Shown piece after piece: positions 1 to 38,553 of a DNA stretch of 38,553 nucleotides. Every line of letters starts with the position of its first letter. Position 1 is the first letter of the stretch. A program made the translations under genes and the position numbers. This DNA is from Flavobacteriales bacterium (GTDB lineage: Bacteria > Bacteroidota > Bacteroidia > NS11-12g > UBA955): contig CANHQZ010000016.1 in assembly GCA_947463125.1 (NCBI GenBank), positions 1 through 38,553 of the forward strand. The letters run 5' to 3'. The notes below the pieces were generated by a model. That model was not told the origin of the DNA. It saw only the letters and a list, made by a program, of their open reading frames with translations, and did not search any database.

Positions 1-622
1 ATTCTGCATTGAAGGTAGTGCGTGGTGTTATTTTCTCACGAAAACCTACCCCAACCGCTATTACCTGACCTGTTTTCCCGCTGACAACAGAAGGTACAAC
101 CTGCCAGGAGAAACGATCGGTTTCCTTTCTACCGGCAATGAGCTGACCTGTATAAACCCATTCAGAACCCATCATGGTCAGGGCTGTTCTTGCTGCACCG
201 GCATATAGCAGAGCGGTAAAGGGTCTGTTGTTATCGTTGTTTTGCTGCATTAAGCGGTATTTTAAGCCCGCATCTACCATGCGACCTAAACTGCTGCGCC
301 CCAGGTTTAAAGCCAGATTGGGAACTACACCATATTCGGCACCGATTCTTACCGAGGCATTATCCAAACCAAATGCCTCATAGGCACCCAAACCAAACGC
401 CCCGAAGCGATGGTTTATTTTAAAATCCATAACCCCGGCATCGGTCAGTTCCAGGCTTTGCAAATTGATAACGCGTGTGGTTTTAAACGTATTTTCAACC
501 TTTGTGCGCTCAGGCAACTCATCACCCAGCAGCGAAAATCCTGAATCCTGCTGCGCTGACAGCAAAACAGGCATTATCAATCCCGGCAGAACTAGTATCT
601 TTTGAAGAAAGTAAATCCTCAT
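1..622 (-). CDS. DUF5777-family outer-membrane beta-barrel protein (3' end cut by window edge)
   Basis: The minus frame is open from the ATG at 622 to the window edge, giving 207 residues of a longer protein. It starts with a signal peptide (hydrophobic stretch ending LLSAQ). A segment then reads RTKVENTFKTTRVINLQSLE, followed by alternating polar and hydrophobic strands rich in Gly and aromatic residues, such as INHRFGAFGLGAYEAFGLD. This resembles the DUF5777 beta-barrel family of Bacteroidota as I remember it. The start overlaps the stop of the upstream yceI-like gene in an ATGA, so translation is probably coupled. It is the third gene of the OB-fold/YceI/barrel operon. Its function is unknown; an outer-membrane pore or anchor for the YceI partner is inference. 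The C-terminal half is not visible. Confidence 0.8.
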   Translation of the reverse strand, partial: MRIYFLQKILVLPGLIMPVLLSAQQDSGFSLLGDELPERTKVENTFKTTRVINLQSLELTDAGVMDFKINHRFGAFGLGAYEAFGLDNASVRIGAEYGVVPNLALNLGRSSLGRMVDAGLKYRLMQQNNDNNRPFTALLYAGAARTALTMMGSEWVYTGQLIAGRKETDRFSWQVVPSVVSGKTGQVIAVGVGFREKITPRTTFNAE

Positions 623-1164
623 TTCTTTTGAAGCGAACAATCCACACTCACTTTGATGCTTTTGGCTATTTGAGATGCATTGTTGGCAGGCACTTTGATG
701 TTATAATCTTCAAGCAATACATTAAAGTCGCCTGATAATACAGCCTTGCTACCGGAAATGGTAATTTTACCGGGAACAACCACCTCTTTGGTTACACCGT
801 GCATGGTGAGTTTGCCTTTGACGCTAACCGGATAGGTGCCATCTGTCCCATATTTCACGGCAGCATTGTCTGTGATACTGCCTTTAAAAGTACTTTTAGG
901 AAACTTTTCGCTCTCTATATAATTTTCCTGAAAGTGCTTCTGCATCAGTGCTTTTTTGAAGAGAAAACTATTGATGGAGACCGCAAACTCGAGGTTTCCG
1001 GTTTTACTGTCAAGCGCAGCCTTCACCTGATTGTTGGCAGCATCAATATTCTCAGCAGTTGTTTTGCTGAAAAACTTAACGGTTCCGGAAGATGTAGTAT
1101 ATACCTGTGCACCTGCATTGCTGATGTACACGAGACTAATAAGCCAGAAAAAAAGGTTCTTCAT
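619..1164 (-). CDS. YceI family periplasmic lipid-binding protein
   Basis: This 181-residue protein has a signal peptide (MKNLFFWLISLV...NAGAQ). A single YceI domain follows, with typical features: SGTVKFFSKTTAENIDA near the start, a central FKKALMQKHFQENYIESEKFPKSTF stretch (shown here in pieces: FKKALMQKHF, ESEKFPKSTF), and GKLTMHGVTKEVVVPG. YceI proteins are lipocalin-like beta-barrels; characterised members bind isoprenoid lipids in the periplasm. The exact ligand cannot be told from sequence. Both ends overlap neighbours by 4 bp (ATGA at 1161-1164 and at 619-622), which ties it to the OB-fold membrane protein and the DUF5777 barrel. The family assignment is firm; the role is inferred. 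Confidence 0.92.
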   Translation of the reverse strand: MKNLFFWLISLVYISNAGAQVYTTSSGTVKFFSKTTAENIDAANNQVKAALDSKTGNLEFAVSINSFLFKKALMQKHFQENYIESEKFPKSTFKGSITDNAAVKYGTDGTYPVSVKGKLTMHGVTKEVVVPGKITISGSKAVLSGDFNVLLEDYNIKVPANNASQIAKSIKVSVDCSLQKK

Positions 1165-2081
1165 TTGCGTTTCTTTTTAGGTGTTTCTTTGGGATGTTCA
1201 ACATCCATGCCAAGGTTGGGGGTGTTTTTAAAGTTCTCAATGAGGGCACAGCGGGTCATTTCCAATGAAGATTCAGACAACAATGACATGCCCTCTTCCG
1301 GTTCACTCAGACCACTGCATGAGCATTGCAACAGAACAGAATCACCCTGTAAAACAGCCGATAACTTTTCTTTCAGTGTAATATCAAAGTCGCAGTTTAC
1401 GCTGTATCCTTCTTTCCAGGCATTCAGGGTAAGTAAAATGGATGAATCACCGGCAATTTCAGTAACAGAACCGGAGAAGCGAATGATTTTACCAACATAT
1501 TTTTGATTGGCTCCGGCAGCATCCTTTTCAAAGGCATCCATCAGTACTGCAGGCTGAATGGTAAAATCGGGTTCCCCGACACTACTGGTTGCTGTTTCCT
1601 GGTTGTAAAGTGAAAAAACACCATAAAACACAATCAGTGCAGGAACGATCAGGGTAAGTATCCAATCTGTAAATTCCGGCTTTTGCGCCTGCCTTTTATG
1701 AATGAGCGATTGAGATGTTGTTACCAGATAGTTGAATAATACAAACAGAAATGACGCACCCCCACAAACAAAGAAAACACCATTAACTTCTTCAGACCAG
1801 AATCCGTCGACTGTAAACGGCGCAAAAAATACGACTGCGAAATTTCCGGCTCCACCCAACAACCCCAGAATGCGATAAATATTAAAAAATGAGGGTTTTG
1901 AACCTTTGAACAGCATTAGGGAAGAAATTGCAGCAAAAAGGACAATACAGATTGTGGCAAGACAAAAAATAGTCCTAATGGGCAAATCCCCGAAAAGGGT
2001 ATTGCCCGATACAAAAAACAAAACTGACGAAAGCAGGGCGGCTGCCCATAAAGTAATAATCTGCAAATGTTTAATGGTCAT
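1161..2081 (-). CDS. five-TM membrane protein with C-terminal tRNA_anti-like OB-fold domain
   Basis: I place the start at the ATG at 2081 (306 residues), because the hydrophobic N-terminus begins there; the frame extends to 2153 without obvious conserved sequence. About five membrane segments follow: LQIITLWAAALLSSVLFF, IFCLATICIVLFAAISSLM, a Gly/Ala-rich helix, a VFFVCGGASFLFVLF helix and ILTLIVPALIVFYGVF. After these comes a soluble domain with the pattern of tRNA_anti-like OB-folds (LMDAFEKDAAGANQKYVGKI, then RFSGSVTEIAGD). The tail is very basic (PKETPKKKRK). It heads the operon with YceI and the barrel protein. The OB-fold probably faces the periplasm or cytoplasm as a small-ligand or protein module; no catalytic residues are evident. 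Confidence 0.8.
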   Translation of the reverse strand: MTIKHLQIITLWAAALLSSVLFFVSGNTLFGDLPIRTIFCLATICIVLFAAISSLMLFKGSKPSFFNIYRILGLLGGAGNFAVVFFAPFTVDGFWSEEVNGVFFVCGGASFLFVLFNYLVTTSQSLIHKRQAQKPEFTDWILTLIVPALIVFYGVFSLYNQETATSSVGEPDFTIQPAVLMDAFEKDAAGANQKYVGKIIRFSGSVTEIAGDSSILLTLNAWKEGYSVNCDFDITLKEKLSAVLQGDSVLLQCSCSGLSEPEEGMSLLSESSLEMTRCALIENFKNTPNLGMDVEHPKETPKKKRK

Positions 2082-2186
2082 ATTTATCAAATAAACGCCC
2101 GATAAAACAAATTGTTGCCTACCGGACGCGGCACATGCCGAAATTTTGTTCAAATTTGCATTGTTTAAACGCTACAAACAAATCTC

Positions 2187-3824
2187 ATGCGACGTATCAT
2201 TCCGTTTTTATTGCTTTTTCTGTCAATTTCTTCCCGTACCCTGATTTTAAAAGCTCAAAATGAAACCCTCTACACAGCAGGCAAAATTTATATTGGAGAT
2301 ACGGCCATGACTGTTGTAGAAGCCATGGTATGTGAAAATGATAAAATTGTATTCACAGGACCTGCAGAACTTGCCCGTGCGCTGTACCCAAAAGCAAAGA
2401 CAGTTGATTTTAAAAAACAATATATCTATCCCGGCTTTATCGATGCCCACTGCCATTTTCTGGCATGGTGCAAAGGTTTGAAAGAAGCTGATCTGGTGGG
2501 CACAAAAAGTGAAAAGGAAGTTATCAAGCGGCTACAGAAATTCGCCAAAACCACCACCCGCAGCTGGATTGTGGGCCGTGGCTGGGACCAGAACGACTGG
2601 AAAAACAAAAACTACCCGACACTGACAGCGCTGGATAAAGCATTTCCGAACACACCCGTGTTTTTAAAACGGATTGATGGACATGCTGCATGGATTAATA
2701 CCGCAGCCATTAATGCACTAAAACTGGATGTGAACCAGAGGGTTTCCGGCGGAGAATTTATTTTCAAGGACGGAAAGTTCACCGGCATTATCATAGACAA
2801 TGCGGTTGACCTCGTTTCCCCCGCAGTTCCACCGCTTCCTGAGGCCGAACTGAATAGTGCCGTGGTGGAAGGCGCAAGAAAGTGTTATGCTGCCGGACTT
2901 ACCACCCTCGACGAAGCCGGATTAACAACCGAAGATATCCAATACCTGAGTAAGCTGCAGCAATCAGACAAGTTAAAGTTGAGGATGTACGCCATGCTGA
3001 GCGCCTCACCGCAGAGTTTTGCCTACGTATCGGAAAACGGGCTGACCAACAACGGAATGATGCATGTGGGTGCGGTAAAATTCTACCTTGATGGCGCACT
3101 GGGTTCACGCGGAGCACTGATGAAAAAAGACTATTGTGACCGTTTGGGCCACAAAGGCCTATTGCTGAACAACCTGCAGGAATTTGAGAAATATTGCTAT
3201 TTCCTTTCCCAGAGAAGCTGGCAGGTATGTGTGCACGCCATCGGCGATAGTGCAAACGCACTTGCCCTGCAGATATTTGGCAAGCTGAGAAATCATAATG
3301 AAGGTCTGAGGTGGCGTATAGAACATGCTCAGATATTGGACCCCAAAGACTTTAAACTTTTCGGCAAATATGGCGTTGTGCCCAGCGTTCAACCCACCCA
3401 TGCCACCAGCGATGCTCCCTGGGTGCCTTCACGCATCTGTGAAAACAGGCTTCAGGGTGCCTACAATTACGCTGAGCTTTGCAAACAGGCCGGCCTGGTA
3501 GCACTGGGAACCGACTTTCCGGTGGAAGACATCTCTCCCATCAAAACCTTTTACAGCGCGGTAACACGAAAAGACATATCAGGAAACATCAAATCTCCCT
3601 TTCAGCCCGAGGGCGCACTTACACGCAAACAAGCCTTGCTGGGCATGACCCTGTGGGCCGCGTATGCAAACCATGAAGAAAATGACAAGGGCTCGCTGGA
3701 AACCAATAAATACGCGGATTTTGTGGTATTGGATACGGATTTGATGCTTGCTTCGGAAAAAGCCCTGAAAAAAGCCAGGGTAAAAACCACGATTATCGGT
3801 GGCAAAGTGGTTCATCAGAAATGA
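2187..3824 (+). CDS. amidohydrolase family protein (YtcJ-like, Amidohydro_3), exported
   Basis: This 545-residue protein has a signal peptide (MRRIIPFLLLFLSISS) and the layout of metal-dependent YtcJ-type amidohydrolases. It has an N-terminal beta-sandwich strand, then the metal-binding HxH motif in YPGFIDAHCHF, RIDGHAAWIN, VCVHAIGDSAN, RIEHAQIL and the late Asp motif GTDFPVE. The end returns to the beta-sandwich (KYADFVVLDTDLM...). Length is normal for the family (about 540-570). Members hydrolyse C-N bonds in cyclic or acylated amines; the substrate here is unknown. The signal peptide puts it in the periplasm or on the surface. It overlaps the next gene by 4 bp (ATGA), so the two are probably made together. 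Confidence 0.9.
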   Translation: MRRIIPFLLLFLSISSRTLILKAQNETLYTAGKIYIGDTAMTVVEAMVCENDKIVFTGPAELARALYPKAKTVDFKKQYIYPGFIDAHCHFLAWCKGLKEADLVGTKSEKEVIKRLQKFAKTTTRSWIVGRGWDQNDWKNKNYPTLTALDKAFPNTPVFLKRIDGHAAWINTAAINALKLDVNQRVSGGEFIFKDGKFTGIIIDNAVDLVSPAVPPLPEAELNSAVVEGARKCYAAGLTTLDEAGLTTEDIQYLSKLQQSDKLKLRMYAMLSASPQSFAYVSENGLTNNGMMHVGAVKFYLDGALGSRGALMKKDYCDRLGHKGLLLNNLQEFEKYCYFLSQRSWQVCVHAIGDSANALALQIFGKLRNHNEGLRWRIEHAQILDPKDFKLFGKYGVVPSVQPTHATSDAPWVPSRICENRLQGAYNYAELCKQAGLVALGTDFPVEDISPIKTFYSAVTRKDISGNIKSPFQPEGALTRKQALLGMTLWAAYANHEENDKGSLETNKYADFVVLDTDLMLASEKALKKARVKTTIIGGKVVHQK

Positions 3825-4906
3825 GAATAATCGCTCTCATAGTCTTTTTTACGTTGTTGCAAGGGGCAACGGCGCAAACCATCAAAAAATGGTACAACCT
3901 CTCATCACCCCTCACCGAAATCAGCGGTATGACAATTTGGCAAAACCGCTACTTTGCCCATGGTGACGGAGGTTCACCGGCCATGGTTTTTGAACTGGAT
4001 GCCAAAGGAAAAATTATTGATACCACTACCCTGCTGCAACCCAATACTGACTGGGAAGACATGTCTGCCAATGCCACGCATTTCTTCATTGGTGATTTTG
4101 GCAACAACAACGGTACCCGAAAAGATTTGAAAATACTCAAGTTCCCCGCAGACAGCCTGGGTAAAAAAAGGGTTATGCCCGAAGTAATTTCTTTCAGCTA
4201 CGCCGATCAGACCGACTTTACTTCCAGCCAGTTCACCAATTTCGACTGCGAAGCCATGGTAGCAACCACGGATTCTCTTTATCTGTTTAGCAAAAGCAAA
4301 GTCTCCGGTATTTGCAGGGTGTATTCATTGCCTGTTGTTTCGGGAAATTATGTGGCCGGCATCAGCGATACCGTGCAACCTCCTTTCTGGGTAACCGGAG
4401 CCCATTTGCAAAACAACGAACTAATGCTGTGTGGTTATGTTCCAAACATTATGTTTTCACTTACACCCCTTTTTTATCATTGCAAGATGGTGAATGGCCG
4501 TATACAGCATGGTTCGGGAAAAGCCTACAATCTGACGTACACCGGCACAAAACAAATTGAAACGGTTTGCCGGTCAACAACAGGCAGTATTCTTCTGAGT
4601 GGGGAAGCCTACAGCGGCGACAGCGCAGCCGTTTTTGAACTGATATTGCCTGCAGCAAAAACAAACCGTACGAAAACCCAGGGGCATGGACTGATTCCCA
4701 ATCCCGCCGGAGACAAGATTCAATTAAAAAATAACCTTCCGGGAGGCTATTGCGGCATTTACAAACCTGACGGACAACTCGTTAAAAATCTCACACCGAA
4801 TATCTACGGTGAAATTAATATCGCACAGTTGCCGGGTGGATTATATTGGATAGAATACATGGATGACCGCGGCAAAAAGGTGTTTGAACGCCTGCTGAAA
4901 CTGTAA
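3821..4906 (+). CDS. T9SS type A sorting-domain protein with beta-propeller-like body
   Basis: This 361-residue secreted protein has a signal peptide (MRIIALIVFFTLLQGATAQ). The body (about 20-280) is rich in beta strands and resembles a propeller, with repeated Gly/Asp turns such as AHGDGG and FIGDFGNNNG. The last 75 residues form a T9SS type A sorting domain: LIPNPAGDKIQLKN, then INIAQLPGGLYWIEY and the basic, hydrophobic end FERLLKL. It should therefore cross the outer membrane through the type IX system. I do not recognise the body as a known enzyme. Overlap with the amidohydrolase stop by ATGA argues for co-translation. It meets the M28 peptidase gene tail to tail across 38 bases. Confidence 0.82.
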   Translation: MRIIALIVFFTLLQGATAQTIKKWYNLSSPLTEISGMTIWQNRYFAHGDGGSPAMVFELDAKGKIIDTTTLLQPNTDWEDMSANATHFFIGDFGNNNGTRKDLKILKFPADSLGKKRVMPEVISFSYADQTDFTSSQFTNFDCEAMVATTDSLYLFSKSKVSGICRVYSLPVVSGNYVAGISDTVQPPFWVTGAHLQNNELMLCGYVPNIMFSLTPLFYHCKMVNGRIQHGSGKAYNLTYTGTKQIETVCRSTTGSILLSGEAYSGDSAAVFELILPAAKTNRTKTQGHGLIPNPAGDKIQLKNNLPGGYCGIYKPDGQLVKNLTPNIYGEINIAQLPGGLYWIEYMDDRGKKVFERLLKL

Positions 4907-4944
4907 TATACGGAATTTTAGGGACATTTCCAAAAAAACCGGTC

Positions 4945-6381
4945 CTAATCCAGTTCCTGGTCAAGAATAACAATCATAACGGCAACGGCAGCAGCGCCTA
5001 AATGCAGTTCACGTTTGTTTACGCTTTCAAAAACATCGGTTTCCGAGTGGTGTACATCAAAATAGCGCTGTGAATCCGGGATAAACCCCACCAGTACTGC
5101 ATTGGGATTGATTTTACGGATAGGACCAATATCAGCGCCACCTCCGCCCTTTTCAATTTCACCGATTCCATTAGCATCCAGCAGGGCTTTGTACTTCAAC
5201 GCTTTGGGAAGAAATGCACTGTCCACACCAAAGCCTCTTGGTGTAAATCCGCCGCGGTCACTTTCCAGCGCTGCCACATGCTTTTCATTGGTTTTTCCGG
5301 CAACAGCAGCATATTCAGTGGCGCCACGAAGTCCGTTTTCTTCATTCATCCACCACACACAGCGCAAGGTGTGTCGTGGTTGATAACCAATGCTTTTTAA
5401 CAACCGCAGGGCCTCAAAGGCATGCATACAGCCCGCCCCGTCATCATGTGCACCTTCACCCTGGTCCCAGCTGTCGAAATGGCCGCCAAATGCTATAATG
5501 GATTTGGGATATTTTGAACCGCGGGTTTCTGCCACCACATTGGCCGAGGGAGCATCGGGCAGGGTCTGACAGCCCAGCTGCATGGTAAGCTGCAATCCCG
5601 GATCCTGCTGTATTAGTTTATCCAGCAGATTTGCAACGGCAGTAGCCACAGCCATCGCGGGAATTTTGGGCTGTTTATCATCGTAAATCATCACACCGGT
5701 ATGGGCGTGCAAATCACAACGGTTGCTCATACTGCGCACCAGCACAGCCACAGCCCCGTAGGCCGCCGCTTTGGAAGCGCCGTTCACACGCTGCCCCACG
5801 CAGGCTCCATAAGCCTTAAACGTATTCAGATATGTTTCGGGAAACGGCCTGTTCAGCAATACCATCTTGCCTTTTAAGGCACCCGCCTTTCCCAGGCTGT
5901 CCATCTGCGCATCGCTGTGCACGCTTACGATTCCGGCCTGCAACTTTCCTTTCGTCCCTACAGAACCTCCAAGCGCTACCGCCGGTATGCGGTGCTGCTT
6001 AGCCGGTTTTAAAGGCAGTTCCTCAAAAGCTTCGCAATTGTAATCCTGTAGTTTTTCGCCTTTTATGGCGGCATTAAAAATGGTGGATGAAAAGACCAAT
6101 GATTCGGTTTTACTTCGCTCCCATCGCGGAACCATCACCGGCTGCAGATACACAGAGTCAAATCCGTAGGTTGATAGCATTTGTTTGCCCCAGGCCACGG
6201 CTTTTTCCGCCTGCGGACTGCCCGAGAGACGCGAGCCAATGGTTTTGCACAATTCACCCAAACGGGCATAGGCCTGACCATTTTCCAAGGCTTCGTTAAA
6301 AACCTTTCTAAAGAATGCAGAATCTACCTGTGCCTGAGTTAGAGAGGCTGAGAAGCACAAACATAAAATTACCAGTCGCAT
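4945..6381 (-). CDS. M28 family zinc metallopeptidase (carboxypeptidase Q-like), exported
   Basis: This 478-residue protein has a signal peptide (MRLVILCLCFSASLTQAQ). A protease-associated-type insert lies in the middle (GALKGKMVLLNRPF, then GAVAVLVRSMS). The M28 catalytic core then carries zinc ligands in GGHFDSWDQGEGAHDDGAG and MNEENGLRG, and a late YFDVHHSETDVFE. This arrangement matches the carboxypeptidase Q/PGCP branch of M28, which cleaves dipeptides or removes terminal residues. It acts in the periplasm or outside the cell. It is transcribed away from the TetR/paa operon across a 102-base divergent gap. A near-match to the Bacteroidetes -7 box (TATCTTCG, 6394-6387) lies seven bases from the start, but without a good -33. 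Confidence 0.9.
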   Translation of the reverse strand: MRLVILCLCFSASLTQAQVDSAFFRKVFNEALENGQAYARLGELCKTIGSRLSGSPQAEKAVAWGKQMLSTYGFDSVYLQPVMVPRWERSKTESLVFSSTIFNAAIKGEKLQDYNCEAFEELPLKPAKQHRIPAVALGGSVGTKGKLQAGIVSVHSDAQMDSLGKAGALKGKMVLLNRPFPETYLNTFKAYGACVGQRVNGASKAAAYGAVAVLVRSMSNRCDLHAHTGVMIYDDKQPKIPAMAVATAVANLLDKLIQQDPGLQLTMQLGCQTLPDAPSANVVAETRGSKYPKSIIAFGGHFDSWDQGEGAHDDGAGCMHAFEALRLLKSIGYQPRHTLRCVWWMNEENGLRGATEYAAVAGKTNEKHVAALESDRGGFTPRGFGVDSAFLPKALKYKALLDANGIGEIEKGGGGADIGPIRKINPNAVLVGFIPDSQRYFDVHHSETDVFESVNKRELHLGAAAVAVMIVILDQELD

Positions 6382-6440
6382 GTCTGCGAAGATAGGAATT
6401 GGACACTTTGTCTTAAATCGGTGATTTAATAATTAAAAAT

Positions 6441-6471
6441 TTGTTTTTATTAATTATTGACCCTAAGTTTG
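6441..6471 (+). promoter_or_regulatory. Bacteroidetes-type promoter of the tetR-paa operon
   Basis: TTG at 6441-6443 is separated by 20 bases from TAAGTTTG at 6464-6471. This fits the known Bacteroidetes sigma-ABfr consensus (TTG at -33, about 19-21 bases, TAnnTTTG at -7). The start of transcription would fall near 6476-6480, only a few bases before the ATG at 6484. Confidence 0.75.
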
Positions 6472-6475
6472 CAAT

Positions 6476-6491
6476 ACTAACAAATGTTAGT
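6476..6491. promoter_or_regulatory. perfect 7-2-7 inverted repeat, likely operator of the TetR regulator
   Basis: ACTAACA-AA-TGTTAGT is a perfect palindrome with a 2-base centre. It spans the predicted transcription start and the first codons of the regulator (ATG at 6484). Size and symmetry suit a TetR dimer. A bound repressor here would block its own operon, giving autoregulation. Palindrome and position are seen directly; the assignment is inferred. Confidence 0.6.
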
Positions 6492-7089
6492 TAGTGAAAA
6501 AATATCACCCAAGACATCTGCCCGAAAGGCACAGATAATGGATGTTTCGCTGGAAATGATGCGAAGGCTCGGATACCAGGGTACATCCATGCGGGACATT
6601 GCTTCCGGCATGAAGATGGAAGCGGCCAGTTTGTACAACCATATTTCCGGCAAGGAAGACATTCTGGCTGAAACCTGTTTCCGCATGGCGGAAAGACTAC
6701 TTACCGGCCTGGCCGATGTGAATGATATTTATTTCAACCCCGTTGAAAAACTCTCACTTGCCGTTAAGAACCACGTTAATATTCTCACCGAAAACACCCA
6801 CGCAGGCTGGGTATTTGTGCATGAATGGCGACACCTGAGTGATGAAAACCGCAGTCGGTTTGTTGCCATGCGCGATGCCTACGAAAAAGGATTTAACACC
6901 ATACTCAAACAGGGTGAAGACGAGGGTGTTTTTCAGGATGTAAACAACAAATTCGCTGTGCTCACCATTCTGGCATCGCTGAATTGGGTGGTAGAATGGT
7001 ACAAACCGCAAGGCGGCATGACACCCGAACAAATCGCTGATAAACTGACAGAATTTATCCTCAGCGGACTCAAAAAAGACAACAATTAA
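6484..7089 (+). CDS. TetR/AcrR family transcriptional regulator of the paa operon
   Basis: This 201-residue protein has an N-terminal TetR helix-turn-helix at about residues 12-60 ([16 protein letters not shown], then [16 protein letters not shown]). A helical ligand-binding domain with the conserved-looking [11 protein letters not shown] segment follows. It is the first gene of the cluster and ends 11 bases before paaA, so it is probably co-transcribed with paaA-D. By analogy with other phenylacetate regulators of the TetR family, the inducer may be phenylacetyl-CoA or a downstream CoA ester (inference). The ATG at 6484 lies inside the putative operator and within about 8 bases of the predicted transcription start, so the message would be nearly leaderless. 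Confidence 0.88.
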
Positions 7090-7100
7090 TACAATATACC

Positions 7101-8090
7101 ATGTACGGAAACGCTTATGTAGAAAACACCGGCAACAACAACAGCCTCACAGCAGGCGAAGATCCGGTGAAACTGGCCGAATTTGAAGCCCGCATTGCTG
7201 CCGGCGAAAAAATTGAGCCCCAGGACTGGATGCCCAAAGAATATAGAAGACAGCTGATTCGTATGATTGAACAGCATGCCCATTCCGAGATTATTGGTTC
7301 CTTGCCTGAAGGCACTTGGATTACCCGTGCGCCCGGTTTTCGCAGAAAGCTGGCACTCATGGCCAAGGTACAGGATGAAGTAGGTCATGCACAGTTGCTT
7401 TACTCTGCCTGCGAAACCCTGGGCAAAAGCCGTGAGGATATGATCAACGACCTCATCAACGGCAAAAGCAAGTACAGCAATATTTTCAACTATCCTGCCG
7501 TAACCTGGGCAGACAGCGCAGTGATTGCATGGCTTGTGGATGCCGGTGCCATTATCAATCAGCTTACCAACAGCAAAGGCAGTTATGGCCCCTATTGTCG
7601 TGCTTTGGACCGGATTTGCGCCGAAGAATCCTTCCACCTCAAATATGGCCACGATAATGTGGTATTTCTGGCAACAGGCACTCCAAAACAGCGCGAGATG
7701 GTGCAGGAAGCCATGAACCGCTGGTGGGCTCCGCTGATGCACTTCTTTGGCCCAAGCGACAAGATTTCTCAGCACACCGAAACGCTGATGAAGTGGAAAG
7801 TAAAAATGGCCAGCAACGACGATATGCGCCAGCAGTTTCTGGACATGTACGTTCCCAAAATATGGGACCTGGGCCTCACTGTCCCCGACCACAACCTGAA
7901 AAAGAACGAAGAATCCGGCAAATGGGAATATACAGAACCGGATTGGGAGGAATTCAAGCGCGTGATCAACGGCGATGGCCCCTGCAACAAGGAAAGGCTA
8001 GCCGTAAGGCGTATGGCCGAAGAAAAAGGCCGCTGGGTGCGCAATGCCATCTTGAAAAAAGATGCCCGCTATGTAGCGCCCCTCGCATAA
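7101..8090 (+). CDS. paaA: 1,2-phenylacetyl-CoA epoxidase, catalytic subunit A
   Basis: PaaA is the diiron oxygenase subunit that epoxidises the ring of phenylacetyl-CoA in the cytoplasm, working in the PaaABCE complex. The 329-residue length is normal. Diiron ligand motifs are visible: E63 in HSEIIGS, the ExxH pair E93-V-G-H96 in [11 protein letters not shown], and E176-S-F-H179 in [15 protein letters not shown]. The [10 protein letters not shown] tail is typical of the family. It follows the TetR gene by 11 bases. Unusually, paaB does not come next: a T9SS protein gene starts 12 bases downstream. Confidence 0.96.
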
Positions 8091-8102
8091 AGCCACTTTG
8101 CT

Positions 8103-9515
8103 ATGAAATCCCCAATAATTGTAAAGCTTGGATTATTACTTTTGTGTATTTCAGGCATAGTAGCCAAAGCCCAAAGTATTCCCAATCCTTATTTTGAATG
8201 GTTTGACAGTAAAATCAGGTTAACGCCCGGAACTTGGCAAACACAAGGTATTGTCTCCAAAAATAAAGGCATCCGACTTTCAAACAGCAAAATCAGCGAT
8301 CTATATTCTACAGCATCATTGTTAAAATTTGATGACTCCGGTTCCCAGGCGCCTGCCTTCAAAATCAACGGGACTCCGGATTCAATAAAAGTAACATTTG
8401 AATCGGCATTGGATGGAGACACTGCATTCATTTACTTTTTGGCCATGAAATCAGGAGACTCAACACCGGCTGTTTTTCAGGAAATGATGATACATGGAAC
8501 ACACAGCCAGAAAACACAAAGTTTTGCGTTGGACTATATCCATCCTGATGCCGGAGTGGTGTGCGATACTGCTTACATTATTATCTATTCAGCAAATCCC
8601 GTAAACGGGCCACTTGGCAATGGATATATCAGTATCTCAGGCCTGCAGTTATTTGCCGCAAACAACCCCGTCAATGCTATTCCAAATCATGATTTTGCTA
8701 CCTGGAATGAAACAGGCATTACCTTTCCCGGCGACTGGACAAACCACCATATGCTTGCTTTTAACAACGGATTGAATGGGAATTTCGATTCACGCAGCAA
8801 CAATGCGCACACCGGATCACATGCCCTGTGGCTGAAAGGTTTTATAAACACTGCACCCAATGCAAAAAACGACTCCTTCCCTGCATTTTGCATTACCACC
8901 CGCAGCAGGAACATGATTGACCTGATTACACCCGATGCGGATCAGCCATCCTTCACTTACAGCGGACGTCCACAATCATTCCGCGGCTACGCGAAAACAG
9001 ATCTGGTAAAAGGCGACAGGCTGATGGTGTTTGTAAACCTGTTTAGCTCAGACAGCATTGTAGGTTCCACCATTGTTGCTATCGACAGCACCAATGGTAA
9101 ATACACGCTCTTTGAAAAGGATATTAACTGGTTGCCCGGCTACACCGGAAACTGCGAAAAAGCCACTATCGCCATTTATATCACCGACTCAACCGGTTTA
9201 AAGATGGTAAGTCCTGAAAGTCAGGCATGGATAGACAATGTCGAATTGGGCAATTTTGGTGTAAAAACCCAAAAAGCAGAGGCCTTGTCCCATTTCAGCA
9301 TATTCCCGAATCCTGCCAAAGACCATACCCGTATCACAATTACCGGCAAGCAACAAACCTCCCTGTATCTGATGAACACAGAAGGTAAGATTTTGCGCCA
9401 TATGAGCCGTATGAAAAATGGCGACAACTTATCGCTTACAGGCTTGTCAGCAGGTATGTATTTACTGGTTTCGCCCGAAACCGGAATAACAAAAAAACTC
9501 ATATTACAACCATGA
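8103..9515 (+). CDS. T9SS-secreted protein with two PNxxFxxW-type modules, embedded in the paa operon
   Basis: This 470-residue protein has a signal peptide (MKSPIIVKLGLLLLCISGIVAKAQ). Two related modules follow. The first begins IPNPYFEWFDS and the second, near residue 197, begins IPNHDFATWNETG; each continues with a Gly-x-Trp motif (TPGTWQT, FPGDWTN). Such PNxxFExW modules look like carbohydrate-binding or PCMD-like beta-sandwiches. The last 75 residues are a T9SS type A sorting domain (FSIFPNPAKDHTRI ... LTGLSAGMYLLV ... KKLILQP). It sits between paaA (12-base gap) and paaB (ATGA overlap), so it is co-transcribed and translationally coupled with a cytoplasmic enzyme complex. No enzyme motif is visible and the role is unknown. 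Confidence 0.85.
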   Translation: MKSPIIVKLGLLLLCISGIVAKAQSIPNPYFEWFDSKIRLTPGTWQTQGIVSKNKGIRLSNSKISDLYSTASLLKFDDSGSQAPAFKINGTPDSIKVTFESALDGDTAFIYFLAMKSGDSTPAVFQEMMIHGTHSQKTQSFALDYIHPDAGVVCDTAYIIIYSANPVNGPLGNGYISISGLQLFAANNPVNAIPNHDFATWNETGITFPGDWTNHHMLAFNNGLNGNFDSRSNNAHTGSHALWLKGFINTAPNAKNDSFPAFCITTRSRNMIDLITPDADQPSFTYSGRPQSFRGYAKTDLVKGDRLMVFVNLFSSDSIVGSTIVAIDSTNGKYTLFEKDINWLPGYTGNCEKATIAIYITDSTGLKMVSPESQAWIDNVELGNFGVKTQKAEALSHFSIFPNPAKDHTRITITGKQQTSLYLMNTEGKILRHMSRMKNGDNLSLTGLSAGMYLLVSPETGITKKLILQP

Positions 9516-9886
9516 TTATTAAATCATTAGACCCCAGAATAACCCGAGCCGGAATAGACGACGAATCAAAAGACGGCACACAGCAACCCCTTGATCAGTG
9601 GCACACATATGAAGTGTTTCAGCAGAAAAAACGCGGCACACATCATGTGCATGTGGGAAGCTTACACGCTCCTGATGCGGAACTGGCTATATTATTTGCC
9701 AAAGAGCAATACGCCCGCAGAGGACAATGCGTAAACCTTTGGGTCGTAAAAACCGCAGATGTATTTGCTACCGAATACGAAGATGAGGACATTTTCGCAA
9801 CAACCCCGGAAAAGAAATACCGTGAACCTGAAGTATACAAGGTGATGGACAGAATTCAGGCATTCAAGGCAAAACAAAATAGCTAA
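9512..9886 (+). CDS. paaB: 1,2-phenylacetyl-CoA epoxidase subunit B
   Basis: PaaB is a small bridging subunit that helps assemble the PaaA-PaaC heterodimers. The core matches the family: QWHTYEVFQQKKRGTHHVHV, then VGSLHAPDAELA and AKEQYARRGQCVNLWVV. At 124 residues it is somewhat longer than the usual 95-115, because of an N-terminal extension (SLDPRITRAGIDDE...). The ATG at 9512 overlaps the stop of the T9SS protein gene (ATGA), so the start is well supported. paaC follows after 3 bases. Confidence 0.95.
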   Translation: MIIKSLDPRITRAGIDDESKDGTQQPLDQWHTYEVFQQKKRGTHHVHVGSLHAPDAELAILFAKEQYARRGQCVNLWVVKTADVFATEYEDEDIFATTPEKKYREPEVYKVMDRIQAFKAKQNS

Positions 9887-9889
9887 ACC

Positions 9890-10660
9890 ATGGAATTAAC
9901 AGAAAGACACGTTGAGGGGCTGAAAGAGCTTCTCTATAAAATGGCCGATGATTTATTGATTCTGGGTCACAGAAACAGTGAATGGACAGGCCTTGGACCT
10001 GTATTGGAGGAAGATATTGCCTTTAGCAGTATGGCACAGGATAAACTGGGACAAAGCCTTGCTTTGTATGAATTGCTGCATGAGCTGGGAGAAAATATTC
10101 CGGATATTGTGGCGTTTACCCGCAATGACAATCAGTTTCACAATTGCCATCTGGTAGAAATGCCTATCGGGGAATACGATTTTAGCCTGGCGCGTCACTT
10201 TTTCTTCGACCATGCGGATGCCATCCGCTTTGCCATGCTCGAAAATTCTTCCTTTGAAGGTATATCCATGGTTTCCAGAAAATTCAGGGGTGAAATAAAA
10301 TATCACACCATGCATGCCGATGTGTGGATGAAGCAGCTAAGCCATGGAACCGAAGAAAGCAAAGCCCGCATGCAGTCTGCCATTAACGCAGCCTTTCCTT
10401 TGGCACTGGGCATTTTTGAGGAAGGCGAATATGAAGCCGAACTGAAAGAAGCCGGTATTTTTGAAGGTGAAGCTGCCCTGAAAAACCAGTGGCTGGAAAA
10501 GGTGAATAATGAGCTTAAAAAGCATGGATATACCTTGCCTGATGCGGATGATGTAACTCCTGCTCTGGGTGGCAGAAAAGGCTTCCATACAGAGCATCTG
10601 CAGCCATTGCTGAATGAAATGAGCGAGGTGTTTCAGATTGATCCCGGCGCTGACTGGTAA
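9890..10660 (+). CDS. paaC: 1,2-phenylacetyl-CoA epoxidase structural subunit C
   Basis: PaaC has the same ferritin-like fold as PaaA but does not bind the catalytic diiron site; it stabilises PaaA. The 256-residue protein shows family landmarks: DDLLILGHRNSEWTG, LEEDIAFSSMAQDKLGQ (where the ExxH of PaaA is replaced), and RKFRGEIKYHTMHADVWMKQL. The C-terminal region has GGRKGFHTEHLQPLL. It lies 3 bases after paaB and 5 bases before paaD. Confidence 0.95.
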   Translation: MELTERHVEGLKELLYKMADDLLILGHRNSEWTGLGPVLEEDIAFSSMAQDKLGQSLALYELLHELGENIPDIVAFTRNDNQFHNCHLVEMPIGEYDFSLARHFFFDHADAIRFAMLENSSFEGISMVSRKFRGEIKYHTMHADVWMKQLSHGTEESKARMQSAINAAFPLALGIFEEGEYEAELKEAGIFEGEAALKNQWLEKVNNELKKHGYTLPDADDVTPALGGRKGFHTEHLQPLLNEMSEVFQIDPGADW

Positions 10661-10665
10661 CAAAC

Positions 10666-11151
10666 ATGGAGAACCGCACCGCAGCCATCTATCAGCTTCT
10701 GGAAACCGTAATGGATCCGGAAATTCCCACCATTTCGCTGGTAGATCTGGGTATTGTAACCGGTGTGGAATGGGATGACGAAAATCCCCATGTAAAATTA
10801 ACACCCACTTTTTCCGGTTGTCCTGCGCTTCGCGTGATGGAACAACTCGTACACGAAAAGCTCAAAGCATCCGGTTTTGACAATCCAAAAGTGAGTACCA
10901 GTTTTGAGGTAGCCTGGAACAGCAACATGATTTCGGAAAAAGGTTTGGCTGCATTGAAAAAACATGGCCTTGCTCCCCCGCCAAAGCACGCAGGATACAT
11001 CGAACTGGATGTGTTGAGTGATATTGCCTGTCCGCTGTGCGATAGTCGAAATACGACCATGCAAACGCCATTTGGACCCACTTTATGCCGCAGCATGCAC
11101 TATTGCAAAAACTGCCACAATGCCTTTGAGGCATTCAAGCCGGTTACTTAG
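10666..11151 (+). CDS. paaD: phenylacetyl-CoA epoxidase maturation protein PaaD (DUF59 plus zinc ribbon)
   Basis: PaaD is thought to help mature the metal centres of the epoxidase. Residues 1-100 form a MIP18/DUF59 domain (VMDPEIPTISLVDLGIV, then LTPTFSGCPALRVM). The C-terminus has a zinc-ribbon-like set of cysteines: CPLC near residue 122 and a later C-x5-C-x2-C (CRSMHYCKNC). The length of 161 is normal. It is the last gene of the operon here. The reductase paaE, usually adjacent, is absent. The 3' end overlaps the convergent subtilase gene by 8 bases, leaving no room for a separate terminator. Confidence 0.94.
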   Translation: MENRTAAIYQLLETVMDPEIPTISLVDLGIVTGVEWDDENPHVKLTPTFSGCPALRVMEQLVHEKLKASGFDNPKVSTSFEVAWNSNMISEKGLAALKKHGLAPPPKHAGYIELDVLSDIACPLCDSRNTTMQTPFGPTLCRSMHYCKNCHNAFEAFKPVT

Positions 11152-12781
11152 GCATTTCAGATATAAATATCCTTGATTGAATAATCCCTTTTGAGGAATT
11201 TACTTGTAACACATAAAAGCCGGGAGACAAATCGGGAAGCCTTATTTTATTTCTTTCTATGACATTCAGCTCGGCTACTTTCCGGCCATCCATAGCACAT
11301 AGTATTACCCTACCATTTACCTGTGGCATGCCATCCCAAACAATTACCTGTCCGGGCAATGTAGGATTGGGGTAAATTTTGGTCCTGGTTCTCAGATTTT
11401 GATTTACAGAGGTGCACCAGACATTCATTTCAGTCCTTGCCTTCTCTATGTTCAGGCGACCTTCAGTTGCGCATTTTCCGTTCAGCGAAGGCAGTATATC
11501 AACACCCCGTAAAATCCATGTTCTCAGCAATTTCGCGGCAGAATCGGGTTGATTTTTATGAACAGTCCAAAATGAATCACATACTTCAGCGCACAGCAAG
11601 GCTGCCGCGGCTCCTACCTGCGGTGCGGCAAAGGAAGTGCCGCTTACGGCTGCATATGGCCCGTTTGGACCATTATAGGAACTCAATTGCGTGGTATAGG
11701 CTCCCTGCCCCGGCGATGCCAAATCTACATGCTCGGCGCTGTAACCCGAATTCATCCGGTTGTCATTCGCATCGGTATTGTTTACCACAAGGGTAAATAA
11801 ACTCGGGCACAGGCTTGGTATATCACCGGCTACACCCACATCCACATTGCTGTTGGTTGTAGCTATGCTGCTGATTATTCCCGCGTTACCCAGAGAATCG
11901 TACAGACTGCACCAGATGGGCTCTTCATTGGGGAATGCACCATCAATACCAACAGATGTATTCAAAGCCACAATAAATGCGCCTTTCCTGCCATCGGTTT
12001 GCATGTACAGCTGTTTCATGCGCAATGCGTAGAGCATGCTTCTTATTACGCCCAAATCTCCGTCGACTCCATTGAGCGGATAGCACAATAATGGCATTAG
12101 TTTCACATGCCAGTTGATGCCGGAAACCCCGGTTTTATTGTTTCCTGCAGCCCCAACAATGCCGGCTACCTCTGTTCCGTGGGCATACAAACTTTGGGTT
12201 GTAAAAGTTCTGTTATTGGAATCGCCGCCATTCCATCCGCGGTAATCGTCCACATACCCGTTGGAATCGTCATCCATGCCGTTCCAGGGTATTTCATTTC
12301 GGTTAAACCACATATTGGGTTTAAGATCCGGGTGTACAGTATCCATTCCATCATCTACCAGTGCTACAACGAGTGTATCGCCTCTTCTGTTTACCCCGCC
12401 GGTATTTCTATCCCAAAACCAGGGCGCACGAATGGTACTCAGGTAGTTCTGGGCACTGAATAAAGGATCGTCAGGATTTTTTCTGCGTGTAATTTGGTGA
12501 CAGCGCTGCACACCCTGAACGCCTTCAATGGCATTGAGTGTTCGCAAAAACAAGCCCGATAACTGATCTTGACTTACTTGCAGGCGATATAACCCAAATG
12601 CGGCATCTACCGGATAAAGCACTAAACCTTTCTGCTGCGACAACTTTGACGAAACGCCAGCAAATTGCCTGGAATCCAGCTTCAGCAATACCGTTGAATT
12701 TTGCGCATACAGATTCTGCAGCATCCCAACCAGAAAAAGCAGCAGAAAATGATATTTTGTATTACCTAGCAACCTTATCAA
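11144..12781 (-). CDS. S8 family subtilisin-like serine protease with T9SS sorting domain
   Basis: This secreted subtilase has 545 residues if the TTG at 12781 is used. A signal peptide (HFLLLFLVGMLQNLYAQ) and a propeptide-like region come first. The peptidase domain has Asp143 (ALVDDGMDTVHPD), His201 (AHGTEVAGIVGA) and Ser383 (SGTSFAAPQVG). An acidic insert (NGMDDDSNGYVDDY, about 167-180) may bind calcium. The C-terminus is a T9SS type A domain (TKIYPNPTLPGQVIV, then LPDLSPGFYVLQV). No ATG gives an intact signal peptide; the candidates are TTG at 12781 or TTG at 12772. The only internal ATG nearby (residue 20) would destroy it. A TAGCTTTG box overlaps the upstream TTG, which favours the 12772 start or an unusual initiation. 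Confidence 0.88.
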   Translation of the reverse strand: MIRLLGNTKYHFLLLFLVGMLQNLYAQNSTVLLKLDSRQFAGVSSKLSQQKGLVLYPVDAAFGLYRLQVSQDQLSGLFLRTLNAIEGVQGVQRCHQITRRKNPDDPLFSAQNYLSTIRAPWFWDRNTGGVNRRGDTLVVALVDDGMDTVHPDLKPNMWFNRNEIPWNGMDDDSNGYVDDYRGWNGGDSNNRTFTTQSLYAHGTEVAGIVGAAGNNKTGVSGINWHVKLMPLLCYPLNGVDGDLGVIRSMLYALRMKQLYMQTDGRKGAFIVALNTSVGIDGAFPNEEPIWCSLYDSLGNAGIISSIATTNSNVDVGVAGDIPSLCPSLFTLVVNNTDANDNRMNSGYSAEHVDLASPGQGAYTTQLSSYNGPNGPYAAVSGTSFAAPQVGAAAALLCAEVCDSFWTVHKNQPDSAAKLLRTWILRGVDILPSLNGKCATEGRLNIEKARTEMNVWCTSVNQNLRTRTKIYPNPTLPGQVIVWDGMPQVNGRVILCAMDGRKVAELNVIERNKIRLPDLSPGFYVLQVNSSKGIIQSRIFISEMPK

Positions 12782-12786
12782 AGCTA
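12779..12786 (-). promoter_or_regulatory. TAnnTTTG -7-like box at the start of the subtilase gene
   Basis: TAGCTTTG on the minus strand fits the -7 consensus and sits just past the T-tract of the terminator of the TPR gene. I see no TTG at the proper -33 distance. The box overlaps the first possible start codon of the subtilase. Confidence 0.35.
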
Positions 12787-12788
12787 AT

Positions 12789-12817
12789 AAAAAGGCCTGC
12801 TAATTCCTAGCAGGCCT
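12789..12817 (-). terminator. intrinsic terminator after the TPR-protein gene
   Basis: On the minus strand a perfect 9-bp stem (AGGCCTGCT / AGCAGGCCT) with a 7-base loop is followed by five T. It lies 24 bases past the TPR gene stop and only 8 bases before the first possible start of the subtilase gene. Confidence 0.85.
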
Positions 12818-12840
12818 CAAAAATATGGCTATTTTATGAA

Positions 12841-14529
12841 TTATGGCTTGGCACCGGGAGCAGCGGTTTTCTTCTGCTGACGCTGTGCCTGCTTTTTGAT
12901 ATAATTATCAACTGCTTCCTTGTCTTTTTTGATATTTTCATCTTCGGGAGCGAGTTCAATCATTTTGCCCAGATATTCAGAGCACTTATCCCACTGTTTT
13001 CTGCCCCTGGCAGTAGTTTGCATGCGGTTATAGGCCATCAGCATGGTTTGCTTATACTTAACCTTTTGATCCGCATTCAAGCGACCCATCCACACCAGAT
13101 AAGCGGCAGATGCATTACCGGTAGAGTCTGAAGGGTCCATTGCATCATACGCCTGGGCGATCTTGTAGTAACCCTGCACGGCCGTAGAATCCTTACCCAC
13201 AAGCTGCGTATAGGTACCAATGGCTTTTTGATACTGGCCTGCATTGAGCTGCGCATTTCCCAGGTAAAACAGGTCCTTATTCTCAAGCCCGTTGTTTTTC
13301 AACCGCTTCCATTCAATCACGGTAACTGCCCTGTCCCACTGTTTTCTGCCGGTATAGAAATCTTGCAATTGCTGGTACCAGATGGCAGGACAGCGGGCGG
13401 TATCGCTGATTACACTGATATGAATATCATAGGCCACATCGCTTTGACCAAGTCGACCCAGAAGATTCGCTTTGATAAAGTTCTCCTGCGGAGACAACGT
13501 ACGATTGAGGTTCTTCACATGCTTAGTTTCATACAGCTCAAAATAATCAAGTCCGGCCTGGTTGGTAGCTTTTGCTGTATCGTTTTTCTGCGCATAGGCA
13601 TAGGCAATTACACCATACAAATTGGTAAAGAGCTTTGAACCTGCCTTTTCCTGCTGTTCAAGAATACTCTTGGCCTCAGCAATGGCCTCATCATAATCAC
13701 CGGCCAGAAAAAGTGCCTGTGCATACATTTTACGGGCGGAGATATTGTTGTTGCGCTTTAGATACTCTTTGTAATAGAATACTGTACTGTCGCGCTTTTT
13801 CATCAAATTGAAGATATCGGCCTTTTGTCTGTAGGCGGGTGCAAAATCCTTATCGATCTTGAGCGCTTCGTTTATCTGATTCAAAGCAACATCATAGTTT
13901 CCTACACGCTGATAAACCATACCCTGCCTCAATTTTGAACGCGGGTCAGATTCATTCATGTAACCGGAAACGGTATATTGTTCGATAGACAGAGAAGCAT
14001 CTCCCTTATGGATTACCAGATAGGCATCGCCAAGCAAGAGCTGGGCTTCGTAGTCGGTTTCAGAAGCCTGTTTCAGACTGGCAGCCGCCTTGTCTGCATA
14101 GCTTCTCAGGCTGGCAGTTGGCGCATATTGCACCATCAAATAAGCTCTGCCAATTTCACGGTTTACCAAAGGCAACAGTTTTTTGCCTGACTTTCTGGCA
14201 GCGGCAAACTGATTTTCGGCTTCGGCCACATTCCCCTGCCTTAGCGCAATATGTCCCAGTCCGATGTTGTTTACAAAGTACTTCGGCATCATTTGCAAGC
14301 CTTTTTCAAACATGGCTTTAGCCGATGCAGTGTCGCCGGATTCGAGCAAATTAATACCAGCCCAGTAATAGGGTTCTCCCACTTTGGGCTTTTTGGCAAT
14401 CATGGCATCAAATGTTCTGGCAGCATCTTCATACTGCTCATTCCGGGTTTGTCTTCTTCCCTGTTCAATGCTTTGGGCCTGCAGAAGATATACTCCCGCT
14501 GTGGCCAATGTGAATAACAGTGTTTTCAT
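12841..14529 (-). CDS. tetratricopeptide repeat protein, periplasmic
   Basis: This 562-residue protein has a signal peptide (MKTLLFTLATAGVYLLQAQ). A long array of helical TPR-like repeats follows, for example EDAARTFDAMIAKKPKVGEP, DTASAKAMFEKGLQMMPKY, NYDVALNQINEALKIDKDF and QYQKAIGTYTQLVGKDS. The tail is Lys/Gln-rich (KKQAQRQQKKTAAPGAKP). No enzyme motif is present, so it is probably a scaffold. In many Bacteroidota a TPR protein of this kind follows a PstS-like lipoprotein at the end of an exbB-exbD-tonB locus; here the PstS-like gene is immediately upstream but the TonB-system genes are not in the window. A strong terminator follows. Confidence 0.85.
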   Translation of the reverse strand: MKTLLFTLATAGVYLLQAQSIEQGRRQTRNEQYEDAARTFDAMIAKKPKVGEPYYWAGINLLESGDTASAKAMFEKGLQMMPKYFVNNIGLGHIALRQGNVAEAENQFAAARKSGKKLLPLVNREIGRAYLMVQYAPTASLRSYADKAAASLKQASETDYEAQLLLGDAYLVIHKGDASLSIEQYTVSGYMNESDPRSKLRQGMVYQRVGNYDVALNQINEALKIDKDFAPAYRQKADIFNLMKKRDSTVFYYKEYLKRNNNISARKMYAQALFLAGDYDEAIAEAKSILEQQEKAGSKLFTNLYGVIAYAYAQKNDTAKATNQAGLDYFELYETKHVKNLNRTLSPQENFIKANLLGRLGQSDVAYDIHISVISDTARCPAIWYQQLQDFYTGRKQWDRAVTVIEWKRLKNNGLENKDLFYLGNAQLNAGQYQKAIGTYTQLVGKDSTAVQGYYKIAQAYDAMDPSDSTGNASAAYLVWMGRLNADQKVKYKQTMLMAYNRMQTTARGRKQWDKCSEYLGKMIELAPEDENIKKDKEAVDNYIKKQAQRQQKKTAAPGAKP

Positions 14530-14595
14530 TTTGGTGCAAAAAAAATATAAGTTGAACGGTTTACGAAGAATAAATCAAAAATTAATCCAAATTTA

Positions 14596-15489
14596 TCATT
14601 CTGTATCAACTTCTACGGTTCTTCCTGCATCAAAACACGGCAACAGACCGCTTTTCTTGACCAGAATTTGACCCGGTTGTGAGCAAATCCATGCGGCAAA
14701 TCCGCTGCCCAGACCCGAATATCCTTGTAGATCATGGATATAGACATCCTGAATAAACGGATATTGCCTTGTATAAATCTGCGACTGAAACGGATATGAC
14801 AGCCCGGTAGAATCGGTGTTTACCTGTAAGATTTTTACTTTCCTCTGATAATGCAGCGCCAGCGTATCTGTTTTGTCTGCAATGGTATTCACACCCACAA
14901 AACCAATAAATTCGGGATGGCTTGCCACCCAATCCATCACCGCATGTGGCCCTGAAAGGGAGATGACATTCGGTTGTGCGTGGTTATCCAGTTGAAAACG
15001 CCTGTAAAAAAACATGTAATTATTGCCTCCTTTTCTGTCAAAACACAATTTCTTTTGGGAAGAACCGGTACGTGCAGCCAGCAGCGCTTTCAGTTCCGAT
15101 TCACTGATTGCATCAGCAGATGCATTGCGATTGGCCACCAGTGCAATGGAGGATTTGGCAAACTTTACACTTCGAACCTTAAAGTTCCGGTTTTCGAGGG
15201 CTTCTTTCTCCTGTTCAAAGAAATCGCGGTGCAGAATGCATATTCGGCAGATTCCCTCATTAACCGCTTTCAAAATATCGGTTTCGGAAGCAAACGTAAA
15301 CCGGATATCGGCTTTCGGGTATTTGGATTCAAACACGTCTTTCATTTGTGTAAGCATGAGAGAGTCGGCAAAATCTGCCCATATATTCACTTTGCCTGCG
15401 GTTGGAACATCCTTTCCTTCTCCCTGATAATCATAATTGGAGCAAGCTGTGAAAACAAGGATTGCAATCACCCAAAAACTATTTCTCAT
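14596..15489 (-). CDS. PstS-like phosphate/anion-binding lipoprotein (substrate-binding domain)
   Basis: The start is taken at the ATG at 15489 (297 residues); another ATG at 15498 is also possible. A lipoprotein signal ends in the lipobox FTACS, placing the protein as a lipid-anchored periplasmic binding protein. The fold is of the PstS type: VNIWADFADSLMLTQ at the start, ASETDILKAVNEG, SSIALVANRNASADAIS and GGNNYMFFYRRF. The ligand is uncertain and no ABC permease or ATPase is adjacent. The gene overlaps the preceding small membrane-protein gene by 11 bases and is followed by the TPR gene 66 bases on. In Bacteroidota this gene type often accompanies ExbBD/TonB, so it may serve energy-coupled transport. 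Confidence 0.8.
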   Translation of the reverse strand: MRNSFWVIAILVFTACSNYDYQGEGKDVPTAGKVNIWADFADSLMLTQMKDVFESKYPKADIRFTFASETDILKAVNEGICRICILHRDFFEQEKEALENRNFKVRSVKFAKSSIALVANRNASADAISESELKALLAARTGSSQKKLCFDRKGGNNYMFFYRRFQLDNHAQPNVISLSGPHAVMDWVASHPEFIGFVGVNTIADKTDTLALHYQRKVKILQVNTDSTGLSYPFQSQIYTRQYPFIQDVYIHDLQGYSGLGSGFAAWICSQPGQILVKKSGLLPCFDAGRTVEVDTE

Positions 15490-15691
15490 TACCGGCATTC
15501 CTCCTTTTGCGCATCATCAGGTAGCCGTTTATTCCCCGAAAAACACCCCATACGAGCAGTATTCCTCCAAACCATATGGGATTAATTCCCCTGATTTCAA
15601 GTGCAGAAGGATTTAATGTAATAAAGTAAATGCCCATCCCAATAAAGACGCTGGCGGTGAGAAAATGGTAGAAATAACCGGTTTTGAACAT
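15479..15691 (-). CDS. small two-to-three-TM membrane protein
   Basis: This 70-residue protein has hydrophobic segments YFYHFLTASVFIGMGIYFIT and IWFGGILLVWGVFRGINGYL, and a basic C-terminus (MMRKRRNAGNEK). It belongs to no named family I recognise. The coding overlap with the PstS-like gene and the shared orientation suggest one operon with that gene and the TPR gene. A TATTTTTG box ends only 4 bases before the ATG, so the start codon may be almost at the transcription start. Confidence 0.7.
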   Translation of the reverse strand: MFKTGYFYHFLTASVFIGMGIYFITLNPSALEIRGINPIWFGGILLVWGVFRGINGYLMMRKRRNAGNEK

Positions 15692-15695
15692 AGGG

Positions 15696-15703
15696 CAAAA
15701 ATA
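15696..15703 (-). promoter_or_regulatory. TAnnTTTG -7-like box before the small membrane-protein gene
   Basis: TATTTTTG on the minus strand fits the Bacteroidetes -7 consensus and is followed by C. The -33 region falls in the terminator hairpin at 15711-15738 and holds no clear TTG. The box ends 4 bases before the ATG at 15691. Confidence 0.4.
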
Positions 15704-15710
15704 GGAAATA

Positions 15711-15738
15711 AAAAGGCCTTCCGAAGAAGGCCTTTTTT
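15711..15738. terminator. bidirectional intrinsic terminator with a UUCG loop on the minus strand
   Basis: A perfect 11-bp stem (AAAAGGCCTTC / GAAGGCCTTTT) encloses a 4-base loop. On the minus strand the loop is TTCG closed by C and G, the very stable cUUCGg tetraloop. There is an A-tract on one side and a T-tract on the other, so it should work in both directions. Its job is to end the T9SS sialidase-like gene 27 bases upstream on the minus strand. Confidence 0.9.
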
Positions 15739-15764
15739 GTTATTGACTGTGTTTTGGTATACTA

Positions 15765-17717
15765 TCAGTGAACCATCATGGTGCGGCTCACCTTGCTGCC
15801 GCCGCTGATAAGGCTGTAGGTGTAAACACCTGCAGACAATCCGCTGGCATCGATAGGCAGAATATGGTTTCCACGGTTCAAACCTGAGAAAGTATTGCTG
15901 TGGACCAGCATACCGGCTGTATTGCGCACTTCCAGCTTGATGTCGCCGGGAGCTGTCATCCAAACAAGCACATTGGACACACCGCTAAAAGGATTGGGGT
16001 AATTCTGGTTTACCAGCATTACTTCACCGGTATTGGGCTTGTCAACATTAACACCCCAGATCATGCCAATTTTATTGGTAAGAATGTCATTAACAGGAAT
16101 TGCCTGGTAAAGAATATCGTTGAGAATAGCGGGGTGGTTCTGAGCATTCGCATTGTTGTTGCTGAGGTTGTTACCGGGAATAACATCCTGCTGCCACATC
16201 AGGTGCAGGAAGCCATTGGCTCTGCGGGCTACTGAAGGGAAATCATCCTCGCGGGTGAGCACCTGGGTAAGGTTCTGAGGGCTGCTCCAGTTCAAACCTC
16301 CGTCGGTACTGCTAACTACGGCAATATCGCGATAGTTGCCGCCAAGATCGTAAACATCGCCTTCAATAGGAACTGAGAATACGCAGTAGATATTTCCGTT
16401 GTCATCAATGGCAGCATTGGGCTGACGCATAGGGCTGGTATTGGTTAGACGGGCAGCATGCGACAATGGAGAGGCAGATCCGGCCGGAGTTGGCAGGTTG
16501 CCATTTTGCAGTCCGTAATATGTAGCAGCATCCAAAGCAATGGTTCCGCTTCCGTCCCTATCAAAGGCACCCGGATCTACAATTGACTGACCCACACCAA
16601 GCGTTTCGTTCCAGTAACCAATTCCTTGCACGGCGAAATAGTCTGTATAAAATTCATCGGAAGTATCGCTATCACCTACGCGTCCCAGACCCCAGAATAC
16701 ATGAACTTTACCGTTATTGTCGATGATCACATCGCAGGTTCCGTCATTTGTGAAAGGAGTATCCAGCATGAGTTTCTTGGCATTGTAAGGCGCATATTTA
16801 AAGGTATCTACAATGATTCTTTGGAATGTGGCACCTGCATCGGTTGATTTCCACAGGATTACACCCTGGAACTTATCTGCATTTACAATGGCAACGGTTT
16901 TGCCTTTGGCGTCAATGGCATATTGATCGGAACCTCCATTGGTGGTGAGCATGCTGTCATAATCGGGCAGCATCTGGTGCTGAATATCCCAGTTATCACC
17001 GGCATTTACGCTGCGGCTGTATACCATCGGGGCAAAAATGCCTTTTCTGCGTGGAGCGCGTTTTTCACCGGGCTGGGCAGAGTCTGTGTAGCTGCAAATC
17101 AGGTGAATGGTATCTCCGTCATTGGCTGTTCTGGCCCAGATAGGCTTATATGGAGCTTCTGAAAGAATGTTCTTGCTCAGCGAAGGGCGTGTGCCGGGAC
17201 CATTGTTTTTGGTCATTACAAAACCACCGTTGGTAGCTTCGTGACCAATTACAAACTCGTTTCCATTGCGAAGGATACCGATATTCGGCCAGCCTGTGCG
17301 GGTAGCTGACTCCACCCTGCTGCTATCGCTGTTATACCACTTGTTGCCCAAAGTAGCGTTGCGGTAGTTGTATCCTGAGCCGCGCTGAGGAAAACCGGAA
17401 AAGTCGTTTGCGCTGGTTGTCCAGGTAGCTGAAATGGATCCGTTTGGATGCATCACCAGACGGTGGGGCATAGCATAATTGCTCTGCAAATCGTAGTATG
17501 TAGCACCGATTTTGACAAAGTTGCTGTAAGTCACACCGCGGGAATTAACCTTTTTCCCGTTTGCGTTTCCACCGGCACCCAGGATGTCGTGAAACACATT
17601 GGTACGGCTTGATTCCAGACGCGCCGAACTGTTTGACTGATAAGGCGTCCTGACTCCCTGAGCATTCAAGTTTATGAGAACGCCGGTAAGTCCCATTAAA
17701 AAGTATAGTTTCTTCAT
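15765..17717 (-). CDS. sialidase-like (Asp-box) T9SS-secreted protein
   Basis: The start is taken at the ATG at 17717 (650 residues), where the signal peptide MKKLYFLMGLTGVLINLNAQ begins; the frame extends to 17765 with no support. At least three Asp-box (BNR) repeats are visible: SRSVNAGDNW, KSTDAGATF and SSTDGGLNW. They indicate a sialidase-type beta-propeller. I cannot confirm the Arg triad and Tyr/Glu catalytic residues of true sialidases, so a binding role is equally possible. The last 80 residues form a T9SS type A domain (NQNYPNPFSGVSNVLV ... LDASGLSAGVYTYSLISG-like end ... SRTMMVH). It is monocistronic between holA and the bidirectional terminator. Confidence 0.82.
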   Translation of the reverse strand: MKKLYFLMGLTGVLINLNAQGVRTPYQSNSSARLESSRTNVFHDILGAGGNANGKKVNSRGVTYSNFVKIGATYYDLQSNYAMPHRLVMHPNGSISATWTTSANDFSGFPQRGSGYNYRNATLGNKWYNSDSSRVESATRTGWPNIGILRNGNEFVIGHEATNGGFVMTKNNGPGTRPSLSKNILSEAPYKPIWARTANDGDTIHLICSYTDSAQPGEKRAPRRKGIFAPMVYSRSVNAGDNWDIQHQMLPDYDSMLTTNGGSDQYAIDAKGKTVAIVNADKFQGVILWKSTDAGATFQRIIVDTFKYAPYNAKKLMLDTPFTNDGTCDVIIDNNGKVHVFWGLGRVGDSDTSDEFYTDYFAVQGIGYWNETLGVGQSIVDPGAFDRDGSGTIALDAATYYGLQNGNLPTPAGSASPLSHAARLTNTSPMRQPNAAIDDNGNIYCVFSVPIEGDVYDLGGNYRDIAVVSSTDGGLNWSSPQNLTQVLTREDDFPSVARRANGFLHLMWQQDVIPGNNLSNNNANAQNHPAILNDILYQAIPVNDILTNKIGMIWGVNVDKPNTGEVMLVNQNYPNPFSGVSNVLVWMTAPGDIKLEVRNTAGMLVHSNTFSGLNRGNHILPIDASGLSAGVYTYSLISGGSKVSRTMMVH

Positions 17718-17764
17718 AGTTATTGATAATAATCCCTGCAAATTAACATTTTTTTTACATATCA

Positions 17765-17780
17765 ATCCATACCTATGGAT
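17765..17780. other. perfect 7-2-7 palindrome upstream of the sialidase-like gene
   Basis: ATCCATA-CC-TATGGAT lies in the 71-base gap between holA and the sialidase-like gene, 48 bases upstream of the latter's ATG. It lacks the GC-rich stem and T-tract of a terminator, so a protein-binding site is more likely. No regulator is adjacent. Confidence 0.4.
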
Positions 17781-17788
17781 AGAATAAA

Positions 17789-18808
17789 TTAGTTTTTCAA
17801 AATAGCCAGAACAGCTTCCACCAAAAGGTCACCATCTCCGGCGCTGCCGCGGTGTAATCCTTTCAACCGCAAATCGAGGTATTTTATCTGTCCCAGGGCT
17901 CTCTCCAGGTCATGCATGGTGTAATTGCGTGCGGCTGTGCGGTAGTCTTTCACAAAGTATGGATTCACCCCCAGTCCGGCCGCCATTTCCTGATCACTCT
18001 TTGACATGAAATAATGGGCTGACACCACCTTGTTAAAAAATCCGTAAAGAACGGAAACCATGCGGTGTATATCTCCTTTTTCTGCCCGCACCCCCATCTG
18101 GTGTGCAATCTGGATACTTCGGTTAAAATCTTTCATCCCAAGGGCCGATTGCAGCTCAAAAACATTGTATTCCCTGTTGAATCCGACCTGCTCTTCCACA
18201 TGCTGCTGTCGGATAAATTCATCTTTCACCGTGATAAACATTTTCTCAAGCTCATTGTGAATCAGGGTTAAATCGGCGCCAAGCAGATCCACCAGCATTT
18301 CCACGGCTGCGCTGTCAATACTGCGCCCTTTGAGGTGACAAAACTGCGGTATCCAGCCTTTTACCTGATAATCGCGGAGTTTATCGGCAGTGAATACGAT
18401 ACCTTTTGAAATCGCCTTGTATACTTTGGTCCGACTGTCCATTTTGGCATTTTTAAATGCCATCACGAAAATTGTGGAGGGCAGCGGAGATTCGAGATAT
18501 GGCAGCAACACCTCCCAGTCATCGAGCTGCTGCGCTTCTTTAAGAACCACCAGCTGGTAATTACTCATCATGGGATAGCGCCGGACAATACCCGCCAGAT
18601 CATTCGGCTTGGTATCTTTTCCGTACAATACCGTTTGGTTAAAACTACGTTCTGCCTGCGTAAGAACGCCTTCCTCAATTTGGGCAGTAAGTGCATCCAC
18701 AAACCAGGTTTCCTCACCTTGCAGTAAAATCAACGGTGACCAGTCTTTTGATGCAAATCGTTTGCTAAGACTGAGAAATTGGTCGATAGTTCCGGTCTGT
18801 TTTGCCAT
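17789..18808 (-). CDS. holA: DNA polymerase III subunit delta
   Basis: HolA is the clamp-loader subunit that opens the sliding clamp. The 339-residue protein shows the family pattern: LILLQGEETWFVDALTAQIE near the N-terminus, FNQTVLYGKDT, RRYPMMSNYQLVVLKEAQQL, SRTKVYKAI, and the C-terminal helical collar with DLTLIHNELEKMF and LRLKGLHRGSAGDGDLL. Its ATG at 18808 is 20 bases from the TTG start of the divergent HsdR-N gene, an adjacency I have seen repeatedly in Bacteroidota. Confidence 0.93.
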   Translation of the reverse strand: MAKQTGTIDQFLSLSKRFASKDWSPLILLQGEETWFVDALTAQIEEGVLTQAERSFNQTVLYGKDTKPNDLAGIVRRYPMMSNYQLVVLKEAQQLDDWEVLLPYLESPLPSTIFVMAFKNAKMDSRTKVYKAISKGIVFTADKLRDYQVKGWIPQFCHLKGRSIDSAAVEMLVDLLGADLTLIHNELEKMFITVKDEFIRQQHVEEQVGFNREYNVFELQSALGMKDFNRSIQIAHQMGVRAEKGDIHRMVSVLYGFFNKVVSAHYFMSKSDQEMAAGLGVNPYFVKDYRTAARNYTMHDLERALGQIKYLDLRLKGLHRGSAGDGDLLVEAVLAILKN

Positions 18809-18828
18809 TTTTCGCTAATTTCACGGCC

Positions 18829-19275
18829 TTGGAAGCGCTACAATTCCCCGATTATGGGTTCACGATCCAATCCGAAGGACAAAAAAAGCAGATTTTTGAC
18901 CCTGTAAGAAAAAAATTTATCCCCCTTACTCCTGAAGAGTGGGTAAGACAGCATGTTATACAGCACCTGCACCAGCAGTATCATATTGCTTTTTCGCTCA
19001 TTTCCGTTGAAAGAGAACTAAGCTACAATGGGTTGAAAAAACGTTTTGACATCATGGTTTCCTGTAGCGAAAGGCCTTTTGCCTGCCTCGTGGAAGTGAA
19101 GGCTCCCCAAATTAAACTCACCACTGAAACCATACTCCAGGCTGCTGTTTACAATAAATCATACAATTGTCCGTGGCTGTGGGTAACCAATGGAATTCAA
19201 CATGCATGGCTGTTTATGGAGAATAACACCTTGAAGCCTACTGAGGCTCCGTCGGTTCTTTGCGGATTACCATAA
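18829..19275 (+). CDS. stand-alone type I restriction HsdR N-terminal domain protein (HSDR_N_2)
   Basis: Homologues begin at a motif like LNFPxYxF, which corresponds to the TTG at 18829 (LEALQFPDYGF), giving 148 residues; an upstream TTG at 18802 overlaps holA. The domain has IFDPVRKKFIPLTPEEWVRQ, then a PD-(D/E)xK-like core (KKRFDIMV, CLVEVKAP). It lacks the helicase of HsdR, and no HsdM or HsdS is near, so it is not a restriction system. It is a single-domain protein of unknown function common next to holA in this phylum. Its end overlaps the convergent lipoprotein gene by 9 bases. Confidence 0.82.
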   Translation: MEALQFPDYGFTIQSEGQKKQIFDPVRKKFIPLTPEEWVRQHVIQHLHQQYHIAFSLISVERELSYNGLKKRFDIMVSCSERPFACLVEVKAPQIKLTTETILQAAVYNKSYNCPWLWVTNGIQHAWLFMENNTLKPTEAPSVLCGLP

Positions 19276-20022
19276 ATCCACCAGCCACTCTTCCCTGCCG
19301 GAAGTAAATTTCACTACAGGATCGCAGGCAGCGTTGCCAAACGGATTAAAATTTATGATGACCGAATGCGCTGCATTATGACTGCTTCCTCGGGAGAAAC
19401 AGGGGAAACAGCCGCTTTCACGGGTTACTTCGTAATGGAATAATTCTTCTCCTGCAAGTACCACATCTGCATGCCAGTTTGCAGAGAATTTAGCAGTCCG
19501 GCTGGTTTGTCCGTCCGAATTAAGTTCAATTAAACCATCTATGCGGATGGAGTGCTGTTTATCCGGGGTGCGTATATCGGCTTTACCGTTGATTAATATT
19601 TCGTAAGCAGAATAATTGACAAGTTTTAGTTTTCCGGAAAAATAAACTGCCCCTTTGGAAGACATTACCGCAAAGCTGTCTGCAGGTGAAGCAGAAAACC
19701 AGCAGGTATCTTCAAATGCATTCATTGAAAATCCGTTTTTTACGAAACACTTCCCCTTGCGAGTCAGTCCGTCTGTGCATACGATACCTTTTTTGTAATC
19801 AAACCAGATTCCGCTGTCTGTCAGCTGCAAAGCCGGCACGCTTGCTCTCGAATTGCCCCAATCACGCAACACCTCGGCCACAGGAACAAAAGCATGGGCG
19901 GCAATACCCTGAAACGCCCGTGCATTGAAAATCGCGGGCTGGAATAAATTTCCTATTTCCTCCGTTTTGCGGCAGCCCGAAAAGGCAAAGGATACTATGA
20001 CCAGACAACACAGAAGACGCAT
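19267..20022 (-). CDS. lipoprotein of unknown function, paralogue of the upstream lipoprotein
   Basis: The start is taken at the ATG at 20022 (251 residues), which begins a lipoprotein signal ending in the lipobox FSGC. The body is beta-rich. The C-terminal part shares a spaced pattern with the protein at 20065-20922: a Cys near RESGCFPCFSRG, then INFNPFGNAACDPVVKF near the end (upstream copy: VDFDPYNNAACDRTAKA). The Cys pair and the NAACD segment recall a Bacteroidota surface-lipoprotein family with a terminal CxN-type motif. No enzyme signature is seen. The upstream paralogue's stop is 42 bases away. Confidence 0.75.
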   Translation of the reverse strand: MRLLCCLVIVSFAFSGCRKTEEIGNLFQPAIFNARAFQGIAAHAFVPVAEVLRDWGNSRASVPALQLTDSGIWFDYKKGIVCTDGLTRKGKCFVKNGFSMNAFEDTCWFSASPADSFAVMSSKGAVYFSGKLKLVNYSAYEILINGKADIRTPDKQHSIRIDGLIELNSDGQTSRTAKFSANWHADVVLAGEELFHYEVTRESGCFPCFSRGSSHNAAHSVIINFNPFGNAACDPVVKFTSGREEWLVDLW

Positions 20023-20064
20023 TGGACAAAAGTACGCTTTGTGTTTGGTAATTAACAACAATTA

Positions 20065-20922
20065 TCAGCGCACAGTGAACACTATACTTCGTCCACCGAC
20101 GATGGCTTTTGCAGTGCGATCGCAGGCAGCATTGTTGTAGGGATCAAAATCCACATCCAGGCTTCTGCCGGCATCGACATTCTTTACAGAGATAATTCCT
20201 TTTACAAAAGTACGGGCACAACCCAGCTGCATCCTTTTCAGCAAGGGTGTTGTGATGTTCCAAGTGTAATTATCGCCTTCACGATTGACTCCGCTGCCAC
20301 TGCCGGTAACTTCGTACTCATCGCCCCACACGCCGGGGGTGGTCATGCCTGAGGTTTTGGTCACGTTGCGAACGCCCTGGAAAGAAGCTGTTTTACCGTC
20401 ACTGAAGAGCAGTTGACCGCTGTTGACCGTGATTTCAAAAGAATAAACGGCGGTTCGTTTGATGGTAATGTCGGTAACAATTTGTGTCATTTTGCTCCCA
20501 TCGCCGCTGTAAAACAAGTCACTGGAAGTTGTTTTTACCGTGGCAACGGCTCCTACATTTTTATACGGAAACGAAAAGGAAATAAGCACCTTACCGGCGC
20601 GGTATCTTCCATCACCGCAGAGCTTACCTTTGGGTTCAGTGGTGCCCAGAGGGCCAAAATCAAGCTCGTATATTTTTATGGTACTGGTAGAATCAATCCA
20701 TCTGAAAGTTGCGCCCTGTGGCACAATGGTCATCTGCATACCAGTTTCATTTGCATCATCCGACACATCAAACAAACCTGCTGCTTCCGTTTCTGAGGCA
20801 GCGAAGTCCTCAGCACTGGTAATGTTATCGCGATTCTCCTTTAACTTGTTGCAGGAGGTAAAACCAATCAACAGCAAAGCGGCTGCCAGTATCAGCGAAC
20901 CTAAATTCATAGGATTTCTCAT
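20065..20922 (-). CDS. lipoprotein of unknown function
   Basis: The start is taken at the ATG at 20922 (285 residues); the ATG at 20910 would give a shorter but still valid signal. The lipobox is FTSC. The body is beta-rich, with LDFGPLGTTEPKGKLCGDG, FSFPYKNVGAVATVKTT and a GCARTFVKGIISVKNVD segment. The C-terminus, VDFDPYNNAACDRTAKAIVGG, aligns with the downstream lipoprotein. Such proteins are probably surface- or periplasm-exposed. The gene follows the aminotransferase by 57 bases and is likely in the same operon, though the spacing leaves room for a separate promoter. Confidence 0.78.
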   Translation of the reverse strand: MRNPMNLGSLILAAALLLIGFTSCNKLKENRDNITSAEDFAASETEAAGLFDVSDDANETGMQMTIVPQGATFRWIDSTSTIKIYELDFGPLGTTEPKGKLCGDGRYRAGKVLISFSFPYKNVGAVATVKTTSSDLFYSGDGSKMTQIVTDITIKRTAVYSFEITVNSGQLLFSDGKTASFQGVRNVTKTSGMTTPGVWGDEYEVTGSGSGVNREGDNYTWNITTPLLKRMQLGCARTFVKGIISVKNVDAGRSLDVDFDPYNNAACDRTAKAIVGGRSIVFTVR

Positions 20923-20979
20923 CTTTCTCAAGTTGTATACCATTATTACACGAATAGCGGTGTTTACCCCCAAATAAAT

Positions 20980-22167
20980 TTAATCATTTAAGATTGTGGT
21001 AATGGTTTGGCAAACTGAAATAATTTCCCCCTCGGTAATACTCAGGGGCGGCGCAATGCGCAACGCATCAGGTGCATAGAGAAACCAATCTGTAAAAATT
21101 CCGTGTTCCAGTGCCCGCCGAATCAGTGTTTTGCACGTATCTTCACTGTCCAGGTGCGCGGCCAGCAAAAGCCCTTTGCCTTCTATCTGTTTGATTTTGG
21201 GATGAATAAGATGCTTTCGAAATAATTGTTCTTTCTCAGCCACCCTGAAATCATATAAATTTTTGCTTGTTGCATTCACAGCGGCGGTGGCGGCAGCGCA
21301 ACAAACGGGATGACCGCCAAAAGTGGTAATATGACCTAGAACCGGATTTTCCGACAGACATTTCATAATTTCCTTGCGCGCAATAAAAGCCCCCATGGGC
21401 ATTCCACCGCCAAGTGCCTTCCCCAGCACAAGAATATCCGGAATAATTCCATACTGCTCAAAGGCAAACATGGTACCTGTGCGCCCCATCCCTGTCTGAA
21501 TTTCATCCACAATCATCAGAGCCCCAGTATGGTTACAAAATTCACGTACCGCATGCACATATTCCTTTGAAAGCACAACTGCTCCCCGTTCGGCCTGAAT
21601 GAGTTCAAGCACAACCGCAGCAGGGGAAACTTCAAGATTTTTTAAAGCATCAATATCCCCGGCATTTATAAAGTGAATATCCGATAACAATGGCCGGTAA
21701 GGGCCGCTGTAATACTCATTGCTCATAAGGCTGAGCGCACCCTGAGTACCACCGTGATACGCATTGATTTGAGCCACAAAGGCCGACTTTCCGGTGTGTC
21801 TTTTTGCCAGTTTCATGGCTCCCTCAATGGCTTCACTGCCTGAATTAACGAAATAAAAATTATCAAGCTGCGTTGGCAAAACACCTCCCAAGGCTGCTGC
21901 GAGCTGAATTTGCGGAGACTGCACCACTTCGCCATACACCATCAGGTGCATGTATTTTTCGAGCTGTGAGTGTATTGCCGACAGCACCTCAGGATGTCTG
22001 TGGCCAAGGGAAGAAACGGAAATGCCCGAAATTAAATCCAGGTATTTATTTCCCGCAGAATCATACAAATAATGACCTTCTGCACGGTCTATTTCGAGCA
22101 TTAGGGGTGCATCGCTTGTTTGGGCCAGATGCTGTAAAAAATACTGACGGTTACCGATGTGCGGCAT
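20980..22167 (-). CDS. class III PLP-dependent aminotransferase (acetylornithine/ornithine-aminotransferase-like)
   Basis: This 395-residue PLP enzyme has the class III features: SGISVSSLGHRHPEV, FYFVNSGSEAIEGAMKLAKRHTG, the PLP-binding Asp in LMIVDEIQTGMGRTG, and the Lys that forms the Schiff base in LVLGKALGGGMPMGAF. FGGHPVCCAAA follows. Members transfer an amino group between an omega-amino acid and 2-oxoglutarate. The substrate cannot be fixed from sequence, and no arginine genes are adjacent. It starts 12 bases after aroK and lies in the long DUF1599-to-lipoprotein transcription unit. Confidence 0.9.
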   Translation of the reverse strand: MPHIGNRQYFLQHLAQTSDAPLMLEIDRAEGHYLYDSAGNKYLDLISGISVSSLGHRHPEVLSAIHSQLEKYMHLMVYGEVVQSPQIQLAAALGGVLPTQLDNFYFVNSGSEAIEGAMKLAKRHTGKSAFVAQINAYHGGTQGALSLMSNEYYSGPYRPLLSDIHFINAGDIDALKNLEVSPAAVVLELIQAERGAVVLSKEYVHAVREFCNHTGALMIVDEIQTGMGRTGTMFAFEQYGIIPDILVLGKALGGGMPMGAFIARKEIMKCLSENPVLGHITTFGGHPVCCAAATAAVNATSKNLYDFRVAEKEQLFRKHLIHPKIKQIEGKGLLLAAHLDSEDTCKTLIRRALEHGIFTDWFLYAPDALRIAPPLSITEGEIISVCQTITTILND

Positions 22168-22179
22168 GAACAGCTGCTG

Positions 22180-22689
22180 TTAGTAGATGGAAAGCAGACG
22201 ATCCAGTGAGCGGAAAAACTGCTCTGTAGGTTCATTACGGTTCCAAATCACTTTGGCCCTGCTGTAGTAAGGTCTTCTTTTTTCGTTTAGCTCAGAAATT
22301 TGTTTTCCGATATTTTGATTGCGATTCAGTAAGGGACGTATGGTCCGGCTGTCTTGCAAACGTTTTTCAATTTCAGACAATTCGGTATTCAGGTACACGG
22401 TTAGACCGTGTCTGCCCATATTTTCCATGTTGTTTCCCCACGCCGGAGTGCCACCACCACAGCTGATGACACACTGCTTGTAGGAAAATGTAGCGGTCAG
22501 ATATTTTTGCTCAATACTGCGAAAACCTTCCTCACCCAATGTTTCGAACAATGTTGCAATACTGGCTTTCTCATTTTTCTCAATGAGCTCATCCAAATCC
22601 ACAAAATCCCATCCCATTTTCTGAGACAGCCATTTTCCGGTGTGGCTTTTACCCGATCCGGGTAACCCTACAAGATAGATTTTATCCAT
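22180..22689 (-). CDS. aroK: shikimate kinase
   Basis: AroK phosphorylates shikimate at O3 in the chorismate pathway. The start is the ATG at 22689 (169 residues), since the fold begins MDKIYLVGLPGSGKSHTG; the frame runs on to 22812 without conserved sequence. The P-loop GLPGSGKS, the shikimate-binding DLDELIE, EEGFRSIEQKYL and the CGGGTPAW loop are all present, and RPLL in the lid near the C-terminal third is typical. It overlaps the end of the OppB-type permease gene by 8 bases. Confidence 0.95.
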   Translation of the reverse strand: MDKIYLVGLPGSGKSHTGKWLSQKMGWDFVDLDELIEKNEKASIATLFETLGEEGFRSIEQKYLTATFSYKQCVISCGGGTPAWGNNMENMGRHGLTVYLNTELSEIEKRLQDSRTIRPLLNRNQNIGKQISELNEKRRPYYSRAKVIWNRNEPTEQFFRSLDRLLSIY

Positions 22690-23737
22690 GACGCAAACGG
22701 GGATCGAGCCAAATATAGCACATCTCGGTGAGAAGATTGACAAAAAAGAAAATAATTGCCGTAAAAAGCACTGTTCCCATAATAACGGGAAGATCGGAAT
22801 TTTGGAGTGCATCGATAGCCACTTTGCCCAGACCTTTCCAGTTGAAGATATACTCTGTAAAAAATGAACCTGCCAGCAAACTGCTTAGCCAACCGCCAAT
22901 AGAAGTTACAAGTGGATTTACGGCATTGGGGAATGCATGCACCCACAAAACCTTCCATTCCGGCAGGCCCTTAGCACGGGCGGTGCGCACATAATCCTGA
23001 TAAAGCACATCCACCATCGTATTTCGGGTAAGCTGCACAAATACGGCCAGCGGTCTCAACCCCAATGCAACAGCCGGCAAAATAAGATTTTTCCAGGCCA
23101 GATATCGCCCCTCACCCATTGGGTCTATCTCCCACAGGCTGCCTGTCATTTCCAGACCCGTGTATTGTTTCCAAACGAAACCAAACAGCCAAGCAATAAG
23201 CATGGCACTGAAAAATGCAGGAAGCGAAATACCTGCGGCTGAAAAAGCCACGATGGTATTGTCAAAAGCAGAGCCTCTTTTCACTGCAGCCAGCACACCC
23301 AGTGGAATTCCGGCAAGCAATGCTATCAGCAAGGCTGCAAATGCCAGTATCAGTGTTCCGGTAAAGGCATCCGAGATAATATCCGTAACCGGCTTCTTAC
23401 TTTGAAAACTCGTTCGCAGATAAGGGGCTTTTAGCCACAATGCCCCGGATTGAAAACCGGCAATGGCAACACCACCGGTCTGTTTAGGTCTTTCACTGTC
23501 CGCAGCATACCACGAAACCGGTGAAAGATCGTTGATATAAAAAACCAGCTGCTTCCATTTGGGCTGATCCAGTCCCAGATCCCTCACGATGGCATCGGTT
23601 GTGGCTTTGTCGCTGCGCTGCCCGGTAAGTATTTGCTCGGGCGATGGAAGCGCCATGAAAAGGGTAAAAATAAACAGCAGCAGACCCAGCAAAACCGCCA
23701 GCAGAAATTTTACTTTACCGGCGATAAATGCCCTCAT
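22682..23737 (-). CDS. ABC transporter permease, OppB/DppB type
   Basis: I place the start at the ATG at 23737 (351 residues), which overlaps the BT_3928 gene stop in ATGA; the frame runs to 23791 inside that gene. The protein is a six-TM-type permease of the peptide/nickel ABC family. An N-terminal TM is followed by a periplasmic domain (about 40-115), then the permease core with the ATPase-contact EAA loop (YVRTARAKGLPEWKVLWVHAFPNAV, cited here as YVRTARAKGL and HAFPNAV). It ends ...YIWLDPRLRHG. No partner OppC, ATPase or binding protein is in the window, so its complex must be completed from elsewhere. The substrate is unknown. Confidence 0.87.
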   Translation of the reverse strand: MRAFIAGKVKFLLAVLLGLLLFIFTLFMALPSPEQILTGQRSDKATTDAIVRDLGLDQPKWKQLVFYINDLSPVSWYAADSERPKQTGGVAIAGFQSGALWLKAPYLRTSFQSKKPVTDIISDAFTGTLILAFAALLIALLAGIPLGVLAAVKRGSAFDNTIVAFSAAGISLPAFFSAMLIAWLFGFVWKQYTGLEMTGSLWEIDPMGEGRYLAWKNLILPAVALGLRPLAVFVQLTRNTMVDVLYQDYVRTARAKGLPEWKVLWVHAFPNAVNPLVTSIGGWLSSLLAGSFFTEYIFNWKGLGKVAIDALQNSDLPVIMGTVLFTAIIFFFVNLLTEMCYIWLDPRLRHG

Positions 23738-25332
23738 TTTGAGGTCAGTTTTTTCAACTTGTTTACCGATGGAAGGTTTCTGCCGCTCCACTTGTCCACC
23801 ACAACGGCATTCTTGAACAAATACAGGGTTGGGTTATAGCGAGCCAGTGTCATCAGCATTTTCTGGTCGGCAGAAAGGAAGTTAAACGGCAATTTATGGG
23901 TTTTTACATAGGCCGCCGAAGGCTCCGGACTGCTGGCAGTAACAGGATAAAAGGCCACTTTGCTTTGCTGAGACCAGCGGTATATTTCGCTGATTTCAGG
24001 ATTTGCGCCATCATAGCCTTTATCCGTGTAAGTAAAGATCCAGAGCAGCTTATATCCTTTACTGTGTAGGAAGCTGTCTTTCAAATCGGTGCCGGTTTTG
24101 GGGTCGGATATGGCAAAATCATGAATCGGGCTTTTGTATCCTTCTACAATCACCTTGTCAATCCTGCGGCGGTATTTCCAGCCTTCTTTTTCGAATTTCT
24201 CATAGCCATCGGTATACTCTTTGGTAGTAACACTGACGCTGTCGTTCCCTTTCTCAAGCACAAACAGCATTTGAATGCTATCGGATGAGCGCATACCTTT
24301 GGGAACCTCGGTCATGATTTTATGGATATCGTTGCCCTGTTTGTAGGGAAGAAAATCCCAAACAGGCAGGTATAGATAACAAAGCCAGCCGAATGCAACT
24401 GACAGCAGGGAAATCACACCCATAAATTTCCAGCCAAAGCCTTTACTGAACCAAGGTTTAATGTAAGAGCGGCCAAAGACGATAACCAAAATAAGACCGG
24501 TCAGTACCAGGTCTTTGATAAACGATTCTTTGGGTTTCAGTTTTATAAAATCACCAAAACAACCGCAATCCGTCACTTTGTTGTAAATCCAAGAATAGCC
24601 TGTGAGGAAAGTAAAAAACACAATCAAAAGCAGCATGGAAACGGAAGTGAACGTAATGTTCCAACCAACCAGCAGTGCAAATCCCAGTATTACTTCCAGG
24701 GCGCAGAAACCTATAGAAAAATACAGGCTATATTTTTTCATGCCCAGAAAAAAGCCGTGCAGGGCACCTTCTTTTTTAACATAGGGCTCGAGTTGGAGAT
24801 CTGCTTTAAATTCAGCATTGTTACTGCTTTCAAAATGAATATCTTTCTGGTAAATGGTTTTTCCTGCCACCACACAGCGAACCACTGCCATAGCCTTGGC
24901 ACCGGAATCCTGGGGCTGAAAAACCATTTCTCCGGCAGGAAAATCCTTGTATGTAGCATTCAGTTTCAGGCTATAAATTTTCCTGGAGGCTTTCTGCTTC
25001 TTTTTTCGGGCGTTTTTGCCGGATTTAACGTCAACTGAATCGGTGCTGCCTGAAGAATCTGAGCTTACGGCAGGGGTGCTGCTAACGCGAATGTTCAGTG
25101 GCTGAACCTTATCAGCACTAAAGATTTGAAACGCTGACTGCTGCAGCACGCGTGCACCATCCATCAGTTGTATCTGAATGGAATCCTGCTTTTGTGAGAC
25201 ATCGGCCGCAAAAACATCAAAATACTCATTGAGTTTTATGGCAAAACCGCTGGGATCATTGAGTTTGACCATGCCCGAGAAAACAAAGAGTAAAGCGGTA
25301 AAAACACGAGATATCTGAACGGGTATTTTCAT
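23734..25332 (-). CDS. BT_3928 family membrane protein (DoxX/MauE-like) with a large soluble insert and thioredoxin-like C-terminus
   Basis: This 532-residue protein begins with a DoxX/MauE-like first TM helix (TALLFVFSGMVKLNDPSGF, residues 12-30). Residues 41-195 form a soluble insert with a Ser/Asp-rich linker and a basic patch (KNARKKKQKASRK, about 106-118). The remaining membrane part (about 200-325) contains the family motif CGCFGDFIKLKP (256-267). After the last TM (about 303-325) comes a thioredoxin-like domain that lacks a CxxC pair. MauE/DoxX proteins sit with redox or electron-transfer functions. The gene is between DUF1599 and the OppB-type permease, with ATGA overlaps on both sides, so translation is coupled throughout. 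Confidence 0.85.
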   Translation of the reverse strand: MKIPVQISRVFTALLFVFSGMVKLNDPSGFAIKLNEYFDVFAADVSQKQDSIQIQLMDGARVLQQSAFQIFSADKVQPLNIRVSSTPAVSSDSSGSTDSVDVKSGKNARKKKQKASRKIYSLKLNATYKDFPAGEMVFQPQDSGAKAMAVVRCVVAGKTIYQKDIHFESSNNAEFKADLQLEPYVKKEGALHGFFLGMKKYSLYFSIGFCALEVILGFALLVGWNITFTSVSMLLLIVFFTFLTGYSWIYNKVTDCGCFGDFIKLKPKESFIKDLVLTGLILVIVFGRSYIKPWFSKGFGWKFMGVISLLSVAFGWLCYLYLPVWDFLPYKQGNDIHKIMTEVPKGMRSSDSIQMLFVLEKGNDSVSVTTKEYTDGYEKFEKEGWKYRRRIDKVIVEGYKSPIHDFAISDPKTGTDLKDSFLHSKGYKLLWIFTYTDKGYDGANPEISEIYRWSQQSKVAFYPVTASSPEPSAAYVKTHKLPFNFLSADQKMLMTLARYNPTLYLFKNAVVVDKWSGRNLPSVNKLKKLTSK

Positions 25333-25904
25333 TTTTCCTGCATTCTGATTAAAGCGAAAATAGCATAATTGATTATATCCTGATAATTGGCCGAAACCCC
25401 TTCGCTCGCGATGGTTTTGCCGGCATTATCCTCTATCTGTTTTATTCTGGCTATTTTAACCAGAATAAGATCGGTGAAGCTGCTCACGCGCATGTCACGC
25501 CAGGCCTCGCCGTAGTCTGTATTTTTCATCAGCATCAGATCGCGGGTCAGGTGTGCATGATAGTCATACAGATCCAGAATCTCTTTCACATCTCCCGTTT
25601 CACGGTTTTCATCCATCAGTTGCAACTGAATAAGTGCAATGATGCTGTAGTTGACGATTCCCATGAACTCGCCTTCAATATCCTCTCCTACAAGGTTGGT
25701 ACCGCTGGTTTCAATATTTCTGATACGCTGGGCCTTGATAAAAATCTGATCGGTAATACTTTGAGGCCGGAAAACGCGCCACGAGGTGCCGTAATCGGTG
25801 TTTTTGCGTTCAAAGATATTCCTGCAAACCTGCAGAACGGCATTGTATTGCTCACGGGTCTTTTCCATCTTCGAAGTATGTTGCGAATTTACAGACACAG
25901 ACAT
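25329..25904 (-). CDS. DUF1599 domain protein with duplicated domain
   Basis: The start is taken at the ATG at 25904 (191 residues); the ATG at 25868 (179 residues) is equally possible, and a TTG lies at 25919. The protein has two copies of a short helical motif. Copy one is ERKNTDYGTSWRVFRPQS; copy two is LMKNTDYGEAWRDMRVSS. Each is followed by a similar helix (IFIKAQRIRNIE and ILVKIARIKQIE). This internal duplication is typical of DUF1599, a nucleotide-pyrophosphatase-like all-alpha family. The biochemical role is unproven. Its stop overlaps the BT_3928 start (ATGA), as in other Bacteroidota. It opens the operon. Confidence 0.87.
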   Translation of the reverse strand: MSVSVNSQHTSKMEKTREQYNAVLQVCRNIFERKNTDYGTSWRVFRPQSITDQIFIKAQRIRNIETSGTNLVGEDIEGEFMGIVNYSIIALIQLQLMDENRETGDVKEILDLYDYHAHLTRDLMLMKNTDYGEAWRDMRVSSFTDLILVKIARIKQIEDNAGKTIASEGVSANYQDIINYAIFALIRMQEK

Positions 25905-26032
25905 GTTTTTGGTATTCAATTATCAGACCAAATTATACACATCGGTATATAAACAGCCTGTTTTTTTCGTAAAAATTTGGAAATATCCATTTTTATATTT
26001 ATATTTAATATTTCTTGAACACTTATATTTTT

Positions 26033-29000
26033 ATGAATACAGATTTTAATTCACTTTATCAGTCTTTGAACGCAGAACAGCAAAAGGCTGTAGACACACT
26101 GGAAGGCCCCGTAATGGTCATTGCCGGACCCGGCACAGGTAAAACCCAGATTCTGGCGGTCAGAATTCTCAACATTCTCAACCAACCCGACACCAAACCA
26201 CAGGAAATCCTGTGCCTTACCTACACCGATGCCGGATCTACCGCCATGCTGGAGCGGCTTAGCCGATTTATGGGCGCCGATGCCTACAAGGTCAATATTC
26301 ATACATTTCACGGTTTGTGCAACACCATTATCAAGGAAAACCCTGAACTATTTTCCAAAGGCAACCTACGGGTAATGGATGATTTGGATAAACTGGAATT
26401 ATTGGAAAGCCTGATCCGTACGATTCCGCCGGGTTCTCCGCTGCAGAATTTTCAGGAACAGCCATTTTACCTGAGAAAGTCGCTTGAAAAAGTATTCAAT
26501 CTGATGCAGAGTGAAAATCTGGATGTGTCTTTTTTTGAAAAAGGTATTGACAAACTCAGCGATGAGGAAGCTTTTAAAGAAGCGTTCCCCGGCTTTATTT
26601 ACCAAAGGGCATCCGGAGTCAATGTGAAAGGAGATCTGAAGCGCAAGGACTATGAAAAAATTGTGAAGGAATGGCAAAAACTGCGTGAAGCGGCCGCATT
26701 GTTTCCAAAATACCAGGAAATGAAAAAAGAGGCCGGGCTGTATGAATTCAGCGATATGCTGCAGTGGGTGCTTAATGCATTCAAAACCAACCCGGACTTA
26801 CTACTTACGTACCAGGAAAAGTACCAGTATGTGCTGGTAGATGAATACCAGGATACGTCAGGCATTCAGAATGAACTGCTCTATCAGCTTATTTCGTTTT
26901 GGGAAGACAACCCCAATTGCTTTGTGGTAGGTGATGATGACCAGAGCATCTATGCCTTTCAGGGGGCCAGGGTCAGCAACATGATGGATTTTGCCCGGAA
27001 GTATGAATCCAACATTACCAAAATTGTTCTTACCCAAAACTACCGAAGCACTCAGCTTGTGCTGGACGGAGCAAAAAAACTGATTGAAAACAACAGAAAA
27101 AGGCTTGTTAATTCTTTCCCTGAACTGAGCAAGGATCTTGCTGCATCGGGCGCTAACCGCCATTATGCGGCAGTTCCAATTAGTTACAATGCCTTTAAAA
27201 ATCGCTTTCACGAAGCCCTGGCCATCAGCGAACAAATAGCCGAACTTAAAAATGCGGGATGTCCGCCTGATGAGATTGCCGTAATCTATCCCAAACACAG
27301 AATTGTGGAGGAACTGGCTGATATCCTGCTGCAAAAAGACATTCCGTTCACGCTGGCCCGCAGTGTGGATATACTGCAGGAACCCCTTATCATTCAATTG
27401 CAAAACTGGCTTCAGTACCTTGCCTGGGAACTGGAAGTTCCGCACAAGGGCGAGCATTTGATTTATACACTGCTGCATTATCCATTGTATGACATTGCCC
27501 CGTTTGAAGTTGCAAAAATCGCAACGGAAATCTATGCAAAACGGCATGAGAAACTAAAATGGCGCGACTTTATGGGTGAATATGTGAAACAAAATCCCGA
27601 GCCGCTTCCCGCCGGAGCGCAAAGCAGAGAAGCGCTGAAGGCATTGTGGAACAATGTGGAAGAATGGCTGAAAAAAGCTGCAGGAATGACCGTACCTCAG
27701 CTCATTCAGGAAGTAATATCACAGGGTGGTTTTCTGAAACTGGCCATGCAAAGCGAGCAGCGCGAATGGTATATGGAACAACTGCATACATTCCTGAGCC
27801 ATGCCATTGCTGCCAACCAGAAGAATCCTTACCTCACCCTAACGCAGTATATGGAAGCGCTTGATAAGATGAAGCGTAACGAAATTGCCGTTCGTCTTGA
27901 AAAACGCATTGGAAGCAAATCGGGCGTAGTGCTGACCACGGCGCACAGCAGCAAAGGACTTGAATACAAACACGTATTCATTATCGGATGTGAAGAAGAA
28001 GCCTGGGATAAAGACCGAAACAGTGACCTGCCATACAAAATCAAACCCTTTTTCCAGGGCCTGAAACATGCGGTGAAAGACCAGGATGAAGAAGAAGCAG
28101 ATAAAGAAGAGAGACGCAGGCTGTTTTATGTAGCCATGACCCGGGCCAAAGAAACGCTGAGGCTTAGCTGGGGCAATGAAAAAATCAGCGCCAAGACCAC
28201 CATGCAGAAGAAAAGTAAGTTTCTGCAGGAACTGATAGGTAAGGACGAAGTGGCCGAAACCGAACTTGGCAAAGAAGATTTGATAATGGCGGAAACACAG
28301 TTGCTTGCGAGGGTTGCACCGCCGCTGCTAAAAATTGAAGATTCGGAATGGCTGCACCAGCAACTCCAGGATTTCACCTTTTCGCCATCTACGCTTTATG
28401 ACATACTGGAATGCGGCCTTCGCTTTTATTTCGGGCGTCTGGTACGGGTACCTTCAGCACCCAGTGCGGCTCTGGGATATGGTTCTGCGGTACACAACAC
28501 ACTTTGGAAAACGGTGGATCTGGGCTTCTCAAAGAAACAATGGCTCGATGAAGGCGCTTTTCTGGATTTATTCGAAACGGAGCTTTATAAACAGCGTGGT
28601 GCGTTTACACCGACAGGCTTCCAGCTAAAAATGGATCAAGGCAGGGAAAGGCTGCCATTGTATTACCGATCCAGGATAGATATCTGGCAATCACACCAGG
28701 ACATCATTCTGGAGAAATGGCTTGAATCCAGTATTGACGGTATTAAAATTGGCGGCAAAGCAGATAAAATCATCATCGAAAATGGAGATGTGACCATTGT
28801 GGATTACAAAACAGGAAAACCGGAAAACGCCGAAGCATCCTTTAAACCACCCACCGCGGATAGCCTGCTGAAAGGAAAATTGCCCCCGCAATACTGGTTT
28901 CAGCTGGGTATGTACATGCTGATTGTGAATCATTACACAGAAAAACAATGGAATGGTATTGCAGCCAAGATTGATTCCGTTGAGCAGAATGACAAAAAAG

Positions 29001-29197
29001 AATTCCCCACATTCACACAGTACTATACCCAGGAGGACCTTGCGCTTTTGAAGGGTTTTCTGATTTTGGGTAACCAAAAGTTGCGCAGCATGGAGTTCCT
29101 TAAAGGTTGCGGCAGCGAGGATTGTGAATGGTGTCAGTTTGCAAAATCAAGCGGCCAGGCCATACTGCCCGAATCACTTTCGGAAACAGAAGATTAA
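26033..29197 (+). CDS. UvrD/Rep-type DNA helicase fused to a PD-(D/E)xK nuclease with Fe-S cysteines
   Basis: The ATG at 26033 gives 1054 residues. The superfamily 1 helicase motifs are in order: Walker A AGPGTGKTQ near residue 30, LCLTYTDAGSTAML, VLVDEYQDTS (Walker B), VVGDDDQSIYAFQGA, LTQNYRS, TTAHSSKGLEYKHVFI and LFYVAMTRAKETL. The C-terminal nuclease has D911 in GGKADK and D924-x-K926 in VDYKTG. Four cysteines fit an AddB-like Fe-S site: C794 before the nuclease, and C1026, C1031 and C1034 after it. A single-chain helicase-nuclease of this kind probably resects DNA ends in recombination repair. No partner addB-like gene is in the window. It overlaps the convergent rnc gene by 4 bases. Confidence 0.88.
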   Translation: MNTDFNSLYQSLNAEQQKAVDTLEGPVMVIAGPGTGKTQILAVRILNILNQPDTKPQEILCLTYTDAGSTAMLERLSRFMGADAYKVNIHTFHGLCNTIIKENPELFSKGNLRVMDDLDKLELLESLIRTIPPGSPLQNFQEQPFYLRKSLEKVFNLMQSENLDVSFFEKGIDKLSDEEAFKEAFPGFIYQRASGVNVKGDLKRKDYEKIVKEWQKLREAAALFPKYQEMKKEAGLYEFSDMLQWVLNAFKTNPDLLLTYQEKYQYVLVDEYQDTSGIQNELLYQLISFWEDNPNCFVVGDDDQSIYAFQGARVSNMMDFARKYESNITKIVLTQNYRSTQLVLDGAKKLIENNRKRLVNSFPELSKDLAASGANRHYAAVPISYNAFKNRFHEALAISEQIAELKNAGCPPDEIAVIYPKHRIVEELADILLQKDIPFTLARSVDILQEPLIIQLQNWLQYLAWELEVPHKGEHLIYTLLHYPLYDIAPFEVAKIATEIYAKRHEKLKWRDFMGEYVKQNPEPLPAGAQSREALKALWNNVEEWLKKAAGMTVPQLIQEVISQGGFLKLAMQSEQREWYMEQLHTFLSHAIAANQKNPYLTLTQYMEALDKMKRNEIAVRLEKRIGSKSGVVLTTAHSSKGLEYKHVFIIGCEEEAWDKDRNSDLPYKIKPFFQGLKHAVKDQDEEEADKEERRRLFYVAMTRAKETLRLSWGNEKISAKTTMQKKSKFLQELIGKDEVAETELGKEDLIMAETQLLARVAPPLLKIEDSEWLHQQLQDFTFSPSTLYDILECGLRFYFGRLVRVPSAPSAALGYGSAVHNTLWKTVDLGFSKKQWLDEGAFLDLFETELYKQRGAFTPTGFQLKMDQGRERLPLYYRSRIDIWQSHQDIILEKWLESSIDGIKIGGKADKIIIENGDVTIVDYKTGKPENAEASFKPPTADSLLKGKLPPQYWFQLGMYMLIVNHYTEKQWNGIAAKIDSVEQNDKKEFPTFTQYYTQEDLALLKGFLILGNQKLRSMEFLKGCGSEDCEWCQFAKSSGQAILPESLSETED

Positions 29198-29919
29198 TCC
29201 TGAATCTGCAATTTCCTGCAAACTTTCTCACAGCAGAGTTCCTCCGCTCTTTTACGGCTAAGGTTCTTCTCCGTAGCCATTTCAGCATCATCCATCCATA
29301 TCGATACCACGTGCAGGTCTTTTCTGCCGTGGGTATCGGTACTGTGTTTCCATTCGATGGCTTTTTTCTGTTGCTGGGCCCATTTCAGCAGCACCGCCTT
29401 GTAGCTTACGGTGGTGTTCATCAGCTTATCAAGATCCAGGTACTGGCCAATCAGCCGCTGGGTAATAAATACTTTTGCCTTACGGTAGCCGTGATCGAGA
29501 TATACAGCTCCGATGATGGCCTCAAGGGCATTTCCTGCAATGGATTTTAAGGCAGAAGGGTGCTTCAGCAATTCAGGCTTCAAATCCATCATCTGCAGCA
29601 AACCCAGGCGATTGGCCAGATAACCCATTTGTTCGCGGTTTACCACCCGCATGCGCATTTCAGTCAAAAACCCTTCCTGTTTCATGGGGTAGCGCATAAA
29701 TAGCATTTCGGCCACCACGGCATCAAGAATGGCATCGCCCAGAAATTCGAGTCTTTCATTATCAGCAATGCCTTTTTCTGCATTGCCAGCATTGTTCACC
29801 GACGAATGACGTAAGGCCTCACGGTAAATCGCGAGCCGACGGGGTCTCATACCAGTTAGCCGGTATATCTGATCGGAAAACTTCTTTGATTCTTTGGATA
29901 AAAGGAGCCGAACTGCCAA
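29194..29919 (-). CDS. rnc: ribonuclease III
   Basis: RNase III cuts double-stranded RNA and processes rRNA. The 241-residue protein has the signature NERLEFLGDAILDAVVAE, catalytic residues in GNALEAIIGAVYLDHG, and a C-terminal double-stranded RNA-binding domain (VSYKAVLLKWAQQQ ... MATEKNLSRKRAEELCCE). The only start that keeps the N-terminus is the TTG at 29919, since the frame closes at the stop of fabF 9 bases upstream. An ATG at 29850 would remove the leading helix. The acpP-fabF-rnc order is the usual one in Bacteroidota. Confidence 0.95.
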   Translation of the reverse strand: MAVRLLLSKESKKFSDQIYRLTGMRPRRLAIYREALRHSSVNNAGNAEKGIADNERLEFLGDAILDAVVAEMLFMRYPMKQEGFLTEMRMRVVNREQMGYLANRLGLLQMMDLKPELLKHPSALKSIAGNALEAIIGAVYLDHGYRKAKVFITQRLIGQYLDLDKLMNTTVSYKAVLLKWAQQQKKAIEWKHSTDTHGRKDLHVVSIWMDDAEMATEKNLSRKRAEELCCEKVCRKLQIQD

Positions 29920-29928
29920 TTGATAAAA

Positions 29929-31182
29929 TCAGGCTTCGTAACGTTTAAAGATAACGGAAGCATTGTGTCCGCCGAAACCAAAAGTATTGCTAAGCGCGGC
30001 TCTTACTTCGCGTTTTTGAGGCTTGTGGAAAGTAAGGTTAAGCCTGGGATCAATTTCCGGATCATCCGTAAAGTGATTGATGGTGGGAGGAACAATACCT
30101 TCTTTTACCGCCAAGACCGATGCCACGGCTTCAATAGCCCCTGCACCGCCCAGCAAGTGACCGGTCATGCTTTTGGTGCTGCTGATGTTAAGGTTGTATG
30201 CATGCTCGCCAAATACACCGAAGATAGCTTTGGTTTCTGCGATATCTCCCAGGGGTGTGCTGGTTCCGTGTACGTTAATGTAATCAAGATCCTCGGGGGA
30301 TAAACCGGCATCTTCAAGGGCCTGTTTCATTACATTTCTGGCGCCCAGTCCATCGGGATGCGGCGCGGTAATGTGGTATGCGTCAGCGGTCATGCCGCCA
30401 CCCACCAGCTCGGCATAAATTTTTGCGCCTCTGGCTTTGGCATGCTCCAAGTCTTCCAGGATAATGGCAGCACCACCCTCACCGAGCACAAAACCGTCTC
30501 TGTCTTTGTCGAAAGGACGTGAAGCGGTGGCGTAATCGTCGTTTCTTTCGGAGAGGGCTTTCATATTGCTGAATCCACCCATAGCCGGTTCATTTACGCA
30601 GGCTTCACTTCCGCCTGTAACCATTACATCGGCTTTGCCGAGACGAATCAGGTTAAAGGCATCAATAATGCTGTGTGTGCCGGTAGCACAGGCGGAAACT
30701 GTTGCATAATTGGGTCCGCGGAAACCGTGTTTTATGCTGATATAGCCTGAAGCTATATCGATAATCATTTTGGGAATGAAGAACGGGGAAAACCGCGGCG
30801 TTCCGTCGCCCTTGGCAAAATCAACCACTTCGTTAAAGAATGTGGTAAGACCGCCGATTCCCGAACCCCAGATTACGCCAACGCGGTCGGGGTTAAAGGA
30901 TTGTTGTAACAGACCTGAATCCTGAATGGCCTCATCGGCTACCACAACACCGTAATGGGTGAAAGGATCCATTTTACGGGCCTCCTTTCTGTCCATAAAT
31001 TGCGTAATATCAAAGTTTTTTACTTCGCAGGCAAAGCGGACCTTGAACAAAGTGGTGTCAAAGCGGGTAATGGGTGCAGCCCCTGAAACTCCGTTCAAAA
31101 GGCCTTCCCAATACTCGTTAAGCGTATTGCCGATGGGTGTCAGCGCACCCATACCGGTTACAACAACCCTTCTGAGTTGCAT
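29929..31182 (-). CDS. fabF: beta-ketoacyl-ACP synthase II
   Basis: FabF condenses malonyl-ACP with the growing acyl-ACP in fatty acid synthesis. The 417-residue length is normal. The Cys-His-His active site is visible: VSACATGTHS, NVHGTSTPLGD and KSMTGHLLGGAG. It starts VVVTGMGALTPIGN, and the end NTFGFGGHNASVIF is typical. It lies 5 bases after acpP and is followed 9 bases later by rnc. Confidence 0.97.
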   Translation of the reverse strand: MQLRRVVVTGMGALTPIGNTLNEYWEGLLNGVSGAAPITRFDTTLFKVRFACEVKNFDITQFMDRKEARKMDPFTHYGVVVADEAIQDSGLLQQSFNPDRVGVIWGSGIGGLTTFFNEVVDFAKGDGTPRFSPFFIPKMIIDIASGYISIKHGFRGPNYATVSACATGTHSIIDAFNLIRLGKADVMVTGGSEACVNEPAMGGFSNMKALSERNDDYATASRPFDKDRDGFVLGEGGAAIILEDLEHAKARGAKIYAELVGGGMTADAYHITAPHPDGLGARNVMKQALEDAGLSPEDLDYINVHGTSTPLGDIAETKAIFGVFGEHAYNLNISSTKSMTGHLLGGAGAIEAVASVLAVKEGIVPPTINHFTDDPEIDPRLNLTFHKPQKREVRAALSNTFGFGGHNASVIFKRYEA

Positions 31183-31187
31183 GAATT

Positions 31188-31424
31188 TTACTTTTTGTTT
31201 TCTTCGATGTAACGAATAGCTTCACCCACAGTCTGAATTTTTTCAGCCTGATCATCAGGGATACTGATATCGAATTCTTTTTCGAACTCCATGATCAGTT
31301 CAACGGTGTCAAGCGAGTCAGCACCGAGGTCATTGGTGAAACTTGCTTCATTGGTTACTTCTGATTCTTCTACGCCAAGCTTATCAACGATGATAGCTTT
31401 AACTTTGGTTGCGATTTCTGACAT
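31188..31424 (-). CDS. acpP: acyl carrier protein
   Basis: ACP carries the growing acyl chain. The 78-residue protein is acidic, and Ser in [10 protein letters not shown] is the 4'-phosphopantetheine site. It opens the acpP-fabF-rnc operon. The upstream 83 bases also carry the promoter of the divergent IPExxxVDY gene. A near-match to the -7 box (TATTTTG, one base short in the spacer) is present on the minus strand. Confidence 0.97.
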
Positions 31425-31489
31425 GTTCTTATTGTTTGGATTTGCGGTGCAAAATAAAACAATTTTTCACATACAAGATATCAGGTCGT

Positions 31490-31497
31490 TAATTTTG
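31490..31497 (+). promoter_or_regulatory. TAnnTTTG -7-like box of the IPExxxVDY-pyk unit
   Basis: TAATTTTG fits the -7 consensus exactly and ends 10 bases before the ATG at 31508. No clear TTG sits at the -33 position. The predicted leader is only a few bases. Confidence 0.45.
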
Positions 31498-31507
31498 CGA
31501 AAGCTTT

Positions 31508-31978
31508 ATGCCCAAAAAGGAATATCTGCGTTTTGATTTTGATGACATTGCATTCCGGGCAATAGCCATACACACTGCATTACCGCCTGCTTTGCTGGCT
31601 TGGCAGATTGACAGATTTTTGGGGACAAAGTTTTCCATTTTACCTTTTTCTTTTTCTTTAAAGACCAAAAAAAGCACATCTGAGCACGCACAGTATTATT
31701 TTCGCGATGAAGAATTCGACACCGAGTGGTGGATTCTGGAAAATCAGGGCACACAGGAATCGCTTATGCAGGTGAAACCTTTGCCAGACATGATTTTGAT
31801 AGGAAGGGGTGGCGAAGACGACAATGCAAGTGAAATCTGGCTGGAAAAGTTAAAATCCATACCCGGTATTTCATTGAGCTACGAAGTAGCCGACAAAGTG
31901 AAAAAAAAATTGACATGGATAACCTGGCTAAGTGATAAAAAAGTCAAAGACCCAGACCAGGACCAGGAAAAGGAATAA
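31508..31978 (+). CDS. IPExxxVDY family protein
   Basis: This 156-residue family of unknown function is found in Bacteroidota beside acpP or pyk. The family-naming segment corresponds to IPGISLSYEV near residue 119, where the eponymous Glu and Asp are replaced. Other recognised parts are RAIAIHTALPPALLAWQID and EEFDTEWWILENQG. The C-terminus is charged and repetitive (KVKDPDQDQEKE). It ends one base before the ATG of pyruvate kinase, so the two are co-transcribed and probably coupled. Confidence 0.85.
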   Translation: MPKKEYLRFDFDDIAFRAIAIHTALPPALLAWQIDRFLGTKFSILPFSFSLKTKKSTSEHAQYYFRDEEFDTEWWILENQGTQESLMQVKPLPDMILIGRGGEDDNASEIWLEKLKSIPGISLSYEVADKVKKKLTWITWLSDKKVKDPDQDQEKE

Positions 31979-31979
31979 A

Positions 31980-33410
31980 ATGAACAGAGGATTGTTTAAC
32001 AAAACGAAGATTGTAGCCACTATCGGGCCTGCTACCCAGGAAGAGGATGTGCTGAAAAGAATTATTGAAGCAGGCGTGGATGTATGCAGATTAAATTTCT
32101 CCCACGGCTCGCATGATGCCCATCTCAAGGTAATTGAGCGTATCCGCAAAATAAATAATGATCTGGGGACCCATGTATCCATTCTCATGGACCTTCAGGG
32201 TCCTAAACTGAGAATCGGCAAGGTGGATGGGGAAATATTGCTTTCAGACGGTCAGATTATTACGGTTACGACCGAAGAATGCATTTGCACCAATGACATT
32301 CTTTATGTGAGTTATGCCAGGCTTGCTCTCGACGCTAAACCTGGAGAACGCATATTGCTGAATGATGGAAAGGTGGAACTTAAGGTCACCGAAATCATCG
32401 ACGAGAAGCGGCTGAGGGCGGCTGTAGTTGTGGGAGGAGTACTCACCTCCAACAAAGGATTTAATCTACCTGAAACGCAACTGACAGTTCCCTGTCTGAC
32501 AGAAAAAGACCTGGCAGACCTGGAATTCGGACTCAGTCAGAATGTGGATTGGATAGCCCTCTCCTTTGTTCGCAAACCGGAAGACATTCTAGCGCTGAAG
32601 CAAATTATTGGCATGCACGAAAAAGACACCCGTGTAATTGCCAAAATTGAGAAACCTGAGGCCGTGGAGAATATCAAAGAAATTATCAAAGTAGCTGATG
32701 CTATCATGGTTGCCCGTGGTGATCTGGGTGTAGAGCTGCCATTGCAGCGGGTTCCGCTCATTCAAAAAGATATCGTTGAAAAATGCATCCAGGCGGCCAA
32801 GCCGGTAATCATTGCCACGCAAATGATGGAAAGCATGATTCACGACAGCATGCCAACAAGGGCAGAAATAAACGATGTAGCGAATGCTGTTCTGGATGGA
32901 GCCGATGCCGTGATGCTCAGCGCAGAAACCGGCGTGGGTAAATATCCTGTGCGGGTCGTGGAAGTGATGAGCAGCATCATCACCGATGTAGAAAAAGACA
33001 AAAGGGTTTACTTTAAAGGTAAAAAACCCAATAACAGCTCACCTTCTTTCGCCAGTGATGAGGTTTGCTTCACTGCGGTTAGAATGAGTGATCACCTCGA
33101 TGCAAAAGCCATTATTGCCATGACCCGATCCGGATATACCGGTTTCAGGGTTGCCAGCTATCGTCCTCAGGCCAATGTTTTTATCTTTACTGATAATCCC
33201 AGTCTGCTTACCCGACTTAGTCTGGTATGGGGTGTGCGCGGTTTTTTTTATGATGAGTATGTAAGCACGGACCAAACCTTTCAGGATGTGACAGATGTGC
33301 TCAAAAAGGAAGGAATCGTGAAGCCCGGAGATTGTGTAATAAACTGCGCGAGCATGCCTATCCACAAAAAACAACGCACAAACACCATTAAAGTGACGTT
33401 TGTGGATTAA
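31980..33410 (+). CDS. pyk: pyruvate kinase
   Basis: Pyruvate kinase makes pyruvate and ATP from phosphoenolpyruvate and ADP. The ATG at 31980 is chosen (476 residues) because the family starts NKTKIVATIGPAT; the frame continues upstream into the previous gene. Key motifs are RLNFSHGSHDAH, ILMDLQGPKLRIG, IALSFVRKPEDI, the active-site Lys in VIAKIEKPEAVENI, MVARGDLGVELP, and ATQMMESMI. The C-terminal regulatory domain is present (ITALTRSGYT-like AIIAMTRSGYTGF). It meets the next minus-strand gene tail to tail with a 2-base gap. Confidence 0.97.
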   Translation: MNRGLFNKTKIVATIGPATQEEDVLKRIIEAGVDVCRLNFSHGSHDAHLKVIERIRKINNDLGTHVSILMDLQGPKLRIGKVDGEILLSDGQIITVTTEECICTNDILYVSYARLALDAKPGERILLNDGKVELKVTEIIDEKRLRAAVVVGGVLTSNKGFNLPETQLTVPCLTEKDLADLEFGLSQNVDWIALSFVRKPEDILALKQIIGMHEKDTRVIAKIEKPEAVENIKEIIKVADAIMVARGDLGVELPLQRVPLIQKDIVEKCIQAAKPVIIATQMMESMIHDSMPTRAEINDVANAVLDGADAVMLSAETGVGKYPVRVVEVMSSIITDVEKDKRVYFKGKKPNNSSPSFASDEVCFTAVRMSDHLDAKAIIAMTRSGYTGFRVASYRPQANVFIFTDNPSLLTRLSLVWGVRGFFYDEYVSTDQTFQDVTDVLKKEGIVKPGDCVINCASMPIHKKQRTNTIKVTFVD

Positions 33411-33412
33411 GG

Positions 33413-33874
33413 CTATTTCTTTTTAAACATATTAAACATGCCGCCCATTTTACCCATAAGGCCAAGCATGCCGCTGTCCAGTCCCAAAAATTTCAGCACG
33501 CCTGATGTATCGTTGCTGTAACCACCGGCAATAAAACGTTCACGCAGACCCTGCAGCGCACATACCAGTGCCGTAGTTGCCAAATGCTTTCTGCGTTCTG
33601 AATCCCAGTCCAGGGCATAATAGCTGTCGGCACATTTCTGAATCAGTTCTTCATAATAACGGCTGCTTCTCAGTGCGTCCTCCCCTCCTTTTACCATTTC
33701 CTGCATCTCCTGCATTTTTCCACTCATGGCAAGACCTTGAATGTATGCCATGGCAGCCTGCGTGGTTATATCAAAATGGGCTTCGCTTTGGCTTTCCGTG
33801 AAGCCGAACTCATGGCTGTGGCGCAGATGAAATTCTTTGCGGATTTCGTTAAGGTGTTCCTGTAGTTTTTGCAT
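33413..33874 (-). CDS. uncharacterised helical protein with a Met/Gly-rich C-terminus
   Basis: This 153-residue protein is predicted to be mostly helical. I do not recognise the family. Residues 1-120 hold EHLNEIRKEFHLRHSHEFG, an Ala/Met-rich helix (AMAYIQGLAMSGKMQEMQEM) and CADSYYALDWDSERRKHLATTALVCALQGLRE. The last 30 residues are unusual: they are rich in Met, Gly and Leu and end in KKK (LGLMGKMGGMFNMFKKK), a pattern that could be an amphipathic membrane-binding helix. It follows the NlpC/P60 gene by 21 bases and converges on pyk. Confidence 0.7.
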   Translation of the reverse strand: MQKLQEHLNEIRKEFHLRHSHEFGFTESQSEAHFDITTQAAMAYIQGLAMSGKMQEMQEMVKGGEDALRSSRYYEELIQKCADSYYALDWDSERRKHLATTALVCALQGLRERFIAGGYSNDTSGVLKFLGLDSGMLGLMGKMGGMFNMFKKK

Positions 33875-33895
33875 ACAGGAAGCAAATTTCGGTGC

Positions 33896-34627
33896 TTATA
33901 CCCTTTTAATGCAACAGAGGGTGTGCGATATTTGTCCTGTCTCAGTATGTTTTATACCTTCTTCAGTGAGCAAGTCTATTCTGACTTTGCCGCTTGCATG
34001 AATTATACCGCCCTTAGAAAGCACAATTCCAACATGGGTTACCTTGCCATTTTTTTCAAAAAAGGCAATATCGCCTGTTTGCTTTTCTGCAAAGGGCACA
34101 GCGTTTCCTTCGAGTGCCTGTTGTGAAGCATCTCGGGGAAGTTTTTTACCTAATATCGCAAAAACAACCTGAACAAGCCCGCTACAGTCAATTCCCCAAA
34201 CACTGCGGCCACCCCATAGGTAGGGAGAATGAAGGAACAACGATGACAATCCTGCCGCATCAAGATTTTCGGGTTCAAAAACACGCGCATCCGAATAACG
34301 AAACATAGCATGGTCAATCATACATTCCATAGACGACGGAATTACAGAACCGGGAGACAAATCAATACGCGCACCGGAATTTTGCATTACGGCTCCGTGC
34401 ACAGAAACCCTTCTGTTCCATGAGGCATGTTCAGGTTTTACTTTCGTGAGATAGTTTGACGGAATCCAGCCTTTATAATCATCATGGCTGCAGGCAACTT
34501 CCAGCCAGTCTTCTTTTTCGCTCAACAGGCTGCAGGTTTCACCAAACAACAAACTGCTTGCCATTTCTGATGCCGAGGAAGGCTCAGCCCTCACGGGAGC
34601 CCAAGATTGCGTACAGATCAATTGCAT
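33896..34627 (-). CDS. C40 (NlpC/P60) peptidase with N-terminal SH3-like domains
   Basis: This 243-residue protein has no clear signal peptide. N-terminal SH3b-like domains come first (PVRAEPSSASEMASSLLFGE, WLEVACSHDDYKGWIPSNYL). The C40 cysteine-peptidase domain then has the Cys in WGIDCSGLVQ and His residues in VTHVGIVL and IIHASGKVRID. Such enzymes cut gamma-D-Glu-diamino acid bonds in cell-wall peptides. Lack of a signal suggests action on recycled muropeptides in the cytoplasm, unless the start is misplaced. It lies 52 bases after the ferredoxin gene. Confidence 0.9.
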   Translation of the reverse strand: MQLICTQSWAPVRAEPSSASEMASSLLFGETCSLLSEKEDWLEVACSHDDYKGWIPSNYLTKVKPEHASWNRRVSVHGAVMQNSGARIDLSPGSVIPSSMECMIDHAMFRYSDARVFEPENLDAAGLSSLFLHSPYLWGGRSVWGIDCSGLVQVVFAILGKKLPRDASQQALEGNAVPFAEKQTGDIAFFEKNGKVTHVGIVLSKGGIIHASGKVRIDLLTEEGIKHTETGQISHTLCCIKRV

Positions 34628-34679
34628 GGTTCAAAAATCATACAGAACCGTGACAATTGCTATGAAAAAAAATAATAGT

Positions 34680-35027
34680 TCAAAGGTGCAGACGCTCTTT
34701 TCTATCGAGCAACACCTCTTTGCTTTCCACATGGTCGGGATCAGGAACACAGCAATCTACGGGGCACACAGCAGCGCACTGCGGTTCTTCATGAAAGCCC
34801 GTGCATTCGGTACATTTATCCGGCACAATAAAATACACCTCGCTGCTGATGGGCGCAAATTTATCGTGGGCATCCACGGTGCGTCCGTCGGCCATGGTAA
34901 ATGAACCCAGCACGCCTGTACCGTCTGCAATTGCCCACTCCAGCCCTGCTTCATAAATGGCGTTATTGGGACATTCGGGCTCACAGGCTCCGCAGTTGAT
35001 GCATTCGTCGGTAATAATAATTGCCAT
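34680..35027 (-). CDS. 2[4Fe-4S] ferredoxin (Alvin-type)
   Basis: This 115-residue electron carrier has two 4Fe-4S motifs: [12 protein letters not shown] (CxxCxxCxxxCP) and a second, longer set, [18 protein letters not shown] (C-x2-C-x8-C-x3-CP). The second spacing is that of Alvin-type ferredoxins. An insert of about 35 residues lies between the motifs. It probably supplies electrons to cytoplasmic redox enzymes; the partner is unknown. A TAATTTTG box ends 10 bases before the ATG. It is divergent from the phosphoesterase gene. Confidence 0.92.
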
Positions 35028-35037
35028 AACAGTGCTG

Positions 35038-35045
35038 CAAAATTA
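35038..35045 (-). promoter_or_regulatory. TAnnTTTG -7-like box before the ferredoxin gene
   Basis: TAATTTTG on the minus strand matches the -7 consensus and is followed by C. It ends 10 bases before the ATG at 35027. I see no well-placed -33 TTG. Confidence 0.45.
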
Positions 35046-35088
35046 CAACAGTTGCGTATTTTCGAGCACCCATTCAAAAACAAATCCG

Positions 35089-35592
35089 ATGATTTTTGGC
35101 GTACTGAGCGATATTCATGACAATTTGCCCCTGCTGGAGGCAGCAATTAAGCGTTTTTCGGATGAAAAAGCAGAGGCCCTGGTTTTTTGCGGTGATTTTT
35201 GTTCGCCCTTTGCGGCCAAAATGCTTGCCGAATCCGGACTGCGCGTACACGCTGTTTTTGGTAACAATGACGGTGACCGCTTTCATATTCAAAAAGTATG
35301 CTCAGGCTACAGCAATATGCAGTTCTATGGCGAATACATCGGCGATTTGGACTCTCAGCTTCAGCTGGGTGGGCTTAAAATCGGGGTGAGCCACTACCCT
35401 TTTTATGCCAAAACCATGATTAAAACAGGCTGGTATGACTGTGTATTTTTTGGTCACAGCCATGAAGCAGAGAAACAAAAATTCGGCAATGCACTGCTGT
35501 TAAATCCGGGTGAGGTTGCCGGTGTTTTTGGCAAATCAACCATAGGGATAGTTGATGCGGCAAACCGCAGTTCGGCCATTATTGATCTGTAA
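35089..35592 (+). CDS. YfcE/MJ0936-type metallophosphoesterase
   Basis: The ATG at 35089 gives 167 residues; upstream sequence is shared with the divergent ferredoxin gene. The calcineurin-like motifs are in order: SDIHDN, CGDFCSP, FGNNDGD, and GHSHEAE. This is the short YfcE/MJ0936 type, which acts on phosphodiesters with two metal ions in the cytoplasm. The natural substrate is unknown. It converges on uridine kinase with a 6-base gap. Confidence 0.88.
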   Translation: MIFGVLSDIHDNLPLLEAAIKRFSDEKAEALVFCGDFCSPFAAKMLAESGLRVHAVFGNNDGDRFHIQKVCSGYSNMQFYGEYIGDLDSQLQLGGLKIGVSHYPFYAKTMIKTGWYDCVFFGHSHEAEKQKFGNALLLNPGEVAGVFGKSTIGIVDAANRSSAIIDL

Positions 35593-35598
35593 AGCAAA

Positions 35599-36255
35599 TC
35601 AGAGCTTGTCGGCGATTTCCTGCAAAACGGCCGGATGCGCATTTTGAACTATGTGCTGCAATATCCGTTCGGTATTTTTGTCTGCGGGACCATCATTCAA
35701 TATATGCAAATCACAGCGTTCCTTGTGCGGTAAAATATGTTTGTCCCAGGCAGGCATAACATGGTTATGCCACTGATAAAGGCTTCGCTCACGAGGAATA
35801 CCCCGTTCCCGCATATCTCTGTCCAGCCTTCGCTCCAGACTTAACCGCATATCCGTTTCAATAAAAATTCTGCAGGACAGCAAATGATCAATTTCCGGAA
35901 AATCAAATACAAAAAGGCCTTCGGCAATAATTACAGGAGCCGGTTCTATTATGTCGACCCTTTCCGGAGCATCAAAGTTTTCAAAATTGTATTTTTTTAG
36001 CAATACAGGCTTATCTTCCATTAGCTTGAGCAAATCTTCGTGGAACCGACTGTGGTATAATGCATCCGGTAAATCAAAATTGGTAATCCCGTTTTCGTCG
36101 CTCTGTTGCTCATGCAGTGGCTTGTAGTAATCATCAAAACTGATTACGGCGACTTTTTCCTGCAATTTTTCCTTGATCCGCTCAATAAAGTATGTTTTAC
36201 CCGAGCCACTGAGGCCGGTAATTCCAATCACCCACTTTTCTGAACCTGATTTCAA
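35599..36255 (-). CDS. udk: uridine kinase
   Basis: Udk phosphorylates uridine and cytidine. The 218-residue protein has the P-loop GLSGSGKT, then VISFDDYYKP, NFDLPDALY and IIAEGLFVFD, with RLDRDMRERGI later. No ATG, GTG or other good start lies upstream in frame, so translation probably begins at the TTG at 36255, one base after the stop of the MORN-repeat gene. The tail is short. Confidence 0.9.
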   Translation of the reverse strand: MKSGSEKWVIGITGLSGSGKTYFIERIKEKLQEKVAVISFDDYYKPLHEQQSDENGITNFDLPDALYHSRFHEDLLKLMEDKPVLLKKYNFENFDAPERVDIIEPAPVIIAEGLFVFDFPEIDHLLSCRIFIETDMRLSLERRLDRDMRERGIPRERSLYQWHNHVMPAWDKHILPHKERCDLHILNDGPADKNTERILQHIVQNAHPAVLQEIADKL

Positions 36256-36256
36256 T

Positions 36257-37321
36257 TTATTTCTTTTTACGTCTTTTGAAAAACTTACTCTTCACTTCCT
36301 CACCTTCCTCATTATACCACTGTATGGCAAGTAAATTTCCTTTATCATCATAAAACTTCCATTCCCCCACGGTTACTCCTTTATTGTAGTTTCCTTCCCG
36401 CATCTGATAGTGCGAAGAAAAACCATGCTTCCAATACCCTTGCCTTTCCCCATCTTCAAAATATCCGGTGGTTTCCAGTTCGCGATCGCGCCACTCTGCA
36501 TACCTGCCCTCTCTTTTGCCATTTTCCCAGGTTTCCAGGCTCAGGGTATCGCCTTTAAAGCCATATTTAATAAAACTCCCATGCTTTTCACCTACTCTGT
36601 AAAACTCTTCAGCCAGCAACTTGCATCCAATCTCGTCGTAAATTCTGTAGATACTGTCGCGCTTGCCATATTTATAATAGCTTTCCTCTGCCGGACATCC
36701 GCTTTTATGGTATTTGTAATGCGGTCCGTTTTTTACACCCATGCTGTAGGAAATCTGATACCGTGGCAAACCATCAGGGTACCATGCAAACACATCTCCA
36801 TCTGGAATGTCATTAACAAATGTGGCCGACTGCTCTTTATTCCCGTTGGTGAACCATGTTTGGTTATTTCCGTTTCTTGAACCATTGGAGTAAAACGCAG
36901 CGTATTGCTTGTTTCCGTTGGGATAATATCCGATAATTTCCCCATCAAGCTTCCCGCTGCTGAAAGTACCGCTGTTTTTGATGGCCCCGTTGGGATAATA
37001 ATAGCTGTAGGGGCCTTGTTTCAAGCCCTGAACCAAGGTTTCAGATGCTACCAGCACATTGCTTTCGGTAAATTCCTTATACAAACCATTTTTCAAACCA
37101 TCGGTCCAGTGAATTTCTTCATTCACCACTTTATTATCCCACAATTTCACGCTGATACCAGTGTATGGTCTGTTTTTGGAATAAGCCACACCATTTCTCA
37201 TCTCCAGGTTTTCAAAAAATATTTTGGACTGCTTTTTGGGCGCATTATCCGTCTGTGCCAAACCATTCGTAGCAATCAGCAAGGCTATTATTAAAAAGCA
37301 AAATCCGGATCTTTTTACCAT
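36257..37321 (-). CDS. MORN_2/YwqK-type repeat protein, exported
   Basis: The start is the ATG at 37321 (354 residues), which begins the signal peptide (MVKRSGFCFLIIALLIATNGLAQ). The body is a chain of MORN_2 repeats of the YYPNG type (GPYSYYYPNGAIKNSG, GEIIGYYPNGNKQYA, GDVFAWYPDGLPR, GEWKFYDDKGNLL). The end is KRRKKK. Databases sometimes call such proteins YwqK-family antitoxins; no toxin gene is adjacent, so I treat that label as misleading. It is likely a periplasmic or surface repeat protein. Its stop precedes the uridine kinase start by one base. Confidence 0.85.
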   Translation of the reverse strand: MVKRSGFCFLIIALLIATNGLAQTDNAPKKQSKIFFENLEMRNGVAYSKNRPYTGISVKLWDNKVVNEEIHWTDGLKNGLYKEFTESNVLVASETLVQGLKQGPYSYYYPNGAIKNSGTFSSGKLDGEIIGYYPNGNKQYAAFYSNGSRNGNNQTWFTNGNKEQSATFVNDIPDGDVFAWYPDGLPRYQISYSMGVKNGPHYKYHKSGCPAEESYYKYGKRDSIYRIYDEIGCKLLAEEFYRVGEKHGSFIKYGFKGDTLSLETWENGKREGRYAEWRDRELETTGYFEDGERQGYWKHGFSSHYQMREGNYNKGVTVGEWKFYDDKGNLLAIQWYNEEGEEVKSKFFKRRKKK

Positions 37322-37333
37322 AATTTTATTTTT

Positions 37334-37341
37334 CAAAATTA
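37334..37341 (-). promoter_or_regulatory. TAnnTTTG -7-like box before the MORN-repeat gene
   Basis: TAATTTTG on the minus strand ends 12 bases before the ATG at 37321. It is back to back with the box at 37353-37360 within a 57-base divergent gap. Confidence 0.45.
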
Positions 37342-37352
37342 CGTGCTTGATT

Positions 37353-37360
37353 TAGCTTTG
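37353..37360 (+). promoter_or_regulatory. TAnnTTTG -7-like box before the YjbR-family gene
   Basis: TAGCTTTG fits the -7 consensus and is followed by C. It ends 18 bases before the ATG at 37379. No TTG is found at the correct -33 spacing. Confidence 0.45.
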
Positions 37361-37378
37361 CAGAAAGCGGTTTTCCAC

Positions 37379-37726
37379 ATGAATCTGGACAAAATAAGGA
37401 ATTTTTGTAATAGCCTGCCCCAGGTAACCGAGTCTTTCCCTTTCGATGAGGAAGTACTGGTGTGGAAAGTCGCCGGGAAAATATTTTGTCTGGGAAATAT
37501 TCATGCATTCGATAGTATTAACCTGAAGTGTGATCCGGAACGAGCCGTTGCACTCCGTGAGGAGTATCCGCAGATTGTTCCCGGCTGGCACATGAATAAA
37601 ACGATGTGGAATACAGTTTATTTGGACGGACTGCAGGAAAAATTCATCGAAAGCTTAATTTTGCACTCCTACCGTGAAGTGGTACGGAAATTGCCTAAGA
37701 AGATTCAATCAACTATCAAATTGTAA
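37379..37726 (+). CDS. MmcQ/YjbR family DNA-binding protein
   Basis: The ATG at 37379 gives 115 residues, normal for this family. Landmarks are [25 protein letters not shown], shown here as NLDKIRNFC and [14 protein letters not shown], then [26 protein letters not shown] and [16 protein letters not shown]. YjbR proteins have a CyaY-like fold; the name 'DNA-binding' rests on limited data. The stop precedes the isomerase start by one base. Confidence 0.9.
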
Positions 37727-37727
37727 C

Positions 37728-38553
37728 ATGAACAAATACATCTCTACCGCTCTGGCACTGGCTATGATGGGCGTAACCCTTGCTCAGGGAACTGCCAAGA
37801 AAGCGGCAAACAACAAGAAAAACGACAAAATGAACGAAATACCACAAATCATTCAAGCTCAGCCTGAGGGTATGTATGCAGAAATGCAAACCAGCAAAGG
37901 CAGTATCTTTTTAAATCTCCACTACAAGCAAACACCGGTAACCGTGTGCAACTTTGTAGGTCTTGCGGAAGGAAAAATCAAAAACACCGCAAAACCATTG
38001 GGTGTTCCGTATTATGACGGCATTAAATTTCACCGTGTAATAGCCAATTTTATGATTCAGGGCGGCGACCCTCAGGGCAATGGAACCGGTGGTCCCGGAT
38101 ACAGCTTTGACGACGAATTCTCACCCGATTTAAAACACAGCGGTCCCGGTATTTTATCCATGGCCAATGCCGGACCCGGCACCAACGGCAGTCAGTTCTT
38201 CATTACCCATGTAAAAACCGACTGGCTGGATGGCAAACACAGCGTATTCGGTAAAGTTATTGAGGGACAGAATGTTGTGGATGCCGTGCAGCAGGGCGAC
38301 TCTATTGTATCGCTGAAAATTTACCGCAAGGGCGCTGATGCAGAAGCCTTTACCGCTTCGCAGGAAATGTTTGACAAACTGCAGGCTCCCCTGAAGGCGG
38401 CAAAAGAAGAAAAACTAAAAAAGCAGGATTTTGCCCGCAATGAAGAAGAAGTATTGAAACTTTATCCCACCGCCCAGAAAACCGAAAGCGGACTTTGGTA
38501 TGTGGTTGAAAAACCCGGAACCGGCGCCAAAGCCACCGCGGGCAAGCAGGTAA
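37728..38553 (+). CDS. exported peptidylprolyl isomerase, cyclophilin domain followed by the start of an FKBP-type domain (3' end cut by window edge)
   Basis: The ATG at 37728 begins a signal-like N-terminus ([17 protein letters not shown]) followed by a Lys/Asn-rich linker. The cyclophilin domain runs from about residue 50 to 200 with catalytic-site sequences [28 protein letters not shown] and [11 protein letters not shown]. After a charged helical linker, the frame enters [24 protein letters not shown], here cited as [17 protein letters not shown], which matches the beginning of an FKBP domain. The window ends there. The two-isomerase fusion probably assists folding of exported proteins. 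Confidence 0.9.

Follow-up and report, generated by a model that had tools for sequence, protein, structure and literature searches.

A predicted T9SS cargo protein with two jelly-roll modules is encoded between paaA and paaB in phenylacetyl-CoA epoxidase operons of Bacteroidia

The stretch of DNA analysed here (the window; 38,553 nt) is contig C16 of a draft Flavobacteriales genome (G000; 2.34 Mb, 85 contigs, 98.9% complete). Its plus strand carries a TetR-type regulator gene, four paa genes and a further gene, here called X, in the order paaR(TetR)-paaA-X-paaB-paaC-paaD (Table 1). PaaA, PaaB, PaaC and PaaD all score above the curated NCBIfam cut-offs and are thus genuine subunits of the phenylacetyl-CoA epoxidase system. 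As the first-pass annotation had described, the gene that separates paaA from paaB is intact and encodes a protein with a predicted signal peptide and a T9SS sorting domain; only 12 nt lie between the paaA stop at 8090 and its start, and its stop codon TGA and the paaB ATG at 9512 share bases in ATGA. The convergent S8 subtilase neighbour of the operon is conserved in the genus, and also in family members without X in the operon (L047, L048, L051, L052). Elsewhere in the window, an amidohydrolase gene (2187-3824) overlaps a second T9SS-tail gene (3821-4906) by 4 nt, so paaB is not alone here in overlapping a T9SS gene in this way.

Table 1. Features in and around the paa operon, in window coordinates
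Feature	Position	Strand	Evidence or remark
Exported M28 peptidase, divergent neighbour	4945..6381	-	PF04389 E 6.4e-21; kept in the genus and in G013
Promoter-like elements, Bacteroidota-type	6441..6471	+	TTG at 6441-6443 and TAAGTTTG at 6464-6471, 20 nt apart; upstream of operon; read from sequence
PaaR-type operator palindrome ACTAACAAATGTTAGT at paaR/tetR start	6476..6491	+	core CTAACN4GTTAG at 6477-6490; candidate PaaR site CTAACAAATGTTAG
paaR-like TetR regulator, 201 aa, first gene of operon	6484..7089	+	TetR_C_24 E 2.6e-35, TetR_N; best solved relative 3vpr E 2.1e-27
paaA, phenylacetyl-CoA epoxidase catalytic subunit	7101..8090	+	TIGR02156 456 bits; 4iit PaaA E 4.7e-108
X, exported-type tandem jelly-roll T9SS protein, 470 aa	8103..9515	+	intact ORF
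X signal peptide region (predicted), ~residues 1-23, then Gln24	8103..8171	+	sequence and alignment
X jelly-roll module 1, ~residues 24-190	8172..8672	+	AlphaFold model; homologous to module 2
X jelly-roll module 2, ~residues 191-388	8673..9266	+	AlphaFold model; homologous to module 1
X T9SS type A C-terminal sorting domain, residues 400-470	9300..9512	+	PF18962, TIGR04183; mirolase CTD 8qb1 Z 11.3
paaB, 4 nt shared with X (ATGA)	9512..9886	+	TIGR02157 88.2 bits
paaC	9890..10660	+	TIGR02158 224 bits
paaD	10666..11151	+	TIGR02159 159 bits
T9SS subtilase (S8), convergent neighbour	11144..12781	-	PF00082; TIGR04183 over cut-off; Por_Secre_tail sub-threshold, 25.8 vs 27 bits

The ends of X resemble those of an exported protein. 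Pfam recognises in it only the T9SS sorting domain Por_Secre_tail (PF18962; residues 400-467, E 1e-8, 35.8 bits against a cut-off of 27), and TIGR04183 scores 34.8 bits (cut-off 23). At the N-terminus, a hydrophobic stretch followed by AKA-Q, which the AlphaFold model renders as a helix at residues 5-20, reads as a type I signal peptide. Gln24 is invariant in an alignment of 23 relatives of X, all of which also have Por_Secre_tail. The genome encodes the T9SS marker GldK (TIGR03525, 527.9 bits against 350) and contains 78 sorting-domain matches. X is therefore best read, from its sequence, as an exported-type protein and a T9SS type A cargo. The alternative that X stays inside the cell and works with the epoxidase as a chaperone, scaffold or regulator, which would mean that its ends only mimic export signals, draws on one argument, the position between paaA and paaB. 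We consider it highly improbable in view of the predicted signal peptide, the invariant Gln24, the sorting domain in 23/23 relatives with its T9SS-domain fold, the marker and the many cargo genes in the genome, and the X copies (described below) in genomes where paaA and paaB were not found.

An AlphaFold2 model of X based on 14 sequences (mean pLDDT 84.1, pTM 0.63) has two jelly rolls and a C-terminal beta domain, and the two jelly-roll modules are homologous by profile-profile comparison (probability 99.8%, E 1.2e-30), which bears out the earlier description of a two-module protein. Foldseek with the whole three-domain model returned low TM-scores only, and folds were compared with VIA-align. 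The best matches of X were 3s30, 3hbz, 4jrl and 4het (Z 16.7-15.3; for the jelly-roll part, residues 21-385, against 3s30, Z 16.7 over 195 residues, rmsd 3.5). These four entries, named only 'putative glycoside hydrolase' and 12-17% identical to X in sequence, we take to be members of the PCMD family (PF13201). The PF13201 profile itself weakly matches 3 of the 23 relatives (E to 1.2e-5) and gives no match to the window X at E 1. Next in rank came the CBM16 module 2zew (Z 12.6) and other carbohydrate-binding modules (3oeb; 2xom, CBM61), at Z 11-12.6. The fold that the model has in common with PCMD proteins and carbohydrate-binding modules suggests that X may bind a ligand.

We searched 108 genomes of the order for the positions of PaaA and PaaB and with a profile of X, and took counts by reading the resulting tables. 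X adjoins paaA and/or paaB in 37 genomes from 13 genera and two families, with 11 carriers in family f1 (g1, g2, g8, g11, g12) and 26 in f2 (g15, g17, g18, g20-g24); the arrangement also recurs in independently assembled, named MAGs. All 6 members of the window's genus that have paaA carry X, with the frame broken near residue 355 in one (G004); in another member, G001 (85% complete), paaA, paaB and X are all absent. The first-pass annotation had argued against a recent random insertion, and the occupation of the same site in 37 genomes, including every paaA-bearing close relative, agrees with it. A draft genome in 85 contigs might in principle hold a chimeric join, or X might be a recent strain-specific insertion; the same arrangement in many independent assemblies and genera rules these out for practical purposes and makes either hardly conceivable, and the GC content of X is near that of the window (0.437 vs 0.459). 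No relative of X was found on plasmids. Beyond the order, among the same-contig paaA-paaB pairs of the window's PaaA type listed for 247 genomes drawn from the class, a gap of ~1.4 kb or more occurred in one genome, G291 of another order, where it holds X plus a cytochrome P460 gene.

The protein itself has diverged far more than PaaA. PaaA of carriers in the order is about 80-97% identical to the window's, whereas identity in X falls to ~20%. Within the genus, X changes as fast as or faster than the other T9SS proteins of the window (identity 47-72% vs 68-74%). Its dN/dS is ~0.11 against G003, a value near synonymous saturation; against G002 and G005 synonymous sites are saturated and give no value. 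Four genomes (G039, G043, G046, G053) have two X copies in tandem.

The junction with paaB is overlapping in many carriers. Eighteen of 33 operon copies of X that were checked end in ATGA; sorted by reading, 14 of these ends immediately precede paaB, 3 precede a second X copy and 1 (G025, L057) is off the paaB frame. A further nine copies, all from one branch of f2 (L029, L030, L031, L037, L056, L156-L159), share with paaB an overlap of exactly 28 nt, which arises through an upstream in-frame ATG and makes PaaB longer by ~ten residues. An ATA start for paaB in f2 was considered and dropped, the in-frame ATG accounting for the 28-nt overlap. In G035 (g15; L059), which nests among carriers in the PaaA+PaaC tree, X is absent and PaaB has a similar N-terminal extension, best read as a scar of X loss.

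Trees of X include copies outside the operon, and those of genera g4, g5 and g6 are placed inside the operon copies of f1. A topology with operon and moved copies as one clade was not rejected (lnL +2.3 vs the free tree, p-AU 0.59), and one with operon copies alone as a clade was rejected (p-AU 2e-5), since the moved copies fall within them; the groups were named after the tree had been seen, so these p-values serve as a guide. The free X tree needs 3 label changes; the PaaA+PaaC tree needs 6, compared with 22 in shuffles. The trees are compatible with one origin, after which X was lost several times and left the operon once. Alternatively, paa operons could have acquired X repeatedly from a larger pool of paralogous T9SS jelly-roll proteins, the position of X reflecting convergence at an insertion-prone junction, an origin that would fit with either of the functional readings discussed below. 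Paralogues of the X family elsewhere in many genomes of the order would have supplied such a pool, the label changes on the two trees leave room for repeated entry, and the X of G291 sits on a long branch. We nevertheless regard repeated entry as unlikely, since the single clade of operon and moved copies fits slightly better than the free tree and overlaps with paaB recur in both families.

The moved copies adjoin a T9SS protein gene (L041-L045, L145, L149), with PKD repeats in the two products tested. A PaaR-type operator was tried as a mark of these copies and rejected, none being found within 300 nt upstream. Six genomes with a moved X (G021, G023, G088, G090, G094, G095), some of them incomplete assemblies, yielded neither paaA nor paaB; the persistence of X there implies that it can work without the epoxidase.

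The adjacency of paaA and paaB, which the first-pass annotation had treated as the norm, is not inviolable. A 23S_rRNA_IVP four-helix gene lies between them in 12-13 of 80 named loci (L079-L081, L084, L091, L096, L104, L115, L120, L126, L128, L137; identified with Pfam in L081, the others being alike by sequence), in records from other Bacteroidia and from Ignavibacteria/Chlorobiota. In G153 and G309 the same junction holds a gene for a protein of 335-339 residues (L021 1814-2821, L022 1670-2689), the L021 copy of which has no Pfam or NCBIfam match. A gene for a polytopic membrane protein of ~456-471 residues is tightly packed between paaB and paaC at 11 loci of another lineage (L085, L089, L099, L101, L103, L108, L110, L111, L114, L131, L139; one cut by a contig end). 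The copy in L103 has no Pfam or NCBIfam match, and membership of the X family was rejected, the X profile giving no match. The paaA-paaB junction thus accepts insertions, and any case for function built solely on position is weaker for it.

X may accordingly be a passenger with a function unrelated to phenylacetate, retained at a site that accepts insertions and gives usable expression, and at which the overlap with paaB would make careless deletion costly. This is the main rival to a functional reading, and we regard it as quite possible without being probable. It would explain why relocated X persists where paaA and paaB were not found, why unrelated genes occur in the same or the next junction (23S_rRNA_IVP, the ~470-residue membrane protein, the proteins of G153 and G309 without a Pfam match) and why X has been cleanly lost in many genera. 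It sits less easily with the retention of one exact position and of overlapping frames across two families despite divergence to ~20% identity, or with the tandem duplication of X in place in the four genomes named above.

Regulation bears on the same question. The promoter-like elements upstream of paaR resemble the Bacteroidota consensus, TTG-N17-20-TAnnTTTG. In 1.4 Mb of fetched loci, some of them overlapping, CTAACN4GTTAG has 90 matches, and 89 of these stand at the start of paaR. The 90th is directly upstream of paaB in G180 (family f38; L027, L028), where paaA and paaBCD form separate loci and this second PaaR-type operator lies just 5' of paaB. At its conserved positions the motif agrees with the consensus of the Thermus PaaR operator, CNAACGNNCGTTNG (PMC6651687). 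No forward terminator-like site was found on the plus strand in 6382-11300. With a single conserved operator at the paaR start and no such site, co-transcription of paaR-paaA-X-paaB-C-D is likely. The coupling of X to the operon proposed in the first-pass annotation thus stands as regards probable co-transcription, but the overlap with paaB is in itself no proof of selection for coupling.

The suggested link to aromatic catabolism is plausible, but several observations count against it. Relocated X occurs, as noted, in genomes where paaA and paaB were not found, and in G000 PaaK (TIGR02155) had no match and the best score for PaaZ (TIGR02278) was 97 bits against a cut-off of 562.8, although replacement enzymes are possible. 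PaaK was absent or very weak in 21 other genomes checked. A full-length PaaE-like relative is encoded elsewhere in G000 (C60:3320-4396, 316 bits against a cut-off of 421).

Our preferred reading, which we hold to be probable, if only mildly so, is that X is an old, PaaR-co-regulated exported protein of the binding type that belongs to the PaaR-repressed operon without being part of the epoxidase. The X gene would have come to lie between paaA and paaB, in the simplest case through a single event predating the split of the order's two families, and would now stand under the single promoter and operator of the operon, overlapping paaB. Build-up of an aromatic acyl-CoA would lift PaaR from the operator, upon which the cell would produce cytoplasmic PaaABCD and send X through Sec and the T9SS to its surface or into the medium. 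Outside, X would most likely bind a polymeric or glycosylated ligand and may help the cell hold on to material that releases aromatic substrate when degraded, for instance by the exported M28 and S8 peptidases encoded next to the operon. A functional tie to phenylacetate is plausible. Against our preferred reading stand 34 genomes of the order (30 in f1, 4 in f2) that share the window's PaaA type but have paaA and paaB adjacent, with no X in the operon, and the identity of only ~20% between X of the two families. A bolder extension, which we find rather doubtful, is a PaaR-controlled surface system in which a sensor of aromatic acyl-CoA couples a ring-opening enzyme to an exported tandem binding protein, such that cells on a polymer or protein that yields aromatics would put out more receptors.

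An exported protein inside a paa operon was not found in the literature searched. Searches combining phenylacetate, T9SS and operon returned two unrelated species descriptions only, the word Bacteroid- is absent from surveys of paa clusters published in 2009 and 2026, and in a text search the letters PCMD turned up only in unrelated senses. It is rare for an unrelated gene to persist between the genes for core subunits of one enzyme complex, and here X has stayed across two families. If the tie is functional, it would provide a first handle on a link between surface binding and aromatic metabolism in these mostly uncultured Bacteroidia, with paaR-type operators as a marker for finding surface receptors. 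If X is a passenger, the locus would be a clean case of operons tolerating and then shedding foreign genes, with the N-terminal extension of PaaB as the scar.

X shares features with several known systems and differs from each. Like other T9SS type A cargo, it combines a predicted signal peptide with a C-terminal TIGR04183/PF18962 sorting domain, but its gene lies inside a core cytoplasmic enzyme operon. It has a jelly-roll fold in common with the PCMD proteins of Bacteroides (PF13201), from which it differs in having two jelly rolls and a T9SS tail and in lacking a PF13201 match of its own. CBM16 and the related modules (2zew, 3oeb and 2xom) are alike in fold, with no match in sequence. Finally, the PaaR (TTHA0973)-paaABC operon of Thermus thermophilus likewise begins with a TetR-type regulator gene, followed by paaA, paaB and paaC, and has a palindromic operator; there, however, paaA and paaB are consecutive and an exported protein is absent, whereas the window operon has X between them (PMC6651687).
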